This document shows, piece after piece, positions 1 to 64,000 of a stretch of DNA of 64,000 bases. The notes beneath the pieces were generated by a model that did no database searches, was not told the origin of the DNA, and saw nothing but the letters and a program-made list of their open reading frames with translations. Each line of letters starts with the position of its first letter. Position 1 is the first letter of the stretch. The DNA lies in assembly GCF_002863005.1 (NCBI RefSeq), contig NZ_PKDG01000019.1:62001-126000 (forward strand), written 5' to 3'. Position numbers and translations under genes: made by a program. The stretch is from Pseudoxanthomonas sp. (GTDB lineage Bacteria; Pseudomonadota; Gammaproteobacteria; Xanthomonadales; Xanthomonadaceae).

Positions 1-2405
1 CTGATCGAGATGGGACCGACCGGCGCGCGCCACAGCAGCGAGATGCCCGTGGAGGCGCGCAACTGGCCGGCGTCGAAGTTGTCCACGCCGTCGAACACGT
101 TGCCGAAGTCGAAGAACGCCGCGATACGCGCCGCGTTGGAATCGAACAGCTTCGGGAAGATCAGTTCCACCGAGCCGGTGGTCTTCAACGAGCCGCCCAG
201 CGGCTGGCCGCGATAGCCCGAGATGACCTCCGAGCGCGGACCCAGCGTGTTGTCGCGGAAACCGCGCACCGAGCGCGTACCGCCGGCATAGAAGTTCTCG
301 AAGAACGGCAGGCCGGTCGCCACCAGGGTGCGGTCCAGGGTGCCGCCATCCGCACACGTGCCATCCGCGGCCGGCGGCGTGGTGGTGCCCTGGCCGGGGA
401 TCTGCGGATCCGAGCCGTTCCCGCGGCAGATGTACCGGTAGATGTCGGAGCCGTAGCTGTCGCCGTAGCCGATCTCGGCACGCGTGTTCAGCACCAGCGC
501 CGGGCTGATCGACCAGTACTTGGAGAACTCGTAGTTGAGCTTGTAGTACTCGACCGTGGAACCCGGCAGCGCGATTTCCGCCGACACGCGCTGGTAGGTG
601 CCGCCCGTCGGCATGAAGTAGTCGTTGCGCGTGTCGCGCGCCCAGCCCAGCTCCGTGCGCCAGGCATGGAAGGTGCGCTGGCCGACGGCATTGATGTAGT
701 CGATGATCGATGACGGCGTGGATCCGCCGAAGGTCAGGATTTCATTGCTGTCGACGCCGAACAGCAGCGAGACGGTGTCGTTCTCGGTGATGGGCAGGCC
801 CAGCACGCCCTGCGCCGCGGCGCTGGTGGTGGAGTACTGCGCGGTGTTGAAGTCCGAGTAGTCGAACTCGCGCCACCACAGGTTGTAGCCCAGCGACATG
901 CCTTCGTCGGTGAAGAACGGGTTGGTGTACGAGAACGAATAGCGCTGCAGGTAATCGCTGCGCTGCGCTTCCACCGACACGCGGTTGCCGCCGCCGAGGA
1001 AGTTGTTCTGCGACAGCTGGATGGAGGTGGTCAGGCCGGACAGCTGCGAATAACCCAGGCCGAACACGAAGCTGCCGGACGTGGTTTCCTTGACGTTGAA
1101 GACCACGTCGACCTGGTCGGACGTTCCCGGCACCGGGGTGGTCTCGACATCGACCGTCTCGAAATAGCCCAGGCGGCGCAGGCGCACGCGCGAGCGGTCG
1201 ACGGCCACCTGCGAGAACCAGCTGCCTTCGAACTGCCGCATCTCGCGGCGTAGCACTTCGTCGGACGTGCGCGTATTGCCCTTGAAGAGGATGCGGCGCA
1301 CGTTGACGCGCGGACCCGGCACGACCTGCAGGTTGATGGCGACGGTGCGGTTTTCGCGATCTATGGTCGGGATCGGCGTGACCTGCGCGAAGGCGTGGCC
1401 GATGTTGCCCAGCGTCGAGGTGATCGAATCGGACGTCATTTCCAGCAGGATGCGCGAGAACGTCTGTTCCGGCTTCACGATCACCAACTTCTCGATCTCT
1501 TCCTTCGGCAGCACCGTGTCGCCGGTGACCTTCACGTCGGAGATCTTGTACTGCTCGCCTTCGGTGATGCCGGCGGTTATGAACATGTCGCGCTTGTCGG
1601 GACTGATCGACACCTGGGTGGAGTCGATGTTGAAGTCCACGTAGCCGCGGTCCAGGTACCAGGAATTCAGGCGCTCCATGTCGCCGGACAGCTTTTCCTT
1701 GGAATACTGGTCATCGCGGCGGTACCAGGACAGCCAGCTCGACTCCTTGGATTCCCAGTTCTCCAGCAGGTCTTCGGTCTCGAACTTCTCCGCGCCCACG
1801 ACGTTGACGTGCTTGATCTTGGCGGCCTTGCCTTCCTTGACCGCGATGGTGACGTCCACGCGGTTCCGGTCCAGCGGGCTCACGGTCGGCGTGATGTCGA
1901 CGTTGTACTTGCCGCGGTTGTTGTACTGGCGCACCAGCTCCTGGGTCACCCGGTCCAGGCTCAGGCGGTCGAAGGTTTCGCCCTCGGACAGGCCGATGTC
2001 CTTCAGGCCGGTCATCAGGTCTTCCGTCTTGATGTCCTTGTTGCCGGTCAGCGTCAGCTTGTTGATGGCGGGGCGCTCGGCGACCGTCACCACCAGGATG
2101 TCGCCCTGGCGGTCGAGCTTGACGTCTTCGAAGAAGCCGGTCTTGTAGAGCGCACGGATCGACTCGGCCACGCTGGCGGAGGTGACGACGTCGCCACGCT
2201 CGATGGGCAGGTAGGTCAGCGCGGTGCCGGTCGAGATGCGCTGCAGGCCATCGATGCGGATATCCGTCGCGGTGAACGATGCGCTGCTCGACGGCGCGGC
2301 GGCCACGGGCGCGGCAGCGGGTTCCGTCGTCTGGGCCAGTGCCGGCATGGCGATGGCCGAAGCCAGGGCGAGGGCAAGCAGGCGGCGGGAAGGCAGTCGC
2401 GTCAT
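1..2405 (-). CDS. bamA: BamA, outer membrane protein assembly factor (3' end cut by window)
   Basis: BamA is the central Omp85 barrel of the BAM complex, which folds and inserts beta-barrel proteins into the outer membrane. The protein begins MTRLPSRRLLALALASAIA with a cleavable Sec signal ending near ALAQ (residue 25). Then come five POTRA repeats (the first around FTATDIRIDGLQRIS) and the C-terminal barrel. About 801 codons are visible. The last readable residues, GISLLWRAPVGPISIS, match the region just before the final barrel strands, so roughly 30 residues lie outside the window. It is the last gene of a minus-strand operon, 122 bp after rseP. Family identity is clear from the sequence and from the rseP-bamA neighbourhood. 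Confidence 0.96.
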   Translation of the reverse strand, partial: MTRLPSRRLLALALASAIAMPALAQTTEPAAAPVAAAPSSSASFTATDIRIDGLQRISTGTALTYLPIERGDVVTSASVAESIRALYKTGFFEDVKLDRQGDILVVTVAERPAINKLTLTGNKDIKTEDLMTGLKDIGLSEGETFDRLSLDRVTQELVRQYNNRGKYNVDITPTVSPLDRNRVDVTIAVKEGKAAKIKHVNVVGAEKFETEDLLENWESKESSWLSWYRRDDQYSKEKLSGDMERLNSWYLDRGYVDFNIDSTQVSISPDKRDMFITAGITEGEQYKISDVKVTGDTVLPKEEIEKLVIVKPEQTFSRILLEMTSDSITSTLGNIGHAFAQVTPIPTIDRENRTVAINLQVVPGPRVNVRRILFKGNTRTSDEVLRREMRQFEGSWFSQVAVDRSRVRLRRLGYFETVDVETTPVPGTSDQVDVVFNVKETTSGSFVFGLGYSQLSGLTTSIQLSQNNFLGGGNRVSVEAQRSDYLQRYSFSYTNPFFTDEGMSLGYNLWWREFDYSDFNTAQYSTTSAAAQGVLGLPITENDTVSLLFGVDSNEILTFGGSTPSSIIDYINAVGQRTFHAWRTELGWARDTRNDYFMPTGGTYQRVSAEIALPGSTVEYYKLNYEFSKYWSISPALVLNTRAEIGYGDSYGSDIYRYICRGNGSDPQIPGQGTTTPPAADGTCADGGTLDRTLVATGLPFFENFYAGGTRSVRGFRDNTLGPRSEVISGYRGQPLGGSLKTTGSVELIFPKLFDSNAARIAAFFDFGNVFDGVDNFDAGQLRASTGISLLWRAPVGPISI

Positions 2406-2527
2406 CGTTACATCCGGTTGGGGTGGTTCCTGCGGGGCAGGAGTGGACTGCAGGGCAGCGGTCCGGGGTGTTGCCAGGGGAAGGGTGGCGGCCTTTGGGC
2501 GGGCCGGCCCGAAGAAGTTCAGGGGCA

Positions 2528-3904
2528 TCAGGTCACCAGACGCGTCATCAGACGCAGGATGTCGTTGTAGAACGCCAATCCCATCAGGCCCGCCAGCGCG
2601 GCCAGGCCCACATATTGTCCGGCCACCATGTGGCGCTCGCTCAAGGGGCTGCCCTTGACCAATTCAATAAGGTAATACAGCAGGTGCCCGCCGTCCAAGA
2701 CGGGGATCGGCAGCAGGTTGATGATGGCCAGGCTGAGGGACATGGCCGCCAGGAACCACAGGAACCAATCCGGACCCCGTTGGGCCGAGACATTGGCGAC
2801 CTGCGCGATGGTGATGGGACCCGACACGTTCTTCAACGATGCGTCGCCCGTCAGCATGCGGCGGATCATGCCGAGGGAGTCGCTGGTCAGCTTGCCCGTC
2901 TCGCGCACGGCCGCTGGAAGAGCGGCGACGGGGCCGAAGTGGAGTCGGGCGTCGTAAGCGGGCATCGTCCGCTTGTCGGGAGGGGCGAGACCGAGCGCCC
3001 AATAATGCCCTTTGCCGGCGTCGGGGTGCTTGGTCCAGCGCGGCGCAAGCTCGAAGGCCAGCCGCTCGCCTGCCCGGTCCACCTCGATCATGGCGGTCCC
3101 GCCGCGCTTGCCGAGGGCATCGACCTGACGGGCGATATCGTCGAAGCCATGCACCAGATGACCATCCACCGCGGTGACGGTGTCGCCAGGCTTGAGGAAG
3201 CCGTCCGCGACGGAGTTGGCTGCGACCTTGCCGATGGTGGCCGGCGTCACCCAATGCTGCCAGACCAGTCCAGTCAGGCCGACCGTGTTTTCCTGGTCGA
3301 ACCCGTCCGGCAGTCGCGACAGCGGGAGCGTGACGAGGCGCGTGGTGCCGTCTGCGGCTTCCACCTCAAGGGGAACGTCTTCGCCGTCGATGGCAGCCTT
3401 GGTCAGTACGATCGATGCATCAGTCCACGTGTCGATCGTGCGGTTGCCGACGTGCAGGATCCGGTCGCCACGCTTTAGGCCGGCATCGGCGGCGATGCCC
3501 GACACGCTGCCCACCGTGGCCGAGTAGTCCTGCTTGCCGATCACGAACATGACCCACAGCAGGAGCACGCACAGCAGGATGTTGGCCAGCGGACCCGCCG
3601 CCACCACCGCGATGCGCTGCCACACGGACTTGCGGTTGAAGGCCTGGTCGAGCTGGGCGGCGGGGACGTCGCCCTCAGCTTCGTCCAGCATCTTCACGTA
3701 GCCGCCGAGTGGAATAGCGGCCACCGCGAATTCGGTGCCGTGGCGATCGCGTCGGGACCACAACGGCTTTCCGAAGCCCACCGAGAAGCGCAGCACCTTC
3801 ACGCCGCAACGGCGTGCGACCCAGTAATGGCCGAATTCATGGAACGTGACCAACACGCCCAGTGCCACGATCATCCACCAGATTGAGCCCAGCACTTCAC
3901 TCAT
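2528..3904 (-). CDS. rseP: RseP, site-2 intramembrane zinc metalloprotease
   Basis: RseP cleaves the anti-sigma factor RseA within the inner membrane during the sigma-E envelope stress response and removes remnant signal peptides. At 458 residues it is close to the family length. The zinc site HEFGH lies at residues 22-26 in the first membrane segment, two PDZ modules fill the periplasmic middle, and a C-terminal PIPVLDGG motif supplies the third zinc ligand. It lies 13 bp after dxr and before bamA, so it is co-transcribed with its envelope-biogenesis partner. Confidence 0.96.
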   Translation of the reverse strand: MSEVLGSIWWMIVALGVLVTFHEFGHYWVARRCGVKVLRFSVGFGKPLWSRRDRHGTEFAVAAIPLGGYVKMLDEAEGDVPAAQLDQAFNRKSVWQRIAVVAAGPLANILLCVLLLWVMFVIGKQDYSATVGSVSGIAADAGLKRGDRILHVGNRTIDTWTDASIVLTKAAIDGEDVPLEVEAADGTTRLVTLPLSRLPDGFDQENTVGLTGLVWQHWVTPATIGKVAANSVADGFLKPGDTVTAVDGHLVHGFDDIARQVDALGKRGGTAMIEVDRAGERLAFELAPRWTKHPDAGKGHYWALGLAPPDKRTMPAYDARLHFGPVAALPAAVRETGKLTSDSLGMIRRMLTGDASLKNVSGPITIAQVANVSAQRGPDWFLWFLAAMSLSLAIINLLPIPVLDGGHLLYYLIELVKGSPLSERHMVAGQYVGLAALAGLMGLAFYNDILRLMTRLVT

Positions 3905-3917
3905 CGGATGTCGGCGC

Positions 3918-5105
3918 TCATCGGGAAAGGTGGCTTGCGAGGTTGCGTTCGGTCAGCCGGCGAGCCTGTGCATCCGCTGCCAGCAGCACCTCCAGCGAAT
4001 CCGCCGGCGCCGCAGGCAGCGCAGCGAGGGCGTCCTCGACCAGCGCGGGGATGGATAGGAAACCGATGCGGCCCTGAAGAAAGGCTGAAACGGCGACTTC
4101 GTTCGCCGCGTTCAGCACGGCGGGGGCGGTGCCGCCCGCCGCCATGGCGTCCCAGGCCAGCCGCAGGCAGGGGAACGCGTCGGTGTCGGGCGCTTCGAAC
4201 TCCAGGCGCGGGTGGGCCAACAGGTCGAGCCCACCCACCCCGGATGCGATCCGTTCGGGCCAGCCGAGGCCGACCGCCAGCGAGGTGCGCATGTCGGGCA
4301 GGCCGAGTTGCGCCAGCGTCGAGCCATCGACGAATTCCACCAGCGAGTGCACCAGGCTCTGCGGATGCACCAGCACGTCCAGCCGCTCGCGTCCGACACC
4401 GAACAGGTGGTGGGCTTCGATCAGCTCCAGGCCCTTGTTCATCAGGGTGGCCGAATCGACCGAGATCTTCGGCCCCATCGACCATTTCGGATGCGCGACG
4501 GCCTGTTCGCGGGTGACCTGCGCGAGTTCGGCGCGGCTGCGTCCGCGGAAAGGTCCGCCCGACGCGGTCAGCACGATGCGGCTTACGTCGGCCTGAGCCT
4601 GTCGTGAACGCAGGCACTGGAAGATGGCGTTGTGCTCGCTGTCGATCGGGATGATCTCGGCGCTCGCCGCGTCCGCCGCAGCGGTCACCAGTTCGCCGGC
4701 GAGCACCAGCGACTCCTTGTTCGCCAGCAGCAAGCGCTTGCCCGCGCGGGCCGCCGCCAGGGTCGAGGACAAGCCGGCCGCTCCGACGATCGCGGCGACC
4801 ACGACCTCACAGTCGGGCGCGGCCACCAGCGCGTCGAGGGCGGCCACGCCGGCATGCGCGCGCGTCGCCAGGCCGGCATCGGCCAGACCGTCGCGCAGGC
4901 GCGCGTAGAGGTCGGCGTCGGCGATCACCGCGTGGTCGGGTCGATGCGCTGCGCACAAGGACAGCAGCGCGTCGACGTTGCCGCCGGCTGCCAGCACGCT
5001 GGCGCGGTAGCGGTCCGGATGGCGCGCGATGACGTCCAGCGCCGACGCGCCGATCGAGCCGGTCGCGCCCAGGACGGCCACGTTGCGGGAGGCGGGCATG
5101 GACAT
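3918..5105 (-). CDS. dxr: 1-deoxy-D-xylulose 5-phosphate reductoisomerase
   Basis: Dxr converts DXP to 2-C-methyl-D-erythritol 4-phosphate with NADPH, the first committed step of the MEP isoprenoid pathway. The N-terminal [14 protein letters not shown] is the NADPH-binding Rossmann motif. Substrate and metal-site segments such as [14 protein letters not shown] and SASGGPFRG are present. The start is either ATG 5105 (MSMPASRN, 395 aa) or ATG 5099 (393 aa); both fit the usual 390-400 aa. The gene begins 2 bp after the cdsA stop, so translation is probably coupled. The long open frame that extends upstream through cdsA is not part of the gene. Confidence 0.96.
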
Positions 5106-5107
5106 GC

Positions 5108-5968
5108 TCAGAACCCGAAGACTTCCTTGCCCAGTACGAAGATGGGCAGGGCCGCCAGCACGCCGTCGATGCGGTCGAGCACGCCACCGTGGCCCGGGAT
5201 CAGGTCGCCCGAATCCTTGGCGCCGACATGCCGCTTGAGCAGGCTTTCGAAGAGGTCGCCGACGACCGAGAACAGCACCGTGAACACCGCCACGACCAGC
5301 ACGCCGGGCAGGTGTCCGGCGCCTGCGCCGGCGATCAGCGCACCGGCCACGGCGACCACCATGCCGGCGACCAGGCCGCCCAGCAGACCTTCCAGCGTCT
5401 TGTTGGGGCTGATCCGTGGTGCCAGCTTGCGGCCGCCGAACCAGCGACCACCGAAGTGACGGCCGGCGAAGTAGGCGCCGCTGTCCGCGGCCCACACGAT
5501 GGCCAGCGCGACGAACAGCCAGATGTGTCCGTTCGGCTGCGACGAATGGATCAGGCCGAGCGCGCACCAGGCGGGCACCACGGCCAGCGTGCCGGCCGCC
5601 AGCTTGAACACCCGCGCCCAGGTCTCGTGGTCGGAGGCGAAGGTGAAGAAGCGCAGCCACAGCAACGCCAGCAACCACCATCCCACGCCGACCAGCGCCA
5701 TCAGGCGCAGCGGTACCAGGTCGGTGGCGTCGCCCGAGCCACGCGAGGCCCATACCAGCGCCACCATCACCAGCAGGTTGGCGGTCAGCAGCACCGTGCG
5801 CTGCAGGGTGTCGTCGATTTCGGCGAGCTTGAACCATTCCCACAGGCCGACCAGGAACACCAGCGCCGCCAGCATGGCCAGCCACGAGGTGGGCAGCAGC
5901 AGGATCGCCCCGATGGCGAACGGCGCCATCACCAGTGCGGCGATGACACGGGTGCGGGTGGCGCTCAT
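5108..5968 (-). CDS. cdsA: phosphatidate cytidylyltransferase (CDP-diglyceride synthase)
   Basis: CdsA makes CDP-diacylglycerol from phosphatidic acid and CTP at the inner membrane, the branch point for all phospholipids. The 286-residue product is largely hydrophobic, with about eight membrane segments. Its C-terminal signature is visible as [12 protein letters not shown] followed by [19 protein letters not shown], which carries the catalytic acidic residues. The start at 5968 (MSATRTRV) overlaps the uppS stop as ATGA, a four-base overlap typical of coupled genes. Confidence 0.96.
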
Positions 5969-6723
5969 GCGGGGTGATCCTCGGTGGCGCTGCCGGCGAC
6001 CTGGGCGCTGGTCAGGCCGAAGCGGCGCTCGCGCTGCGCGAAGTCGTCCAGCGCGCGCTGCAGCAGCGCCGCGTCCAGGTCGGGCCACAGCACATCGGTG
6101 AACCAGAGTTCGGTGTACGCCAGCTGCCACAGCAGGAAGTTGCTGACGCGGTGGTCGCCACCGGTGCGGATGAACAGGTCGGGCGCGGGCAGGTCGGCCA
6201 GTGCCACCTGCGAGCCGAGGGCGGCTTCGTCGATGTCTTCGGGTCGCAGCCGGCCGGCGGCGACCTCCGTGGCCAGTGCCCGCGCGGCGTGCGCGATGTC
6301 CTGGCGCCCGCCATAGCTGGCGGCGATGACCAGGTGCAGGCGTCCGTTGGCGCGGGTCAGTGCCTCTGCGGCGTCCATCCGCGCGCGGATGTCGGTCGAG
6401 AAGCGGGCCCGGTCACCGATGAAGCGCACGCGCACCGAGCGCCGGTGCAGTTCGTCGACCTCGCGGTCCAGCGCGTTGAGGAACAGTTTCATCAGCGCAC
6501 CGACTTCCTCTTCCGGACGCCCCCAGTTTTCGCTGGAGAACGCGAACAGGGTCAGCGCGCCGATACCGCGCTCCAGGCAGAAGTCGATGCAGAGGTTGAC
6601 CGCGCGTGCGCCGGCGCGGTGGCCGATCACGCGGGGACGGCGACGGCGTTCCGCCCAGCGCCCGTTGCCGTCCATGATGACGGCCAGGTGGCGGGGCACG
6701 GACGGGGAAGCGGCAGGGGACAT
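5965..6723 (-). CDS. uppS: undecaprenyl diphosphate synthase (di-trans,poly-cis)
   Basis: UppS is a cytosolic cis-prenyltransferase that adds eight isopentenyl units to farnesyl diphosphate, making the C55 carrier for peptidoglycan and O-antigen. The motif [16 protein letters not shown] carries the catalytic Asp18. The region [11 protein letters not shown] and the C-terminal [15 protein letters not shown] with [10 protein letters not shown] are the other conserved blocks. Length 252 aa is normal. The start at 6723 lies 8 bp after the frr stop. With dxr downstream it joins isoprenoid supply and use in one operon. Confidence 0.96.
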
Positions 6724-6731
6724 GGCAGTCC

Positions 6732-7289
6732 TCAGACCGCCATCAATTCCTGCTCCTTGGCCTTCACCACATCGTCGACGTCCTTGATGGACTTGTCGGT
6801 GAGCTTCTGGATCTCGTCTTCGGTCCGGCGCTCTTCGTCTTCGGTGATCTGCTTGTCCTTCAGCAGGTCCTTGACCTGCTGGTTGGCGTCGCGGCGGATG
6901 TTGCGGATGGCGACCTTGGCATCCTCGCCTTCGCTGTGCACGACCTTCGAGAGCTCCTTGCGGCGCTCTTCCGTCAGCGCGGGCAGGTTCAGCCGGATGG
7001 TGGTGCCGGCGGTGTTCGGCGTCAGGCCCAGATCCGATGCCAGGATGGCCTTCTCCACCGCGCCGACCATCTGCTTCTCCCACGGGGTGATCGTGAGGGA
7101 GCGCGAGTCGGAGATCGTCACCGTGGCCACTTGGCTCAGCGGCATGTCCGAACCGTAGTAGTTGACCTTCAGGTGTTCCACCAGGGCCGTGGAGGCACGG
7201 CCGGTGCGCACCTTGATCAGGGTGTGGCGGAGCGCTTCGATGCTCTTGGTCATGCGCGCCTGCGCGTCTTTCTTGATGTCGTTGAGCAT
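6732..7289 (-). CDS. frr: ribosome recycling factor
   Basis: RRF, with EF-G, splits the post-termination ribosome. The 185-residue protein is exactly the usual length and shows the family pattern from [13 protein letters not shown], through the conserved [17 protein letters not shown], to the C-terminal helical region. It heads the operon frr-uppS-cdsA-dxr-rseP-bamA. In many proteobacteria pyrH sits directly upstream, but here a CDF transporter gene lies between them. Confidence 0.97.
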
Positions 7290-7322
7290 CGCCCTTTCCG
7301 TTGCAAAGCCTGTAAACGACGG

Positions 7323-7351
7323 ATTATAGGGCGATTCGGCCCCGTTGCCGA
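7323..7351 (-). promoter_or_regulatory. candidate sigma-70 promoter of the frr operon
   Basis: A perfect -10 hexamer TATAAT reads on the minus strand at 7328-7323, 34 bp upstream of the frr start. The -35 position (about 7351-7346, TCGGCA) is poor. This is a visual call without expression support. Confidence 0.4.
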
Positions 7352-7354
7352 CCG

Positions 7355-8296
7355 TCAGGGGCCGGTCCGGTGCGAATGATGCGGTGCCGCATCATGCAGA
7401 TCGTGGCCGCAGCCCGCGCCCCGTTCGATCTGCAGCGTGGCGTGGTTGATGCCGAAGCGATGGTCCAGCGCATGCACCGTGGCGTCGATGAACGCGTCGT
7501 GGTCGTCGTCCCGCGCCCGCACCAGGTGCGCGGTCAAGGCGATCTCGTTGGCGCCGAGGGACCAGATGTGGAGGTGGTGCACAGCCGACACGCCGGGCTG
7601 TTCCTGCAGGAATGCGCGGACTTCGTCAGGATCCACGTGGCCCGGCACCGCGTCCATGGCGGCGTCGAAACTGGCCCGCAGCAGCCCCCACGACCCGACG
7701 GCGACGACCACGGCGATCAGCAGCGCGGTAGCCGGATCCAGCCACGCCCAGCCCAGGGTCGCCATGCCGACGCCAGCCAGCACGGCAGCCAGCGACACGG
7801 CGGCGTCGGCCATCAGGTGCAGGAAAGCGCCGCGCTTGTTGAGGTCGTGCAGGTGGCCGTCCTTGACCAGCCAGGCGGCGCCGAGGTTGACCAGGATGCC
7901 GAGCGAGGCGACCACGATGACCGGTGTGGCGGGAATTTCCGGCGGCGCGCTGAAGCGTCGGAACGCTTCCCAGCCCAATGCGCCCGAGAAGACCATCAGC
8001 AGGATGGCGTTGGCCAGCGGCGACAGCAGCGTCGCGCGCCGCCAACCGTAGGTGTGGCGTCCGCGCGGCGGACGTCCGGCCAGGGCGGCGGCGCCCCATG
8101 CCAGGGCGAGCCCGAGGACATCGCCGAGGTTGTGCAGCGCATCCGACAGCAGCGCCAGCGAATTCGTGTGGAAGCCGTAGCCCGCTTCGATGGCGGTGTA
8201 GGCGAGATTGATCAGCGTGACCCACGCGAACGTGCGCGTGGCCGATGCCTGCGGGTGGGCGTGCGCCCCGTGCCCGTGGTGATGTGCGTGTCCCAT
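7355..8296 (-). CDS. cation diffusion facilitator (CDF) family metal exporter, ZitB-like
   Basis: This is a proton-coupled exporter of Zn(II) or related divalent metals across the inner membrane. The 313-residue protein starts with a histidine-rich cytosolic tail, [15 protein letters not shown]. Six membrane segments follow, with the metal-site helices [14 protein letters not shown] (TM2) and [12 protein letters not shown] (TM5), then a C-terminal cytoplasmic domain. The His/Asp arrangement fits zinc-type CDFs. It sits between frr and pyrH, breaking a commonly contiguous pair. I see no metal-regulator operator. Confidence 0.88.
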
Positions 8297-8404
8297 GGCG
8301 GACTAGGGTGCCTGCGGCCCTGTGCGAACACTATTACAGGGGCGATCGCGTCCCACGTGCCCGACGTGGCCGAAAGGCGCGGCCACCGGGGCCGCGCCCG
8401 TCAG

Positions 8405-9130
8405 TCAGTTGCGGCCCTTCACCAGCGTGCCGACATGCTCGCCGCGCAGGATGCGCATCAGGTTGCCGGGCACCGACAGGTCGTAGATGCGCAGCGGTAC
8501 GTCGCTGTCGCGGCACAGGGCGAACGCCGCCGTGTCCATCACCTGCAGGTCGCGCGCGATGACATCGTCGTAGGTCAGCTGGTCGTAGCGGACGGCATCG
8601 GCGTGCTTGCTGGGGTCCTTGTCGTAGACGCCGTCCACCTTGGTCGCCTTCAGCAGCAGGTCCGCACCGATCTCGATCGCCCGCAGCGCGGCGCCGGAAT
8701 CGGTGGTGAAGAAGGGGTTGCCGGTGCCTGCGGCGAAGATCGCGATGCGGCCCTTTTCCAGATGGCGGATCGCACGGCGGCGGATGTAGTCCTCGCAGAC
8801 GTCGTTGATCTTGATGGCGCTCATCACGCGGCACTTGGCGCCGAGCTTTTCCAGCGCGTCCTGCATGGCCAGCGCATTGATGACGGTCGCCAGCATGCCC
8901 ATCTGGTCGCCGGTGACCCGGTCCATGCCGCCGGCGGCCAGGCCGGCGCCGCGGAAAATGTTGCCGCCGCCGATCACCAGGCCCACTTCGGCGCCGGCGT
9001 CGCGCGCCTCGATGATCTCGCGGGCGATGCGGGTGATGACGGCGGGGTCGATGCCGTAGTCCTCGGCCCCCATCAGCGCCTCGCCGGACAGTTTGAGCAG
9101 GATGCGGCGATACACGAGGGGAGCGGGCAT
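8405..9130 (-). CDS. pyrH: UMP kinase
   Basis: PyrH is the hexameric bacterial UMP kinase (UMP + ATP to UDP), unrelated to eukaryotic UMP/CMP kinases. The nucleotide-binding motifs [13 protein letters not shown] and [13 protein letters not shown] lie near the N-terminus, and [17 protein letters not shown] is the conserved catalytic segment. I chose ATG 9130 (MPAPLVYRR, 241 aa), because a start 33 bp upstream would add a non-conserved [11 protein letters not shown] extension. Its usual partners rpsB-tsf are about 9.8 kb away in this genome. Confidence 0.96.
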
Positions 9131-9184
9131 GGGGATTTCTCGGCGTGGGGGCAAACGCGGCAATTCTAGCCGAGTGCCCCCGTC

Positions 9185-9541
9185 TCAGTCGCCGGGTTCG
9201 TAGATGGCGTAGAGCTTGCGCGCGGTTTCCAGCACCTCCCACGTGCCGGTGAAACCGGCCGGCACGATGAAGCTCTGGCCTGCCTCCAGCAGCACGTCGC
9301 TGCCGTCGTCACCGCGCAGGCGCATGCGTCCGCTGAGCAGGTGGCAGAACTCGTGTTCGGTGTACTGCACGCGCCACGCCCCGACGCTGCCTTCCCAGAC
9401 GCCGCAATGGAAGCGCTCGTCCTGCGTGGAATATGCGTTGGCGTGCGCCTGCCGCGGCGCGCCGTGCACGACGCGCTCCGCCGCGACCGGCGCACGCGTG
9501 GCTTCATCCGGGGAGTGCGGTACGGAAACGATGCGGGACAT
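9185..9541 (-). CDS. small cupin-domain protein (DUF861-like)
   Basis: This is a single-domain cupin of 118 residues. The core reads WRVQYTEHEFCHLLSGRMRLRGDDG followed by LEAGQSFIVPAGFTGTWEVLE, matching the cupin_3/DUF861 group that includes ureidoglycine aminohydrolase-like folds. The conserved metal-binding His/Glu are partly present (EHEFCH). The substrate cannot be assigned. It runs on the minus strand just upstream of pyrH and diverges from the AIM24 gene across a 65-bp gap. Confidence 0.75.
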   Translation of the reverse strand: MSRIVSVPHSPDEATRAPVAAERVVHGAPRQAHANAYSTQDERFHCGVWEGSVGAWRVQYTEHEFCHLLSGRMRLRGDDGSDVLLEAGQSFIVPAGFTGTWEVLETARKLYAIYEPGD

Positions 9542-9606
9542 GAGCGGAACCGGCAGGCGGGGCGACTATGATGTGGCCTTCTTTCGGCAACCATCAAGGA
9601 ACGGCC

Positions 9607-10302
9607 ATGAGCGTGCGCACCCTGCAGGAATTCCTCGCCTCGTCGCGTGAGAAGGATGCCAGTCCGGATGCCTTCGAGCTCGAGAGCCCGCACCTGCTCG
9701 AGGTGCGGTTGAACGGGCTGGTCTGGGCCAAGTCCGGCGCCATGGTCGCCCGCAAGGGGGCGGTCAAGTTCACCCGCCAGGGCGTGCTGGAGCAGGGCCT
9801 GGGCAACCTGCTGAAGAAGGCGGTCAGCGGGGAGGGCATGCAGTTGATGAAGATCGAGGGGCAGGGGCGCGTCTATCTGGCCGATGCCGGCAAGCGGATC
9901 ACCCTGCTGCGGCTCGCCGGGGAGGCCATCTTCGTCAACGGCAACGACGTGCTGGCCGTGGAGTCGGGCATCGAGAGCCGCATCACCATGATGCGCAAGG
10001 TCGCCGGCATGCTGTCCGGCGGGTTGTTCAACGTGCGCCTCAGCGGGCACGGCATCGTCGCGATCACGTCGCACTACGAACCGCTGACACTGCCGGTGAA
10101 TGCGCAGACCGGTCCGGTGTTTACCGACCCCAACGCCACCGTGGCGTGGTCGGGCAGCCTGACGCCCGAAATAGTCACCGACATCTCGCTGGGCACGCTG
10201 CTGGGACGGGGGTCCGGAGAAAGCGTGCAGCTACGGTTTGCGGGCGACGGCTGGGTGGTGGTGCAGCCCTACGAAGAAGTCGTGTACCAGCCGAGGCAAT
10301 AA
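9607..10302 (+). CDS. AIM24 family protein (DUF124)
   Basis: The 231-residue protein has the beta-helical AIM24/DUF124 fold signature. This includes repeated Gly-rich turns such as VWAKSGAMVARKGAVKF, an AGKRITLLRLAGEAIFVNGNDVLA block and the late GLFNVRLSGHGIVAITSH. Bacterial members are of unknown biochemical function; yeast Aim24 is mitochondrial. The start ATG 9607 follows an AAGGA ribosome site at 9596-9600. It stands alone, divergent from the cupin gene. Confidence 0.85.
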   Translation: MSVRTLQEFLASSREKDASPDAFELESPHLLEVRLNGLVWAKSGAMVARKGAVKFTRQGVLEQGLGNLLKKAVSGEGMQLMKIEGQGRVYLADAGKRITLLRLAGEAIFVNGNDVLAVESGIESRITMMRKVAGMLSGGLFNVRLSGHGIVAITSHYEPLTLPVNAQTGPVFTDPNATVAWSGSLTPEIVTDISLGTLLGRGSGESVQLRFAGDGWVVVQPYEEVVYQPRQ

Positions 10303-10765
10303 GCGCCCGGCGTTCCTCTCTGTTGCGGCGTCACCGGCCGGTGCATGGAGGCGCGGCGTCGACTGCGGAGGGGGAAACCGCATGCGCGCCCCACGCCCGG
10401 TCCTCTGCCCCGCTGTCGCGGCTTCAAAGGCGCGGGCGCACGGCCGTCCATCAAAAGCGGCGCCCGGTGCGGCGGACCCCGGAGATCCCTCGCGACCCGC
10501 AACCCCGTGTCGATGTTGCGCGCGGGCGCGTTATCGCTATTACGTTCCGGGGCGTCCAAAAAATGCGCCTGAGGGGGGGCAAAACTACACGGCATTTTGT
10601 GATCTATTTCGCATTATTACTTGAGTGTTGCGTAACCTAATTCCAACATTTGATTAACCTGCTATTAAGGCCCGTGGCTGGCCTGAAGGGCGCGCCGCAC
10701 ATTCTCGGAGAGGGCGGGCCCGTCCGGACGCTCATGTGAATCAACCTGCAGCAGGGAGTCGCACA
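10303..10765 (+). promoter_or_regulatory. 463-bp intergenic region with AT-rich upstream zone of the TonB receptor gene
   Basis: No convincing gene lies here. The first 240 bp are GC-rich. Between about 10555 and 10675 the sequence becomes strikingly AT-rich for this genome (GCATTTTGTGATCTATTTCG, TTTGATTAACCTGCTATTAA), which probably marks the promoter and regulator-binding region of the receptor gene. An AGGGAG ribosome site at 10753-10758 precedes the GTG at 10766. I could not fix the -35/-10 elements with confidence. Confidence 0.5.
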
Positions 10766-13700
10766 GTGTCCAAGCGTACGTTCAATCGAACACTCAAACG
10801 CAGCGCCCTTACCCTGGCGCTCGGCGTCTGCTTCAACACGTCCGTCTACGCCCAGTCCAATACCTCCGGCGCGGTCTTCGGCCAGGCATCGGCGGGCGAG
10901 AAGGTCCTGGTCCAGAACCCGGCCACCGGCTTCAGCCGTGAAATCGCGATCGGCGCCGACGGTAGCTACCGCGTATCCGCGCTCTCGCCCGGCACGTACC
11001 GCGTGACGCTTCAGCGGGCCGACGGTACGACGACGACGCGCGAAGTCGCGGTCAACGTCGGTACCGGTACGGCCGTCAATTTCGCAGCGGAAAGTTCCGG
11101 CAGTGGTGCCACAACGCTCGGCACGGTGACCGTCACCGGGTCGCAGTTGGTCAACCCGATCGACGTCTCGTCGGTCGAGTCCACCACCATCCTGACGTCC
11201 GAGCAGCTGGCCCGCATCCCCGTGCCGCGCGATACCACCTCGGTGGCCCTGCTGGCGCCGGGCACGGTGCGTGGCGATGGCGCCTTCGGCAACCTTGCCT
11301 CGTTCGGTGGCTCCTCCGTCGCCGAGAACCAGTACTACATCAACGGCTTCAACATCACCAATTCGTTCCGGAGCCTGAACTTCTCGAAGGTGCCTTTCGA
11401 GGCGATCGCCGAGCAGCAGATCAAGACCGGTGGCTACGGCGCCGAGTTCGGCCGTTCGCTGGGCGGCGTGGTGAACCAGATCACCAAGCGCGGTACCAAC
11501 GAGTTCAAGGCCGGTGCCAATGTGTTCTGGTCGCCGAAATCGCTGCGTTCGGACGTGGAGGACTACAAGTACTCCAACCCGTTGGTCCCGGGCGACTACG
11601 GCAACGTCGCCGAGAACAACAGCAACGATACGCAGGAAGAGCTGATCGGGGCCGTGTGGGCAGGTGGTGCGCTGATCAAGGACACGCTGTTCGCCTACGG
11701 CCTGTTGTCCTACGGCAGGACCGACACCGATGCCTGGGGCAACATTGATGCGGTCACGAACCGCAACGGGTCGATCAAGAATCCGACCTGGCTTGCAAAG
11801 TTCGACTGGAACATCAACGACAGCAACAAGCTGGAGCTGACCGCGTTCTCCGACAAGCAGGAAACCGAGACGCGGGTCTACAACAACACCCCGGGCGAAG
11901 TGGACCGCACCACCTATGTTGGCACGGTGTTCGACGAGCAGGGCGGCAACAACTACGTACTGAAGTACACCGGTTATCTCACCGACGCCTTCACCCTGAC
12001 CGCGCTGTATGGCCACGGCGAATTCAAGCGCGCGCAGCATCTCCGTAATCCGGACGGTTCGACCGTCAGCTACAACGGCGATATCACCACGGCATACACG
12101 ACCGACATCAACGGGACGACCGCGCTCGGCGGCTGCCCGGCGATCATCGACGTGCGTCCGGGCTATCGCAAACTGATCACCGGCGCCTACGGCAGCCTTT
12201 GCCATCTGACCGACGGCGCGTTGCTGCAGGCATCCAACAACAAGGATACCCGCGACCAGTACCGCATCGACGCGGAGTGGATCCTCGGCTCGCACCAGTT
12301 GCGCTTCGGCGTGGACGTGGACAATTACGAGTCGGTGGCGGGCGAAGCCAACGTGGGTGGCTGGTTGTGGCGCTACTCGACGAACAACGGTCCCGACGGG
12401 CGCCCGAACACCGGCGACGAGTTCGACGTGGTCCGTCGCCAGACCACGGCGCGTGGCACCACCATCGAGGTGAAGCAGCGCGCCTACTACCTCGAAGATT
12501 CGTGGAGGATCACCGACAACTTCCTGGCGTACCTCGGCGCGCGCTGGGATACCTTCGAGAACCTGGGCTCCGACGGACGCGCCTTCGTCAAGATCGACAA
12601 CCAGTTCGGCCCCCGCCTGGGTTTCTCGTGGGATGCCAAGGGCGACTCCTCCCTGAAGATCTACGGTAATGCCGGTCGCTACGCACTGCCGTTGACGCCG
12701 AGCGTCGCAGTGCGCGGCTCCAGCGCCTCCATCTACCAGCGCTCCAACAACAACCGCTTCTCGGGCGTCGACCCGGTGACCGGTGCGCCGATCCTGATCA
12801 ACCCGCTGAATCCGCTGAACCTGATCAACGGCGAAGACGGCCAAGCGCACGATCCGAACACGATCGCCAGCAAGAACCTGGATCCGATGTACCAGGACGA
12901 GTTCATCCTCGGCTTCCAGACCACGCTGACCGACCACCTCAACTTCGGTGCGCGCGGCATCTACCGCAAGTTGAAGGCCGCCATCGACGACAACTGCGAC
13001 TACACCGCGATCACCGACCTGGCCGATGCCGACGGGCTCGACTACACCGTGCCGAACCCCGGCTTCCCGTATTGCCGCCTGTTCAACCCGGGCGAAGATG
13101 CGGTGCTGGTCACCGACCTGAACGGCGACGGCGTCTACACCACCTACACGGTGGAGGGCGACCGCCTCAGCCCGCCGGCCAAGCGTTCGTACAAGGCCCT
13201 GGAACTGTTCCTGGACGGCAGCTGGGACAAGTTCTTCTTCCAGGCCTCCTATACGCTCGGCTACAACAAGGGCAATACCGAAGGCGGCGTGAAGTCCGAC
13301 ATCGGCCAGGGCGACACCAACACCACGCAGGACTTCGACTACCGCGAGCTGACGGTCGATACCTACGGCTACCTGCCCAACGATCGGCGCCATGCGTTGA
13401 AGGTATTCGGCAACTACGACTTCAACGACGAGTGGTCGCTCGGTGCGAACCTCATCGTGCAGACGGGACGACCGATCAACTGCCTGGGTGTCCTGGATCT
13501 CAACCCCTTGGAGCCCGTGGGTCCGGTGACCAACTATTCGCCGCATCCTTATGGTTCGGGCTTCATGCGCTGCAGCAACTCGGAAAATGGCGCCTCTGAC
13601 GATTCCACGGTGAGCGCGGTTCCGCGTGGTACCGCCGGGCGCCTGCCCACGACCACCAGCCTGGACCTGAACCTCGCTTTCAGGCCGTCGTTCGCACCGG

Positions 13701-13870
13701 GCCTGCAGTTCAAGATGGACGTGTTCAACGTCTTCAATTCGCAGAAGGTGACGGCGGTGAGCGAAGTGGCGGAAGACTCGGCGACCGGCAATCCGCTGAG
13801 CACCTACCTGCTGCCACGCTCGTACCAGGCACCCCGTTCGGTCCGCTTCATGGTCCAGTACGACTTCTGA
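10766..13870 (+). CDS. Oar-like TonB-dependent outer membrane receptor with N-terminal carboxypeptidase-regulatory-like domain
   Basis: This is an active-transport outer membrane protein of 1034 aa. The N-terminal signal (KRSALTLALGVCFNTSVYAQ) is followed by a carboxypeptidase regulatory-like beta-sandwich (GAVFGQASAGEKVLVQNPAT, about residues 28-105). A plug domain follows, with the Oar hallmark GGYGAEFGRSLGGVVNQITK, and then a large barrel ending in Phe (RFMVQYDF). GTG 10766 is preferred because AGGGAG lies 8 bp upstream; an in-frame GTG at 10736 has no ribosome site. The substrate is unknown; Oar relatives handle peptides or large molecules. A strong terminator follows, so it is probably monocistronic, with two sulfotransferase genes next. 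Confidence 0.92.
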   Translation: MSKRTFNRTLKRSALTLALGVCFNTSVYAQSNTSGAVFGQASAGEKVLVQNPATGFSREIAIGADGSYRVSALSPGTYRVTLQRADGTTTTREVAVNVGTGTAVNFAAESSGSGATTLGTVTVTGSQLVNPIDVSSVESTTILTSEQLARIPVPRDTTSVALLAPGTVRGDGAFGNLASFGGSSVAENQYYINGFNITNSFRSLNFSKVPFEAIAEQQIKTGGYGAEFGRSLGGVVNQITKRGTNEFKAGANVFWSPKSLRSDVEDYKYSNPLVPGDYGNVAENNSNDTQEELIGAVWAGGALIKDTLFAYGLLSYGRTDTDAWGNIDAVTNRNGSIKNPTWLAKFDWNINDSNKLELTAFSDKQETETRVYNNTPGEVDRTTYVGTVFDEQGGNNYVLKYTGYLTDAFTLTALYGHGEFKRAQHLRNPDGSTVSYNGDITTAYTTDINGTTALGGCPAIIDVRPGYRKLITGAYGSLCHLTDGALLQASNNKDTRDQYRIDAEWILGSHQLRFGVDVDNYESVAGEANVGGWLWRYSTNNGPDGRPNTGDEFDVVRRQTTARGTTIEVKQRAYYLEDSWRITDNFLAYLGARWDTFENLGSDGRAFVKIDNQFGPRLGFSWDAKGDSSLKIYGNAGRYALPLTPSVAVRGSSASIYQRSNNNRFSGVDPVTGAPILINPLNPLNLINGEDGQAHDPNTIASKNLDPMYQDEFILGFQTTLTDHLNFGARGIYRKLKAAIDDNCDYTAITDLADADGLDYTVPNPGFPYCRLFNPGEDAVLVTDLNGDGVYTTYTVEGDRLSPPAKRSYKALELFLDGSWDKFFFQASYTLGYNKGNTEGGVKSDIGQGDTNTTQDFDYRELTVDTYGYLPNDRRHALKVFGNYDFNDEWSLGANLIVQTGRPINCLGVLDLNPLEPVGPVTNYSPHPYGSGFMRCSNSENGASDDSTVSAVPRGTAGRLPTTTSLDLNLAFRPSFAPGLQFKMDVFNVFNSQKVTAVSEVAEDSATGNPLSTYLLPRSYQAPRSVRFMVQYDF

Positions 13871-13915
13871 TCCCGCATCTGTTCGAACAAGAACAACGCT
13901 CCATGCTCTCTTCTC

Positions 13916-13940
13916 GGCCGCCTTCGGGCGGCCTTTTCTT
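13916..13940 (+). terminator. Rho-independent terminator after the TonB receptor gene
   Basis: A perfect 7-bp stem GGCCGCC/GGCGGCC with a TTCG tetraloop (13916-13933) is followed directly by TTTTCTT. It lies 46 bp past the receptor stop and 58 bp before the next gene. Confidence 0.93.
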
Positions 13941-13997
13941 GTGCGCCGCGGCCTGCGTTGATCGTGTTGCGGATATGCTTGAACCAACTCCCTCACG

Positions 13998-15593
13998 ATG
14001 GCGACCATGAACGGAGCGCTGCAGCGCCACTGGAACGAGGCGAACCACCACGAGGCCGCCAGGAACCCATCCGCGGCCCGCGCCTGTTACGAGGCCATGC
14101 TGGCGATAGCGCCCGATCTGGTGGCGCCACACCTTCGCCTTTCGCGGCTTGCGCAGGTCGCCGATCGTTATGTCGATTCGCGCCTGCACGCACTGCAGGC
14201 CGCGCGGATATGCGCCCGGATCCAGGACACCAAGTCGGTCGGCTTCGTCAGCCTGCGCCTGCTCGCCTTTGCCGAAGATGCGGAAATCGTCGGGCTCATC
14301 CGGTCCATGCCGTGGTCCGACGAAGAAGTCCTGCGTCAGGCGGCGGTGCTCGCCCAGCATCTCTGGCTGGTGGATCGGCACGACCTCGCACTCGAGTTCC
14401 TGACGCATGTCGCCAGCCGTGTGCGGCCCGATCCGCTCCTCTGCTACACCCGCGCCAACGTACTCAGGTCGCTGGGCAGGCTGGACGAAGCCACCGACTA
14501 TTACGAATACGCACTGCGCCTGGATCCGGACAACGCCTATGTGCACCGGACCCTCGCGTTCCACCAGGTCGCGAAGCCAGCCGGTAGCCGAGCGCCGAGG
14601 ATCGAAGCGGCCTACGGGCAACATGCGGATGGATCGCCCGAACGTGCACAGCTGCGCTATGCGCTGTTCAAGGAACTGGACGATGCCGGTCACACGGCGG
14701 CTGCCTGGGACGCGTTGCGGGAGGGAGCTGCCATGGTGCGCAGCACGCTGCGGCACGATCCGGCAGAGGAGGAGCGGGCGTTCGAGCGTCTGATGCAGTC
14801 CTCTCCCTGGGCGATGCCGGTACGCGTCGATCAGGCGCCATCCGGACCCGTGCCGATCTTCATCGTCGGCCTGCCGCGTACCGGCACGACCGTGCTGGAC
14901 CGGGTGCTGGGCAATCATCCCGAGGTCGTTTCGCTGGGCGAGCGCAACGACCTGGAGGCGGCGATAAGCGAGGTGTCCGACCATTTCTACCCGGGCGGAC
15001 TGAGGGAGTCGCGGTGGGAGAAGCTCGCGGGGATCGATCCGCTCACCGTCGGCGTACGGTACAGGGAGCGCCTGGCGCCGATGATCGGGAGGAGTCGCTG
15101 CTTCATCGACAAGAACCCCCGGAACTTCTTCAATGTGGGTCTGATACTGCGGGCGCTCCCGCAGGCACGCATCCTCTGCGTGCGCCGCGATCCGATGGAC
15201 GCCTGCTTCTCGAACCTGAAGGAGCTGTTCGAGGGCGGCGCGTATCCCTACAGCTACGCATTCGAAGACCTGGCTGCGCACCATCGCGGTTTCGACAGGC
15301 TGCTGGCGCACTGGATGGCCGAGGCGCGGGGTGCGATGCACGTGGTGGATTACGAGGCGCTGGTGCGGAGCGGCGAGGACACCCTGCGCGGCATTCTCGC
15401 GTTCTGCGGCCTGGCGCCCGCCCATAACATGCTGGACATCACCGCCAATGCGGCGCCCGTGTCCACCGCCAGCAGTTCGCAAGTCCGTTCGCCCATCCAC
15501 GATCGCGGAATAGGGGCATGGCGGCGTTACGCCGTCCCGCTGGAGCCCCTGCGCCGGATGCTGGACGCGCAGGGGAACGGGCATGACCGCTGA
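13998..15593 (+). CDS. TPR-repeat sulfotransferase family protein (first of tandem pair)
   Basis: The predicted PAPS-dependent sulfotransferase has an N-terminal helical TPR region (about residues 1-270, for example NVLRSLGRLDEATDYYEYALRLDP). The PAPS 5'-phosphate loop FIVGLPRTGTT is at residues 288-298, and the 3'-phosphate motif RDPMDACFSNL starts at R397. Length is 531 aa. There is no signal peptide, so it is probably cytosolic. The acceptor is unknown; TPRs suggest a protein or peptide partner. The start at 13998 has another Met three codons later. The stop overlaps the next gene by 11 bp, so the two are certainly co-translated. Confidence 0.88.
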   Translation: MATMNGALQRHWNEANHHEAARNPSAARACYEAMLAIAPDLVAPHLRLSRLAQVADRYVDSRLHALQAARICARIQDTKSVGFVSLRLLAFAEDAEIVGLIRSMPWSDEEVLRQAAVLAQHLWLVDRHDLALEFLTHVASRVRPDPLLCYTRANVLRSLGRLDEATDYYEYALRLDPDNAYVHRTLAFHQVAKPAGSRAPRIEAAYGQHADGSPERAQLRYALFKELDDAGHTAAAWDALREGAAMVRSTLRHDPAEEERAFERLMQSSPWAMPVRVDQAPSGPVPIFIVGLPRTGTTVLDRVLGNHPEVVSLGERNDLEAAISEVSDHFYPGGLRESRWEKLAGIDPLTVGVRYRERLAPMIGRSRCFIDKNPRNFFNVGLILRALPQARILCVRRDPMDACFSNLKELFEGGAYPYSYAFEDLAAHHRGFDRLLAHWMAEARGAMHVVDYEALVRSGEDTLRGILAFCGLAPAHNMLDITANAAPVSTASSSQVRSPIHDRGIGAWRRYAVPLEPLRRMLDAQGNGHDR

Positions 15594-17154
15594 GCCGATG
15601 TCCGGACGCGTGGCTGCGCTGATGCAACGCGCCCGGGCGCATGCCGTGGCCAAGGATTTCGACGCGGCGACCGAAGAGTACCGGCGCGCACTCGCCCTGT
15701 CGCCCGGCGATCCCGACATCCTCTTGCAGTTGTCCTACATGGCGTCCCTCGCAGGCCGTTACCGGGCCGCGCACGGTCATGCGTTGCAGGCCAGCCAGCA
15801 CGACACGCAGCGGGTCGAGGTCGTGAAGGAGCTGCTTGCACGGTTGCGTACCTTCAATGAAATCCCGGCCATGCTGGCGTGCATCGAGCGCATGTTGCCG
15901 ATGTCCCGCATTCCGATCCCTTCGTTGATCACCATTGCGGCACAGCTGACCTACGCGGGGTTGCCGCAGCGGGCGATCATGTTCCTGGATGAAGCCCGGC
16001 GCGCGGACCCGGACTATCCGCCGACCTTGTTGTCGCGGGCCCATGTGCTGATGTTCCTCGGTCGATTCGACGAGGCGGCGGAAGATGCCTCCCGTGCGCT
16101 CGCGCGCGCGCCGCAGATCGCGCAGGGCTACTGGCTCCTGTCACAGGTCCGCAGGCAGCACGCGGGCGAGGCCCACCTGGCCCGGATCAGGGCGCAGCTG
16201 AAGGTGCCGCAACGGACCGCGCAGGATCGCGCGTTGCTCGCCTTCGCGCTGCACAAGGAACTGGACGGTCTTGGGCGCTACGAGGAGGCCTGGCATGCGC
16301 TGCAGGAAGGATGCGCCAGCAAGCGTTCCTCGCTGCGCTACGACGCGGCGCAGACGGCGTTGCTTTTCGAGCGGCTGCTGCGTTTCGAACGACGCGGTTC
16401 CCCCGTGCAGGCGGGGTCCGGCACCCCTGCGGTGCCGGTATTCATCGTGGGCATGCATCGGTCGGGCACGACGCTGATCGAGCACCTGCTCGACGGGCAT
16501 TCCGACGTGTGCGGACTGGGCGAGCTCTACGACTTCACCAGCGCCATGCGCTACGGCACCGATCATCATTGCGCGGGCGTGATCGATCCGGAGATCGTCG
16601 CAAGGGCCGCTTCCGTCGACTTCGACATGGTCGGCCGCCGTTACCTGGAAGGCATCGGCTGGCGCTTGTCCGGCGAGGGCCATTTCACCGACAAGCTTCC
16701 TTCGAACTTCCTCAACCTGGGCTTCATCTGCGAGGCCCTGCCGCAGGCGAAGATCCTGCACATGGTGCGCGACCCGATGGAGACCGGCTTCTCCAATCTG
16801 CGCGAACTGTTCTCCGACGCCAATCCCTACAGCTACGACCAGCGCGAACTGGCCGATTTCCACGCACACTACCGCACGTTGATGGCCCACTGGCATGCCC
16901 GCTATCCCGGGCGGATCATGGACGTGGACTACGCGCAGCTGACGCGCGAGCCGGAACAGGTGGTCCGCCGGGTCTGCGACTTCATCGGCCTCGTCTTCGA
17001 GCTGCAGATGCTGGGGATGCAGTCGCGCTCGCGGGGTGTCGTCACGGCCAGCGCCGTGCAGGTCCGCACCGCGATCCATGTGCGGGAAGTGCCGAAATGG
17101 CGCGCGTACGAGCGGTACCTTGCACCGTTGCGGGAGCGCCTCGGCAGCGACTGA
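15583..17154 (+). CDS. TPR-repeat sulfotransferase family protein (second of tandem pair)
   Basis: A paralogue of the preceding gene with the same layout: TPR helices (AKDFDAATEEYRRALALSPGD, then LVLMFLGRFDEAAEDASRAL-type units), the PAPS loop FIVGMHRSGTT at residues 287-297, and RDPMETGFSNL starting at R396. Length is 523 aa. Both copies keep the NPYSYxxxxLAxFHxHYRxLMAHW block after the PAPS 3' site. Retention of intact active sites in both copies suggests distinct acceptors or a heteromer rather than decay of one copy. A small hairpin (17160-17178) separates it from the convergent GGDEF gene. Confidence 0.88.
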   Translation: MTAEPMSGRVAALMQRARAHAVAKDFDAATEEYRRALALSPGDPDILLQLSYMASLAGRYRAAHGHALQASQHDTQRVEVVKELLARLRTFNEIPAMLACIERMLPMSRIPIPSLITIAAQLTYAGLPQRAIMFLDEARRADPDYPPTLLSRAHVLMFLGRFDEAAEDASRALARAPQIAQGYWLLSQVRRQHAGEAHLARIRAQLKVPQRTAQDRALLAFALHKELDGLGRYEEAWHALQEGCASKRSSLRYDAAQTALLFERLLRFERRGSPVQAGSGTPAVPVFIVGMHRSGTTLIEHLLDGHSDVCGLGELYDFTSAMRYGTDHHCAGVIDPEIVARAASVDFDMVGRRYLEGIGWRLSGEGHFTDKLPSNFLNLGFICEALPQAKILHMVRDPMETGFSNLRELFSDANPYSYDQRELADFHAHYRTLMAHWHARYPGRIMDVDYAQLTREPEQVVRRVCDFIGLVFELQMLGMQSRSRGVVTASAVQVRTAIHVREVPKWRAYERYLAPLRERLGSD

Positions 17155-17189
17155 ACGATGATGCCGGCCTCCGGCATCACCGAGTCGAT

Positions 17190-18683
17190 TCAGGAGCCGA
17201 CGGCCCCCGCCGAGACGCGATTGCGCCCCTCGCGCTTGGCGCCATACAGTGCTTCGTCGGCAGCGCGCAGCAGATCGTCGACGTGGCGGAATTGTTCCAG
17301 CGCCCCTTGCGTGGCGAGGCCGGCGGAGAAGGTGATGTGCAGCGGCTGGCCGTTGACGTGCGCCATGGCCGCGCCGGAAACCTCGGACAGGATGCGTCGC
17401 ACCACGTGGGCGGCCGCGTCCTCATTGATGCCCGGCAGTACCACCAGGAATTCCTCGCCGCCGTAGCGGGCGACGATGTCGCTGCTGCGCACATGCCGCA
17501 TCAGCGACTTGGCGAAGTTGCGCAGCACCTCGTCGCCGACCAGATGGCCCCAGCGGTCGTTGACCTGTTTGAAGTCGTCCAGGTCGATGAAGGCGATCGA
17601 CAGCGGCCAGCCGTGGCGGGTGGCGGCGTCGAACTCCTTTTCCAGCACTTCTTCCAGCTGGCTGCGGTTGTAGGCGCCGGTCAGCGGATCGCGACGCACT
17701 TCCTCGGCCAGGCGGCGTGCGCGGTCTTCGTGCTCGTCGGCCTCCTTGCGCGCGCGCGCGGCTTCCTGGATCTCGCGCAGGTTGCGCACCACCAGCAACT
17801 CGCGCGCCTGGTCCAGCAGGGCCTGGATGCGGGCGGGGGGCGCAGGCGGAACGTCGAACATCGCGCAGACTTCGGGCAGGGCGGCGATCATGTCCTCGGT
17901 CAGCGTGAGGAACGCCGCATAGTCCAGCCCGAGGCGGGTGGCCGCCTGCAGCGCCGCGTGCCGATGGGCGGCCTCGGTGCGGGCTTCATCCGCGCCGGCC
18001 AGCCAGATGTCGGCGACATGGCCGGAGACGGCGACACACGCATTGAACGTGGTGTCGGAAGCGGGCCCCTCGCTTTCCATGATGGCCTCCCGCAGCAGTG
18101 CGGGCAGGTTCCACTGCCGCGCCAGCCAGCCACCGACAGCGGCGTGGTCGCAGCCCAGCCAGTCGCGTTCGGCGGCAAGCAGTGCCGCGTTGTCTTCGGT
18201 GCGTTCGACCAGCTGCGCGTAGTCGTCGCCCAGCACTTCCAGCAGGGCCAGCATGCCGATGTCCTGAAGCAGTCCGGCGAGCATCAGTTCCTCGGCCTTG
18301 CGCGTGCCGGCATGCTGGCCGAGCAGGCGACATGCCAGTGCGGCGATCACGCTGCGGCGCCAGACGCGCTCCTGCGCCACGGGATGGCTGCCACTGCCGC
18401 AGCGCGCGAGCGAGAAGCCCAGGGCCAGCGTGAGCGTCGCGTTGAGGCCGAGTACCGTCAGCGCCTGCGACAGGTTTTCCACGCGGCGTCGGCTGGCGTA
18501 GAGCGGGGAATTGGCGATGCGCAGCATGCGCGCGCTCAGGGCGGCGTCCAGGCCGATCGCATCGGCCGCGGTCGCCATCACCACCTCGGGGTCCTGCGCC
18601 AGTTCGAGGATGCGCAACGCCACGCCCGGCGGGCTGGGCAGGTTGCGGCAGTTCGACAACTGGGATTCGAGTTCGGGACGCAT
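17190..18683 (-). CDS. HDOD domain-GGDEF diguanylate cyclase
   Basis: This is a predicted cyclic-di-GMP synthase under control of an HDOD sensor domain. HDOD occupies about residues 15-215 (LSARMLRIANSPLYASRR, GLLQDIGMLALLEV). A linker helix rich in Arg/Glu (residues about 295-330) leads to GGDEF (DPLTGAYNRSQLEEVL, FIDLDDFKQVND). The active site is intact as GGEEF at 408-412. The inhibitory site RSSD at 399-402 sits exactly five residues before it, so product feedback is expected. Length is 497 aa from ATG 18683; the ribosome site is weak. No membrane segment is seen, so it is a cytosolic signalling protein. Confidence 0.92.
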   Translation of the reverse strand: MRPELESQLSNCRNLPSPPGVALRILELAQDPEVVMATAADAIGLDAALSARMLRIANSPLYASRRRVENLSQALTVLGLNATLTLALGFSLARCGSGSHPVAQERVWRRSVIAALACRLLGQHAGTRKAEELMLAGLLQDIGMLALLEVLGDDYAQLVERTEDNAALLAAERDWLGCDHAAVGGWLARQWNLPALLREAIMESEGPASDTTFNACVAVSGHVADIWLAGADEARTEAAHRHAALQAATRLGLDYAAFLTLTEDMIAALPEVCAMFDVPPAPPARIQALLDQARELLVVRNLREIQEAARARKEADEHEDRARRLAEEVRRDPLTGAYNRSQLEEVLEKEFDAATRHGWPLSIAFIDLDDFKQVNDRWGHLVGDEVLRNFAKSLMRHVRSSDIVARYGGEEFLVVLPGINEDAAAHVVRRILSEVSGAAMAHVNGQPLHITFSAGLATQGALEQFRHVDDLLRAADEALYGAKREGRNRVSAGAVGS

Positions 18684-18849
18684 CCGGGTGCGCACTACGC
18701 TGGAGGAAAGTGGCCGGCAGCATGCCAGCAAAGCGTGACGGGATGGCAGCTTTGTAGACAGTTTCGGCACGGCAGCGTCAAACTTTAGGCGCGCACGACG
18801 AAAGGCGGTGCGCACGCCGCCGCGTCGGGACGCGTTTCGCGGGCAACAA

Positions 18850-18875
18850 AAAAGCCGCGGTTTCCCGCGGCTTTT
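18850..18875 (-). terminator. Rho-independent terminator of rpsB-tsf
   Basis: On the minus strand, 24 bp after the tsf stop, a stem of AAGCCGCGG/CCGCGGCTT with a GAAA loop is extended by A-T pairs and followed by a T run. It is a typical strong terminator. Confidence 0.93.
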
Positions 18876-18898
18876 CCGGGTGAAGCGGAACGCGCGGC

Positions 18899-19777
<879 letters not shown>

Positions 19778-19805
19778 GGGATTACCTCTGTTTGGATTGG
19801 CAAAG

Positions 19806-19922
19806 CCCCTCTCCCGTCGGGAGAGGGGTTGGGGTGAGGGTCGGTGGAGTCGCGACGCATTGAACGCCAGCGTGCTTCCCGTACCCTCATCCGCCCTTCG
19901 GGCACCTTCTCCGGGGAGAAGG
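19806..19922. repeat. two-hairpin palindromic element between rpsB and tsf
   Basis: One end is a perfect 10-bp hairpin, CCCCTCTCCC/GGGAGAGGGG with a GTC loop (19806-19828), followed by a GGGTGAGGGT-like tail. The other end carries ACCCTCATCC and an 8-bp hairpin CCTTCTCC/GGAGAAGG (19905-19922). The tails GGTGAGGGT and ACCCTCATC are roughly inverted copies, so the whole unit can also fold on itself. This has the form of a dispersed intergenic repeat, here inserted inside a ribosomal operon. Confidence 0.8.
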
Positions 19923-19970
19923 AACAATAGGGGCCGCCGCGCAGCATGGCGCGGCGGCGTTGCAGCCGGA

Positions 19971-20774
19971 TTACTCGGCGGCGGCTTCGTCGGACTTCTT
20001 GCCGGCGGCCTTCTTGGCCGGGGCGCGACGGGCACCCTTGTCGTCGCCGCCTTCAGCGAACTCTTCCTCACGGACGGTCGCGGCGTTCGGCGACGCGGCC
20101 TTGCCTTCCAGCACGGCGTCGGCGGCGGCGCGGGCGTACAGCTGCACGGCGCGGATGGCGTCGTCGTTGCCGGGGATGGCGTAATCGACCAGGGCCGGGT
20201 CGTAGTTCGAGTCGACCACCGCGATCACCGGGATGCCGAGCTTCTTGGCTTCCTTGATGGCGATGTCTTCATGGCCGATGTCGATGACGAACAGGGCGTC
20301 CGGCAGGCGGTTCATTTCCTTGATGCCGCCCAGCGAGGCCAGCAGCTTCTCGCGCTCGCGGCGCAGGCCCAGCACTTCGTGCTTGACCAGCTTCTCGAAG
20401 GTGCCGTCGGTTTCGGCGGCTTCCAGTTCCTTCAGGCGGGCGACCGACTTCTTCACGGTGGCGAAGTTGGTCAGCGTGCCGCCCAGCCAGCGCTGGGTCA
20501 TGAACGGCATGCCGCAACGCTCGGCTTCTTCCTTCACCGCTTCGCGCGCGCTGCGCTTGGTGCCCAGGAACAGGATGGTGCCGCGCTTCTGCGCGACGCC
20601 CGAGATGAAGTTCATCGCGTCGTTGAACAGCGGAACGGTCTTCTCGAGGTTGATGATGTGGATCTTGCCGCGGGCACCGAAGATGTACGGCGCCATCTTG
20701 GGGTTCCAGTAGCGGGTCTGGTGGCCGAAATGGACGCCGGCTTCCAGCATCTGGCGCATGGTGACTTGGGGCAT
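19971..20774 (-). CDS. rpsB: 30S ribosomal protein S2
   Basis: S2 binds the head-body junction of the 30S subunit and recruits S1. The sequence starts [27 protein letters not shown] and contains the signature block [26 protein letters not shown]. Length is 267 aa, with an Ala/Lys-rich tail ([21 protein letters not shown]) longer than in E. coli. ATG 20774 follows a GGAGT ribosome site. Confidence 0.97.
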
Positions 20775-21095
20775 TGTAGTGACTCCATCGAAGGGGAACC
20801 CACCGTCCGGGTCAATGGAGGACGGCGCCGGTGAGGGCGGGGTTCCGGGGTTGGGCCTCCCTGCGGCTTCCGTGTCCGAACCCTTCAGCGAAGGGCACCC
20901 CGGCACGGGTTGAGGCAGCAGGTGTGGATTCGTCGGTGTCGCCCGACGTGGGCGGTCCGGCCGGGCAGGCCTGGACGCGAAGCCGCGGGATTATAGCGGG
21001 GTTTGCCCGGTGGCGGCAAACCGGGTGGAGTCGCGGGGAGGGCGCCGGTGGCCCGAGCCGTTCAGCCCGCGCGCCAAATGGGGGATAATCGGCCA
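20775..21095 (-). promoter_or_regulatory. rpsB promoter and long 5' leader; divergent start of map
   Basis: A near-consensus minus-strand promoter is visible: -10 TATAAT at 20995-20990 and -35 TTGCCG at 21019-21014, spacing 18. Transcription would begin near 20983, leaving a leader of about 210 nt before rpsB. Long rpsB leaders in gammaproteobacteria can carry an S2-responsive structure, but I did not fold this one. On the plus strand a GATAAT at 21083-21088 lies 7 bp before the map ATG. No protein gene is supported here. Confidence 0.6.
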
Positions 21096-21872
21096 ATGGC
21101 CATCCAGCTCAAGACCCCCGAAGACCTCGCCCAGATGCGCATCGCCGGCCGCCTCGCCGCCGAGGTGCTGCAGGTGGTCGCCCCGCATGTGAAGCCGGGC
21201 GTGACCACCGCGGAACTGGACCGCATCTGCCACGATCACATCGTCAACGTGCAACAGGCGATTCCCGCCAACGTGGGCTACAAGGGCTTCCCGGCGACGG
21301 TCTGCACCTCGGTCAACAACGTCATCTGCCATGGCATCCCCAGCGAGGGGAAAGTGCTGAAGGACGGCGACATCGTCAACATCGACGTCACCGTCATCAA
21401 GGATGGCTGGCACGGCGATACCAGCCGCATGTACATCGTGGGCACGCCGTCGGTGATGGCCAGGCGCCTGGTGGACGTGACCCGCGAGGCCATGTTCCGC
21501 GGCATCCGCGCGGTGAAGCCGGGCGCCACCCTGGGCGATGTGGGCCACGCGATCCAGCAGTACGCGGAATCCGAGCGCTTCAGCGTGGTGCGCGAGTACT
21601 GCGGCCACGGCATCGGCAAGGTCTACCACGACGAGCCGCAGGTGCTGCACTACGGCCGCCCGGGCGAGGGCGTGGTGTTGAAGCCGGGCATGACCTTCAC
21701 CATCGAGCCGATGATCAACGAGGGTGCGCGCCATACCCGCGTGCTGCCGGACGGCTGGACCGTGGTGACCAAGGACCGCAAGCTCTCGGCGCAGTGGGAA
21801 CATACCGTGGCGGTGACCGAGGATGGCGTCGAGATCCTGACCCGCGTGCCGGGCGACGACAACGACCTGTGA
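21096..21872 (+). CDS. map: methionine aminopeptidase, type I
   Basis: Map removes the initiator Met from nascent cytosolic proteins. All five metal ligands are present at the same numbers as in E. coli: D97, D108, H171, E204 and E235. The substrate-side H79 region (VICHGIPSEG) is also conserved. Length is 258 aa from ATG 21096, with GGGGGA upstream; an in-frame ATG at 21078 would add six residues. It is transcribed divergently from rpsB, and its stop overlaps the glnD GTG. Confidence 0.97.
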   Translation: MAIQLKTPEDLAQMRIAGRLAAEVLQVVAPHVKPGVTTAELDRICHDHIVNVQQAIPANVGYKGFPATVCTSVNNVICHGIPSEGKVLKDGDIVNIDVTVIKDGWHGDTSRMYIVGTPSVMARRLVDVTREAMFRGIRAVKPGATLGDVGHAIQQYAESERFSVVREYCGHGIGKVYHDEPQVLHYGRPGEGVVLKPGMTFTIEPMINEGARHTRVLPDGWTVVTKDRKLSAQWEHTVAVTEDGVEILTRVPGDDNDL

Positions 21873-24511
21873 GTACCCCGACAGCCGCGAACGGACAGGC
21901 GACGCGGCTGCCGGACATCGGCCCGGGCGTTGCCGATGACGCGGCCTGGTCGGCGGCGGCACGCGCGTCGCTGGGCCATACCGATGCCCGGCTGGACAAG
22001 CGCTTCGACCAGGACGACGGCATGGACCGTATCCTCGCGCTGCGTGCGCGGGCGGTCGATCACCTGCTGAAGGATGCGTGGCTGCGCTGCATTCCGCCGG
22101 AGGCGCCGATGGCGTTGTTCGCGGTGGGGGGCTATGGCCGGGGCGAACTGTTTCCGCATTCGGACGTCGACGTGCTGGTCCTGGCGGCGCCCCACGTGCA
22201 GCAGGCGCATCACGGCGCCGTGGCGCGCCTGTTCGCGCTGTTGTGGGACGCCGGACTGCCGATCAGCCACAGCGTGCGCTCGGCGGGCGAATGCACGGCT
22301 GCGGCCGCTGCCGACCAGAGCGTGCTGACCGCGCTCATCGAGGAGCGCCTGATCGTCGGCGAGCCTGTCGACGAAGGGCTGCTGATCGATGCCATCGGCC
22401 CGGCCCGGGTCTGGCCACCGCGGGATTTCTTCGTCGCCAAGCGCGAGGAACTGCGCATCCGCCACGCGCGGTTCGGCGACACCTCCGACAACCTGGAGCC
22501 CAACATCAAGGAAGGCCCGGGCGGCCTGCGCGACCTGCACACCCTCGGCTGGATGGCGCTGCGCACGTTCGGTGTGCGCGATCTCGAGGCGCTGGTGGGA
22601 CTGGGGCATCTGGGCCCGGACGAAGCCGCGGCGCTGGCGCGCGAACGCCGCGCGCTGGGGCGCCTGCGCTACGGCCTGCACCGGGTGGCGAACCGGCCGG
22701 AGGAGCGCCTGCGGTTCGATTACCAGAAGACGCTGGCGCAGCGGCTCGGGTTCGCCGACGACGAGGAAAGCCTCGGCGTCGAGAAGATGATGCAGGGCTT
22801 CTACCGCAGCGCGGCCATCGTGCGCCGCATCAGCGACCGCCTGCTGCAACGCTTCGAGGAGCAGTTCGACGGCGAGGCGCTGCCCGAGCCGCTGGACGGG
22901 CAGTTCGCTCTCCGTCGCGGCTACCTGGCCGCACGTGAAGGCGCCTGGCCGGCGAACGATGTCGGCCAGGTGTTCGCGCTGTTCGCGGTGTGGGCCGCCC
23001 ATCCGCAGGTACGCGGGCTGCATTCGCGCACGGCGCGCGCGCTGGCGGAGTCGCTTCCGAAACTTTCGGCGTATCCCGCCGCCGGCAAGGAACAGCGCGA
23101 TGCCTTCATGGCGTTGCTGCGTGGCCCGCGAGCGGTGGAAACGCTCACCCGCATGGCGCGCCTCGGCGTGCTGGGGCAATGGATTCCCGCGTTCGCGCGC
23201 GTGTCCGGACGCATGCAGTTCGACCTGTTCCATGTCTACACCGTCGACCAGCACACGCTGATGGTGTTGCGGAACATCGCCGCCTTCGCCGCGGGTCGCG
23301 CCGACGAGCGCTTCTCGATCGCGCACGAGGTCTGGCCGCGCCTGCGCAAACCCGAGTTGCTGCTGCTGGCCGGCCTGTTCCACGACATCGCCAAGGGCCG
23401 TGGCGGCGACCATTCGGAACTGGGCGCGGTGGATGCGCGCGAATTCTGTTCCGCCCACGGGCTCAGCGAGGCAGACACCGCCCTGGTGGCGTGGCTGGTG
23501 GAGCAGCACCTGCGCATGTCGGTGACGGCGCAGAAGCAGGACATCTCCGATGCGGACGTGATCCACGCCTTCGCCGCGCTCGTCGAGGACCGCGAGCGCC
23601 TCGACTATCTCTACCTGCTGACCTGCGCCGACATCGCCGGCACCAGCCCGAAGCTGTGGAACGCGTGGAAGGACCGCCTGCTCGCCGACCTGTACTTCGC
23701 CGCCCGCCGCGTGCTGCGCGAAGGCCTGGAGAATCCGGTGGCGGTGGATGAACGACTGGACGAGGCGCGCGGCAGCGTGCGCGCCATGCTGGAACTGCAG
23801 GGCCTGTCCGCGGCGCAGGCAGACGCACTGTTCACCACCATGCCCGAAGAAAGCTTCCTGCGCTTCCGCCCCGAACAACTTGCCTGGCAGACGCATGCGA
23901 TCCGCGGTGCGTCGGCAGGCGAAACGCGCGTGCGTGCGCGCCGCATCGCCGACGATGCCGACGCCATGGAAGTCTTCGTGCATTCGCCCGACAGGGACGG
24001 GCTGTTCGCGGCCATCCTCGCCACCCTGGACCGCATGGGCTTCGCGATCCACCAGGCGCGCGTACTGGTCGGGCCGCAGGGCGCGGTGTTCGACACGTTC
24101 GAAGTGCTGCCGGCCGACGCCTACGCGTCCCGCGATCCGGCCGACATCGAGCGCACCCTCGGCGACGCGTTGGCGCGCCCGCTCGACAGCGTCCGCACCT
24201 CGCGTCGCGCCGTGCCGCGCCAACTCAGGCATTTCCGGTTCGCCCCGCGGATCGAATTCGGCACGACGCCCGATGGGCGCCGTACCATCCTCGGCCTGGT
24301 CGCGCCCGATCGCCCCGGTCTGCTGTCGGATGTGGCCCAGGTGCTGCGCCGGCAAGGCCTGCGCGTGCACGATGCGCGTATCGCGACGTTCGGCGAGCGC
24401 GCAGAGGACGTGTTCCAGATCACCGACGAGCACGACCAGCCGCTGAACGACGCCGCTTTGCAGGACGCGCTGCGCGACGCGTTGCGCGCCGGCCTCGAGA
24501 CTCCCCCCTGA
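21869..24511 (+). CDS. glnD: bifunctional uridylyltransferase/uridylyl-removing enzyme GlnD
   Basis: GlnD senses glutamine and uridylylates or deuridylylates PII, controlling glutamine synthetase. Length is 880 aa. The nucleotidyltransferase motif [19 protein letters not shown] lies near residues 86-104, the HD hydrolase motif [17 protein letters not shown] is central, and two C-terminal ACT domains follow ([20 protein letters not shown] and [17 protein letters not shown]). The start is GTG 21869, which overlaps the map stop as GTGA; upstream in-frame codons lie inside map and are not conserved. Confidence 0.96.
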
Positions 24512-24533
24512 CACGTATCCGGTAGACCGTTCG

Positions 24534-25385
24534 ATGACCCGTAAAGCCAGCAAGACCGAAGAACTGAAGTCCACCATCGAGAGCGCCTTCGAGCGCCGCG
24601 CCGAACTGACCCCCGCCGAGATCGAGGGCTCCACCCGCACTGCCGTCGAGCTGGCCATCGAAGGCCTCGAAGCCGGCAAGCTGCGCGTGGCCGAGCCCGA
24701 CGGCAAGGGCGGGTGGAAGGTCAACGAGTGGCTGAAGAAGGCCGTGCTGCTGTATTTCCGCGTCAACGAGATGGAGTTGGTCGAGGCCTATCCCGCGCCG
24801 TTCTGGGACAAGGTCGAAGCGCGCTTCGGCGCGTTCGACGAGAACGACTTCCGCAAGCTCGGCGTGCGCGTCGTGCCGGGCGCCATCGCCCGTCGCGGCA
24901 CGTACTTCGGCAAGGACGTGGTGCTGATGCCGAGCTTCGTCAACATCGGCGCGTACGTGGGCGAGGGCACCATGGTGGACACCTGGGCCACCGTGGGGTC
25001 GTGTGCGCAGATCGGCAAGCACTGCCATCTGTCCGGCGGCGCCGGTATCGGCGGCGTGCTCGAACCGCTGCAGGCCAGCCCGACGATCATCGAAGACCAC
25101 TGCTTCATCGGTGCGCGATCGGAAGTCGTCGAAGGCGTGGTGATCGGGCACCACAGCGTGATCGGCATGGGCGTGTTCATCGGCCAGTCCACGCGCATCT
25201 ACAACCGCGCCACCAAGGAAATCACTTACGGCTACGTGCCGCCGGGCAGCGTCGTCGTCTCCGGCTCGCTGCCGGCCGGCGATGGGTCGCATTCGCTGTA
25301 CTGCGCCGTGATCGTCAAGCAGGTCGACGAGAAGACGCGCAGCAAGACCAGCGTCAACGAGCTGTTGCGTGGCCTGGCGGACTGA
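24534..25385 (+). CDS. dapD: 2,3,4,5-tetrahydropyridine-2,6-dicarboxylate N-succinyltransferase
   Basis: DapD transfers succinyl from succinyl-CoA to tetrahydrodipicolinate in the succinylase branch of lysine/diaminopimelate synthesis. After an N-terminal helical domain, the left-handed beta-helix of hexapeptide repeats is visible ([50 protein letters not shown]). Length is 283 aa. It lies 22 bp after glnD and 3 bp before the ArsC-like gene, with dapE next, so two steps of one pathway are clustered. Confidence 0.96.
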
Positions 25386-25388
25386 TCG

Positions 25389-25751
25389 ATGACGACGACG
25401 CTTTATGGCCTGAAGAACTGCGATACCTGCAAGAAGGCGACGAAGTGGCTGGCCCGCTTCGGCGTCGCGCATGAATTCATCGACTACCGCGACAACCGGC
25501 AGGCGCCGGAGACGCTGAAGGAATGGGCGGAGAAAGCGGGGGGCTGGGACGCGCTGATCAACAAGTCGTCGACCACGTGGCGGCAGTTACCCGAGAACCG
25601 CAAGTCACCGGGCTCCGATGCGGAATGGAAGCTCTTGTTGAAGGAGTATCCGCAACTGATCCGTCGCCCCGTCGTCATCGGCGGCATGGCGGGTTTTTCA
25701 CAGGGTTTCAGCGACAATGGTTTCAAGAAGCAGTTCGGAGCCGGGTCGTGA
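25389..25751 (+). CDS. ArsC/Spx-family thioredoxin-fold protein (YffB-like)
   Basis: A 120-residue ArsC-fold protein starts [20 protein letters not shown], with a CxxC at residues 11 and 14. It lacks the arsenate reductase catalytic context and matches the YffB group, proposed to be a glutathione-dependent thiol reductase. In E. coli the homologue also precedes dapE, so this neighbourhood is conserved, although no link to diaminopimelate synthesis is proven. Its TGA stop overlaps the dapE GTG by four bases. Confidence 0.88.
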
Positions 25752-26893
25752 GCGATGTCGTCGAGCTTTCCAGCGAACTGATCCGCCGCCATTCGGTGAC
25801 GCCGGATGACGCAGGGTGCCAGCACGTGCTGGCGACGCGTCTGGTGCAATGGGGGTTTCAGTGCGAACACCTGCGCTTCGGCGATACCGACAATCTATGG
25901 GCGACGCACGGAACCGGCTCACCGGTGCTGGTGCTGCTCGGACATACCGACGTGGTGCCGCCGGGTCCGCTGTCTGCCTGGACCAGTGATCCCTTCGTGC
26001 CGACCGTGCGCGAGGGCGTGCTCTACGGGCGCGGCACCGCCGACATGAAATGCAGCGTGGCCGCATGCACGATCGCGCTGGAACGTTTCGTCGATGCGCA
26101 TCCCGACCATCCGGGCACGGTCGCCCTGCTGGTCACGTCGGACGAGGAGGGGCCCGCGCACGACGGGGTGAAGAAAGTCGCCGAGCTGTTCCGCGAACGC
26201 GGGCAGCGCATCGACTGGTGCATCACCGGCGAGCCGTCTTCGAAGGAAACGCTGGGTGACCTGCTGCGCGTGGGTCGTCGCGGCACGCTGACCGGTACCT
26301 TGAACGTTCACGGCGTGCAGGGCCACGTGGCGTATCCGCACAAGGCGCTCAACCCCATCCACAAGGCCCTGCCTGCGCTGGACGAGCTGGCCGCGCGCCA
26401 GTGGGACGAAGGCTACGAAACCTTTCCGCCGACCAGCCTGCAGATTTCCAACATCAACGCCGGTACCGGTGCCAGCAACGTCATCCCGGGCGAGCTGCAG
26501 GTGGTGTTCAACCTGCGCTTCAATCCCAGCTGGACAGCGGAAGGGCTGGAACGGGAGATCGAGGGCATCCTCCGCCGCCATGGCGTGGATTACAGCATCC
26601 AGTGGCTGCGCGGCGGCGAACCCTTCTATACGCCGGAAGGCCATCTGCGTGCGACCGCGCGCGCAGTGCTGGGCGAGTTCGTCGGCGCGCCGCCGGAGGA
26701 AAGCACCGCGGGCGGCACGTCGGACGCCCGCTTCATCGCGCCGCTGGGCGCCGAGTGCATCGAGGTGGGACCGGTCAACGCCAGCATCCACAAGGTCGAC
26801 GAGAACATCCGCGTGACGGATCTCGAGGCACTGCCCGGCCTGTACCAGAAGCTGCTCGAGCGGCTGATGCTGCCGGTCCGCACGGATTCGTAG
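25748..26893 (+). CDS. dapE: succinyl-diaminopimelate desuccinylase
   Basis: DapE is a di-zinc M20 hydrolase that releases LL-diaminopimelate from its N-succinyl form. Metal-site motifs are visible: [31 protein letters not shown] and the C-terminal SIHKVDENI with its His ligand. Length is 381 aa from GTG 25748, which is overlapped by the preceding stop (GTGA). The gene's own stop, TAG 26891-26893, is also the first three bases of a 29-bp inverted repeat. Confidence 0.96.
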
Positions 26894-26959
26894 GAGCGCC
26901 CTCGGGCGCGATGCTCTTCCACCTATTCCTGAAGAGCATCGCGCCCGAGGGCGCTCCTA
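26891..26959. repeat. REP-type palindrome, perfect 29-bp inverted repeat, at the dapE stop
   Basis: Arms 26891-26919 and 26931-26959 are exact inverted copies around an 11-bp loop. Each arm begins TAGGAGCGCCCTCGGGCGCG, itself a small palindrome. The 5' arm supplies the dapE stop codon. In RNA this makes a very stable hairpin that could end or stabilise the dapE message. It is a relative, by its TAGGAGCG head, of the repeats at 45743-45895 and 63231-63296. Confidence 0.93.
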
Positions 26960-26999
26960 CAGGAAAGCGGGTGGTTGCAGGCGCAACTTTTCGCAGGAC

Positions 27000-27029
27000 T
27001 TGCCAAGGTCCGGGTGAAGCGGTTACGGT
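27000..27029 (+). promoter_or_regulatory. candidate promoter of the asnB leader
   Basis: TTGCCA (27000-27005) and TACGGT (27024-27029) are spaced 18 bp and would place the transcript start at or just before the ATG of the leader peptide at 27036. The -10 is weak. If correct, the leader peptide mRNA is leaderless or nearly so. Confidence 0.4.
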
Positions 27030-27035
27030 CGCCCC

Positions 27036-27119
27036 ATGCCTTTTCGCGCCGCCATCAATTACAACCGCAACAACCTGCGTCCGAACAATGGGGCGCGGGC
27101 GATGCGGCTCTGCGACTAG
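27036..27119 (+). CDS. asparagine-rich leader peptide of asnB (attenuator peptide)
   Basis: A 27-codon ORF begins MPFRAAINYNRNNLRPNNG and ends in TAG at 27117-27119. Six of its codons are Asn (AAT or AAC), clustered between 27057 and 27096 as N, N, NN and NN. It lies just upstream of a terminator and of asnB. Known amino-acid leader peptides (His, Leu, Thr, Trp and others) use clustered cognate codons to stall the ribosome when the charged tRNA is scarce. By analogy this one senses Asn-tRNA. No clear Shine-Dalgarno sequence precedes the ATG. Confidence 0.82.
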   Translation: MPFRAAINYNRNNLRPNNGARAMRLCD

Positions 27120-27173
27120 GCAAAGAAAGACCTGCCGGATTCCAGAAACCCGCATCGCGAGATGCGGGTTTCT
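27048..27173 (+). terminator. ribosome-mediated transcription attenuator before asnB
   Basis: The terminator is a 13-bp stem (27144-27156 with 27161-27173) with a GCGA loop and a downstream TCGTTTC. A competing antiterminator pairs GCGATGCGG (27099-27107) with CCGCATCGC (27150-27158), nine perfect base pairs that destroy the terminator's 5' arm. A protector pairs GCCGCCATC (27048-27056) with GATGCGGC (27101-27108) with one bulge. A ribosome stalled on the Asn codons would mask the protector and favour the antiterminator. A ribosome at the stop codon would cover segment 2 and let the terminator form. Confidence 0.82.
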
Positions 27174-27219
27174 TCGTTTCAGGCCCCCGATTCCGAACCC
27201 CACCCAGGAGCTTCCACCC

Positions 27220-28923
27220 ATGTGTTCCATCTTCGGCATCTTCGGGCTGCAGCCCGGCGACGACATCGCGGCGCTGCGACGGCAGTCCCTCGAGCTTTCC
27301 CAGAAGCAGCGCCACCGTGGGCCGGACTGGAGTGGCGTCTACCACGACGACGGCGCGATCCTGGTGCACGAGCGCCTGGCCATCGTCGATCCGGCCGGCG
27401 GATCGCAACCGCTGCGCTCGGCCGATGGCGCGCTGGTGCTGGCGGTCAACGGCGAGATCTACAACCACCGAGAGTTGAAGGGCGAACTGGCGCAGGACTA
27501 CGCCTTCCAGACCGGTTCGGACTGCGAGGTCATCAACGCGCTGTATCGCGAAGATGCGCCGTCCTCCTTCCTCAACCGCCTCAACGGCATCTTCGCGTTC
27601 GCACTGTGGGACCGTGCGACGGGACGTGCGTTGATCGCACGCGACCCGATCGGCGTCTGCCCGCTGTACTGGGGCCATGATCGCGAAGGTCGCCTGTGCG
27701 TGGCCTCGGAGATGAAGGCGCTGGCGCCGATCTGCGCGGACGTGGCGCAGTTTCCGCCCGGTCATTACTACGACACCGCCACGCGGGAACTGGTGAAGTA
27801 CTACGAGAAGCCCTGGCGCGACTACGCCGCCGTCGAAGGCGTACAGGTGCCCAGGGAAGAACTGCGCGAAGCCTTCGAGCGTGCCGTGCACCGGCAGTTG
27901 ATGACCGACGTGCCGTACGGTGTATTGCTCTCCGGCGGACTGGATTCGTCGCTGGTCGCGGCGGTCGCCGCGCGCTACGCACGCCATCGCATCGAGGACG
28001 ACGACACGACGGAAGCGTGGTGGCCGCGCCTGCATTCCTTCGCCATCGGCCTGGACGGGTCGCCCGACCTGGCCGCGGCTGAGGTGGCGGCGAAGGCGCT
28101 GGGCACGGTGCACCACGGTTTCACCTACACGTTCCAGGAGGGGCTGGATGCCATCCCCGAGGTGATCCGCCATATCGAGACCTACGACGTCACCACCATC
28201 CGTGCGTCTACGCCGATGTACCTGTTGGCGCGGCGGATCAAGGCGATGGGGGTGAAGATGGTGCTGTCGGGCGAGGGCAGCGACGAGATCTTCGGCGGCT
28301 ACCTGTACTTCCACAAGGCGCCGAATGCGAGGGAATTCCATGAAGAGTTGGTGCGCAAGCTGGACGCGCTGCACAACTACGACTGCCTGCGCGCCAACAA
28401 ATCGATGATGGCGTGGGGTGTGGAGCCGCGCGTGCCGTTCCTGGACGTCGAGTTCCTCGACGTGGCGATGAAGATGGACGCTGCGCACAAGATGATCGAC
28501 AAGACGAGCCAGGGCGCAAAGCGCATGGAGAAAGGTGTGCTGCGCGAGGCGTTCGATGGCTATCTGCCGGAATCGATCCTGTGGCGGCAGAAGGAGCAGT
28601 TCAGCGATGGCGTCGGCTATGGCTGGATCGACGGGTTGAAGGCGCATGCGGAAGCGCAGGTTAGCGATCGCGAACTGGCGGCGGCCGACAAGCGCTTCCC
28701 GGTGAACCCGCCGCAGACCAAGGAAGCCTATTTCTACCGCACGCTGTTCGAGCAGCACTATCCGGGCCAGGCCTGCGCCGAGACGGTGCCGGGCGGCAAA
28801 TCGATCGCGTGTTCGTCGCCGGCCGCCATCGCCTGGGACGCCAGCTTCGCGAAGATGGCGGATCCTTCCGGTCGCGCCGTCGCCGGCGTGCATGCATCCG
28901 CGCTGCAGGCGACGACGACATGA
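27220..28923 (+). CDS. asnB: asparagine synthetase B (glutamine-hydrolysing)
   Basis: AsnB makes asparagine from aspartate, glutamine and ATP. Cys2 (MCSIFGIFG) is the N-terminal nucleophile of the glutaminase domain, with RLAIVDPAGGSQPL and NGEIYNHREL as further conserved blocks. The synthetase domain has the ATP pyrophosphatase loop SGGLDSS at residues 238-244 and the GEGSDEIFGGYLYFHKAP segment. Length is 567 aa. AGGAG at 27206-27210 supports ATG 27220. The attenuator immediately upstream implies control by Asn-tRNA supply. Confidence 0.97.
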   Translation: MCSIFGIFGLQPGDDIAALRRQSLELSQKQRHRGPDWSGVYHDDGAILVHERLAIVDPAGGSQPLRSADGALVLAVNGEIYNHRELKGELAQDYAFQTGSDCEVINALYREDAPSSFLNRLNGIFAFALWDRATGRALIARDPIGVCPLYWGHDREGRLCVASEMKALAPICADVAQFPPGHYYDTATRELVKYYEKPWRDYAAVEGVQVPREELREAFERAVHRQLMTDVPYGVLLSGGLDSSLVAAVAARYARHRIEDDDTTEAWWPRLHSFAIGLDGSPDLAAAEVAAKALGTVHHGFTYTFQEGLDAIPEVIRHIETYDVTTIRASTPMYLLARRIKAMGVKMVLSGEGSDEIFGGYLYFHKAPNAREFHEELVRKLDALHNYDCLRANKSMMAWGVEPRVPFLDVEFLDVAMKMDAAHKMIDKTSQGAKRMEKGVLREAFDGYLPESILWRQKEQFSDGVGYGWIDGLKAHAEAQVSDRELAAADKRFPVNPPQTKEAYFYRTLFEQHYPGQACAETVPGGKSIACSSPAAIAWDASFAKMADPSGRAVAGVHASALQATTT

Positions 28924-28959
28924 CACGGTCCGCCAGCAGGGGCTGGCGGTGCCGGATCA

Positions 28960-31365
28960 CTACCTGGGCTGAGCGTTGGCGGGCCGCAGCGTGAGCGTGT
29001 GGGTCGCGTCGCCCGGCAGGAAGGGTGTCGGCCTGCCGTGCACCCAATCGTCATGGCCCGCGCCCCAGAACGGCGACATCGGGTGGCCACTCTGGCCGCC
29101 GGGCATGTGGATGATGCCGTCCGCCTCATGGCCGGGCGAGACCACCATGCGTTCCGACGCGCCGAACGCGGGACCCTGCACGCGCGGCATGGCGCCGTCG
29201 CCTGCCAGCGGTTCGCCCGGCATGCAAAGTTTCTTGAGGAAGCCGGGCAGCGCGTTGGCCAGCGGGTGGCAGATCTTCGCGGTGTTGCGCTCGCCCCAGC
29301 GGCGTTCTGCCAGCGGTCCCTGCTCGGCCAGGTCGTCGCGGACTTCCTTCGCGGCGTCTTCCAGCAATGCATCCCACGTTGCGTAGCGGCGCGACAGCAG
29401 GTGCAGGGGGCGCTGCTGCAAAAGCGGCCACACCACGCCCTCCAGCTGCGGCAGGTCGGGCATGATGAAGTCGTCGCCCAGCGTGGCCTGCGCAGGCGCG
29501 GTCAGGCCGTCGGCTATGCGTGCGTGCACCGCCAGTCGCCAGGCGCGGACCACGCGGTAGCTGACCGAATCGGTGCTGGCGCGTCCTTCCCAGGTCTTGC
29601 CTGCCTCGGCGAGCGCCTTGATGGACGAACTGGCCGGCAACCGTTTCGCTTCGTCCTGCAGCAGCCGCCACCAGCGTTCGAGGAACACAGCACGGTCGTC
29701 CAGCTGGATCGACAGAAGGTCGCGTTCGGTGAAGCGTTCCTTCGCCATCAGGCCGTCACGGATCTGCTTTGCGCGCGCACCCAGCGCATAGCCGCCATCG
29801 CCGACGCGGTCGAGCGCTTCGCCGTCCAGCACGCGCGCATTCGCCGTCCACAGGCGATGGTTGGCGGGGGCAGTCAGTACGGGCGTGAGCTGGCGCGAGA
29901 TCGCCCATGGCGTGCACGTCGGTGCACCCGATGTGGTCCTGTCGCCTGTCATTGGGCCGCCTGCTTCCAGGGGCGACGGGCAGGCGCCGGCGCGCGACGG
30001 CAGCGGACCCAGGATGCGCCACGCGATGCGGCCGTTGTGGTCGGCGATCACCAGGTTCTGTGCCGGCGTGGCGGTCCGTTGCGCGACCGACAAGGCCGCT
30101 GACAGGTCGCCCGCGCGTGCGAAATCGGCGAGGCCGAAATTCAGTGCGCCCGGCTGGTGCGCCACCCAGCGCAGCGCCAGCGCAGGCTGCCTGCCGCGTG
30201 CCGGATGGATGAGCGGACCGTAGCGCGTGTCCTGCACGTCGAGCGTGACCGGGTCGGCGCCGGCCACACGGATCGTTTCGGCGTGGTGCTCGACCGCATC
30301 GCAGGTGCCGGGTGCGGCATCCTTCCCGCAGGGCGTCACCGGGTACCAGTCGGCGGTATCCGCGTAGCTGTTGGTGAAGCCCCACGCCACATGGCCGTTG
30401 CTGCCTACGATGATGGCCGGCAGGCCGGGCAGGCTGAAGCCGGACACGTCCACGCGGCCGCCCGGGGCGCGCGGATCCGGATAGCGCAGGCGCACGCGGA
30501 ACCAGATGTTCGGCGCACGCAGGCCCAGGTGCATGTCATCGGCGACGATGGCACGGCCATCGGCGGTCAGCGCGCCGGCGACCGCCCAGTTGTTGCTGCC
30601 CGGCGTGCCCTTGTCGGCGAGCCGTTGGTGCGCGTCGGTCTTCGGCATCGGCAGCGTGCGCAGATCGACCTCGTCTGCCGTCGGCAGCGCCGCGTTGCCG
30701 CGCGGCTGTCCATACAGCGGCGCGTCCCATTCCGTGCCGTCGTGCGCGAGCAGCCCGAAGAGCCCCGAAGGCACCTGCTGGCGAAGCTGCCAGAGAGCCA
30801 GTTCACGCAGGTTCTCCGAGTCCTGCAGGTCGAAGTACATCGCATACCCGGCCAGCGCAGAGTCTGCCACCTCCCATGGGCGCGGTGCCTGCCGCAGCAG
30901 CAGATAGGGCCAGGGACGCGCGCGCAGATCGCCCAGCCCGGCGTTGACGCCGCGCGCATACGCTTCGAGCTGCGGCAGGCGGTCGCCGGCGAAATCCTCC
31001 AGGTGTTCGGTCACGCGTGCGCGCATGCGATGCATGCGTCGTTCCTTGTCCATCGGCAGGGCGATCGCGCCGAACAGCTCCGACAGCTCACCTGCGGAGC
31101 TGCGCCGCATGAGGTCCATTTCGAAGTAGCGTTCCTGCGCGTGCACGTAGCCGAGTGCGCGCACCGCATCGGTTTCGCTGGCGGCCTCGATGGTGACCAC
31201 GCCCAGTGCATCGCGCTGGATCGCCACCGGCGCGGACAGGTCGGCCAGCGGCTGCTCGCCATCGAGATGCGCCAGGCTTCCCCGAAGCGACCACCATGCC
31301 GCCAGCACCGCCGGAACCACCAGGGCCAACAACAGCAGCGCGATGCGCCGGGTCCACTTCAGCAT
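28960..31365 (-). CDS. penicillin acylase family protein (Ntn hydrolase)
   Basis: This is an 801-residue member of the penicillin G acylase/AHL acylase family, which is self-cleaved to expose an N-terminal Ser. The predicted nucleophile is Ser257 in [10 protein letters not shown], after a spacer region. An N-terminal hydrophobic segment ([19 protein letters not shown]) acts as a signal or anchor, so the enzyme works in the periplasm. Substrates may be N-acyl homoserine lactones, acylated amino acids or beta-lactams; the sequence does not decide. ATG 31365 has an AAGGA site. It diverges from the bacterioferritin gene. Confidence 0.9.
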
Positions 31366-31526
31366 TGCAGGATCCTTGCGGAGATTGCGTGGCGGGGTGG
31401 CCGGATTATTCCATGGAAGCCGCTGCCACCGACGCCGCGCTGCAGCGCCCAACGAGACTGATTCCGATTCGGTCATCGCCCCGAGGGATGGGGCATGATG
31501 CGCGCCTTGCCCCAGGAGCCGCCCCC

Positions 31527-32012
31527 ATGAAAGGCCATCCCGATGTCGTCGACTACCTGAAGTTCCTGCTGCGCGGGGAACTGGCCGCGCGCGACCAGTA
31601 CTTCATCCATTCGCGCCGGTACGAAGACCAAGGCCTGAAGGCGCTGTTCCACCGCATCGACCACGAGATGCACGAGGAAACCCAGCATGCCGACGCGCTG
31701 CTGCGCCGCATCCTGTTCCTCGAGGGCGATCCGGACATGCGGCCGGAAGCCTTCACCGCCGGCAGGACGGTCGAGGAGATGCTGCAGCGCGACCTCGAGG
31801 TCGAATACGCGGTGCGGGCCAACCTGGCCAAGGGCGTCGGGATCTGCGAGCAGCATGGGGACTACGTGAGCCGCGACATCCTGCTGGCGCAGTTGAAGGA
31901 CACCGAGGAAGACCACGCGCACTGGCTGGAGCAGCAGCTGGGCCTGATCGAGCGCCTCGGTATCGCGCTGTACCTGACGTCGAAGCTCGACGGCGAGTCC
32001 GCCGCAGAGTGA
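31527..32012 (+). CDS. bfr: bacterioferritin-like iron storage protein lacking the haem Met
   Basis: A 161-residue ferritin-fold subunit aligns without gaps to E. coli Bfr over its first 70 residues. Ferroxidase ligands E18, E51 and H54 are present, as is the later YVSRD...[11 protein letters not shown] helix. Residue 52, the Met that binds haem between two subunits in classical Bfr, is Thr here (EETQH). This suggests a haem-free subunit or a heteromeric partner. ATG 31527 follows CAGGAG. It abuts convergent tpm with no spacer. Confidence 0.92.
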
Positions 32013-32669
32013 TCAGCCGCGACGGAGGCGGTATACCGCCGTCTCCAGCGCGCTCAGCCCCTCTTCGCGAAAACGCGGCTCCTGGTCCAGGATGTCGCGC
32101 CGCTCCGCCAGCGTGTGCCGCCAAGGCGCCGAGAACAGCGCTTCGACCTCGGCCTGTGCCACCGAGAACGGTGGCCCGGCCTTCTCCTCCTGCGGATACT
32201 CGAGCGTGATCAGCAATCCCTGGCAGCCGGTCGGCAGCGCGGCATACACGGTGTCGCGATAGCGCAGGCGCATGTCGGGCGGCAGGGCGATCAGTGCGGC
32301 GCGGTCGTAGACGCCGGCGACGTCCGCCAGCAGCGCCGGTGCCAGGCCGAAGGCATCGCCGACGATGATCTCGATGGGGCCGGCGCTGACGTGTTCGCCG
32401 TAGCGGCTGGTCGTCCGCACGGGATCCAGCCCGGCTTCCTCGAAGAACTGCGTTACCGCCAGCGGCGACAGTTCCACGCCCAGCACGCGGTACCCCTGCG
32501 CCGCCAGCCAGTGCATGTCCAGCGACTTGCCGCACAGCGGCACGAGCACGCGCGAGCCCTGCGGCAGCTGCAACGATGGCCAGTGCTTCTGCAGCAGCGG
32601 CATCACGTCGTGGCGATGGAAGCCGATCTGGCCTTCCTGCCACCGCTGCAGCCAGAAGTCGGTGTCCAT
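32013..32669 (-). CDS. tpm: thiopurine S-methyltransferase
   Basis: This SAM-dependent methyltransferase of the TPMT family acts on thiopurines in vitro; in bacteria it is linked to tellurite and selenium methylation. Opening motif FWLQRWQEGQIGFHRHDV, SAM loop VLVPLCGKSLDMHWLAAQGY, and YDRAALIALPPDMRLRY are family signatures. Length is 218 aa, as usual. The stop directly abuts the bacterioferritin stop on the other strand. Confidence 0.94.
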   Translation of the reverse strand: MDTDFWLQRWQEGQIGFHRHDVMPLLQKHWPSLQLPQGSRVLVPLCGKSLDMHWLAAQGYRVLGVELSPLAVTQFFEEAGLDPVRTTSRYGEHVSAGPIEIIVGDAFGLAPALLADVAGVYDRAALIALPPDMRLRYRDTVYAALPTGCQGLLITLEYPQEEKAGPPFSVAQAEVEALFSAPWRHTLAERRDILDQEPRFREEGLSALETAVYRLRRG

Positions 32670-32796
32670 GGTCTTATTCCCTCGCGTGTCTTGGGCGGTG
32701 AGTATGACGTGCAGTAGAGCGAGGCGCGTTTAGATGCCTGGGCGTGGACGTCGATGATGCGTACCCGGTAGCGCTGTCCCGCGATGCGGAATGACG

Positions 32797-33306
32797 TCAA
32801 TTCGTGGTGAGCGACGAGCAAATAGCGCCCAACGTCTCGAGGGCGGAAGAAGCTGGAATGTCCTTACGCGCGGCAACCACCGCCACTACCAGGATGCGCC
32901 TGCCCGCATTGGCCGTCAGATAGTACGTAGTCCTGCCTGCGAACTCGGATGCCCACTCCTGATGCCGCAAGGCCATGTGCGAACATGACGAAGCGCTGGC
33001 TACCTCGGCCCCCAGCGACTCCAGGTATCTTTTCTCGACCGAAGCGTGTGCATCCAAGCCAGGTGGACTCCCAGGCTCCTCGGAAGGCACCAGCAATACC
33101 TGGATCAGGACGCCGTCAATCTCTGCGAACGCCCTGTCGCCGTCCTTGATCGTGCGTACATGCTTACCCGGGACAGTGAAGGAGAATGGCTCCCCGTCCT
33201 CGGTGCCGGTGAACAGGAAGCCGTCTTGGGTCCTGTCCATTTTCAGCCAGGCGGCTGAAGCTGGCGACGCTGCCAGAAGCAACGCAAGCAGCCAGAGATG
33301 ACGCAT
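32797..33306 (-). CDS. hypothetical secreted protein
   Basis: I do not recognise this 169-residue protein. It has a clear Sec signal, MRHLWLLALLLAASPASA, with cleavage near residue 18. The mature part is small and mixed alpha/beta, with an early DGFLFTGTEDGEPFSFTVPG beta-rich stretch and a single SSCSHMALRHQEW segment. Codon use is slightly less GC-biased than its neighbours. It is isolated between tpm and parC. Confidence 0.65.
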   Translation of the reverse strand: MRHLWLLALLLAASPASAAWLKMDRTQDGFLFTGTEDGEPFSFTVPGKHVRTIKDGDRAFAEIDGVLIQVLLVPSEEPGSPPGLDAHASVEKRYLESLGAEVASASSCSHMALRHQEWASEFAGRTTYYLTANAGRRILVVAVVAARKDIPASSALETLGAICSSLTTN

Positions 33307-33395
33307 ACCTGTTCCTCCTGGTGGCCATCCTTCCGCGTTACATGAAGCACCGCTGCTGCGATGTCAAAGTCGCGGCGGCGCGCCCGTTCGACGAA

Positions 33396-35639
33396 CTATT
33401 GGACTTCCAGTCCATCCACCTTCTGCCACCCCCGCGGCAACAAGCCACCCCGCGTGGCACGCGCGCCGACGTATGCGTCCAGATCCTTGAACGACAGGCT
33501 CATCGTGCGCTGTCCGCTCTTGATCGACAACGTGGTGCCCGGCGATACGGCGGCGATGGCGACGACATGCTCGGTGCCCAGTTTGGCCTTGGGGATCTCG
33601 ATGATCTTGTTGCCTTTGCCCTTGTCCAGTTCCGGCAGTTCGCTGACCGGGAAGGCAAGCAAATGCCCCGCGCTGGTCACCGCGACGATGCGGTCGGCCG
33701 CGGGGTTGGGGACGTGGGCCGGTTGCAGCACGTTCGCGCCGGCGGTCAGGTTGAGCATGGCCTTGCCGGCTTTCTGGCGGCCCGTGAGGTTTTCGAAACG
33801 GGTGACGAAGCCATAGCCATGCGACGACGCCAGCACGAACCGGTTGTCGTTGTCGCCGCTGGCAAGCGCCTGGAACGACGCGCCGGCCGCCGGCGAGAAG
33901 CGCCCGGTCAGGGGCTCGCCGTTGCCGCGCGCGGACGGCAGCGTGTGCACGGCGGTGGAATAGCTGCGGCCTTCCGAATCGAGGAACGCCACCTGCTGCG
34001 TGCTGCGCGAGCGCACCGCACCCAGCAGTCCGTCGCCGTCGCGATACGACAACGTTGAGGCATCCACGTCATGGCCCTTGGCGGCACGGATCCAGCCCTT
34101 CTCCGACAAGACCACCGTCATCGGCTCGCTGGCGACCAGTTCGGTTTCGTCCAGTGCCTGGGCGGCATCACGCTGCACGAGCGGCGACAGGCGCGCATCG
34201 CCGAACTTCTTCGCGTCGGCGGTCAGTTCGTCCTTGATCAGCTTCTTCAGCTTGCTCTTCGACTCCAGGATGCCGGCGATCTTCTCGCGCTCGGCCAGCA
34301 GTTCGTCCTGCTCGCCGCGGATCTTCATCTCCTCAAGACGGGCGAGTTGCTTGAGCTTGGTGTCGAGGATGTAGTCTGCCTGTTCCTCGCTCAGCTTGAA
34401 GCGCGCGATCAGCGCGGCCTTGGGCTCGTCCTCGGTGCGGATGATTCGGATGACTTCATCCAGGTTGAGGAACGCGACCAGCAAGCCTTCCAACAGGTGC
34501 AGGCGACGCTCGACCTTCTCCAGCCGGTGCTTCAGGCGGCGCGTCACCGTGTCGCCGCGGAACGCCAGCCACTCGGTCAGGAACATCTTCAGGTTCTTGA
34601 CCTGCGGGCGCCCGTCCAGGCCGATGATGTTGAGGTTGACCCGGTAGCTCTTCTCCAGGTCGGTGGTGGCGAACAGGTGGCCCATCAGCTGTTCCGCGTC
34701 CACGCGGTTGGAGCGCGGGATCAATACCACGCGCACCGGGTTCGCGTGATCGGATTCGTCGCGGATGTCTTCCAGCCAGGGCAGCTTCTTCGCCCGCATC
34801 TGCGCGGCGATCTGCTCGATCACTTTGGACGGCGACACCTGGTAGGGCAGGGCGTCGATGACGATGTTGGCGTTGTCCTTGCGCCAGGTGGCGCGCGCGC
34901 GGACGCTGCCGGTGCCGTTCTCGTACATCGCGCGCAGGTCCGAGGCGGCGGTGATGATCTCCGCCTTCGTCGGGTAGTCGGGGCCACGGACGTGTTCGCA
35001 CAGGTCGGCGACCGTCGCGTCCGGATCGTCGATCAGGCGGATGCACGCGCTGACGATCTCGTTGAGGTTGTGCGGCGGCACGTCGGTGGCCATGCCGACG
35101 GCGATGCCGGTGGTGCCGTTGAGCAGCAGGTGCGGCAGGCGCGCCGGCAGCCAGGTGGGTTCCTCGAGCGTGCCGTCGAAGTTCGGTGTCCAGTCGACCG
35201 TGCCCTGGCCGAGTTCGCCCAGCAGTACCTCGGCGATCGGCGTCAGCTTGGATTCGGTGTAGCGCATGGCCGCGAACGACTTCGGGTCGTCCGGAGAGCC
35301 GAAGTTGCCTTGGCCTTCGATCAGCGGATACCGGTACGAAAACGGCTGCGCCATCAGCACCAGGGCTTCGTAGCAGGCGCTGTCGCCGTGGGGATGGTAC
35401 TTGCCGATGACGTCGCCGACCGTGCGCGCGGACTTCTTCGGCTTCGCGCCGGCGTTCAGGCCCAGCTCGCTCATCGAATACACGATGCGCCGCTGGACCG
35501 GCTTCAGGCCGTCGCCGATGAAGGGCAGGGCGCGGTCGAGCACCACGTACATCGAATAGTCGAGGTAGGCGCGCTCGGCGTACTCGCGCAGCGGGATCTG
35601 TTCGAAGCCGTGAAAGGTGGGGCGGATCGTTTCGGTCAT
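33396..35639 (-). CDS. parC: DNA topoisomerase IV subunit A
   Basis: ParC is the DNA-cleaving subunit of topoisomerase IV, which decatenates daughter chromosomes. The catalytic Tyr lies in [12 protein letters not shown]. The quinolone-resistance region [13 protein letters not shown] keeps the wild-type Ser and Glu of susceptible enzymes. Length is 747 aa, similar to E. coli ParC (752). The C-terminal pinwheel domain is present. It is followed on the same strand by nothing coupled, and preceded by an SLC13-type transporter gene 55 bp upstream. Confidence 0.96.
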
Positions 35640-35694
35640 TGCGGGCGTGCGGTCTGCGGGTCGGAAGCCCGGCCATTCTACCCGTCGCGTCGTC

Positions 35695-37515
35695 TCAGCC
35701 GCCGATACCCGGCAGCAGCGGACCGTCCAGCCACAGCCAGCGCGCCAGCCAGGCCGTGGTGAAGGCGATCGCCAGGGTGAGCGGCACGCCCACGCGGAGG
35801 AAATCGCCGAACGTGTAGCGGCCGGGATTGAGGATCAGCAGGTTGCCGTGGTGGCCGATGGGGGTCAGGAACGAGGCCACGGCGCCCATCGCGGTGCAGA
35901 CCACGAACGGCACCGGATTCAGTTCCAGTCCGGTCGCCAGCGCCAGCGCGATGGGCGCCAGCAGCACCGTGGTGGCGGCGTCGGACAGGATCTGCGTCAG
36001 CAGCGCGGCGGTCCCGAACATGACCAGCAACAGCATCAGCGGCGACCAGTGCGCGGTGTGGTTGAGCAGCAGGTCCGCCACCAGCGCGGCCGTGCCGGTC
36101 TTCTCCATCGCGATGCCCAGCGGGATCACGCCGCCGATCATCACGAAGATGCGCACGTCGATCTCCTGGTAGGCCCGTTCGATATCGACGCAGCGCGTGA
36201 GCACCATCGCCACCGCGCCGGCGAGGAACGCGATGTGCGGCGCCAGCGTCTCGGTGGCCGCCGCCGCCACTGCGCCGACCATGATGGCCAGCGCGACGGG
36301 GGCCTTGCGGCGCGGCTTTTCCTGGCCGCCGAACGGCATCAGCATCAGGAAGCCGTGGTGGGTCGCCAGCGGCTCCAGGTTCTGCTGCTGGCCCCACAGG
36401 ACCAGCAGGTCGCCTTCCTGCAGCACCATCTCCGACAGTTCGCCGTGCAGCCAGCCCTCGCGCCGCCACAGGCCCACGACCACGACGCCGAGGTTGCGCA
36501 GGAAGTCGATGTCCGCAACGCTGCGGCCGACGAACTCCGAATGCGGCGCCACCACCGCCTGCACCAGCTGCTCTTCGCCGAGCGCCTCGGATTTCGGCTG
36601 CTCGCCCGGCTTTTCGCCGTACTTCGCCACGGCATGCAGGGCAAGGCCCGGCTCGTCGCGGATGGAAGCGATTTCGTCCGGCGATGCCCGCACCAGCAGC
36701 ACATCGCCCGCGGCCAGCAGGCTGTCGCTGCGCTGGACGCGGCGGCGCATGCCGTGCCGCAGCCAGTCCACCACCTGCAGGCGGTCATCGAAGGCTTTCG
36801 CGAAATCGCCGCGCGACTTGCCGATCCACGGCGAATCCTCTTCCACCAGCAGTTCGGTGTAGTAGCGGTCCAGCTTCAGGTAATCGCCCTGCGGCGTTTC
36901 GCCTTCGCGCTTGGGCACCAGCCACCGGGCCATCAACATGTAGACCGTCCCCAGCACCACCAGTGCCGCGCCGATCGGCGTGATGGCGAAGATGTCCAGG
37001 GCCGGCAGGTCCGCGCGCTTGATCAGGTCGTTCGACAGCAGGAAGGCCGGCGCGCTGAACAAGGTCAGCGTGGTGCCCAGCGAGGCGGCCAGCGACATGG
37101 GCATCAGCAGCCGGGACGCGGCCAGCTTCTGTTCGCGGGCGATGCGCATCAGGATCGGCAGCATCATCGCGGTGACCATCACGTGGTGCGAGAACGCCGC
37201 CAGCGCCGCCGTCGCGGGCATGACCACGGCAATGGTGCGCCACTCGCTGCCGCCGGCCGCCTTGCCGATGCCGGCGCCGATGCGGTCGGTGATGCCGGTG
37301 GCCGAGAGACCGGCGGACAGCACGAATACCGCCGCGACGATGATCGCGGGCTCGCTGGCGAATCCGGACAATGCTTCCTTCGGTCCCAGGATGCCGGTCA
37401 GCGTGAGCGCCAGCAGGGCCAGCAACGCCACCAGGTCGACGCGCAGTTTTTCGCTGATGAACAGACCCAGGGTGATCGCCAGGATGGCGAGGAACAGGAT
37501 CTGTTGGACTTCCAT
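35695..37515 (-). CDS. SLC13/DASS-type permease with two RCK_C (TrkA-C) domains
   Basis: A 606-residue inner-membrane transporter with about 11-12 membrane segments. Two hairpin-type conserved halves are visible ([15 protein letters not shown] and [17 protein letters not shown]). Two cytosolic TrkA-C modules (about residues 200-390, for example [17 protein letters not shown] and [14 protein letters not shown]) split the membrane domain, as in the YfbS/SLC13-with-RCK group. The substrate is unclear (dicarboxylate, sulfate or other anion). ATG 37515 has GGGGAAG upstream; a longer in-frame start has none. Confidence 0.88.
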
Positions 37516-37621
37516 GCGCTTCCCCGTGCGTTGCGTCGTCGTGCGTGCCGACAGCCTACTGCGGATCGGCGTGAGGACGCGTGAGGCGGCATGCCGCAGG
37601 CACGCGCCCATTCCGGAAACG

Positions 37622-37644
37622 AAAAACCCCCGCTTTCGCGAGGG
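37622..37644 (-). terminator. Rho-independent terminator of tRNA-Leu
   Basis: On the minus strand, just past the encoded CCA, a 7-bp stem CCCTCGC/GCGGGGG (one G-T pair) with a GAAA loop is followed by TTTTT. Confidence 0.9.
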
Positions 37645-37657
37645 TCTTCGTTGTGCG

Positions 37658-37742
<85 letters not shown>

Positions 37743-37759
37743 AGGTAAGCGAGGCGCGC

Positions 37760-37788
37760 ATTTTGAGGACCGGGCAGGGGAATGTCAA
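37760..37788 (-). promoter_or_regulatory. promoter of tRNA-Leu
   Basis: A perfect -35 TTGACA (37788-37783) and -10 CAAAAT (37765-37760) are 17 bp apart on the minus strand. They are followed by a GC-rich discriminator as expected for a stable-RNA promoter. Confidence 0.85.
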
Positions 37789-37834
37789 CGGTTCCTTCGC
37801 GTGCCGGTATTCAGGCGAGGTGTACCATCCCCCC

Positions 37835-40333
37835 ATGACCAAGAAAACACAGCGAAGTGGCGGCAAGACGCCCGCCGGGAAGGGAAGCAAGCAGGGCGGA
37901 GCGTCCGCCTCCCGTGGCACGGGCCAGGCCGGCAAGCCCGCCAGATCCGGTACTCCGGCAAAGAAGAGCCTGCCGCCCTGGATGCCCGAGGCGGCGCGTT
38001 CGCCTTCGCGCGCAGCGGGTGGCACGTCCCCGTCGCGACGCCCCGCCGGTGGGCACGCGCCGCGGACGGGCGGGCGTTTCGTCGACCCGCACGCGCAGCG
38101 CGAGGCGCAGCGTTACGAACAGCCCATCGCCAGCCGCGAGGCCATCCTCGGGTTCCTGGAAGCGGCCGAAGGGCCGCAGACGGCAGAGGAAATCGCCGGT
38201 CCGCTGGGACTGGATGCACCCGAACGGTTCGATGCGTTGTCCAAGCGCCTGGGTGCGATGGTCCGCGACGGCCAGCTGGTGCAGAACCGGCGCGGCGGCT
38301 TCGCGCCCGTGCAGCAGACCGACCTGATCTCCGGCACCGTGATCGCCAACCCGGACGGCTTCGGTTTCCTCCGTCCCGACACGGGCGGCGGCGACGATCT
38401 GTTCCTGCCCCCTTACGAAATGCGCAAGGTCATGCATGGCGACCGCGCGCTGGCCAACGTCACCGGCATCGATCGCCGCGGCCGCCGCGAAGGCAGCATC
38501 GCGCGCGTGCTGGAACGCGGCGTCACCCGCCTGATCGGCCGATTCGGTTTCGAAGTCGGCATCGCCTACGTGGCGCCGGACGACAAGCGCATCCAGCGCA
38601 ACGTGCAGATTCCGCAGGACGCGACCGGGGGTGCGCGGGATGGCCAGCTGGTCGTGGTTGAGCTGACCCAGGCGCCAGATGCGCGACGCCCACCCATCGG
38701 CAAGGTCATCGCCGTGCTCGGCGACAGCCTGACGCCGTCGCTGGTGGTCGAGGCCGCGATCCATGGCCACAACCTGCCGCACGAATTCCCGCAGGAAGTG
38801 CTGGACGAGGCGACGGCGGTGCCGCTGGTCATCGAGCCGTCGATGATCGGCGATCGCGTCGACCTGCGCGACATGCCGCTGGTGACCATCGACGGCGCCG
38901 ATGCGAAGGACTTCGATGACGCGGTGTATTGCGAAAGCAATCGCCAGGGCCTGCGCATGAAGAACCGCAGCGGCTACCGCCTCGTCGTCGCCATCGCCGA
39001 TGTCTCGCACTACGTTCGCCCTGGCACGCCGCTGGACGACGAGGCGCAGAAGCGCGCGACGTCGGTGTATTTCCCCGGTTTCGTGGTGCCCATGCTGCCG
39101 GAGACGCTGTCCAACGGCATCTGTTCGCTGAATCCGAACGTGGACCGCATGTGCTTCGTCTGCGACATGCAGGTCAACAGCGAGGGTGAGGTCACCCAGT
39201 CGAAATTCTACGAAGCCGTGATGCGGTCGCACGCGCGATTGACCTACGACCAGGTTTGGAAGGCCGTCGGTGAGAACGATGCCGAATCGCGCCAGTCGAT
39301 CGGTGCGTTGCTGCCGCACGTCGAACGCCTGCACGAGCTGTATGGCCTGCTTGCCAAGGCACGAGAGGCACGCGGTGCGATCGAGTTCGAAACCTCGGAA
39401 GTCCGCTTCGAGTTGGACAACCGCGGGGAAGTCACCCAGGCCGGCATGCTGCAGCGGAACGATGCGCACAAGCTGATCGAGGAATGCATGATTGCGGCCA
39501 ACGTCCAGGCGGCCCGATACCTGCTTGGCGCCCATGTTCCGGCGCCGTACCGCGTGCACGACCGGCCGCCGGAATCCAAATACGCCGACCTGCTCGAGTT
39601 CCTGAAGGAATTCAAGTTGAGCCTGCCCGCCTGGAGCAAGGTGCAGCCACGCGATTTCACCCAGTTGCTCAAGAAGATCCGCGAGCGCCCGGACGTCGCG
39701 CTGCTGGAGTCGGTGGTGCTGCGCAGCCAGAGCCTGGCGGTCTACTCACCGGACAACGCAGGTCACTTCGGCCTGGCGTTGGATGCGTACGCCCATTTCA
39801 CGTCGCCGATCCGGCGCTACCCCGACCTCCTCGTGCATCGCGCCATCAAGTACGCGCTGACCAAGGGGAAGCCGGAGAAATTCCTGTACTCGCCACACGA
39901 AATGGCGGCCCTGTCGCTGCAGTGTTCGGAACGCGCGCGCCGCGCGGACGAAGCGGAGCGCGAAGTCGACGAACGGTATCGCGCGGCATGGATGGAGAAG
40001 CACGTCGGCGGCCAGTTCGATGGTGTCATCAGTGGCGTCACCAGCTTTGGCCTGTTCGTGGAACTCGACCAATCCAAGGTCAATGGCCTGGTCCATGTCA
40101 CCCAGTTGCCGCAGGACTACTACCACTTCGATCCGCTGCGCAAGACATTGTCGGGAGAGCGTCGCGGCATGTCGTTCCGTCTCGGCGATCGCGTGCGCAT
40201 CATCGTGCTGAAGGCCAGTCTGGAAGAACGCAAGATTGACTTCCGCCTGGTCGAGGACAAGACCAGGGACAGCGGCCTGCCGCCGCCCCCGCCGCGCGGA
40301 CAACCGGCCAAGCGTATGAAGAAGAAGTATTGA
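37835..40333 (+). CDS. rnr: ribonuclease R
   Basis: RNase R is a processive 3'-5' exoribonuclease that degrades structured RNA. At 832 aa it has a basic, Gly/Ser/Pro-rich N-terminal extension (about residues 1-95), a winged-helix segment (SREAILGFLEAAEGPQTAEE), cold-shock domains (FGFLRPDTGGGDDLFLPP) and the RNB catalytic motif DGADAKDFDDAVY starting at residue 353. An S1 domain (GVISGVTSFGLFVELDQ) and a short Lys-rich tail, AKRMKKKY, complete it. The start at ATG 37835 is chosen because upstream codons run into the tRNA gene. Confidence 0.96.
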   Translation: MTKKTQRSGGKTPAGKGSKQGGASASRGTGQAGKPARSGTPAKKSLPPWMPEAARSPSRAAGGTSPSRRPAGGHAPRTGGRFVDPHAQREAQRYEQPIASREAILGFLEAAEGPQTAEEIAGPLGLDAPERFDALSKRLGAMVRDGQLVQNRRGGFAPVQQTDLISGTVIANPDGFGFLRPDTGGGDDLFLPPYEMRKVMHGDRALANVTGIDRRGRREGSIARVLERGVTRLIGRFGFEVGIAYVAPDDKRIQRNVQIPQDATGGARDGQLVVVELTQAPDARRPPIGKVIAVLGDSLTPSLVVEAAIHGHNLPHEFPQEVLDEATAVPLVIEPSMIGDRVDLRDMPLVTIDGADAKDFDDAVYCESNRQGLRMKNRSGYRLVVAIADVSHYVRPGTPLDDEAQKRATSVYFPGFVVPMLPETLSNGICSLNPNVDRMCFVCDMQVNSEGEVTQSKFYEAVMRSHARLTYDQVWKAVGENDAESRQSIGALLPHVERLHELYGLLAKAREARGAIEFETSEVRFELDNRGEVTQAGMLQRNDAHKLIEECMIAANVQAARYLLGAHVPAPYRVHDRPPESKYADLLEFLKEFKLSLPAWSKVQPRDFTQLLKKIRERPDVALLESVVLRSQSLAVYSPDNAGHFGLALDAYAHFTSPIRRYPDLLVHRAIKYALTKGKPEKFLYSPHEMAALSLQCSERARRADEAEREVDERYRAAWMEKHVGGQFDGVISGVTSFGLFVELDQSKVNGLVHVTQLPQDYYHFDPLRKTLSGERRGMSFRLGDRVRIIVLKASLEERKIDFRLVEDKTRDSGLPPPPPRGQPAKRMKKKY

Positions 40334-40341
40334 TTCAGGTC

Positions 40342-40459
40342 CGTCGTCCCGGCGAAAGCCGGGACCCAGGGTCTTTTGCTGGCGACGCTGCGAAGTTCAC
40401 GCAGACGACGGTCGCGACGGAACCAAAGTTGCTGGGTCCCGGCTTTCGCCGGGATGACG
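40342..40459. repeat. paired palindromic repeats (CGTCRTCCCGGCGAAAGCCGGGA type)
   Basis: Two 28-bp arms (40342-40369 and 40432-40459) are inverted copies with one mismatch. Each arm contains its own 6-bp hairpin, CCCGGC GAAA GCCGGG. The 62-bp centre has no gene. The unit starts 9 bp after rnr and is unrelated in sequence to the TAGGAGCG repeats, so it is a separate family. Confidence 0.92.
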
Positions 40460-40498
40460 GCGTCGGTTCTCGTTTCCCCTGCTTGATGAGGAGCCGCT

Positions 40499-40972
40499 AT
40501 GTCCACCCAGACCCACACCGGCGGCTGCCAATGCGGCGCGATCCGCTTCCGCGTCACCGGCGACCTGAAGGACGCCTCCATCTGCCACTGCCGGATGTGC
40601 CAGAAAGCCTTCGGTGCGTACTACGCGCCATTGGTGTCCACGCGCGGCGCGGTGCTCGCGTGGACGCGCGGCGAACCGAAGCGCTTCCAGTCCTCGAACG
40701 TGGTGCGGCGAGGCTTCTGTGCCACCTGCGGCACGCCGCTGACCTATGAAGCACCGGATGGGGTGGCCGTCGCAGCCGGTGCGTTCGATGATCCGTCCGG
40801 GCTGGCGCCCTGGGTGCAGTACGGCGTGGAGGGCAAGCTGCCCTATGTGGATGGGCTGTCCGCCCTGCCGCAGCGGCGCACCGAGGAGGATGAGGCGGCT
40901 GCGGCGTTCTTGGCCGGGGTGGTCTCGTTCCAGCATCCGGACCACGACACGGCGGCCTGGCCGCCACGCTGA
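40499..40972 (+). CDS. GFA family zinc protein (glutathione-dependent formaldehyde-activating-like)
   Basis: A 157-residue protein with the GFA (CENP-V/Gfa) fold. Zinc ligands are visible in GGCQCGAIRF, CHCRMCQKAFGAYY and GFCATCGTPLTYE. Most members have no demonstrated enzymatic role despite the name. The start ATG 40499 follows GAGGAG. It lies between rnr and rlmB, which are adjacent in many gammaproteobacteria, so it appears to be an insertion together with the preceding repeat pair. Confidence 0.88.
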   Translation: MSTQTHTGGCQCGAIRFRVTGDLKDASICHCRMCQKAFGAYYAPLVSTRGAVLAWTRGEPKRFQSSNVVRRGFCATCGTPLTYEAPDGVAVAAGAFDDPSGLAPWVQYGVEGKLPYVDGLSALPQRRTEEDEAAAAFLAGVVSFQHPDHDTAAWPPR

Positions 40973-41023
40973 GCGGGCGGTCGGTGCGATAATGCCGCCC
41001 TTTCCAACGCGGCCTTACAGCGC

Positions 41024-41767
41024 ATGAGCAAGCAGAATTCGTGGATCGTCGGCGTCAATGCGGTCGCCTCGGCGGTCGAGAACGACGCCGACAACGTGCG
41101 CGAGATCCTGGTCGAAGGCGGCAGCAAGAACGCGCGCCTCACCGAGATCGAGGAGAACGCGCGCCGCAAGGGCATCGACGTGCGCCGCGTCACCGGGCAG
41201 GCGCTGGATGGCGTGGCCGGTTCGCTGCGCCACCAGGGCGTCGCCGCACGCTATGCCGCTGCGCCCACTTGGGACGAGAACGAACTGCAGGGGTTGGTGG
41301 AGGACGCCGAAGGCAAGGCCCTGCTGTTGGTGCTGGACGGTGTGCAGGATCCGCACAACCTCGGCGCGTGCCTGCGCAGCGCCGCGGCGGCCGGCGTGAC
41401 CGCGGTGATCATCCCCAAGGACAAGTCGGTCGGCGTCAATGCCACCGTGCGCAAGACCTCGGCGGGCGCGGCGGACCGGATTCCGGTCGTGCAGGTCACC
41501 AACCTGTCCCGCTGCCTGCGCGACCTGCAACAGCTCGGCGTATGGATCTACGGCCTGGCCGGCGAGGCTACGGCGTCGCTGTACGCCACCGACCTGCGCG
41601 GCAACGTCGCGCTGGCGCTCGGGGGCGAAGCCGACGGCCTGCGCCGCTTGACGCGCGAACACTGCGACGGGCTGGTGAAGATCCCCATGCCGGGCGACAT
41701 CGAAAGCCTCAACGTGTCGGTCGCTGCCGGCATCACGCTGTTCGAGGCGGTCCGCCAGCGCCAGTAA
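41024..41767 (+). CDS. rlmB: 23S rRNA (guanosine-2251-2'-O)-methyltransferase RlmB
   Basis: RlmB is a SpoU/TrmH (SPOUT) methyltransferase that modifies G2251 in the ribosomal P loop. The N-terminal substrate-binding domain starts NSWIVGVNAVASAVEN. The knotted SAM site shows LDGVQDPHNLGACLRSAAAAG, ALGGEADGLRR and IPMPGDIESLNVSVAAGI. Length is 247 aa. It belongs functionally with upstream rnr, and a small gap precedes the next gene (10 bp). Confidence 0.96.
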   Translation: MSKQNSWIVGVNAVASAVENDADNVREILVEGGSKNARLTEIEENARRKGIDVRRVTGQALDGVAGSLRHQGVAARYAAAPTWDENELQGLVEDAEGKALLLVLDGVQDPHNLGACLRSAAAAGVTAVIIPKDKSVGVNATVRKTSAGAADRIPVVQVTNLSRCLRDLQQLGVWIYGLAGEATASLYATDLRGNVALALGGEADGLRRLTREHCDGLVKIPMPGDIESLNVSVAAGITLFEAVRQRQ

Positions 41768-41777
41768 AGGAGTCCAC

Positions 41778-42971
41778 GTGTCCCGCACGCCGCATCCTCC
41801 GTTTCCGCGACTGGTGGCGCTGCTGCTGGGGCTGTCCTCGTTCGCAGCCTTCGCGCAGGACGCGCCGCGCGCTCGCGCGCGCGACCTGGGCGTGGCGCCG
41901 GGCATCTTCGCGCCGGGGACGTACAACGCCATTACCGATGTCGCCGGTGTGCGGGTCGGCCAGGTGACGTTGAAGGAGGGCGACAAGGTACGCACGGGCG
42001 TCACCGCGATCCTGCCGCACCCCGGCAACGTGTACCGCTCGCGCGTGCCGGCTGCCGTGCACGTCGGCAACGGCTTCGGCAAGTTCATTGGCAGTACCCA
42101 GGTCAACGAACTCGGCGAGCTCGAAACCCCCATCCTGCTGACCTGCACCCTGTGCGTATGGAAGGCCGCCGATGCGATGGCGGACTGGATGCTGGCCCGG
42201 CCCGACATGCAGCAGGTGCGCTCGCTCAATGTCGTGGTCGGCGAGACCAACGATGGAGGCCTCAACGACATCCGCGCGCGTCCGGTCACGGCCGACGCCG
42301 TGCGCCGCGCGCTGGATGACGCCACGAGCGGTGCCGTGCAGGAAGGCAGCGTCGGTGCCGGCACCGGTACGGTGGCGTTCGGCTGGAAGGGCGGCATCGG
42401 CACGTCATCGCGCAAGCTGCCTGCGTCGCTGGGCGGCTGGACGGTCGGCGTGCTGGTGCAGAGCAACTTCGGTGGCGTGCTGCAGGTGTCGGGGGCGCCG
42501 GTCGGCCGCGAACTGGATCGCTACGCCTTCCAGAAGGCGGTCGCGATGCAGGGCGATGGTCGTCGTGGTCCGGCGGATGATCGTGGCGACGGTTCGATCA
42601 TCATCGTCATCGCCACCGATGCCCCGCTGGCCGACCGCAACCTGCGCCGCGTCGCGTCGCGCGCGATGATGGGCCTGGGTCGCACGGGCAGCTCCGCATC
42701 CAACGGCAGCGGCGACTACGTCCTCGCGTTCTCCACCGCGGAGTCGGTGCGGCGCGCCTTCGATGCGCCCCGGCTGGACACCTCGGAGCTGGCGAACGAG
42801 CAGATGAGTGCCGTCTTCCAGGCCAGCGTCGAGGCAGTCGAGGAAGCGATCTACAATTCGCTCTTCATGGCCACCACGGTCAGCGGCAATGGCGAGACCG
42901 TCGAGGCCATCCCGCTCGACCGGGTGCGCGAGATCCTCCGGCGGCACGGCATCACCGCACCCAAGAAGTGA
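41778..42971 (+). CDS. P1 family self-processing aminopeptidase (DmpA/BapA-like), secreted
   Basis: An Ntn-type peptidase that cleaves itself before a Ser to form two chains and releases N-terminal L- or D-residues or beta-amino acids. The predicted cleavage is before Ser273 in GDGSIIIVIATDAPLADRN. NYNAITDVAGVRVG-type and GETNDGGLNDIRAR blocks are conserved. Unlike cytosolic DmpA, this 397-aa protein has a signal peptide (LVALLLGLSSFAAFAQ), so it should be periplasmic. GTG 41778 is preceded by AAAGGAG. Confidence 0.9.
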   Translation: MSRTPHPPFPRLVALLLGLSSFAAFAQDAPRARARDLGVAPGIFAPGTYNAITDVAGVRVGQVTLKEGDKVRTGVTAILPHPGNVYRSRVPAAVHVGNGFGKFIGSTQVNELGELETPILLTCTLCVWKAADAMADWMLARPDMQQVRSLNVVVGETNDGGLNDIRARPVTADAVRRALDDATSGAVQEGSVGAGTGTVAFGWKGGIGTSSRKLPASLGGWTVGVLVQSNFGGVLQVSGAPVGRELDRYAFQKAVAMQGDGRRGPADDRGDGSIIIVIATDAPLADRNLRRVASRAMMGLGRTGSSASNGSGDYVLAFSTAESVRRAFDAPRLDTSELANEQMSAVFQASVEAVEEAIYNSLFMATTVSGNGETVEAIPLDRVREILRRHGITAPKK

Positions 42972-42983
42972 TGTTCTTCGGTT

Positions 42984-43523
42984 TCAGTGCACGACGTTGC
43001 GAATGAAGCGCAGCGGCGTGTCGCCATCGTTGCGGTAGGCGTAGTCGCGATCGCTCGGGAATACGAAGAAGTCGCCTGCCGCGACGATGTGGTCGCCGTC
43101 CGGGAGTTCGACGACCAGATGGCCTTCGATGACGAAGAACATCTCGTGCCAGCCGGCCGGATCGGCCGCCGACACGTAGCGGTCGCCGGGCATCAGTGTC
43201 CACGCCCACAGTTCGACATCGTGTGAGGCGGGTGCGGTGGCCAGCAGCACGCCCTGCGAGCCCGGCGTGCGGCCGCTCCAGGCCAAGGCTTCGATACGGT
43301 CCAGACCCGGGGCACTCGGCGGCTTCACCAGGTCCGCGAAGGTCACTTTCAGGGCTTCGGCAATGCGGTCGAGGGTGTTGAGGCTGACATTCGCATCGCC
43401 GGATTCGATGCCCACCAGCATGCGGCGGGAGACGTCCGCCGCCACCGACAGGGCCTGCTGGCTGAGACCTGCGTCCGTACGCAGGCGGCGAATGTTCTCG
43501 GCGACGTGTTCCAGCACACTCAT
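42984..43523 (-). CDS. XRE-family transcriptional regulator with C-terminal cupin
   Basis: Residues 8-62 form a helix-turn-helix (NIRRLRTDAGLSQQALSVAA with RRMLVGIESGDANVS). Residues about 100-178 form a cupin_2 sensor (GWHEMFFVIEGHLVVELPDG, AAGDFFVFPSDRDYAY). Such regulators often respond to small amines or amino-acid derivatives. Length is 179 aa. It is divergent from an RhtA-like exporter and shares with it a pair of 18-bp palindromic sites, so self-control and exporter control are likely. No Shine-Dalgarno is seen. Confidence 0.92.
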   Translation of the reverse strand: MSVLEHVAENIRRLRTDAGLSQQALSVAADVSRRMLVGIESGDANVSLNTLDRIAEALKVTFADLVKPPSAPGLDRIEALAWSGRTPGSQGVLLATAPASHDVELWAWTLMPGDRYVSAADPAGWHEMFFVIEGHLVVELPDGDHIVAAGDFFVFPSDRDYAYRNDGDTPLRFIRNVVH

Positions 43524-43532
43524 GGGCGGGGT

Positions 43533-43585
43533 TGCGCACTATATTGCGCATCCGGTAAGCTTAGGTCTGCGCAATATAGTGCGCA
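43533..43585. promoter_or_regulatory. duplicated palindromic operator between the XRE-cupin and exporter genes
   Basis: TGCGCACTATATTGCGCA (43533-43550) and its exact reverse complement (43568-43585) lie 35 bp apart centre to centre. Each is itself nearly palindromic, TGCGCA-N6-TGCGCA. Each contains TATAGT reading outward towards its gene, 15 bp from the XRE start and 58 bp from the exporter start. Binding of the XRE dimer would thus cover both -10 elements. Confidence 0.85.
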
Positions 43586-43637
43586 TTCCTTCCCTTCTTC
43601 AAGCGCGGCGCTCCCGGCGCGCGCAGGTCATGCCGTC

Positions 43638-44525
43638 ATGTCGTCCCCGAATTCCCATGCCTCGCTGCATTGGCAGCCGATCGCACTGCTGCTCATCGCC
43701 ATGCTGTCCATACAGGCGGGCGCGTCGATGGCGAAGGGCCTGTTCCCCGCCGTGGGGGCGACCGGCGCCACGGCGCTGCGGCTGGCGTTGGCGACGGTGA
43801 TGCTGGTCGCGGTGTTCCGGCCTTGGCGCGCGCGCGTCACCCGCGAGCAGTGGTCGCTGCTGGTGTTCTACGGCGCGTCGCTGGGGCTGATGAACCTGCT
43901 GTTCTACAAGTCGCTGGAAACGGTGCCGCTGGGAATCGCGGTCGCACTCGAATTCACGGGTCCGTTGGCCGTGGCGCTGTTTGGCTCGCGCCATCTGCGC
44001 GACGTCGTGTGGGTCGTGCTGGCCGTTGCCGGGCTGGTGCTGCTTGTGCCGGAGCAGGGTGCCGAGGCGCTGGATCCCGTGGGAGCGGTCTACGCGCTGG
44101 GTGCAGGCGCCTGCTGGGCGATGTACATCGTGTTCGGCCAACGGGCAGGCAATGCGCACGGGCCGCAGACGGTCGCCATCGGCAGCTGCATCGCGGCGGC
44201 GGTGGCGCTGCCATTCGGCGTCGCGCATGCCGGTGCTGCGCTGCTGGCGCCAGCGCTGCTGCCCATCGCCCTGGCGGTCGCGCTGCTGTCCACGGCGATC
44301 CCCTACAGTCTGGAAATGGTGGCGCTGACGAAGATGCCCACGCGCACTTTCGGCATGCTGATGAGCCTGGAACCGGCCATCGCCGCCCTGTGCGGCCTGC
44401 TGTTCCTGCACGAGCGCCTGTCGCTGCTGCAGTGGCTGGCGATCGCGGCGATCATCGTCGCGTCCGCCGGCGCGGCGATGACCTCGCGTCCGCCGGTGCA
44501 GACCGCGGCCAACGGTGAAGCGTAG
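43638..44525 (+). CDS. rhtA: EamA/DMT-family exporter, RhtA-like
   Basis: A ten-helix drug/metabolite transporter of 295 aa, the same length as E. coli RhtA, which exports threonine and homoserine. Paired EamA halves are visible (GASMAKGLFPAVGATGATAL; GAVYALGAGACWAMYIVFGQ), and the late segment TRTFGMLMSLEPAIAALCGL is highly conserved in RhtA. The substrate is inferred. The divergent XRE-cupin gene probably regulates it. Confidence 0.88.
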   Translation: MSSPNSHASLHWQPIALLLIAMLSIQAGASMAKGLFPAVGATGATALRLALATVMLVAVFRPWRARVTREQWSLLVFYGASLGLMNLLFYKSLETVPLGIAVALEFTGPLAVALFGSRHLRDVVWVVLAVAGLVLLVPEQGAEALDPVGAVYALGAGACWAMYIVFGQRAGNAHGPQTVAIGSCIAAAVALPFGVAHAGAALLAPALLPIALAVALLSTAIPYSLEMVALTKMPTRTFGMLMSLEPAIAALCGLLFLHERLSLLQWLAIAAIIVASAGAAMTSRPPVQTAANGEA

Positions 44526-45026
44526 TCAGGCGAGCGAGGCCTGGTAGACCGCCAGGTCGCTGCCGGAGAAACAGCAGAAGATCACCTCGGGCGGCGTGGG
44601 CGATGCAGACAATACGGCACGGACAGTGTCGACCGCGACGCGTGCGGCGGATTCCGCGGGATAGCCGAAAATACCGGTACTGATGCAGGGAAAAGCGACG
44701 CTGCGCAGGCCGTGCCTTTCCGCCAGCGCCAGGCTGTTGCGGTAGCACGCAGCGAGCAGGGCGGGCTCGCCGTGTCCACCGCCACGCCAGACCGGACCGA
44801 CGGTATGGTTCACATGGCGTGCCCGCAGGCGATACCCCTGCGTGATCTTCGCTTCGCCAGTGGCGCAGCCGCCGAGCAGTCGGCATTCGTGCACCAGCTC
44901 CGGACCCGCCGCGCGATGGATCGCGCCATCCACGCCACCGCCGCCGAGCAGCGAACTGTTCGCCGCATTGACGATGGCGTCGACCTGCAGCGCAGTGATG
45001 TCGGCCTGGATCGCAGTCAACCGCAT
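44526..45026 (-). CDS. macrodomain protein, O-acetyl-ADP-ribose deacetylase-like (YmdB type)
   Basis: A stand-alone macrodomain of 166 aa. The ADP-ribose site shows [37 protein letters not shown] and [12 protein letters not shown]. These enzymes hydrolyse O-acetyl-ADP-ribose or ADP-ribosyl groups. The gene lies 21 bp downstream of rnt on the same strand. E. coli YmdB also modulates RNase III, but no functional tie to RNase T is claimed here. Confidence 0.93.
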
Positions 45027-45047
45027 GACGCCGTCCTGTGCGAGGTA

Positions 45048-45677
45048 TCAGCCCAACGGCTTCGGCCACATGTTGGCGATCTTGCAGAACAGGCGCGCGG
45101 TCTGTTCGGCGTCGTAGACCGCCGAGTGCGCGTCGTCGGCATTCCAGTCGAAGCCGGCGGCCTGCACGGCGCGGGCGAGCACGGTCTGGCCGTAGGCGAC
45201 GCCGGCCAGTGTCACCGTGTCGAACACGCTGAAGGGATGGAACGGGTTGCGCTTGTGCGCCACGCGCGCAACGGCGGCATTGAGGAAATTGAGGTCGAAG
45301 TGCGCGTTGTGGCCGACCAGGATCGCGCGCTGGCAACCGTGCTTCTTCACCGCCGCGCGCACTGGCGCGAACACGTGGTCCAGCGCCTCCTTCTCCTGCT
45401 TGGCGAAGCGGAACGGGTGGTCCAGATCGATGCCGGTGACTTCCAGCGATTTCGGATCGATCTCGGTGCCCGGCGCCGGATGCAGGTGCACGCTCGCGGT
45501 TTCGCCACAGACCAGCAGCCCGTTCTCGTCCAGGTCCAGCGGCACCGCGGCCATTTCGAGCAGGGCGTGCCGGTTCCAGTCAAAGCCGCCGGTCTCCACG
45601 TCCACCACCACGGGCAGGTAACCGCGGAAGCGGTGGGCCATGGGGGTGATGCGGACGGGTTCGGCAGCGTTTTCCAT
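45048..45677 (-). CDS. rnt: ribonuclease T
   Basis: RNase T is a DEDDh exonuclease that trims tRNA CCA ends and 5S/23S rRNA. Opening [19 protein letters not shown] supplies the first D-E pair. [13 protein letters not shown] gives the second Asp, and [17 protein letters not shown] gives the catalytic His and last Asp. Length is 209 aa. ATG 45677 aligns with the E. coli start, though no Shine-Dalgarno is clear. Confidence 0.94.
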
Positions 45678-45742
45678 GCGGGAAAGGGTAGCAGAGGGCG
45701 CGGGTGCTTCCTCGGCTGGAAACCCAACGTCGGCCAGGTTTT

Positions 45743-45895
45743 CTGTAGGAGCGACGTAAGTCGCGACCGTCAACCTGCCACTCGAGTGACAATGAGGGGG
45801 CCGCATGAAGGGCGGACGCCATGCCCCGGTTGCTGGCCTGCAGTGATGTCCTGGTCGCCCGTGTCGTGCGGTCGCGACTTGCGTCGTTCCTACAG
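45743..45895. repeat. REP pair of the GGAGCGACGTAAGTCGCGA family
   Basis: Arms 45743-45769 and 45869-45895 (27 bp) are inverted copies with two mismatches and a 99-bp centre. Each arm is a mini-palindrome around GTCGCGAC/GTAAGTCGC. The right arm contains the TAG stop codon of the hvfC-like gene (45892-45890). I see no gene in the centre. Confidence 0.9.
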
Positions 45896-46639
45896 TGCAG
45901 GCGTGCGCGTCCCGAGCACGGTGCCTTCGTCGCGCATGCGCACCAGCATTGCGGCGCCCTGGTCGGCGAAGGCGGGCACGTCGTCGACTCCTGCCTCCGC
46001 TGCCAGCTGACGCACCGCATCGCCACCGCTGCGACCGCCTTCGCCCAGCAGTTCGACCAGCCGGTAGACCAGTGGCGAGATCGCCGCGAAGCGCACCTGG
46101 TGTTCCGCATCCCGACGCACGAGCAGCAGCGTCGGTTCGACCGGCGGCGCATCGGGCTGGAAGTCCGGACCGATCCGGTGCACCGGCCATTGGTAGGCCA
46201 GCGCCCACGCGAAGGGCGAGACCACCGGTTCGCCCGTCAGCAGGTCGGCGTGCGGGTCATGCGCTGGCACGGGATCGTCGGCGATCTGCAGCGCCAGCTC
46301 GACCCATTCGTAGTGCGCGAGTTCGCGCAGCCAAGGGGGCAGGTCGTCGTCGCGCGTTTCCAGGTAGCGGATGAATTCGCGCGCGATCTCCGGGAACAGC
46401 GGGGTATGGCTACGGTGGTCGGCGTAGAAGCGGCGCACCAGCACGCGCCATGCGTCCTCGCCCAGCGTCTTCCGGATCACCGGGAAGTTGCCGGCCAGCA
46501 GGGCTTCGATGTTGTTGAAGAACAGGTCGCGGTAGATCGCCAGCCGGCGCGCTTCGATGCCGGGCGGCGGCGGATGCGAGGACGGATCACGCAGGTGGCG
46601 CGACAACGCGAACTGCATGTCGTGCAGGGGGTCAGCCAT
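45890..46639 (-). CDS. hvfC: DUF2063 protein, HvfC-like partner of the MNIO enzyme
   Basis: The product is a 249-residue DUF2063 protein. The N-terminal helical domain ([40 protein letters not shown]) is the DUF2063 core. The C-terminal part ([16 protein letters not shown]) resembles the RRE-like region used by such partners to bind the precursor peptide. In characterised systems this protein delivers the RiPP precursor to the DUF692 enzyme. It overlaps the hvfB-like gene by 8 bp. Its stop codon lies within a REP arm. Confidence 0.87.
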
Positions 46640-47483
46640 GCGTCGCCCGCGCCGCTGTGCCAGGAAGATGCAGCGCCTGCAGGGCGCGGATGCGCTGCAG
46701 TTCGACACACAGCTCGGCCAGCGGCGGGAAGTTGAAGTCGCGCTCCAGCAGCGTGGGGCGCACGCCATGCGTGGCATAGGCTTGCGACAGCAGCGCCCAC
46801 ACGTCGTCCTTCACCGGGGCGCCATGCGTATCGACCTTCAGGTCGTCGGCTTCGTCATAGTGGCCGGCGATGTGGTACGACGCGATCCGCGCCGACGGCA
46901 TGCGCGTGAGGAAGGCGCATGCGTCATAGCCGTGGTTGATGGCGTTGACGAATACGTTGTTGACGTCGAGCAGCAGGTCGCAGTCGGCCTCATCGAGCAC
47001 TGCGGTGATGAAGTCGACTTCATCCATCGCCTGGTAGGGCGCGGCGTAGTAGGAGACGTTCTCGACCGCGATCCGCCGACCCAGCGCGTCCTGTGCGTGG
47101 CGGATGCGCGCGGCGACGTGATGCACCGCCTCCTCGGTGAACGGGATCGGCATCAGGTCGTACAGATGGCCGTCGTCGGTGCAGTAGCTGAGGTGTTCGC
47201 TGTAGAGCACCACCCGGTATTCGTCCAGGAAGCGCCGCGTGCGCGCGAGGAACGTATCGTCCAGCGGCGCCGTGCCGCCCAGCGACAGCGACAGTCCGTG
47301 GCAGGTGATCGGATACTGCGAGGCCAGGGTCTTCAACGCATCGCCGTAGCGTCCACCCACCCCCAGCCAATTGTCCGGCGCGCATTCGAGGAAGTCGAAC
47401 GCCCCGGCCGGCGCGGCCAGCAGTTCGTCCAGCAGGGCGCGGCGCAGGCCCAGGCCGGCGGAGGCGGGAGGAAGGGTGATCAT
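46632..47483 (-). CDS. hvfB: DUF692 multinuclear non-haem iron oxidase (MNIO), HvfB-like
   Basis: A TIM-barrel iron enzyme of 283 aa in the DUF692/MbnB family, which modifies cysteines of RiPP precursors (oxazolone/thioamide and related products). Metal-site segments are visible: [58 protein letters not shown] and [12 protein letters not shown]. It lies 48 bp after a precursor gene with EGKCG repeats and overlaps the DUF2063 gene, the standard HvfA-B-C order. Confidence 0.92.
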
Positions 47484-47495
47484 GCGGATGCAAGC

Positions 47496-47524
47496 GCAGG
47501 CCCCGGCGCAACGCCGGGGCCTGC
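47496..47524 (-). promoter_or_regulatory. intercistronic hairpin between hvfA and hvfB
   Basis: A perfect 13-bp GC-rich stem, GCAGGCCCCGGCG paired with its complement around a 3-nt loop, fills the 48-bp gap. There is no T run on the minus strand, so it is more likely a processing/stability element or partial terminator that keeps precursor mRNA above enzyme mRNA than a full terminator. Confidence 0.75.
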
Positions 47525-47531
47525 TTCGGAC

Positions 47532-47930
47532 TTACTTGGTCTCGCCGGCCTTCTTGGTGCCGCCGCACTTGCCCTCGCCACACTTGCCTTCACCGCACTT
47601 GCCCTCGGCGCCCTTGGCGCCGGCATGGGCCTTGTGCTCGGCGGCATCGATGAAGCCGTCCTTGTTGGTGTCGATCTCGGCGAATTTCGCGGCCTTGTCG
47701 GGATGGGCTGCGTTGAATTCGGCTTGCGAGACCTTGCCGTCCTTGTCGGTGTCGGCCTTGGCCATGCCGCACTTGCCTTCGCCGCACTTGCCTTCGGCCG
47801 CCTTCGCCGCTTCCTGGCCCGCCAGCAGGTAACCCTGCGAAAGCGGCTCCATCGCGAACGCGGAACCGGTCAGGGCGAGGCCTCCGGCCAGGGCAATGGC
47901 GACCGCGGCAGGCTTGTTCGTCTTGGACAT
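47532..47930 (-). CDS. hvfA: HvfA-like secreted RiPP precursor with five EGKCG motifs and two EF-hands
   Basis: A 132-residue protein with Sec signal PAAVAIALAGGLALTGSAFA (residues 7-26). Core cluster 1 is EGKCGEGKCG (46-55). Two canonical EF-hand loops follow: DTDKDGKVSQAE (60-71) and DTNKDGFIDAAE (87-98). Core cluster 2 has three EGKCG units (109-123), then a short Lys tail. EGKC cysteines are the residues modified by HvfB-type MNIOs into copper-binding groups. The EF-hand insertion is unusual. ATG 47930 is chosen for its 9-bp spacing to GGAG; ATG 47936 is an alternative. Confidence 0.88.
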   Translation of the reverse strand: MSKTNKPAAVAIALAGGLALTGSAFAMEPLSQGYLLAGQEAAKAAEGKCGEGKCGMAKADTDKDGKVSQAEFNAAHPDKAAKFAEIDTNKDGFIDAAEHKAHAGAKGAEGKCGEGKCGEGKCGGTKKAGETK

Positions 47931-48025
47931 CGTCATGCTCTCCAGTGAGGTGCGGCGGAGCCGCACGGGAAGTGGCGACAGTGTAGACGCAGTCCGTTAG
48001 CCGGCCGTATGCATGCCCGGAAACG

Positions 48026-48055
48026 CCCGCGCCCCGCGTGGAAGCGGGGCGCGGG
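48026..48055 (-). terminator. GC-rich hairpin after phoU
   Basis: A 12-bp perfect stem (48026-48037 with 48044-48055, CCCGCGCCCCGC type) with a 6-nt loop lies 20 bp past the phoU stop, followed on the minus strand by GCGTTTCC. It probably ends the pst-phoU transcript before the hvf operon. Confidence 0.65.
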
Positions 48056-48075
48056 GGTGCTGCGGTGCGGAAATC

Positions 48076-48786
48076 TCAGACCGCGCCGGTGGTGCTGGTC
48101 TCGTCGCGCTTGTCGCGGGGCGGCAAGGGCTGTTCGCCGTGCACGAGGAACCAGATGTTCTCGGCGATGTTGGTGGCGTGGTCGCCGATGCGCTCCAGGT
48201 TCTTCGCCATGAACAGCAGGTGCGTGCACGGCGTGATGTTGCGCGGGTCTTCCATCATGTAGGTCAGCAGTTCGCGGAACAGGGCGGTGTAGTGCGCGTC
48301 GAGTTCGGCGTCGCGCTCGCGCACCTGCACGGCCCGGTCCGCATCGCCATTCTGGTAGGCGACCAGCACGTCGCGCACCTGGCGGGCGGCCAGCTTGCCG
48401 AGCGCGCGCAGGCCGGTGATCTGTGGCATCGGCGGCGACACATTGAGCGCGATGGAACGCTTGGCGACATTGGCCGCGTAATCGCCGATGCGCTCGATGT
48501 CGGCGGGGATGCGCAGGCCGGCGAGGATCTCGCGCAGGTCGCGCGCCATCGGGCCACGCAGCGCCAGGTGCATCACGTCGTGGCTGACCTGGTGCTCGAT
48601 GGCGTCGATGGCCTCGTCGTTGGCGATGATGCGCTGCGCGGCCTTGTCGTCGCGGCGCTCGACCACGTCCAGCGCGGCCTCCAGCTGGGCGACGGCGGTC
48701 TCGCCCATGCGCACGATCTCCGCCACGATGCGGCGCTGTTCTTCGTCGTAGCTCTTCACGATATGGTCGTTGGGTTGGGTGTTCAT
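48076..48786 (-). CDS. phoU: phosphate signalling protein PhoU
   Basis: PhoU links the Pst transporter to PhoR and represses the Pho response when phosphate is ample. The 236-residue all-helical protein has two PhoU repeats, each with the E/DxxxD metal motif (RIPADIERIGDYAANVAKR and FMAKNLERIGDHATNIAEN). ATG 48786 lies 8 bp past the pstB stop, making it the last gene of pstC-pstA-pstB-phoU. Confidence 0.96.
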   Translation of the reverse strand: MNTQPNDHIVKSYDEEQRRIVAEIVRMGETAVAQLEAALDVVERRDDKAAQRIIANDEAIDAIEHQVSHDVMHLALRGPMARDLREILAGLRIPADIERIGDYAANVAKRSIALNVSPPMPQITGLRALGKLAARQVRDVLVAYQNGDADRAVQVRERDAELDAHYTALFRELLTYMMEDPRNITPCTHLLFMAKNLERIGDHATNIAENIWFLVHGEQPLPPRDKRDETSTTGAV

Positions 48787-48794
48787 GGGCGTCC

Positions 48795-49613
48795 TCAGCC
48801 GAACCTGCCGGTGATGTAGTCTTCCGTCTGCTGCTTGCCGGGGTTGGAGAAGATCGTCGAGGTGACGTCGTGCTCCACCAGCTCGCCCAGGTACATGAAG
48901 GCGGTGTAGTCGGATACGCGCGCGGCCTGCTGCATGTTGTGGGTGACGATGGCGATGGTGTACTGGTGCTTCAGCTCTTCGATCAGCTGCTCGATCTTGC
49001 TGGTCGAGATGGGGTCCAGCGCGGAGGTCGGTTCGTCCAGCAGGATCACGTCCGGACGAAGTGCCACCGCGCGTGCGATGCACAGGCGCTGCTGCTGGCC
49101 GCCCGACAGGCCCAGCGCGCTCTGCTTCAGCTTGTCCTTGGCTTCTTCCCACAGCGCGGCCTGGCGCAGCGCCTGTTCCACGCGCACGTCCATGTCGGCC
49201 TTGTTGAGGCGTTCGTGGTGGCGGATGCCGTAGGCGACGTTCTCGTAGATCGTCATCGGGAACGGCACCGGCTTCTGGAACACCATGCCCACCTTGCTGC
49301 GCAGGCGGTTCATCGGATACCGGGCATCGAGGATGTTCTCGCCGTCCAGCAGTACATCGCCCGTGGCGCGCAGCTTGGGGTACAGCGAGTAGATGCGGTT
49401 GAACACGCGCAACAGGGTCGACTTGCCGCAGCCGGACGGACCGATCAGCGCGGTCACGCGCTTTTCGGGGATTTCGAGGTTGATGTTCTTCAGCGCATGG
49501 AAATCGCCGTAGTAGAAGTCCAGGCCCTTGGCAGCCAGTTTCACGCTGGCGGTCGCGGCGTGTTCGTCGTGGCGCTGCGGCGTCACCACGGCGATGCGGG
49601 CGGCGTCATTCAT
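48795..49613 (-). CDS. pstB: phosphate ABC transporter ATP-binding protein
   Basis: PstB powers high-affinity phosphate import. Walker [10 protein letters not shown] is at residues 58-66, the signature LSGGQQQR at 169-176, and Walker [14 protein letters not shown] at 189-201. Length is 272 aa including a short N-terminal extension before the ABC core. It overlaps the pstA stop by 8 bp. Confidence 0.97.
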
Positions 49614-50457
49614 GGGTCACCTTGTTTCGAAGAAGGATGGTTCGGGCGATCAGGCTGAGCACCAGCACCATGCCGGTGACGAGGAAGGCGCCTGCCCAGG
49701 CCAGCGAGTTCCAGGAGTCGTACGGGCTCATCGCGTACTGGAAGATGACCATGGGCAGGTTGGCCATCGACTGGTTGAGATCCGTGCTCCAGAACTGGTT
49801 GTTGAAGGCGGTGAACAGCAGCGGCGCGGTCTCGCCGCTGATGCGTGCCAGCGCCAGCAGGATGCCGGTGACGATGCCCGGCAGCGCGGATCGCATCAGC
49901 ACCTGGGTGGTGACCTTCCACTGCGGCACGCCCAGCGACAGCGCGGCCTCGCGCATCTGCTGCGGTACCAGCCGCAGCATTTCGTCGGTGGTGCGCACGA
50001 TCACCGGCAACGCGATGAACGCCAGCGCGACGGCGCCGGCCCATGCCGAGTAGTGGCCCATCTGCGCCACCATCACGGTGTAGATGAAGAGGCCCAGCAC
50101 GATCGACGGTGCCGACAGCAGGATGTCGTTGACGAAGCGGACCGTTTCGCCCAGCCAGTGCTTGTTGGCGTACTCGGCCAGGTAGGTGCCCGCGGCGATG
50201 CCGATGGGCGTGCCCAGCACGATGGCCAGCAGGCTCATCACCACGCTGCCGAACAGCGCGTTGGCCAGGCCGCCGGGTTCGTTCGGCGGCGGCGTCATCT
50301 GGGTGAACAAATCCAGGTTCAGGCTGCCCATGCCCTTGGTGATCGTGGTCCACAGGATCCAGACCAGCCACATCAGGCCGAAGATGGCCGCGGCGATCGA
50401 CAGCGTCAGGGCGACGGCGTTCTTGACCTTGCGGAACGTGTACAGGGACGCGGACAT
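49606..50457 (-). CDS. pstA: phosphate ABC transporter permease PstA
   Basis: The second inner-membrane permease of the Pst system, 283 aa with six membrane segments. The EAA-type loop that docks PstB is visible ([20 protein letters not shown]), with [14 protein letters not shown] near the C-terminus. ATG 50457 shares one base with the pstC stop (TGATG), so the genes are translationally coupled. Confidence 0.95.
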
Positions 50458-51428
50458 CAGTTGCCCTCGCGCTTGGCCAGCTGGCGCAGCATCAGGCGGG
50501 CGACGGCCAGCACGATGAAGGTCAGCAGGAACAGGGTGAAGCCGAGCAGCAGCAGCGATCCCTTGTGCAGCGGGTCGGTGGCTTCGGCGAATTCGTTGGC
50601 GATGGTGGAGGCGATGGAGGTGCCGGGCTCCAGCAGAGCGGCGCTGATCGTGTAGGCGTTGCCGATGACGAACGTCACCGCCATGGTCTCGCCGAGGGCG
50701 CGGCCCAGGCCCAGGAAGACGCCGCCGATCACGGCCGAGCGCGTATACGGCAGCACCACGTCCCACACGACCTCCCATTTCGTGGAACCCAGCGCGTACG
50801 CCGATTCCTTCAGTCGGCCCGGGACCGTCAGGAAGACCTCGCGCATCACCGACGACACGAACGGGATCACCATGATCGCCAGTACCAGCCCTGCGGTCAG
50901 CATGCCGATGCCCAGCGGCGGACCCGAAAGCACCGCGCCGACGAGCGGCAGCTGGCCGAGGTTGTCGTTGATCCACGGATAGACGTGTTCGCTCAACTGC
51001 GGCGCCAGCACGAAGAGGCCCCACATGCCGTAGATGATCGAAGGGATGCCGGCCAGCAGTTCGATCGCCATGCCCACCGGTCCGCGCATCCAGGCCGGTG
51101 CCACTTCGGTCAGGAACACCGCGATGCCGAAACTCACCGGCACCGCGATCAGCATGGCCACGCCGGCACTGACCAGCGTGCCGAACACCGGCACCAGCGC
51201 GCCGAACTCGCGCGTACCCACGTTCCATTCGGTACTGGTGAAGAAGCCCAGGCCGAAGGTCTGCAGCGCTTCGCGCCCGCCCCACAGCATCGAAAGCGCG
51301 GCAGCGATGAGCGAAATCAGGACGAACATGCCGGCGCCGGTCAGCGTCAGCCGGAACAGCCTGTCGGCGCGCGCGTCTTTCGCGGTACGCACGTCCGTCA
51401 GTGAGGCGGGGAGGGCGGTGGCGTTCAT
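50457..51428 (-). CDS. pstC: phosphate ABC transporter permease PstC
   Basis: The first permease of the Pst complex, 323 aa. Conserved blocks are GTLVSAGVAMLIAVPVSFGIAV, ELLAGIPSIIYGMWGLF, the EAA loop LKESAYALGSTKWEVVWDVV, and LGRALGETMAVTFVIGN. It starts 117 bp after pstS1, in a gap that has its own PHO box, so pstCAB-phoU can be transcribed separately from the binding-protein genes. Confidence 0.96.
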   Translation of the reverse strand: MNATALPASLTDVRTAKDARADRLFRLTLTGAGMFVLISLIAAALSMLWGGREALQTFGLGFFTSTEWNVGTREFGALVPVFGTLVSAGVAMLIAVPVSFGIAVFLTEVAPAWMRGPVGMAIELLAGIPSIIYGMWGLFVLAPQLSEHVYPWINDNLGQLPLVGAVLSGPPLGIGMLTAGLVLAIMVIPFVSSVMREVFLTVPGRLKESAYALGSTKWEVVWDVVLPYTRSAVIGGVFLGLGRALGETMAVTFVIGNAYTISAALLEPGTSIASTIANEFAEATDPLHKGSLLLLGFTLFLLTFIVLAVARLMLRQLAKREGN

Positions 51429-51489
51429 GCAACCCGGGGAGTGGGGAAGGGGCGGGGTGACGCGGGAGGCGCTAGTGCACGGTGATGCG

Positions 51490-51507
51490 GTTACCGCGTG
51501 ATGACAG
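51490..51507 (-). promoter_or_regulatory. PHO box before pstC
   Basis: On the minus strand CTGTCAT-CACG-CGGTAAC: the first 7-bp half is a perfect match to the PhoB consensus half-site, and the second is a partial match 11 bp later, 62 bp upstream of pstC. Confidence 0.7.
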
Positions 51508-51508
51508 C

Positions 51509-51530
51509 GGGCCGCCCCTCGGGACGGCCC
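51509..51530 (-). terminator. hairpin after pstS1
   Basis: GGGCCGTCCC pairs with GGGGCGGCCC (one G-T pair) just past the pstS1 stop on the minus strand. There is no T run, so it may be a partial terminator or a 3'-end stabiliser that keeps binding-protein mRNA in excess of permease mRNA. Confidence 0.45.
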
Positions 51531-51545
51531 ACCGCACGATCTGCA

Positions 51546-52640
51546 TCAGAGCTTGATCTCGGTGCTCCAGTACTGCTCGATCTGGCCGACCAGCTCCGGC
51601 GGCAGCGGCACGTAGTCCAGTTCGTTGGCCTGCGCCTGGCCCTGCTCGTAGGCCCACTTGAAGAAGTCCAGCGTGTGCTTGGCCTTGGCCGCATCCTTGG
51701 GCTGTTTGTAGACCAGGATGAAGTTGGTCGCGGTGATCGGCCACGCCTGTTCGCCCGGCGCGTTGGTGATGACCAGGTTGAAGTCCTTGGCGCTGGCCCA
51801 GTCGGCGCTGGCCGCGGCGGCGGCGAAGCTCTCCGGGGTGGGCTTCACGAACTGGCCGGCGGCGTTCTGCAGCGACGCGTACGACATGTTGTTCTGCTCG
51901 GCATAGGCCAGTTCGACGTAGCCGATGGAGCCCTTCAGCTGGCGCACGTAGGCGGCAACGCCTTCGTTGCCCTTGCCGCCGACACCGCCCGGCCAGTTGA
52001 CCGAGGTGCCTTCGCCGACCTTCGACTTCCATTCGGGACTGACCTTGGACAGGTAGTTGACGAAGTTGAAAGTGGTGCCCGATCCGTCGGAGCGGTGCAC
52101 GGTGTTGATCTTGCCGGCGGGCAGGGCCACGCCCGGATTCAGCGCGACGATCGCCGGATCGTTCCAGGTGGTGATCTTGTGCAGGAAGATGTCGGCCAGG
52201 ACGGCGCCATTGAGCTTCAGCTGGCCCGGCTGCAGGCCTTCCACGTTGATGACCGGCACCACGCCGCCGATGACCGACGGGAACTGGGCCAGGCCGGCCT
52301 GCGCCAGCTCTTCCGAAGAGAGCGGCTTGTCGGACGAACCGAAATCGACGGTCGCCGCCTTGATCTGCGCGATGCCGCCGCCGGAGCCGATCGACTGGTA
52401 GTTGATCTTGGCGCCGGTGGTCTTGTTGTAGTCCGTGGACCAGCGCGCCATCAGCGGGTAGATGAACGATGCGCCCGCGCCGGTCAGCTCGGCGGAGATC
52501 TGCTGGGACCCGCTGGCGGCCGGTGCGGCGGCATCGCCGCTGGCCGACGGGGCCGGTGCATCGGTCTTGCCATCGCAGGCCGTGGCAAGGAAGGCGGTGG
52601 CCAGGGCCAGCGTGGCCAGGCGGGCAGTGCGGATAGGCAT
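51546..52640 (-). CDS. pstS: phosphate-binding protein PstS, predicted lipoprotein form
   Basis: The periplasmic phosphate receptor of the Pst transporter, 364 aa. The N-terminus LATLALATAFLATACDGKTD has a lipobox-like end at Cys22, then a 30-residue Ala/Ser/Pro linker before the mature fold. Phosphate-contact motifs are TGAGASFIYPLMARW, GSGGGIAQIK, DFGSSDKPL and HRSDGSGTTFNFV. It is a close paralogue of the next gene upstream, differing in anchoring. Confidence 0.94.
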   Translation of the reverse strand: MPIRTARLATLALATAFLATACDGKTDAPAPSASGDAAAPAASGSQQISAELTGAGASFIYPLMARWSTDYNKTTGAKINYQSIGSGGGIAQIKAATVDFGSSDKPLSSEELAQAGLAQFPSVIGGVVPVINVEGLQPGQLKLNGAVLADIFLHKITTWNDPAIVALNPGVALPAGKINTVHRSDGSGTTFNFVNYLSKVSPEWKSKVGEGTSVNWPGGVGGKGNEGVAAYVRQLKGSIGYVELAYAEQNNMSYASLQNAAGQFVKPTPESFAAAAASADWASAKDFNLVITNAPGEQAWPITATNFILVYKQPKDAAKAKHTLDFFKWAYEQGQAQANELDYVPLPPELVGQIEQYWSTEIKL

Positions 52641-52679
52641 GGGCTCTCCAGACAGGTCGTGTGTGATCCCGGCTATGAA

Positions 52680-52708
52680 ATGATGTTTTTGTTACAGCGT
52701 GATGACAT
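52680..52708 (-). promoter_or_regulatory. PHO box before pstS (lipoprotein copy)
   Basis: Three half-sites in 11-bp phase on the minus strand: ATGTCAT, then CTGTAAC, then ACATCAT (52708 to 52680), ending 39 bp before the start. The first half matches the PhoB consensus at six of seven positions, the others less well. Confidence 0.65.
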
Positions 52709-52750
52709 CGCCATCTCGCGCTGTCATGCGACGCGCGGCGCGGGCGCCGG

Positions 52751-52777
52751 GAAAAGAAAACGGGCCCGAAGGCCCGT
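52751..52777 (-). terminator. Rho-independent terminator after the upstream pstS copy
   Basis: On the minus strand, ACGGGCC-TTCG-GGCCCGT is followed by TTTCTTTTC. A separate stable hairpin (52814-52823 with 52832-52841) lies between it and the stop codon. Confidence 0.92.
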
Positions 52778-52850
52778 CGGGGTAGCGCCGCGCGGGAGGG
52801 TCGCGGCGCCGGTGCCGGCACGGGGGAGAGACCGTGCCGGCGGGGTGCGA

Positions 52851-53864
52851 TCAGTACTTCAGGTTGGCCTTCCAGTACGTCTCGATCTGCTGCACCAGCG
52901 CCGGCGGCAGCGGCACGTAGTCGAGCGACTTGGCCTGGGCGTCGCCATTGGCGTAGACCCAGCGGAAGAAGTCGCGGGCGTCCTTGTTGCCCTTCTTCGG
53001 CGCCTTGTACATCAGGATGAAGTTGGTGGCGGTGATCGGCCAGGAGTTCGCACCGGGCGCATTCGTCATGACCAGGTAGAAGTCCTTGGACTTGGCCCAC
53101 TCGGCGCTGGCGGCGGCGGCGGCGAAGGTCTCGTCGCTGGGCTGCACGAAGTTGCCGGAGGCGTTCTTCAGGCTGGCGTAGGCCATCTTGTTCTGCAGCG
53201 CATACGACAGTTCGACGTAACCGATGCCGCCCTTGATCTGCTTCACGTAGGCGGCCACGCCTTCGTTGCCCTTGCCGCCCACGCCGGTCGGCCACTGCAC
53301 GGTGGTGCCTTCGCCCACCTTGGTCTTCCACTCCGGGCTGACCTTGGACAGGTAGTTGACGAAGTTGAAGGTGGTGCCCGAGCCGTCCGAGCGACGGACC
53401 ACGGTGATGCGCTGCGCCGGCAGGGTCAGGCCCGGGTTCAGGGCGGCGATGGCGGGGTCGTTCCAGGTCTTGATGGTGCCCAGGAAGATGTTGGCGAGCG
53501 TCGGGCCGTCCAGCTTCAGCTGGCCGGGCTTCAGGCCGGCGACGTTCAGCACCGGCACCACGCCGCCGATCACCGACGGGAACTGGGCCAGGCCGTACTT
53601 GGCCAGCTCTTCCGGCTTCAGCGGCGCGTCGGACGAACCGAAATCCACCGTGCCGGCCTTGATCTGCGCGATGCCGCCGCCCGAACCGATCGACTGGTAG
53701 TTCACGCGGTTGTTGGTGGCCTTGGCGTAGTCGGCGGACCACTTGGTCATCACCGGATACACGAACGACGCGCCAGCGCCGGTCACGTCGGCGGCGAACG
53801 CCTGCGCCGAGAAGGCCGAGGCGAGCGCGAGCAGCGCGACGCGGGATTTGATCGAGTTAAGCAC
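52851..53864 (-). CDS. pstS: phosphate-binding protein PstS, soluble periplasmic form
   Basis: A 337-residue phosphate-binding protein with a cleavable signal ending SAFSAQAFA and no lipobox. The fold motifs match its neighbour: TGAGASFVYPVMTKW, GSGGGIAQIK, DFGSSDAPL and RRSDGSGTTFNFV. GTG 53864 is preferred since AGGAGA lies 6 bp upstream; an ATG 57 bp further out lacks one and adds a non-signal-like leader. It has its own PHO box and terminator, so it is probably an independent transcript. Confidence 0.94.
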   Translation of the reverse strand: MLNSIKSRVALLALASAFSAQAFAADVTGAGASFVYPVMTKWSADYAKATNNRVNYQSIGSGGGIAQIKAGTVDFGSSDAPLKPEELAKYGLAQFPSVIGGVVPVLNVAGLKPGQLKLDGPTLANIFLGTIKTWNDPAIAALNPGLTLPAQRITVVRRSDGSGTTFNFVNYLSKVSPEWKTKVGEGTTVQWPTGVGGKGNEGVAAYVKQIKGGIGYVELSYALQNKMAYASLKNASGNFVQPSDETFAAAAASAEWAKSKDFYLVMTNAPGANSWPITATNFILMYKAPKKGNKDARDFFRWVYANGDAQAKSLDYVPLPPALVQQIETYWKANLKY

Positions 53865-54298
53865 GGAAATCTCCTGGGAGAAGGCAGGGTGGAAGGACGG
53901 GCATGCCCGTTGGGTGGCCATTCCACGACGTTTGTGTGACAGCCCGGTGTCGGCATTGCGACAGTCGCGTGACGCTGGGCGGCCTCCGCACCTCCAGGCC
54001 GGGATGGCATCGATGCGGGCAAGGGCCGAAGGTGGGGATGCGCCGGCGATGTCGATCCAATCTGCCTCTGAAGGCGCGATACATATAGATGCATCGCCTT
54101 CGAGCCGGGATCACCTGGGGGCCACGGCGCCGCTGTCACACATCGGTCATGAAACTCACATGTGACTGCAAGATTTCACTCCCATCCTTTAGCGCATCTT
54201 TGACGGGCGCTTAATGATTTCCGAAGGTGATCTCGGAAACGAAGCGGGTCGCCCACGAAGCCTGCGCTTTCACTTCCCATTCCACTCGGAGAGTCACC
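53865..54298. promoter_or_regulatory. 434-bp divergent control region between pstS and the OprP-type porin gene
   Basis: On the minus strand, CTGTCGC (53964-53958) and CTGTCAC (53942-53936) are exactly 22 bp apart, with poorer half-sites in the 11-bp phase between and after them: a PHO box for pstS. On the plus strand, CTGTCAC-ACAT-CGGTCAT (54133-54150) is a second PHO box for the porin, with CTCACAT in phase 11 bp later. No gene is seen. Confidence 0.72.
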
Positions 54299-55597
54299 AT
54301 GCGTTATTCCCTCCTGGCCGCCGCGCTTGCCGTCGCCATGGGCAGCACCAGCTTCTCGGCGTCCGCCGCCGACTCCCGCGATCAGACGATCGCCGAACTG
54401 AAGGCGCAGCTGGAAGCGCTGTCGGCCAAGGTGGCCGAGCTGGAAGAGCGCACCGACGCGCAGTCCGACGTGAACCTGGACACGGCGGCGCAGCTCGACA
54501 AGATCACCACCGGCTCTCCGAAGATCGACACCAAGGGCGGCGTCAAGGTGACCTCGGCCGACGGCAAGTTCGAGGCCAGCATCGGCGGCCGCATCCACTT
54601 CGACACCTACGCGTTCGATCGCGACATCGCCAGCACCACCGGCACGACCGAATTCCGCCGCGCGCGCCTGACCCTGTCCGGCAAGGCCTACGGCTGGGAA
54701 TACAAGATGGAGCAGGACTTCGGCGCCGGCACCAACCTCGACGGCCTGCGCGATGCCTACATCGCCAAGTCCGCGCTCGGCGGCAAGTTCACCATCGGCC
54801 ACTTCAAGCCCTACCGTGCGATGGAGGAACTGACCAGCTCCAACGAACTGCTGACGATGGAGCGGCCGTTCTCTTCCGCCACCGGCCTGTTCTCCGGCCG
54901 CCAGTTCCAGCAGGGCGTCGGTTACCTGCGCGCCGGCGAGAACTACACCGCCGGGCTGAGCGTGTTCAACCTGCGCGGCGCGGCCGCCACGCGCAACGAA
55001 GGCACCGGTGCCGCCGGCCGCGTGACCTGGGCCCCGATCAACAACGACAACAACACCTTGCACTTCGGTGCGTGGTACAGCACCGAGAACAACAACCTCG
55101 GTTCGGCCGACCTGGTCGCCACCTCGAACTACGCCGGACGTCGCGGTCCGTCGCAGGTGATCGCCACAACGACCGGCGCCAGCCGCAACACCGTCGACGT
55201 GATGGCGGTGGAAGCCGCCGGTTCGTTCGGCCCGGCCTTCTTCCAGGCCGAGTACGCCGATGCGACCTTCGGCCAGCCGCTGGGCCGCGACCAGGATGTG
55301 ACCACGTACTACGTGCAGGGCAGCTTCATGCTCAACGGCGGCCACAAGCCGTACAAGGGCGCCACCGGCGTGTTCGGTTCGCCGAAGGTCGCCGACAAGG
55401 GTTTGTGGGAACTGACCGGCCGCTACGACTATGTCGAGAACGAAACGCTGAACCGCGAAGTCACCAGCTGGATCCTCGGCGTGAACTACTACGTCAATCC
55501 GAACCTGCGCTTCATGTTCAACTACACGCAGGGCGACAACGAAGTCACCGGCGACGAGACCGCCCAGTACGCGCTGCGCACGCAGTTCGCCTGGTAA
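54299..55597 (+). CDS. OprO/OprP-family phosphate-selective outer membrane porin
   Basis: A 16-strand trimeric porin, 432 aa. A signal peptide (LLAAALAVAMGSTSFSASAA) is followed by a coiled coil (DQTIAELKAQLEALSAKVAE, residues about 25-60) as in OprP relatives, then the barrel (GGRIHFDTYAFDRD, GKAYGWEYKMEQDFG) ending in YALRTQFAW with an aromatic C-terminus. GGAGAG precedes ATG 54299. It lies divergent from the pst genes and behind a PHO box, so phosphate or polyphosphate uptake is the likely role. Confidence 0.92.
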   Translation: MRYSLLAAALAVAMGSTSFSASAADSRDQTIAELKAQLEALSAKVAELEERTDAQSDVNLDTAAQLDKITTGSPKIDTKGGVKVTSADGKFEASIGGRIHFDTYAFDRDIASTTGTTEFRRARLTLSGKAYGWEYKMEQDFGAGTNLDGLRDAYIAKSALGGKFTIGHFKPYRAMEELTSSNELLTMERPFSSATGLFSGRQFQQGVGYLRAGENYTAGLSVFNLRGAAATRNEGTGAAGRVTWAPINNDNNTLHFGAWYSTENNNLGSADLVATSNYAGRRGPSQVIATTTGASRNTVDVMAVEAAGSFGPAFFQAEYADATFGQPLGRDQDVTTYYVQGSFMLNGGHKPYKGATGVFGSPKVADKGLWELTGRYDYVENETLNREVTSWILGVNYYVNPNLRFMFNYTQGDNEVTGDETAQYALRTQFAW

Positions 55598-55636
55598 GAC
55601 CGTCGCGCGGCCATGTCCGCGACCGCGTGAACGCAG

Positions 55637-55668
55637 GGCCCGGGATCGTCTCCCGGGCCTTGTCGTTT
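55637..55668 (+). terminator. Rho-independent terminator of the porin gene
   Basis: GGCCCGGGA pairs with TCCCGGGCC around TCGTC (55637-55659) and is followed by TTGTCGTTT. Confidence 0.85.
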
Positions 55669-55800
55669 CTGGAGCGGAGATGCCGGCGACCATGACCATT
55701 GGCAGGGGGCCGTCACGCACGGGGCGGCGACACTGGCGGTGGCACCCAGGCACGGCCGGGTCGCCGAGGGATGGGGATCCTTTTCGAACCAGGGGGCGTG

Positions 55801-57417
55801 GTGAAGCATTCGGCGAGTGTTCTTGGCGTGGCGTTGTGGGCGGGCCTGTCGATGGCAGGGGCGGCGCGGGCCGCCGAGCCGGTCGACCTGGACATGGTGG
55901 CGAAGATCCGCAGCGAGGCGCTCCATCGCTCCCAGGCGGCCGCGAACCTCAAGGAGCTGACCGAGACCATCGGTCCCCGCCTGACCAATTCGCCCAACTA
56001 CACGGCGGCCAGCGCGTGGGCGCGCGGCAAGCTGTCCGGCTGGGGACTCGCGAACGTGCATGACGAGGTGTACGACCCGGCCTTCGGCCGAGGCTGGGCC
56101 TTCCGTGCGTCCCGCGTCGAAATGCTGTCGCCGCGCCAGTTGCCGGTCCATGCGCTGCCCAAGGCTTGGACACGCGGTACCGACGGACCGGTCGAAGGCG
56201 AGGTCGTGCTGGCGTCGTTCAAGACGCTGGAAGACATCGGGAAGCAGCGCGGCAAGCTGCGCGGCCGCATCGTGCTGGTCGATGAAGCGCGCGCCTACAA
56301 GCCGTCCGACAAGAACGACTTCCGTCGCTACAGCGAGGCCGAGCTGGGCGAGCTGCAGACGTTTCCCATGCCGGAAGACGCCGCGCCCGACGCCCAGCAG
56401 AAGCGCCTCGACGAGTACCGCAAGCGGACTGCGCTGAGCAAGGCGCTGAACGAGTTCTTCGCCGAAGAGGGCGTGCTGGCCACGCTGTCGATCAGTTCGT
56501 GGGACAACGGCATCATCCGCGCGACCGGCGGTGGCGCACGCAAGGCCGGCGAACCGGTCGGCGTGACCGAGCTGGTGCTTCCCGCGGAGCACTACAACCC
56601 GCTGGTGCGTGCGGTGCAGGCCAAGCAACCGGTGCGCCTGCGCATCGACGTCGATTCTGCGTTCACCAGCGCAGAGGACCTGCCAGCCACCAACACCTTT
56701 GCCGAGATTCCCGGCAGCGGCAAGGCGGACGAGCTGGTCATCATCGGCGCACACCTGGATTCCTGGCACACGGGCACCGGCGCCAACGACAACGGCGCGG
56801 GCGTGGTCGTGATGATGGAGGCCATGCGCATCCTCAAGACGGTCGGTGCGAAACCGCGGCGCACGATCCGGCTGGCGTTGTGGGGCGGTGAGGAGCAGGG
56901 CTTGAACGGCTCGGCCGGGTACGTGGCCAGGCATCTGGCGGACTATCCCGCACCGACCGATCCGGAACAGAAGGCACTGCCGCGCGCTTACCAGCGAGGT
57001 ACCGGCCCGCTGCAGCGCCAGCGTGGTTACGATCGGTTTTCGACTTACTTCAACTTCGACAACGGCACCGGGCGCATCCGCGGCATCTATGCGCAGGAAA
57101 ACCATGCGGCGGTGCCGATCTTCAAGGCCTGGCTGGAACCGTTCAACGATCTCGGCGCCACCATCGTCACCACGCGCAACACCGGCAGCACCGACCACAT
57201 TTCGTTCGACCGCGTCGGTTTGCCGGGATTCCAGTTCGTCCAGGATCCGGCGGACTACTTCACCCACGTCCACCACACGCATCTCGACACGTACGATCAC
57301 GTGGTGCCGGAAGACCTGAAACAGGCCGCGGCCATCATCGCCTCGTTCGCGTACCACGCCGCCATGCGCGAGGAGCGCCTCCCACGCAAGCCTTTCATCG
57401 AGCGCGACGCGCCGTAG
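55801..57417 (+). CDS. M28 family zinc aminopeptidase/carboxypeptidase, secreted
   Basis: A 538-residue di-zinc M28 peptidase with a signal peptide (LGVALWAGLSMAGAARAAE). It has a PA-domain insert (about residues 140-290) and a catalytic domain with GAHLDSWHTGTGANDNGAG, LWGGEEQGLNGS and a C-terminal HHTHLDTYDHV that supplies the last ligands. These enzymes resemble plasma glutamate carboxypeptidase. The start is taken as GTG 55801 (MKHSASV) after AGGGGG; an adjoining GTG 55798 is possible. Its TAG stop is part of a REP arm. Confidence 0.9.
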   Translation: MKHSASVLGVALWAGLSMAGAARAAEPVDLDMVAKIRSEALHRSQAAANLKELTETIGPRLTNSPNYTAASAWARGKLSGWGLANVHDEVYDPAFGRGWAFRASRVEMLSPRQLPVHALPKAWTRGTDGPVEGEVVLASFKTLEDIGKQRGKLRGRIVLVDEARAYKPSDKNDFRRYSEAELGELQTFPMPEDAAPDAQQKRLDEYRKRTALSKALNEFFAEEGVLATLSISSWDNGIIRATGGGARKAGEPVGVTELVLPAEHYNPLVRAVQAKQPVRLRIDVDSAFTSAEDLPATNTFAEIPGSGKADELVIIGAHLDSWHTGTGANDNGAGVVVMMEAMRILKTVGAKPRRTIRLALWGGEEQGLNGSAGYVARHLADYPAPTDPEQKALPRAYQRGTGPLQRQRGYDRFSTYFNFDNGTGRIRGIYAQENHAAVPIFKAWLEPFNDLGATIVTTRNTGSTDHISFDRVGLPGFQFVQDPADYFTHVHHTHLDTYDHVVPEDLKQAAAIIASFAYHAAMREERLPRKPFIERDAP

Positions 57418-57482
57418 CGTGCGCTGCGCGCACGAACGCGTGGAATCCGGCAATGCGATGTCGTGCGCATGGCGCACGCTAC
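57414..57482. repeat. REP pair of the GTAGCGTGCGC type
   Basis: Arms 57414-57435 and 57461-57482 (22 bp) are inverted copies differing only at three central positions, with a 25-bp spacer. The left arm contains the TAG stop of the M28 gene; the right arm ends two bases before the nth stop. Sequence is unrelated to the GGAGCGAC and CCCGGCGAAAG families. Confidence 0.9.
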
Positions 57483-57483
57483 G

Positions 57484-58149
57484 TCAGGCGAGGGTCTTGT
57501 CCTTGAACCGGCAAAGATCGCGGATAACGCATTGCGGGCAGTCCGGCTTGCGGGCCTTGCACACGTAGCGTCCGTGCAGGATCAGCCAATGGTGCGCATC
57601 CTGCATGAACTCAGCCGGCACCACCTTCACCAGCCGGTCCTCCACCGCACGCACGTCCTTGCCTGGCGCCAGTCCCGTGCGGTTCGAGACGCGGAAGATG
57701 TGGGTGTCCACGGCGATGGTGGGTTCACCGAACGCGGTGTTCATCACCACGTTGGCGGTCTTTCGTCCCACACCGGGCAGCGCTTCAAGTGCGGCTCGCG
57801 ATCGCGGCACGTCGCCGCCGTGTTCGTCGATCAGGATGCGGCAGGTCGCGATGACGTTCTTCGCCTTGGCATTGAACAGACCGATGGTCGCGATGTAGTT
57901 CTTCAGTCCTTCTTCGCCCAGGGCGAGGATCGCGGCGGGCGTATTGGCGACGGGGAATAGCCGTCGCGTCGCCTTGTTCACGCCCACGTCCGTCGCCTGG
58001 GCAGATAGCGTCACCGCCACCAGCAGTTCGAACGGGGTGTTGTACTCCAGTTCCGTGGTCGGCTTCGGATTGAGTTCGCGAAGCCGTGAGAACAGCTCCA
58101 CGACCTCGGCGCGGGTGAGCGTAGCGCTGCGCCGGGCTGCACGCGTCAC
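57484..58149 (-). CDS. nth: endonuclease III
   Basis: Nth is a DNA glycosylase/AP lyase for oxidised pyrimidines. The helix-hairpin-helix LEALPGVGRKTANVVMN carries the catalytic Lys, and VDTHIFRVSNR holds the catalytic Asp. The C-terminal 4Fe-4S cluster shows CKARKPDCPQCVIRDLC with C-X6-C-X2-C-X5-C. Length is 221 aa. Its ATG overlaps the preceding gene's TGA as ATGA. Confidence 0.97.
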   Translation of the reverse strand: MTRAARRSATLTRAEVVELFSRLRELNPKPTTELEYNTPFELLVAVTLSAQATDVGVNKATRRLFPVANTPAAILALGEEGLKNYIATIGLFNAKAKNVIATCRILIDEHGGDVPRSRAALEALPGVGRKTANVVMNTAFGEPTIAVDTHIFRVSNRTGLAPGKDVRAVEDRLVKVVPAEFMQDAHHWLILHGRYVCKARKPDCPQCVIRDLCRFKDKTLA

Positions 58150-58511
58150 GGCTTCATCCTTTCCGCCGCCTTCGCCTTCGCGCGGGCCAGGATCGCGGCG
58201 GCGCCTGAGGGCAGGGCAGGTCGCGCGACCTTGATGTCGCTGGCGACGTCGCTCACCTTCAATCGACGCGCCTCACGCTCCGCCGCGCGGCATGCCAGTC
58301 GCGCCTGACGTTGCCGGTAACGCGCCCTGGCGGCCCAGGCCGTCCGCAGCCGCTGCTGGGCCTGCAAGACAGCGGTGACTGCGTCGCCCGCGCAGTCGCA
58401 CGGCTGGAACGCCATCAAGCCCGCCTCGATCGCGGCATCGACATCGTCGGCCATTAGGTGGGCGCGCAGGATGCGCGCGTGATCGCAGCTGGGGCAGGCG
58501 ATGGCCGGCAC
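58146..58511 (-). CDS. small Cys-containing basic protein coupled to nth (unknown function)
   Basis: I do not recognise a named family. The 121-residue protein begins VPAIACPSCDHARILRAH (GTG 58511) with a CPSC pair and a later FQPCDC pair, which could form a four-Cys zinc site. The second half is a long Arg/Ala-rich helix (ARARYRQRQARLACRAAERE). It overlaps nth by four bases and starts 14 bp after an enoyl-CoA hydratase gene. Reading it from MADDVDAA instead would lose the first Cys pair. Confidence 0.6.
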   Translation of the reverse strand: MPAIACPSCDHARILRAHLMADDVDAAIEAGLMAFQPCDCAGDAVTAVLQAQQRLRTAWAARARYRQRQARLACRAAEREARRLKVSDVASDIKVARPALPSGAAAILARAKAKAAERMKP

Positions 58512-58525
58512 GCGTGGTTCCCGCT

Positions 58526-59308
58526 TCAGCGACCGGTGAACGCAGGCTTGCGTCGTTCCATGAACGCACGCGTGCCTTCGCGCATGTCGTCGGTGGCGAA
58601 CATCAGGCCGAACTGCGCGCTCTCGTACTGCAGGCCTTCCTCGATGCCGCATTCCCCGCCGATGTTGACGATGTCGAGCGTCGCCCGCAGCGCGAGCGGT
58701 GCGGAGGCGGCAAGCTGGGTCGCGATCTTCAGTGTCTCGGCGTCCAGTTCCGCGGCCGGCACCACGCGGGTAACGATACCCAACTGGAGCGCGCGCTCGG
58801 CCGTCACCGGCGCACCGAGCAGACACAATTCCAGCGTCGCCGAGCGCCCGGCCAGGCGCAGCAGCCGCTGGCTGCCGCCGAAGCCGGGGATCAGGCCCAG
58901 GTTGATTTCCGGTTGTCCCACTTTGGCGCTGTCCGCCGCGATGCGCAGGTGGCAGCCCATCGCCAGTTCGAGCCCTCCGCCGAGTGCGAAACCGTTGATC
59001 ATGGCGATCACCGGCTTGGGCAAGGTTTCGATGGTGCGCATGAGTCGCTGGCCGCGCAGCGAGAAGTCGCGCCCGTCGGTCGCGCGCAGGTCGGCCATCT
59101 CCGCGATGTCCGCGCCCGCGACGAAGGCCTTGGGTCCCGCACCGGTGAGGACGACCACGCGGACGCCGGGATCGCGCGCGGCGTCGTCGAACGCCGCCTG
59201 CAGCGCGTCCAGCGTGGCCGCATTGAGGGCATTGAGTTTGTCTGGGCGATTGACGGTGAGGCGACGGACGCCGGCGTCATCGGCGACCAGGACAAGAGGT
59301 TCGGACAT
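58526..59308 (-). CDS. enoyl-CoA hydratase/isomerase family protein
   Basis: A crotonase-fold enzyme of 260 aa. Both catalytic glutamates of true hydratases are present: E114 in FALGGGLELAMG and E134 in VGQPEINLGLIPGFGG. The oxyanion-hole segment is VAGADIAEM. Adding water to trans-2-enoyl-CoA is therefore plausible, but the chain-length preference is unknown. It is followed at 14 bp by the small basic protein gene and nth. Confidence 0.93.
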   Translation of the reverse strand: MSEPLVLVADDAGVRRLTVNRPDKLNALNAATLDALQAAFDDAARDPGVRVVVLTGAGPKAFVAGADIAEMADLRATDGRDFSLRGQRLMRTIETLPKPVIAMINGFALGGGLELAMGCHLRIAADSAKVGQPEINLGLIPGFGGSQRLLRLAGRSATLELCLLGAPVTAERALQLGIVTRVVPAAELDAETLKIATQLAASAPLALRATLDIVNIGGECGIEEGLQYESAQFGLMFATDDMREGTRAFMERRKPAFTGR

Positions 59309-59471
59309 GGGTTTTTCGCGTCGATTTGTAAAATTTGGGTGAATTCGGAACTCCGCCCGCAGGGCCCGGTCTGAGCAGCCTGTCGTCAGTGGCGGTTAAG
59401 CGCCCCGGCGGCTATCCTAGCGCGTCCATTCCAGGCGGTATGCCGCCGTCGCCATATCGGAGAGTGTGTTG

Positions 59472-60173
59472 ATGAAGTTGCGTTCGATTGCGGTCGCTGT
59501 TGCGGCATTCGCCATGGCCGGTAGCGCCCTGGCCCAAGACGTCTCGTCCGAGAAAGGCAAGCTGAGCTACTACTTCGGTTACGACTACGGCAACAACCTT
59601 GCCGAGCTGACCGCACGTGGCGAGCAGCTCGACATCAATTCCGTGGTGAAGGGCCTGCAGGACGCCTACGCCAAGAAGCAGCCGGCGCTCACGGCCGACC
59701 AGCTGAAGCCCGCGCTGGAAGCCTTCCAGAAGCGCGAGCAGTCGCGCGCCCAGCAGGCCAAGGCCGAGTACGACAAGGTCGCCGCCGAGAACAAGACGAA
59801 GAGCGACCAGTTCATCGGCACGTTCAAGGGCCAGGCGGGCGTGAAGACCCTGCCGAGCGGTGTCGCGTACAAGGTGCTGGAGAACGGCACCGGCGCCAAG
59901 CCGACCCAGGCGAGCACGGTGGAACTGCTGGTGTCGGGTCCGTATCCGTTCGGCCAGCGTCCGGCGGAAGCGCGTCCGGCGCAGCAGATGAAGGACCTGA
60001 AGGTCAGTGCGGTCGAGATGGCGGCGATGCGCGAAGCGCTGCTGCAGATGCCGGCCGGTTCCAAGTGGGAAATCGCGCTGCCGCCGGACAAGGCGTATGG
60101 CGCGGACCCGCGCACGGGCTTCCCCCCGAACGTGGCAGTCGTGTTCGAGATCAAGCTGGTCAGCGTCAAGTAA
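59472..60173 (+). CDS. FKBP-type peptidyl-prolyl isomerase-like periplasmic protein with degenerate catalytic domain
   Basis: A 233-residue secreted protein, with signal IAVAVAAFAMAGSALAQ and the FKBP_N dimerisation/chaperone region (YYFGYDYGNNLAELTARGEQ to about residue 115). A C-terminal FKBP-like domain follows, from LPSGVAYKVLENGTGAKP. The usual YxGxLxDGxxFDSS segment is not recognisable; VELLVSGPYPFGQRPAEARP stands in its place. The ending NVAVVFEIKLVSV is normal. It may act as a chaperone with little isomerase activity. GGAGAG supports ATG 59472. Confidence 0.85.
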   Translation: MKLRSIAVAVAAFAMAGSALAQDVSSEKGKLSYYFGYDYGNNLAELTARGEQLDINSVVKGLQDAYAKKQPALTADQLKPALEAFQKREQSRAQQAKAEYDKVAAENKTKSDQFIGTFKGQAGVKTLPSGVAYKVLENGTGAKPTQASTVELLVSGPYPFGQRPAEARPAQQMKDLKVSAVEMAAMREALLQMPAGSKWEIALPPDKAYGADPRTGFPPNVAVVFEIKLVSVK

Positions 60174-60194
60174 TTCCAGCAGTCGCTACACCCT

Positions 60195-60219
60195 CTGCGC
60201 CGGCCTAGTGCCGGCGCAG
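60195..60219 (+). terminator. terminator after the FKBP-like gene
   Basis: CTGCGCCGGC pairs with GCCGGCGCAG around CTAGT and is followed by TGCGTTTCC. Confidence 0.75.
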
Positions 60220-60273
60220 TGCGTTTCCGCGCTGGGCGACGCATCGCGTTACCCTCCGCAGGTGCCAGAAGAC

Positions 60274-61077
60274 ATGACTACCGCATTCCGCGCCGTGCTC
60301 AGCCCCTGCATCGGCGTCTGTACGCTGGACAATGACGGGCTGTGCGAAGGTTGCCTCCGCACCACGGCCGAGATCGCGCGCTGGTCGCAGATGAACGATG
60401 ACGAACGCCTGCATCTGATGGAACATGTGCTGCCCGCACGCGAGCAGGGTCGCGTGCCGCTCGAGCGTCGGCTGCGCGAGGGCGGCGATCTGCGCCGCGC
60501 CCTGCATCCGCTGGGTCAGGTGCCCCGTGCAGCCGGCTGGAACCATGGCGAACTGATCGACCTGCTCCCCCCCGGACCCCTGGCCGAAGCCGCGGTGCTG
60601 GCGGGCCTGGTGCCGCGAAAGGAGGGCACGCAGGTGGTGCTGACGCGCCGTACCGATGGCCTGCGCCATCACGGCGGACAGGTCAGTTTCCCCGGCGGAC
60701 GCATCGAGCCGACGGATGCCGATGCCGTCGCTGCCGCGCTGCGCGAGAGCCACGAAGAGATCGCGCTGCCGGCATCGCAGGTCACGCCACTCGGCTTCCT
60801 CGATCCGTTCACCACGATCAGTGGATTCCGCGTGGTGCCGGTTGTCGCCCTGATCGATCCGGCCTTCGTGCCGGTGCCCGACCCCAACGAAGTGGCCGAT
60901 GTCTTCGAGGTTCCGCTCGACTACCTGCTGTCGCCGGACAATCTGCGCCGTGTCGAAGTCGACTATCGCGGGCGCCGACGGGTAGTGCTCGAATACGCAT
61001 GGCCGGGACAGCGCATCTGGGGCGCGACGGCGGCCATTCTCTTCAACCTGCGGCAACGGCTGGAGCAGCTCGAATGA
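60274..61077 (+). CDS. DUF1289-NUDIX (CoA pyrophosphatase, NudL-like) fusion protein
   Basis: One 267-codon frame joins two domains. Residues 8-55 are DUF1289, with Cys12, 16, 24 and 27 (SPCIGVCTLDNDGLCEGCLR) and the ARWSQMNDDER block. Residues about 90-260 are a NudL-type Nudix hydrolase, with the UPF0035 signature LRHHGGQVSFPGG (130-142) and the Nudix box ending AALRESHEEIAL. NudL enzymes cleave CoA to 4'-phosphopantetheine and 3',5'-ADP. No stop or frame change lies between. ATG 60274 is taken as the start; the ribosome site (AGAAG) is weak. The gene overlaps sseA as ATGA. Confidence 0.85.
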   Translation: MTTAFRAVLSPCIGVCTLDNDGLCEGCLRTTAEIARWSQMNDDERLHLMEHVLPAREQGRVPLERRLREGGDLRRALHPLGQVPRAAGWNHGELIDLLPPGPLAEAAVLAGLVPRKEGTQVVLTRRTDGLRHHGGQVSFPGGRIEPTDADAVAAALRESHEEIALPASQVTPLGFLDPFTTISGFRVVPVVALIDPAFVPVPDPNEVADVFEVPLDYLLSPDNLRRVEVDYRGRRRVVLEYAWPGQRIWGATAAILFNLRQRLEQLE

Positions 61078-61931
61078 ACTGGACGACCCTCGTCGACGCG
61101 TCTTCCCTGTCCGCCGTGCTCGGCGATCCGCGCTTGAAGCTGGTGGATGCGCGCTTCGTGATGCTCAACGCCGCGCCCGATGCGGGACGCGAGGCCTACC
61201 TCGCATCGCACCTCCCGGGTGCCGTCTACGCCGATCTCAATCACGATCTCTCCGACCTTTCTAAGACGGGAGAGGGACGGCATCCGCTGCCCGACAGCGA
61301 TGCCTTCGCGCGCACGCTGGGGGCGTGGGGAATCGGACCCGGGCACCAGGTGGTGGTGTACGACGCGGGCGACGGCAGCATGGCCGCGGCACGCCTGTGG
61401 TGGCTGTTGAAGGTGATGGGGCATGAGCGCGTCGCCGTGCTCGACGGTGGCCTGGCTGCATGGCGTGCTTTCGGTGGCGCGGAAACGGCCGATCTCGCGC
61501 CGGTGGCATCGGAGGCGCCGTACCCGTCGCACTTCGACACGCGTCGGCTCGCCAGCGCGGATGAAGTGACCGCGCGCCTGGGCGAAGCCAGCGGCTGGCT
61601 GTTCGACGCGCGCGCGGCAGAACGCTTCCGTGGGGATGTCGAGCCGATCGATCCGGTCGCCGGGCACGTGCCCGGCGCCCTCAATCGGCCGTTCGCACAG
61701 AACCTGCACGATGGCCGTTTCAGGCCTGCGGAAGCGCTGCGCACGGAGCTTGCTGCTTTACTGGGCACGCGCGCCGCCAGCGACAGCGTGCTGATGTGCG
61801 GCTCCGGCGTGACGGCCTGCCACCTGCTGCTCGCCTTCGAGCATGCCGGCCTGCATGGCGCCCGGATCTATCCCGGCTCGTGGAGTGGCTGGATCAGCGA
61901 TCCGTCGCGTCCCGTCGCACGCGGCGACTGA
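61074..61931 (+). CDS. sseA: 3-mercaptopyruvate sulfurtransferase
   Basis: A two-domain rhodanese of 285 aa that moves sulfur from 3-mercaptopyruvate to thiol acceptors or cyanide. The active-site loop CGSGVTA starts at Cys242 and is the mercaptopyruvate-type variant rather than the thiosulfate type. The linker and N-terminal inactive domain are normal (LVDARFVMLNAAPDAGREAY). ATG 61074 overlaps the preceding stop by four bases. Confidence 0.94.
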   Translation: MNWTTLVDASSLSAVLGDPRLKLVDARFVMLNAAPDAGREAYLASHLPGAVYADLNHDLSDLSKTGEGRHPLPDSDAFARTLGAWGIGPGHQVVVYDAGDGSMAAARLWWLLKVMGHERVAVLDGGLAAWRAFGGAETADLAPVASEAPYPSHFDTRRLASADEVTARLGEASGWLFDARAAERFRGDVEPIDPVAGHVPGALNRPFAQNLHDGRFRPAEALRTELAALLGTRAASDSVLMCGSGVTACHLLLAFEHAGLHGARIYPGSWSGWISDPSRPVARGD

Positions 61932-61949
61932 CGCGACCCCCGCTTCACG

Positions 61950-62729
61950 TCACTTCTTCAGTTTTTCCACCAGCGCCTGCAGGGCTGCCTGCGTATCGGG
62001 CGCATGCCAGGCATCGACGAAGCGCTCCAACTGGATCAACGACGGATCGAGTGCCTCGACCAGATCGCGACGGGCGAGGGTGCGGGTCTGCAGCATCGGG
62101 TGATGTGGCAGCCGCATCAATTGCTGCAGCCAGGCGATGGAACGCGCCGTGACGTTGTCCTGTTCGACGAGTTCATCGACCAGTCCGATCTCCAGCGCCC
62201 GCTCGGCCGGCACCATTTCGCCCGCGACCAGCAACCGCTCCGCGCGGTAGGAACCGACGACGCGGCGCATCAGCCGCTGGATGCCTTCCGGCACCACCAG
62301 GCCCACCTGGGTTTCGTTGAGCCCGAGTGCGAACGGGCGCGCTGGATCCGCGCTGCGGGCCATCACCCGGTAGTCGCAGCACAGCGCCAGCACGCAGCCG
62401 CCTGCGGGTGCGTGCCCGGTGAGAGCAGCCACTACGGGGACACGTGACTCGGCCAGCGTGCGCGCTGCACCGAAGAAGGCTTGCCAGGCGTCCAGCAGCG
62501 CATGGCGGTTGTCGCCGAGCGACAGCAGGTAGGGCACGTCCATGCCGGCGGAGAATATTCTGGGATTGCCTGCCAGTACGATGCCGCGCGCGCCTTGGTC
62601 CAGCGCGGCGTTGAGCGCATCGATCAGCGCACGGCACAGCTCGGTGTTGAGGGCATTGACCGGTGCGCGCGCCAGTCGGATCTCGCGGATGTCGCCGTGG
62701 TCGATGGTCTCGATGAGTCCGGTCGTCAT
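61950..62729 (-). CDS. enoyl-CoA delta-isomerase-like crotonase-fold enzyme
   Basis: A 259-residue crotonase-fold protein. The first hydratase glutamate is absent (GGCVLALCCDYRVMA has Val where E would be), while Glu139 in the GLNETQVGLVVP segment is kept. This AGGCxxALxCDYR plus LNETQ pattern is that of mitochondrial delta3-delta2-enoyl-CoA isomerase (ECI1), which uses a single Glu. It probably moves double bonds for beta-oxidation of unsaturated fatty acids. It is convergent with sseA. Confidence 0.88.
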   Translation of the reverse strand: MTTGLIETIDHGDIREIRLARAPVNALNTELCRALIDALNAALDQGARGIVLAGNPRIFSAGMDVPYLLSLGDNRHALLDAWQAFFGAARTLAESRVPVVAALTGHAPAGGCVLALCCDYRVMARSADPARPFALGLNETQVGLVVPEGIQRLMRRVVGSYRAERLLVAGEMVPAERALEIGLVDELVEQDNVTARSIAWLQQLMRLPHHPMLQTRTLARRDLVEALDPSLIQLERFVDAWHAPDTQAALQALVEKLKK

Positions 62730-62767
62730 TCATCCTCTCCCTGAAGCCAGGCCGGTATCATAGGCGC

Positions 62768-63211
62768 ATGAACCATCGCATCGGAATGATCGGCCTCTCG
62801 GCCCTGTTGATGTCGTGCCTGGGCACCGTCCATGCGGCCGAGTGCGTGCCCGTCGCCAAGGCGGCATGGGTGCGCCTGCCGCCGGTCGCGATGCCGATGA
62901 TGGCCGGCTTCGTGCGAATCGAGAATCCATGCAGGACGCCGGTCAGTATCGTCGGCGCGGAAAGCCTGGTTTTCCAGGATGTGTCCTTGCACGAAACGCG
63001 CGAAGAGAACGGCGTCAGCCGCATGCGCGAAGTGACCGCGCTACCCGTCGCTCCGGGCAAGGCCGTCGAGCTGAAGCCGGGCGGGTTGCACTTGATGCTG
63101 CATGGCGCATACCAGTCGTTGGTGGCGGGCGAGAGGCCCGTGATCACGCTGAAGCTGGCCGATGGCCGTTCGCTGCCGGTGGTGTTCGAGGTGCGCAAGA
63201 GCGCCCCCTGA
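62768..63211 (+). CDS. PCuAC-family periplasmic copper(I) chaperone
   Basis: A 147-residue secreted cupredoxin-like protein (signal MIGLSALLMSCLGTVHAAE). It has the exact copper motif H75-X10-M86-X21-H108-X-M110, which binds Cu(I) for delivery to the CuA or CuB site of cytochrome c oxidases. Two extra Cys (26 and 55) could form a disulfide. It is divergent from the isomerase gene and is not linked here to a Sco or oxidase gene. Confidence 0.93.
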   Translation: MNHRIGMIGLSALLMSCLGTVHAAECVPVAKAAWVRLPPVAMPMMAGFVRIENPCRTPVSIVGAESLVFQDVSLHETREENGVSRMREVTALPVAPGKAVELKPGGLHLMLHGAYQSLVAGERPVITLKLADGRSLPVVFEVRKSAP

Positions 63212-63230
63212 TATCCGCGGAATGTGGTGT

Positions 63231-63296
63231 GGGAGCGACGTAAGTCGCGAGTTTTCCCCGAGGCTGAAAGAAGAGCTCGCGACTTACGTCGCTCCC
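63231..63296. repeat. REP pair of the GGAGCGACGTAAGTCGCGA family
   Basis: Two exact 21-bp inverted arms (63231-63251 and 63276-63296, GGGAGCGACGTAAGTCGCGA plus one base) with a 24-bp loop sit between the convergent copper chaperone and thioesterase genes. The arm core is the same as at 45743-45769, so this is a dispersed family. Confidence 0.93.
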
Positions 63297-63312
63297 GCAA
63301 CGCTCTCCGCGG

Positions 63313-63732
63313 TTACTCTGACGCCGCGCGGATCGCCGCCGGCAGCGCCGCGCTCTGGCCGGTCTGCGTATCCATCCAGACCACTACGACATTGCCGTCC
63401 GAATACAGCACGCTATCGTCCTTGGCCGACACGATGCGATGGCCGATGGTGACGCTGCTGGTGCCCAGCCGGTCGACGTAGAGCTCTACCACCACGTCGT
63501 TCGGCCACGTCAGGGGGCGCTTGTAGTTGATGTTGTTGGCGGCCACGACGGGGGCGATGCGGTCGGTCATCGACACGTCCGGCACGGTCAGCATCCAGCG
63601 TACGCGCGCTTCTTCCAGATACGAGATGTACTTGGCGTTGTTGACGTGGCCCATGCTGTCCATGTCGCGCCAGCGCACGCTGATCGGAATCTTCGCCAGC
63701 AGCTTGCGGCCGGTATCGTGGGTGTCGCTCAT
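63313..63732 (-). CDS. acyl-CoA thioesterase, hotdog fold (4HBT family)
   Basis: A 139-residue single hotdog-domain protein. The motif [25 protein letters not shown], with the catalytic Asp and the helix-start HVNNA, defines the 4HBT/YbgC-like group. Substrate is unknown. Its ATG overlaps the uvrA stop by four bases (ATGA), so it is the downstream partner of uvrA. Confidence 0.93.
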
Positions 63733-64000
63733 CGGGCGGCCTTCTTCGTGGTGGACTTGGCGGTCTTCTTGGTGGCGGACTTGCGCGGCGGCAGGACGTC
63801 GGGCTTCGCGACGGCCGCAGGTTTGGTCGGCTTCGGCGCCTTGGCGGTGGGCAGCAGTTTGGCGAGGAAGCGACCCGTGTGCGAATCCGCATGCGCGGCA
63901 ATGTCCTCGGGCGTGCCCGTCGCGAGGATCTGCCCTCCCCGGTGACCGCCTTCAGGCCCCAGGTCCACGACCCAGTCCGCGGTCTTGATGACATCCAGGT
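63729..64000 (-). CDS. uvrA: UvrA, excinuclease ABC subunit A (C-terminal part only)
   Basis: Only the last 90 codons are in the window. [20 protein letters not shown] and [20 protein letters not shown] are the conserved end of the second ABC ATPase of UvrA, the damage-recognition subunit of nucleotide excision repair. Beyond the usual end (FLAKLLP) is a Lys/Ala/Pro-rich tail of about 35 residues finishing [15 protein letters not shown]. The rest of the gene lies right of the window. Confidence 0.93.

Follow-up and report, generated by a model that had tools for sequence, protein, structure and literature searches.

The captophorins HvfA (oxazolin) and FonA (fontiphorin) carry EGKCG cores and are served by an HvfB-type MNIO and an HvfC-type partner. 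HvfBC-type enzymes install 5-thiooxazoles on EGKCG, and the resulting peptides bind copper (PMC12668002, PMC13419390); on the accessible portions of these papers, the oxazolone and thioamide groups that a preliminary description of the locus reported here gave for HvfB-type MNIOs are outdated chemistry. All six EGKCG cysteines of HvfA are modified by HvfBC, and the signal aids recognition: without it HvfA receives, on average, fewer than one modification (PMC13419390). Two shortened FonA substrates were tried, and modification was confined to the version with two repeats (PMC12668002). A mass shift of -12 Da was reported for a lipidated relative and fits a loss of 4 Da from each of three EGKCG (PMC12636315).

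A second line of work concerns EGKCG precursors that also contain EF-hands. Leprevost et al. 2025 (PMC12452194) described this class, including a Buf_EGKCG|EF-hand_5 chimaera, and pointed to EfhP as possibly acting in the homeostasis of Ca2+ or in signalling, so the statement in the preliminary description that no EGKCG precursor with an EF-hand core had been described does not stand. EfhP of Pseudomonas aeruginosa (PA4107) has EF loops at residues 88-99 and 115-126, and its partners in a putative operon are a DUF692 and a DUF2063 gene, PA4106 and PA4105 (PMC4053335); it carries four EGKCG repeats, and its authors propose dual Ca/Fe sensing (mBio 2024; PMC11559002). The protein binds Ca2+ with a Kd of 13.7 uM at about two sites after decalcification and does not bind Mg2+, its Ca2+-free form is probably a molten globule whose folding needs Ca2+, and Ca2+ increases its surface hydrophobicity (PMC9132961). 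The folding data come from EfhP that was expressed in E. coli, lacked the signal peptide and was presumably unmodified, the accessible text mentioning no partner enzymes (PMC9132961). At high Ca2+, EfhP mutants differ in stress proteins and in virulence traits, and iron-uptake genes are under EfhP control (PMC4053335, PMC11559002). The EGKCG-plus-EF-hand class, its link to EfhP and the idea of a dual-metal protein are thus already in print.

The operon that we describe, in a 64,000-nucleotide stretch of Pseudoxanthomonas DNA (the window), is a fresh example of this described class. It is real and conserved, and its arrangement of EGKCG on both sides of the EF-hands merits a report. Its features are as follows, in window coordinates, all on the reverse strand:

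47532..47930 (-), hvfA-like precursor, 132 aa
precursor residues about 1-26, Sec-like signal peptide (by eye: Lys near the start, a hydrophobic run, AFA)
47766..47795 (-), N-side EGKCG pair (codons for residues 46-50 and 51-55)
47637..47753 (-), EF-hand pair from first to last loop residue, residues 60-98
47562..47606 (-), C-side EGKCG triplet (codons for residues 109-113, 114-118 and 119-123)
46632..47483 (-), MNIO (DUF692/PF05114), HvfB-family maturase, 283 aa
45890..46639 (-), HvfC-family partner protein (DUF2063 + NGO1945_C), 249 aa

Re-examination of the sequence and its frames bore out the coordinates, strand, reading frames and three-gene layout given earlier. The genes run in the order A-B-C, with 48 bases between the precursor and MNIO genes and an 8 bp overlap between the MNIO and DUF2063 genes. 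The MNIO scores 344.1 bits against PF05114 and 428.7 bits against NF003818 ('HvfB family', cut-off 360), and the DUF2063 protein 305.1 bits against NF050145 (HvfC family, cut-off 142); their nearest solved structures by sequence are 3BWW (E 4.8e-72) and 3DEE (E 3.4e-9), respectively. Family scores and gene order together back the initial reading as an hvfABC-type EGKCG RiPP operon. Upstream lie a PhoU gene and an ABC ATPase gene, by inference PstB. The adjoining gene downstream encodes an RNase_T exonuclease, and there is no DoxX gene beside the operon, as had been noted; the genome's two DoxX matches both lie outside this contig. A scan of the region for promoters and terminators returned nothing, with no sigma-70-like promoter found in 45600-48400, and a PHROGs search was likewise empty.

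The same genome encodes two more MNIO operons (L001 on contig C23 and L002 on contig C5), each with a DoxX gene. Judged by eye, one of their precursors is small, Cys-bearing and similar to DUF2282/bufferin 1, and the other has CKGxNACKG-like repeats. Contig C23 could be foreign, the assembly having a reported contamination of 3.58%. A REP-like element, GTAGGAGCGACGTAAGTCGCGA, occurs in the window as two inverted pairs (45745-45893 and 63229-63298) with 0-2 mismatches, where chance predicts 0, and one copy overlaps the final bases of the hvfC-like gene.

The precursor itself conforms to its first description as a protein of 132 residues with a Sec-like signal (by eye) and five EGKCG motifs in two clusters flanking two EF-hand loops. 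Both loops are canonical (DTDKDGKVSQAE, residues 60-71; DTNKDGFIDAAE, residues 87-98), and each of the five cysteines of the mature protein sits inside an EGKCG. Matches to EF-hand_5 (39.5 bits, cut-off 25.9) and EF-hand_1 (37.3 bits, cut-off 25.4) each cover two stretches, and the NCBIfam EGKCG motif domain KCGExKCG_twice (NF050137) is matched at 37.9 bits, over its cut-off of 19.5, and by 40 of 41 aligned precursor sequences at E <= 0.001. The HvfA (oxazolin) equivalog NF050188 is not reached (26.2 bits against a cut-off of 95). We also considered two other EF-hand families and rejected them for the precursor: lanmodulin (NF053806, 26.8 bits against a cut-off of 135) and XopAW, whose score falls far under the cut-off. 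Their models are matched by 28/41 and 40/41 of the aligned relatives at E <= 0.001, which we read as a reflection of shared EF-hands; lanmodulin 6MI5 is the best PDB chain by sequence for the precursor (E 1.8e-4), over residues 53-103 only.

How does this precursor differ from those already described? With the Buf_EGKCG|EF-hand_5 chimaera it has in common an N-terminal hydrophobic segment (by eye), a short EGKCG region, two EF-hand_5 domains and the MNIO and DUF2063 genes. In the chimaera, however, the EF-hands are fused C-terminal to the EGKCG region (PMC12452194), whereas the window precursor adds a second EGKCG cluster after them; this two-sided layout was not found in the accessible text of that paper and may be covered elsewhere in it. 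No 17-residue double-EGKCG repeat was seen by eye in the window precursor. EfhP shares with it EGKCG repeats, the DUF692 and DUF2063 genes and a spacing of 27 residues between EF loops. HvfA and FonA share its EGKCG cores and both enzyme types, but in the accessible accounts of them EF-hands are not mentioned.

To place the locus among its relatives, we used the window MNIO as query against whole genomes of its own family (137/198 genomes matching at E <= 1e-80; 150 loci examined among the matches listed) and of its class (190/369 genomes matching at E <= 1e-50; the best 110 loci, E <= 2.5e-94, examined among the matches listed), and took as precursor an upstream EGKCG-type reading frame with at least one KCG; all frequencies refer to these 150 and 110 loci. 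EF-hands were counted by pattern, so degenerate loops may escape. With the window included, the 150 family loci comprise 93 with EF loops in the precursor, 56 with KCG and no EF loop, and 1 without such a frame; among the EF-less rows, one has masked bases, which makes its call unsure. Five of the 93 have one detected loop and one has three. EF loops occur at 8 of the 110 class loci (window included), with KCG frames lacking them at 80 and no KCG frame at 22, 4 of which have little upstream room. The window's own family contributes 5 of the 110, itself included, and the eight EF loci divide into 3 from that family, 1 from the same order and 4 from other parts of the class. The gene after the MNIO encodes an HvfC homologue at 149/150 family loci and at 107 of the 109 class loci with room. 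The conservation check proposed at the outset thus comes out in favour of a recurrent architecture, and its confinement to one strain is excluded.

A separate set of named relatives, the best 80 of 261 confirmed, was picked by likeness to the precursor and kept out of these frequencies. It is drawn mostly from Pseudoxanthomonas, Luteimonas, Lysobacter and Pseudomonas, and its closest member is Pseudoxanthomonas sp. Root630, with a precursor at 83%. Within these best 80, the fetched DNA of 28 loci (among L053-L113 and L369-L394) contains no MNIO; 27 of the 28 are titled Pseudomonas, and at least 3 stop no more than about 300 bp further downstream. Each of the 26 searched genomes with such stand-alone precursors encodes an MNIO elsewhere (in one, a fragment only), and in 23 the best MNIO has no precursor with at least two KCG inside 1.6 kb upstream, these 23 including one with only 492 bp of upstream room and the one fragment. 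This suggests that stand-alone precursor and maturase are encoded at separate loci and act in trans.

The 93 family EF precursors fall into distinct layouts. KCG motifs flank the EF-hands on both sides in 61 and are confined to the N side in 16 and to the C side in 15, with 1 unclear; exact EGKCG is likewise two-sided in 61/93, and all 61 have at least two C-side copies. EGKCG copy number ranges from 0 to 7 on the N side and from 0 to 9 on the C side. An NGKK.P..LF-like tail after the EF-hands marks 14 of the 16 N-only precursors and the unclear one, and is present in none of the 61 two-sided and none of the 15 C-only precursors; of the two tail-less N-only precursors, one (L272) has a variant tail by eye. 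The N-only precursors are those that we take as EfhP-like. By a criterion derived from these N-side-only members, the window precursor has no NGKx(x)P..LF-like C-terminal tail. KCG placement and tail distribution thus assign it to a two-sided subtype that is separate from the N-only, EfhP-like precursors. The frequency of EF-hand precursors (93/150), the two-sided layout (61/93) and the tail split (0/61 against 14/16) are new here. One C-side-only precursor, L363, has a single detected EF loop followed by CGEGKCG clusters and no L..GY box by eye, and its MNIO forms a long branch on the enzyme tree.

Could such an architecture be a chance fusion with non-functional loops? Among 100,000 shuffles of the mature precursor, at least one strict EF loop arose in 39 and two in none, and at least two EGKCG in 1. 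In codon comparisons of the window precursor with three close relatives (L034, L144 and L150), the 25 EGKCG codons show 0 non-synonymous and 2-6 synonymous differences in 3/3 pairs, and dN/dS is about 0.20-0.28 in the EF region and about 0.27-0.5 in the remainder of the mature precursor. Across the 84 distinct two-loop family precursors, D1, G6 and E12 are identical in both loops of 84/84 and the spacing is 27 in 71/84, fixity that arises partly from the selection of these precursors by loop pattern; loop positions 2, 4, 7 and 10 vary, and positions 9 and 11 of loop 1 are nearly fixed. The invariant columns of the 41 aligned sequences include D60, G65, E71, D87, G92, E98 and C54. With EF-loop precursors at 93/150 family loci and both loops and motifs under constraint, a chance fusion is highly improbable; nothing was found in its favour, and survey counts, shuffles and codon constraint alike contradict chance or decay.

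AlphaFold2, run with the 41 sequences, predicts the EF-hand pair with confidence (residues 61-100, mean pLDDT 88-91 per 10-residue block) and leaves both EGKCG arms below pLDDT 50 (overall mean 59.7, pTM 0.41). The best seven Foldseek matches in the PDB are EF-hand proteins, headed by polcalcin (E 1.7e-2, probability 1.00); none reaches E 0.001, as expected for a model over half of which is disordered.

On a quick FastTree tree of 306 MNIO rows, many of whose branches are weak and which includes relatives picked by likeness to the precursor, 282 rows could be labelled EF or no-EF. The label changes at least 15 times, against a shuffled mean of 94.2; the starred branches force at least 8 changes, and removal of ten long rows still leaves 15. 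The tree shows that the precursor's EF-hand was gained or lost repeatedly, giving recurrence and not direction. Among eight other loci of the same genus, seven have a two-sided EF precursor and one has a precursor without EF-hands in the same operon place. A conserved L..GY box, located after the signal peptide and before the first KCG, is found in 78/93 EF and 52/56 non-EF precursors of the family (6/8 and 66/80 in the class), and may belong to the site that the HvfC-type partner recognises.

With a probability of roughly two in three, we read the window as holding a captophorin/oxazolin-type operon of the EGKCG-plus-EF-hand class, whose product would be a periplasmic metal buffer. By homology, the HvfC-like and HvfB-like proteins would recognise the unexported precursor with its signal peptide as leader, and the EGKCG cysteines would be oxidised to 5-thiooxazoles in the cytoplasm. 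Cytoplasmic Ca2+ is about 0.1 uM. On the EfhP data and general knowledge, a level so far below the Kd of EfhP would leave the EF-hand pair unfolded, so that the enzymes could reach the chain and Sec could export it. After export, periplasmic Ca2+ would fold the pair and leave two flexible arms, one with two thiooxazoles and the other with three, to capture copper or a different soft metal. The protein would act mainly as a periplasmic metal buffer, with any Ca-dependent tuning of metal binding secondary. We favour this model because of the A-B-C order, the HvfB and HvfC scores and the near-constant presence of HvfC after the family MNIO; because of the codon constraint, the fixed loop residues and the modelled EF-hand pair with disordered arms; and because of the signal dependence of HvfA, the two-repeat result for FonA and the Ca2+-dependent folding of EfhP, as given in the accessible parts of PMC13419390, PMC12668002 and PMC9132961. 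Against it, in the accessible portions of the literature found, no member of the EF-hand class is reported as modified or copper-binding, and EfhP is studied as a Ca2+ sensor for iron uptake and virulence, not copper.

In another reading, the protein is mainly a periplasmic Ca2+ sensor or signalling protein like EfhP, and its modified cysteines, instead of buffering metal, would respond to a second signal (iron, copper or redox) or engage a partner. The mutant phenotypes at high Ca2+, the control of iron uptake, the Ca2+-induced rise in surface hydrophobicity and the proposed dual Ca/Fe sensing, all as available in the EfhP papers, speak for it; the window protein, however, is without the EfhP-like N-only tail and has a second EGKCG cluster, and the widely variable EGKCG copy number is as expected of a buffer. 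We regard this reading as rather unlikely. The EF-hand pair could alternatively be a passive structural module, providing solubility, protease resistance or spacing in an ordinary copper-buffer precursor with no calcium regulation. The recurrent EF/no-EF changes on the enzyme tree, the same-genus locus with an EF-less precursor and the L..GY box common to both kinds of precursor fit such a module, but the Ca-ligand positions are conserved, in part through the search pattern, amid variation at loop positions 2, 4, 7 and 10, and EfhP folding is Ca2+-dependent (PMC9132961, accessible portion); we consider it somewhat doubtful. Also against the favoured model, the enzyme lineage can dispense with the EF-hand: at 56/150 family loci the KCG precursor has no detected EF loop, and only 8/110 class loci have one, counts that argue against an essential Ca step. 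The repeated gain or loss of the EF-hand likewise speaks against an essential role. Calcium gating of metal capture, as first proposed, is speculation, and a coupling of Ca2+ to copper binding finds no support in the data found. We think it quite unlikely that the two-sided layout is a separate functional subtype in which Ca2+ folding on export would bring the thiooxazole arms together and hold copper between them, Ca would set the affinity, both ions would be sensed or buffered, and the Ca-free state in the cytoplasm would let the enzymes reach both arms.

The operon offers a compact case in which to ask whether EfhP and other EGKCG precursors with EF-hands act as copper RiPPs, as Ca2+ sensors or in both ways. 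Our survey splits the EF-hand precursors into two subtypes, and the same-genus pairs that occupy the same operon place with and without EF-hands are natural material for probing the role of the EF-hand.
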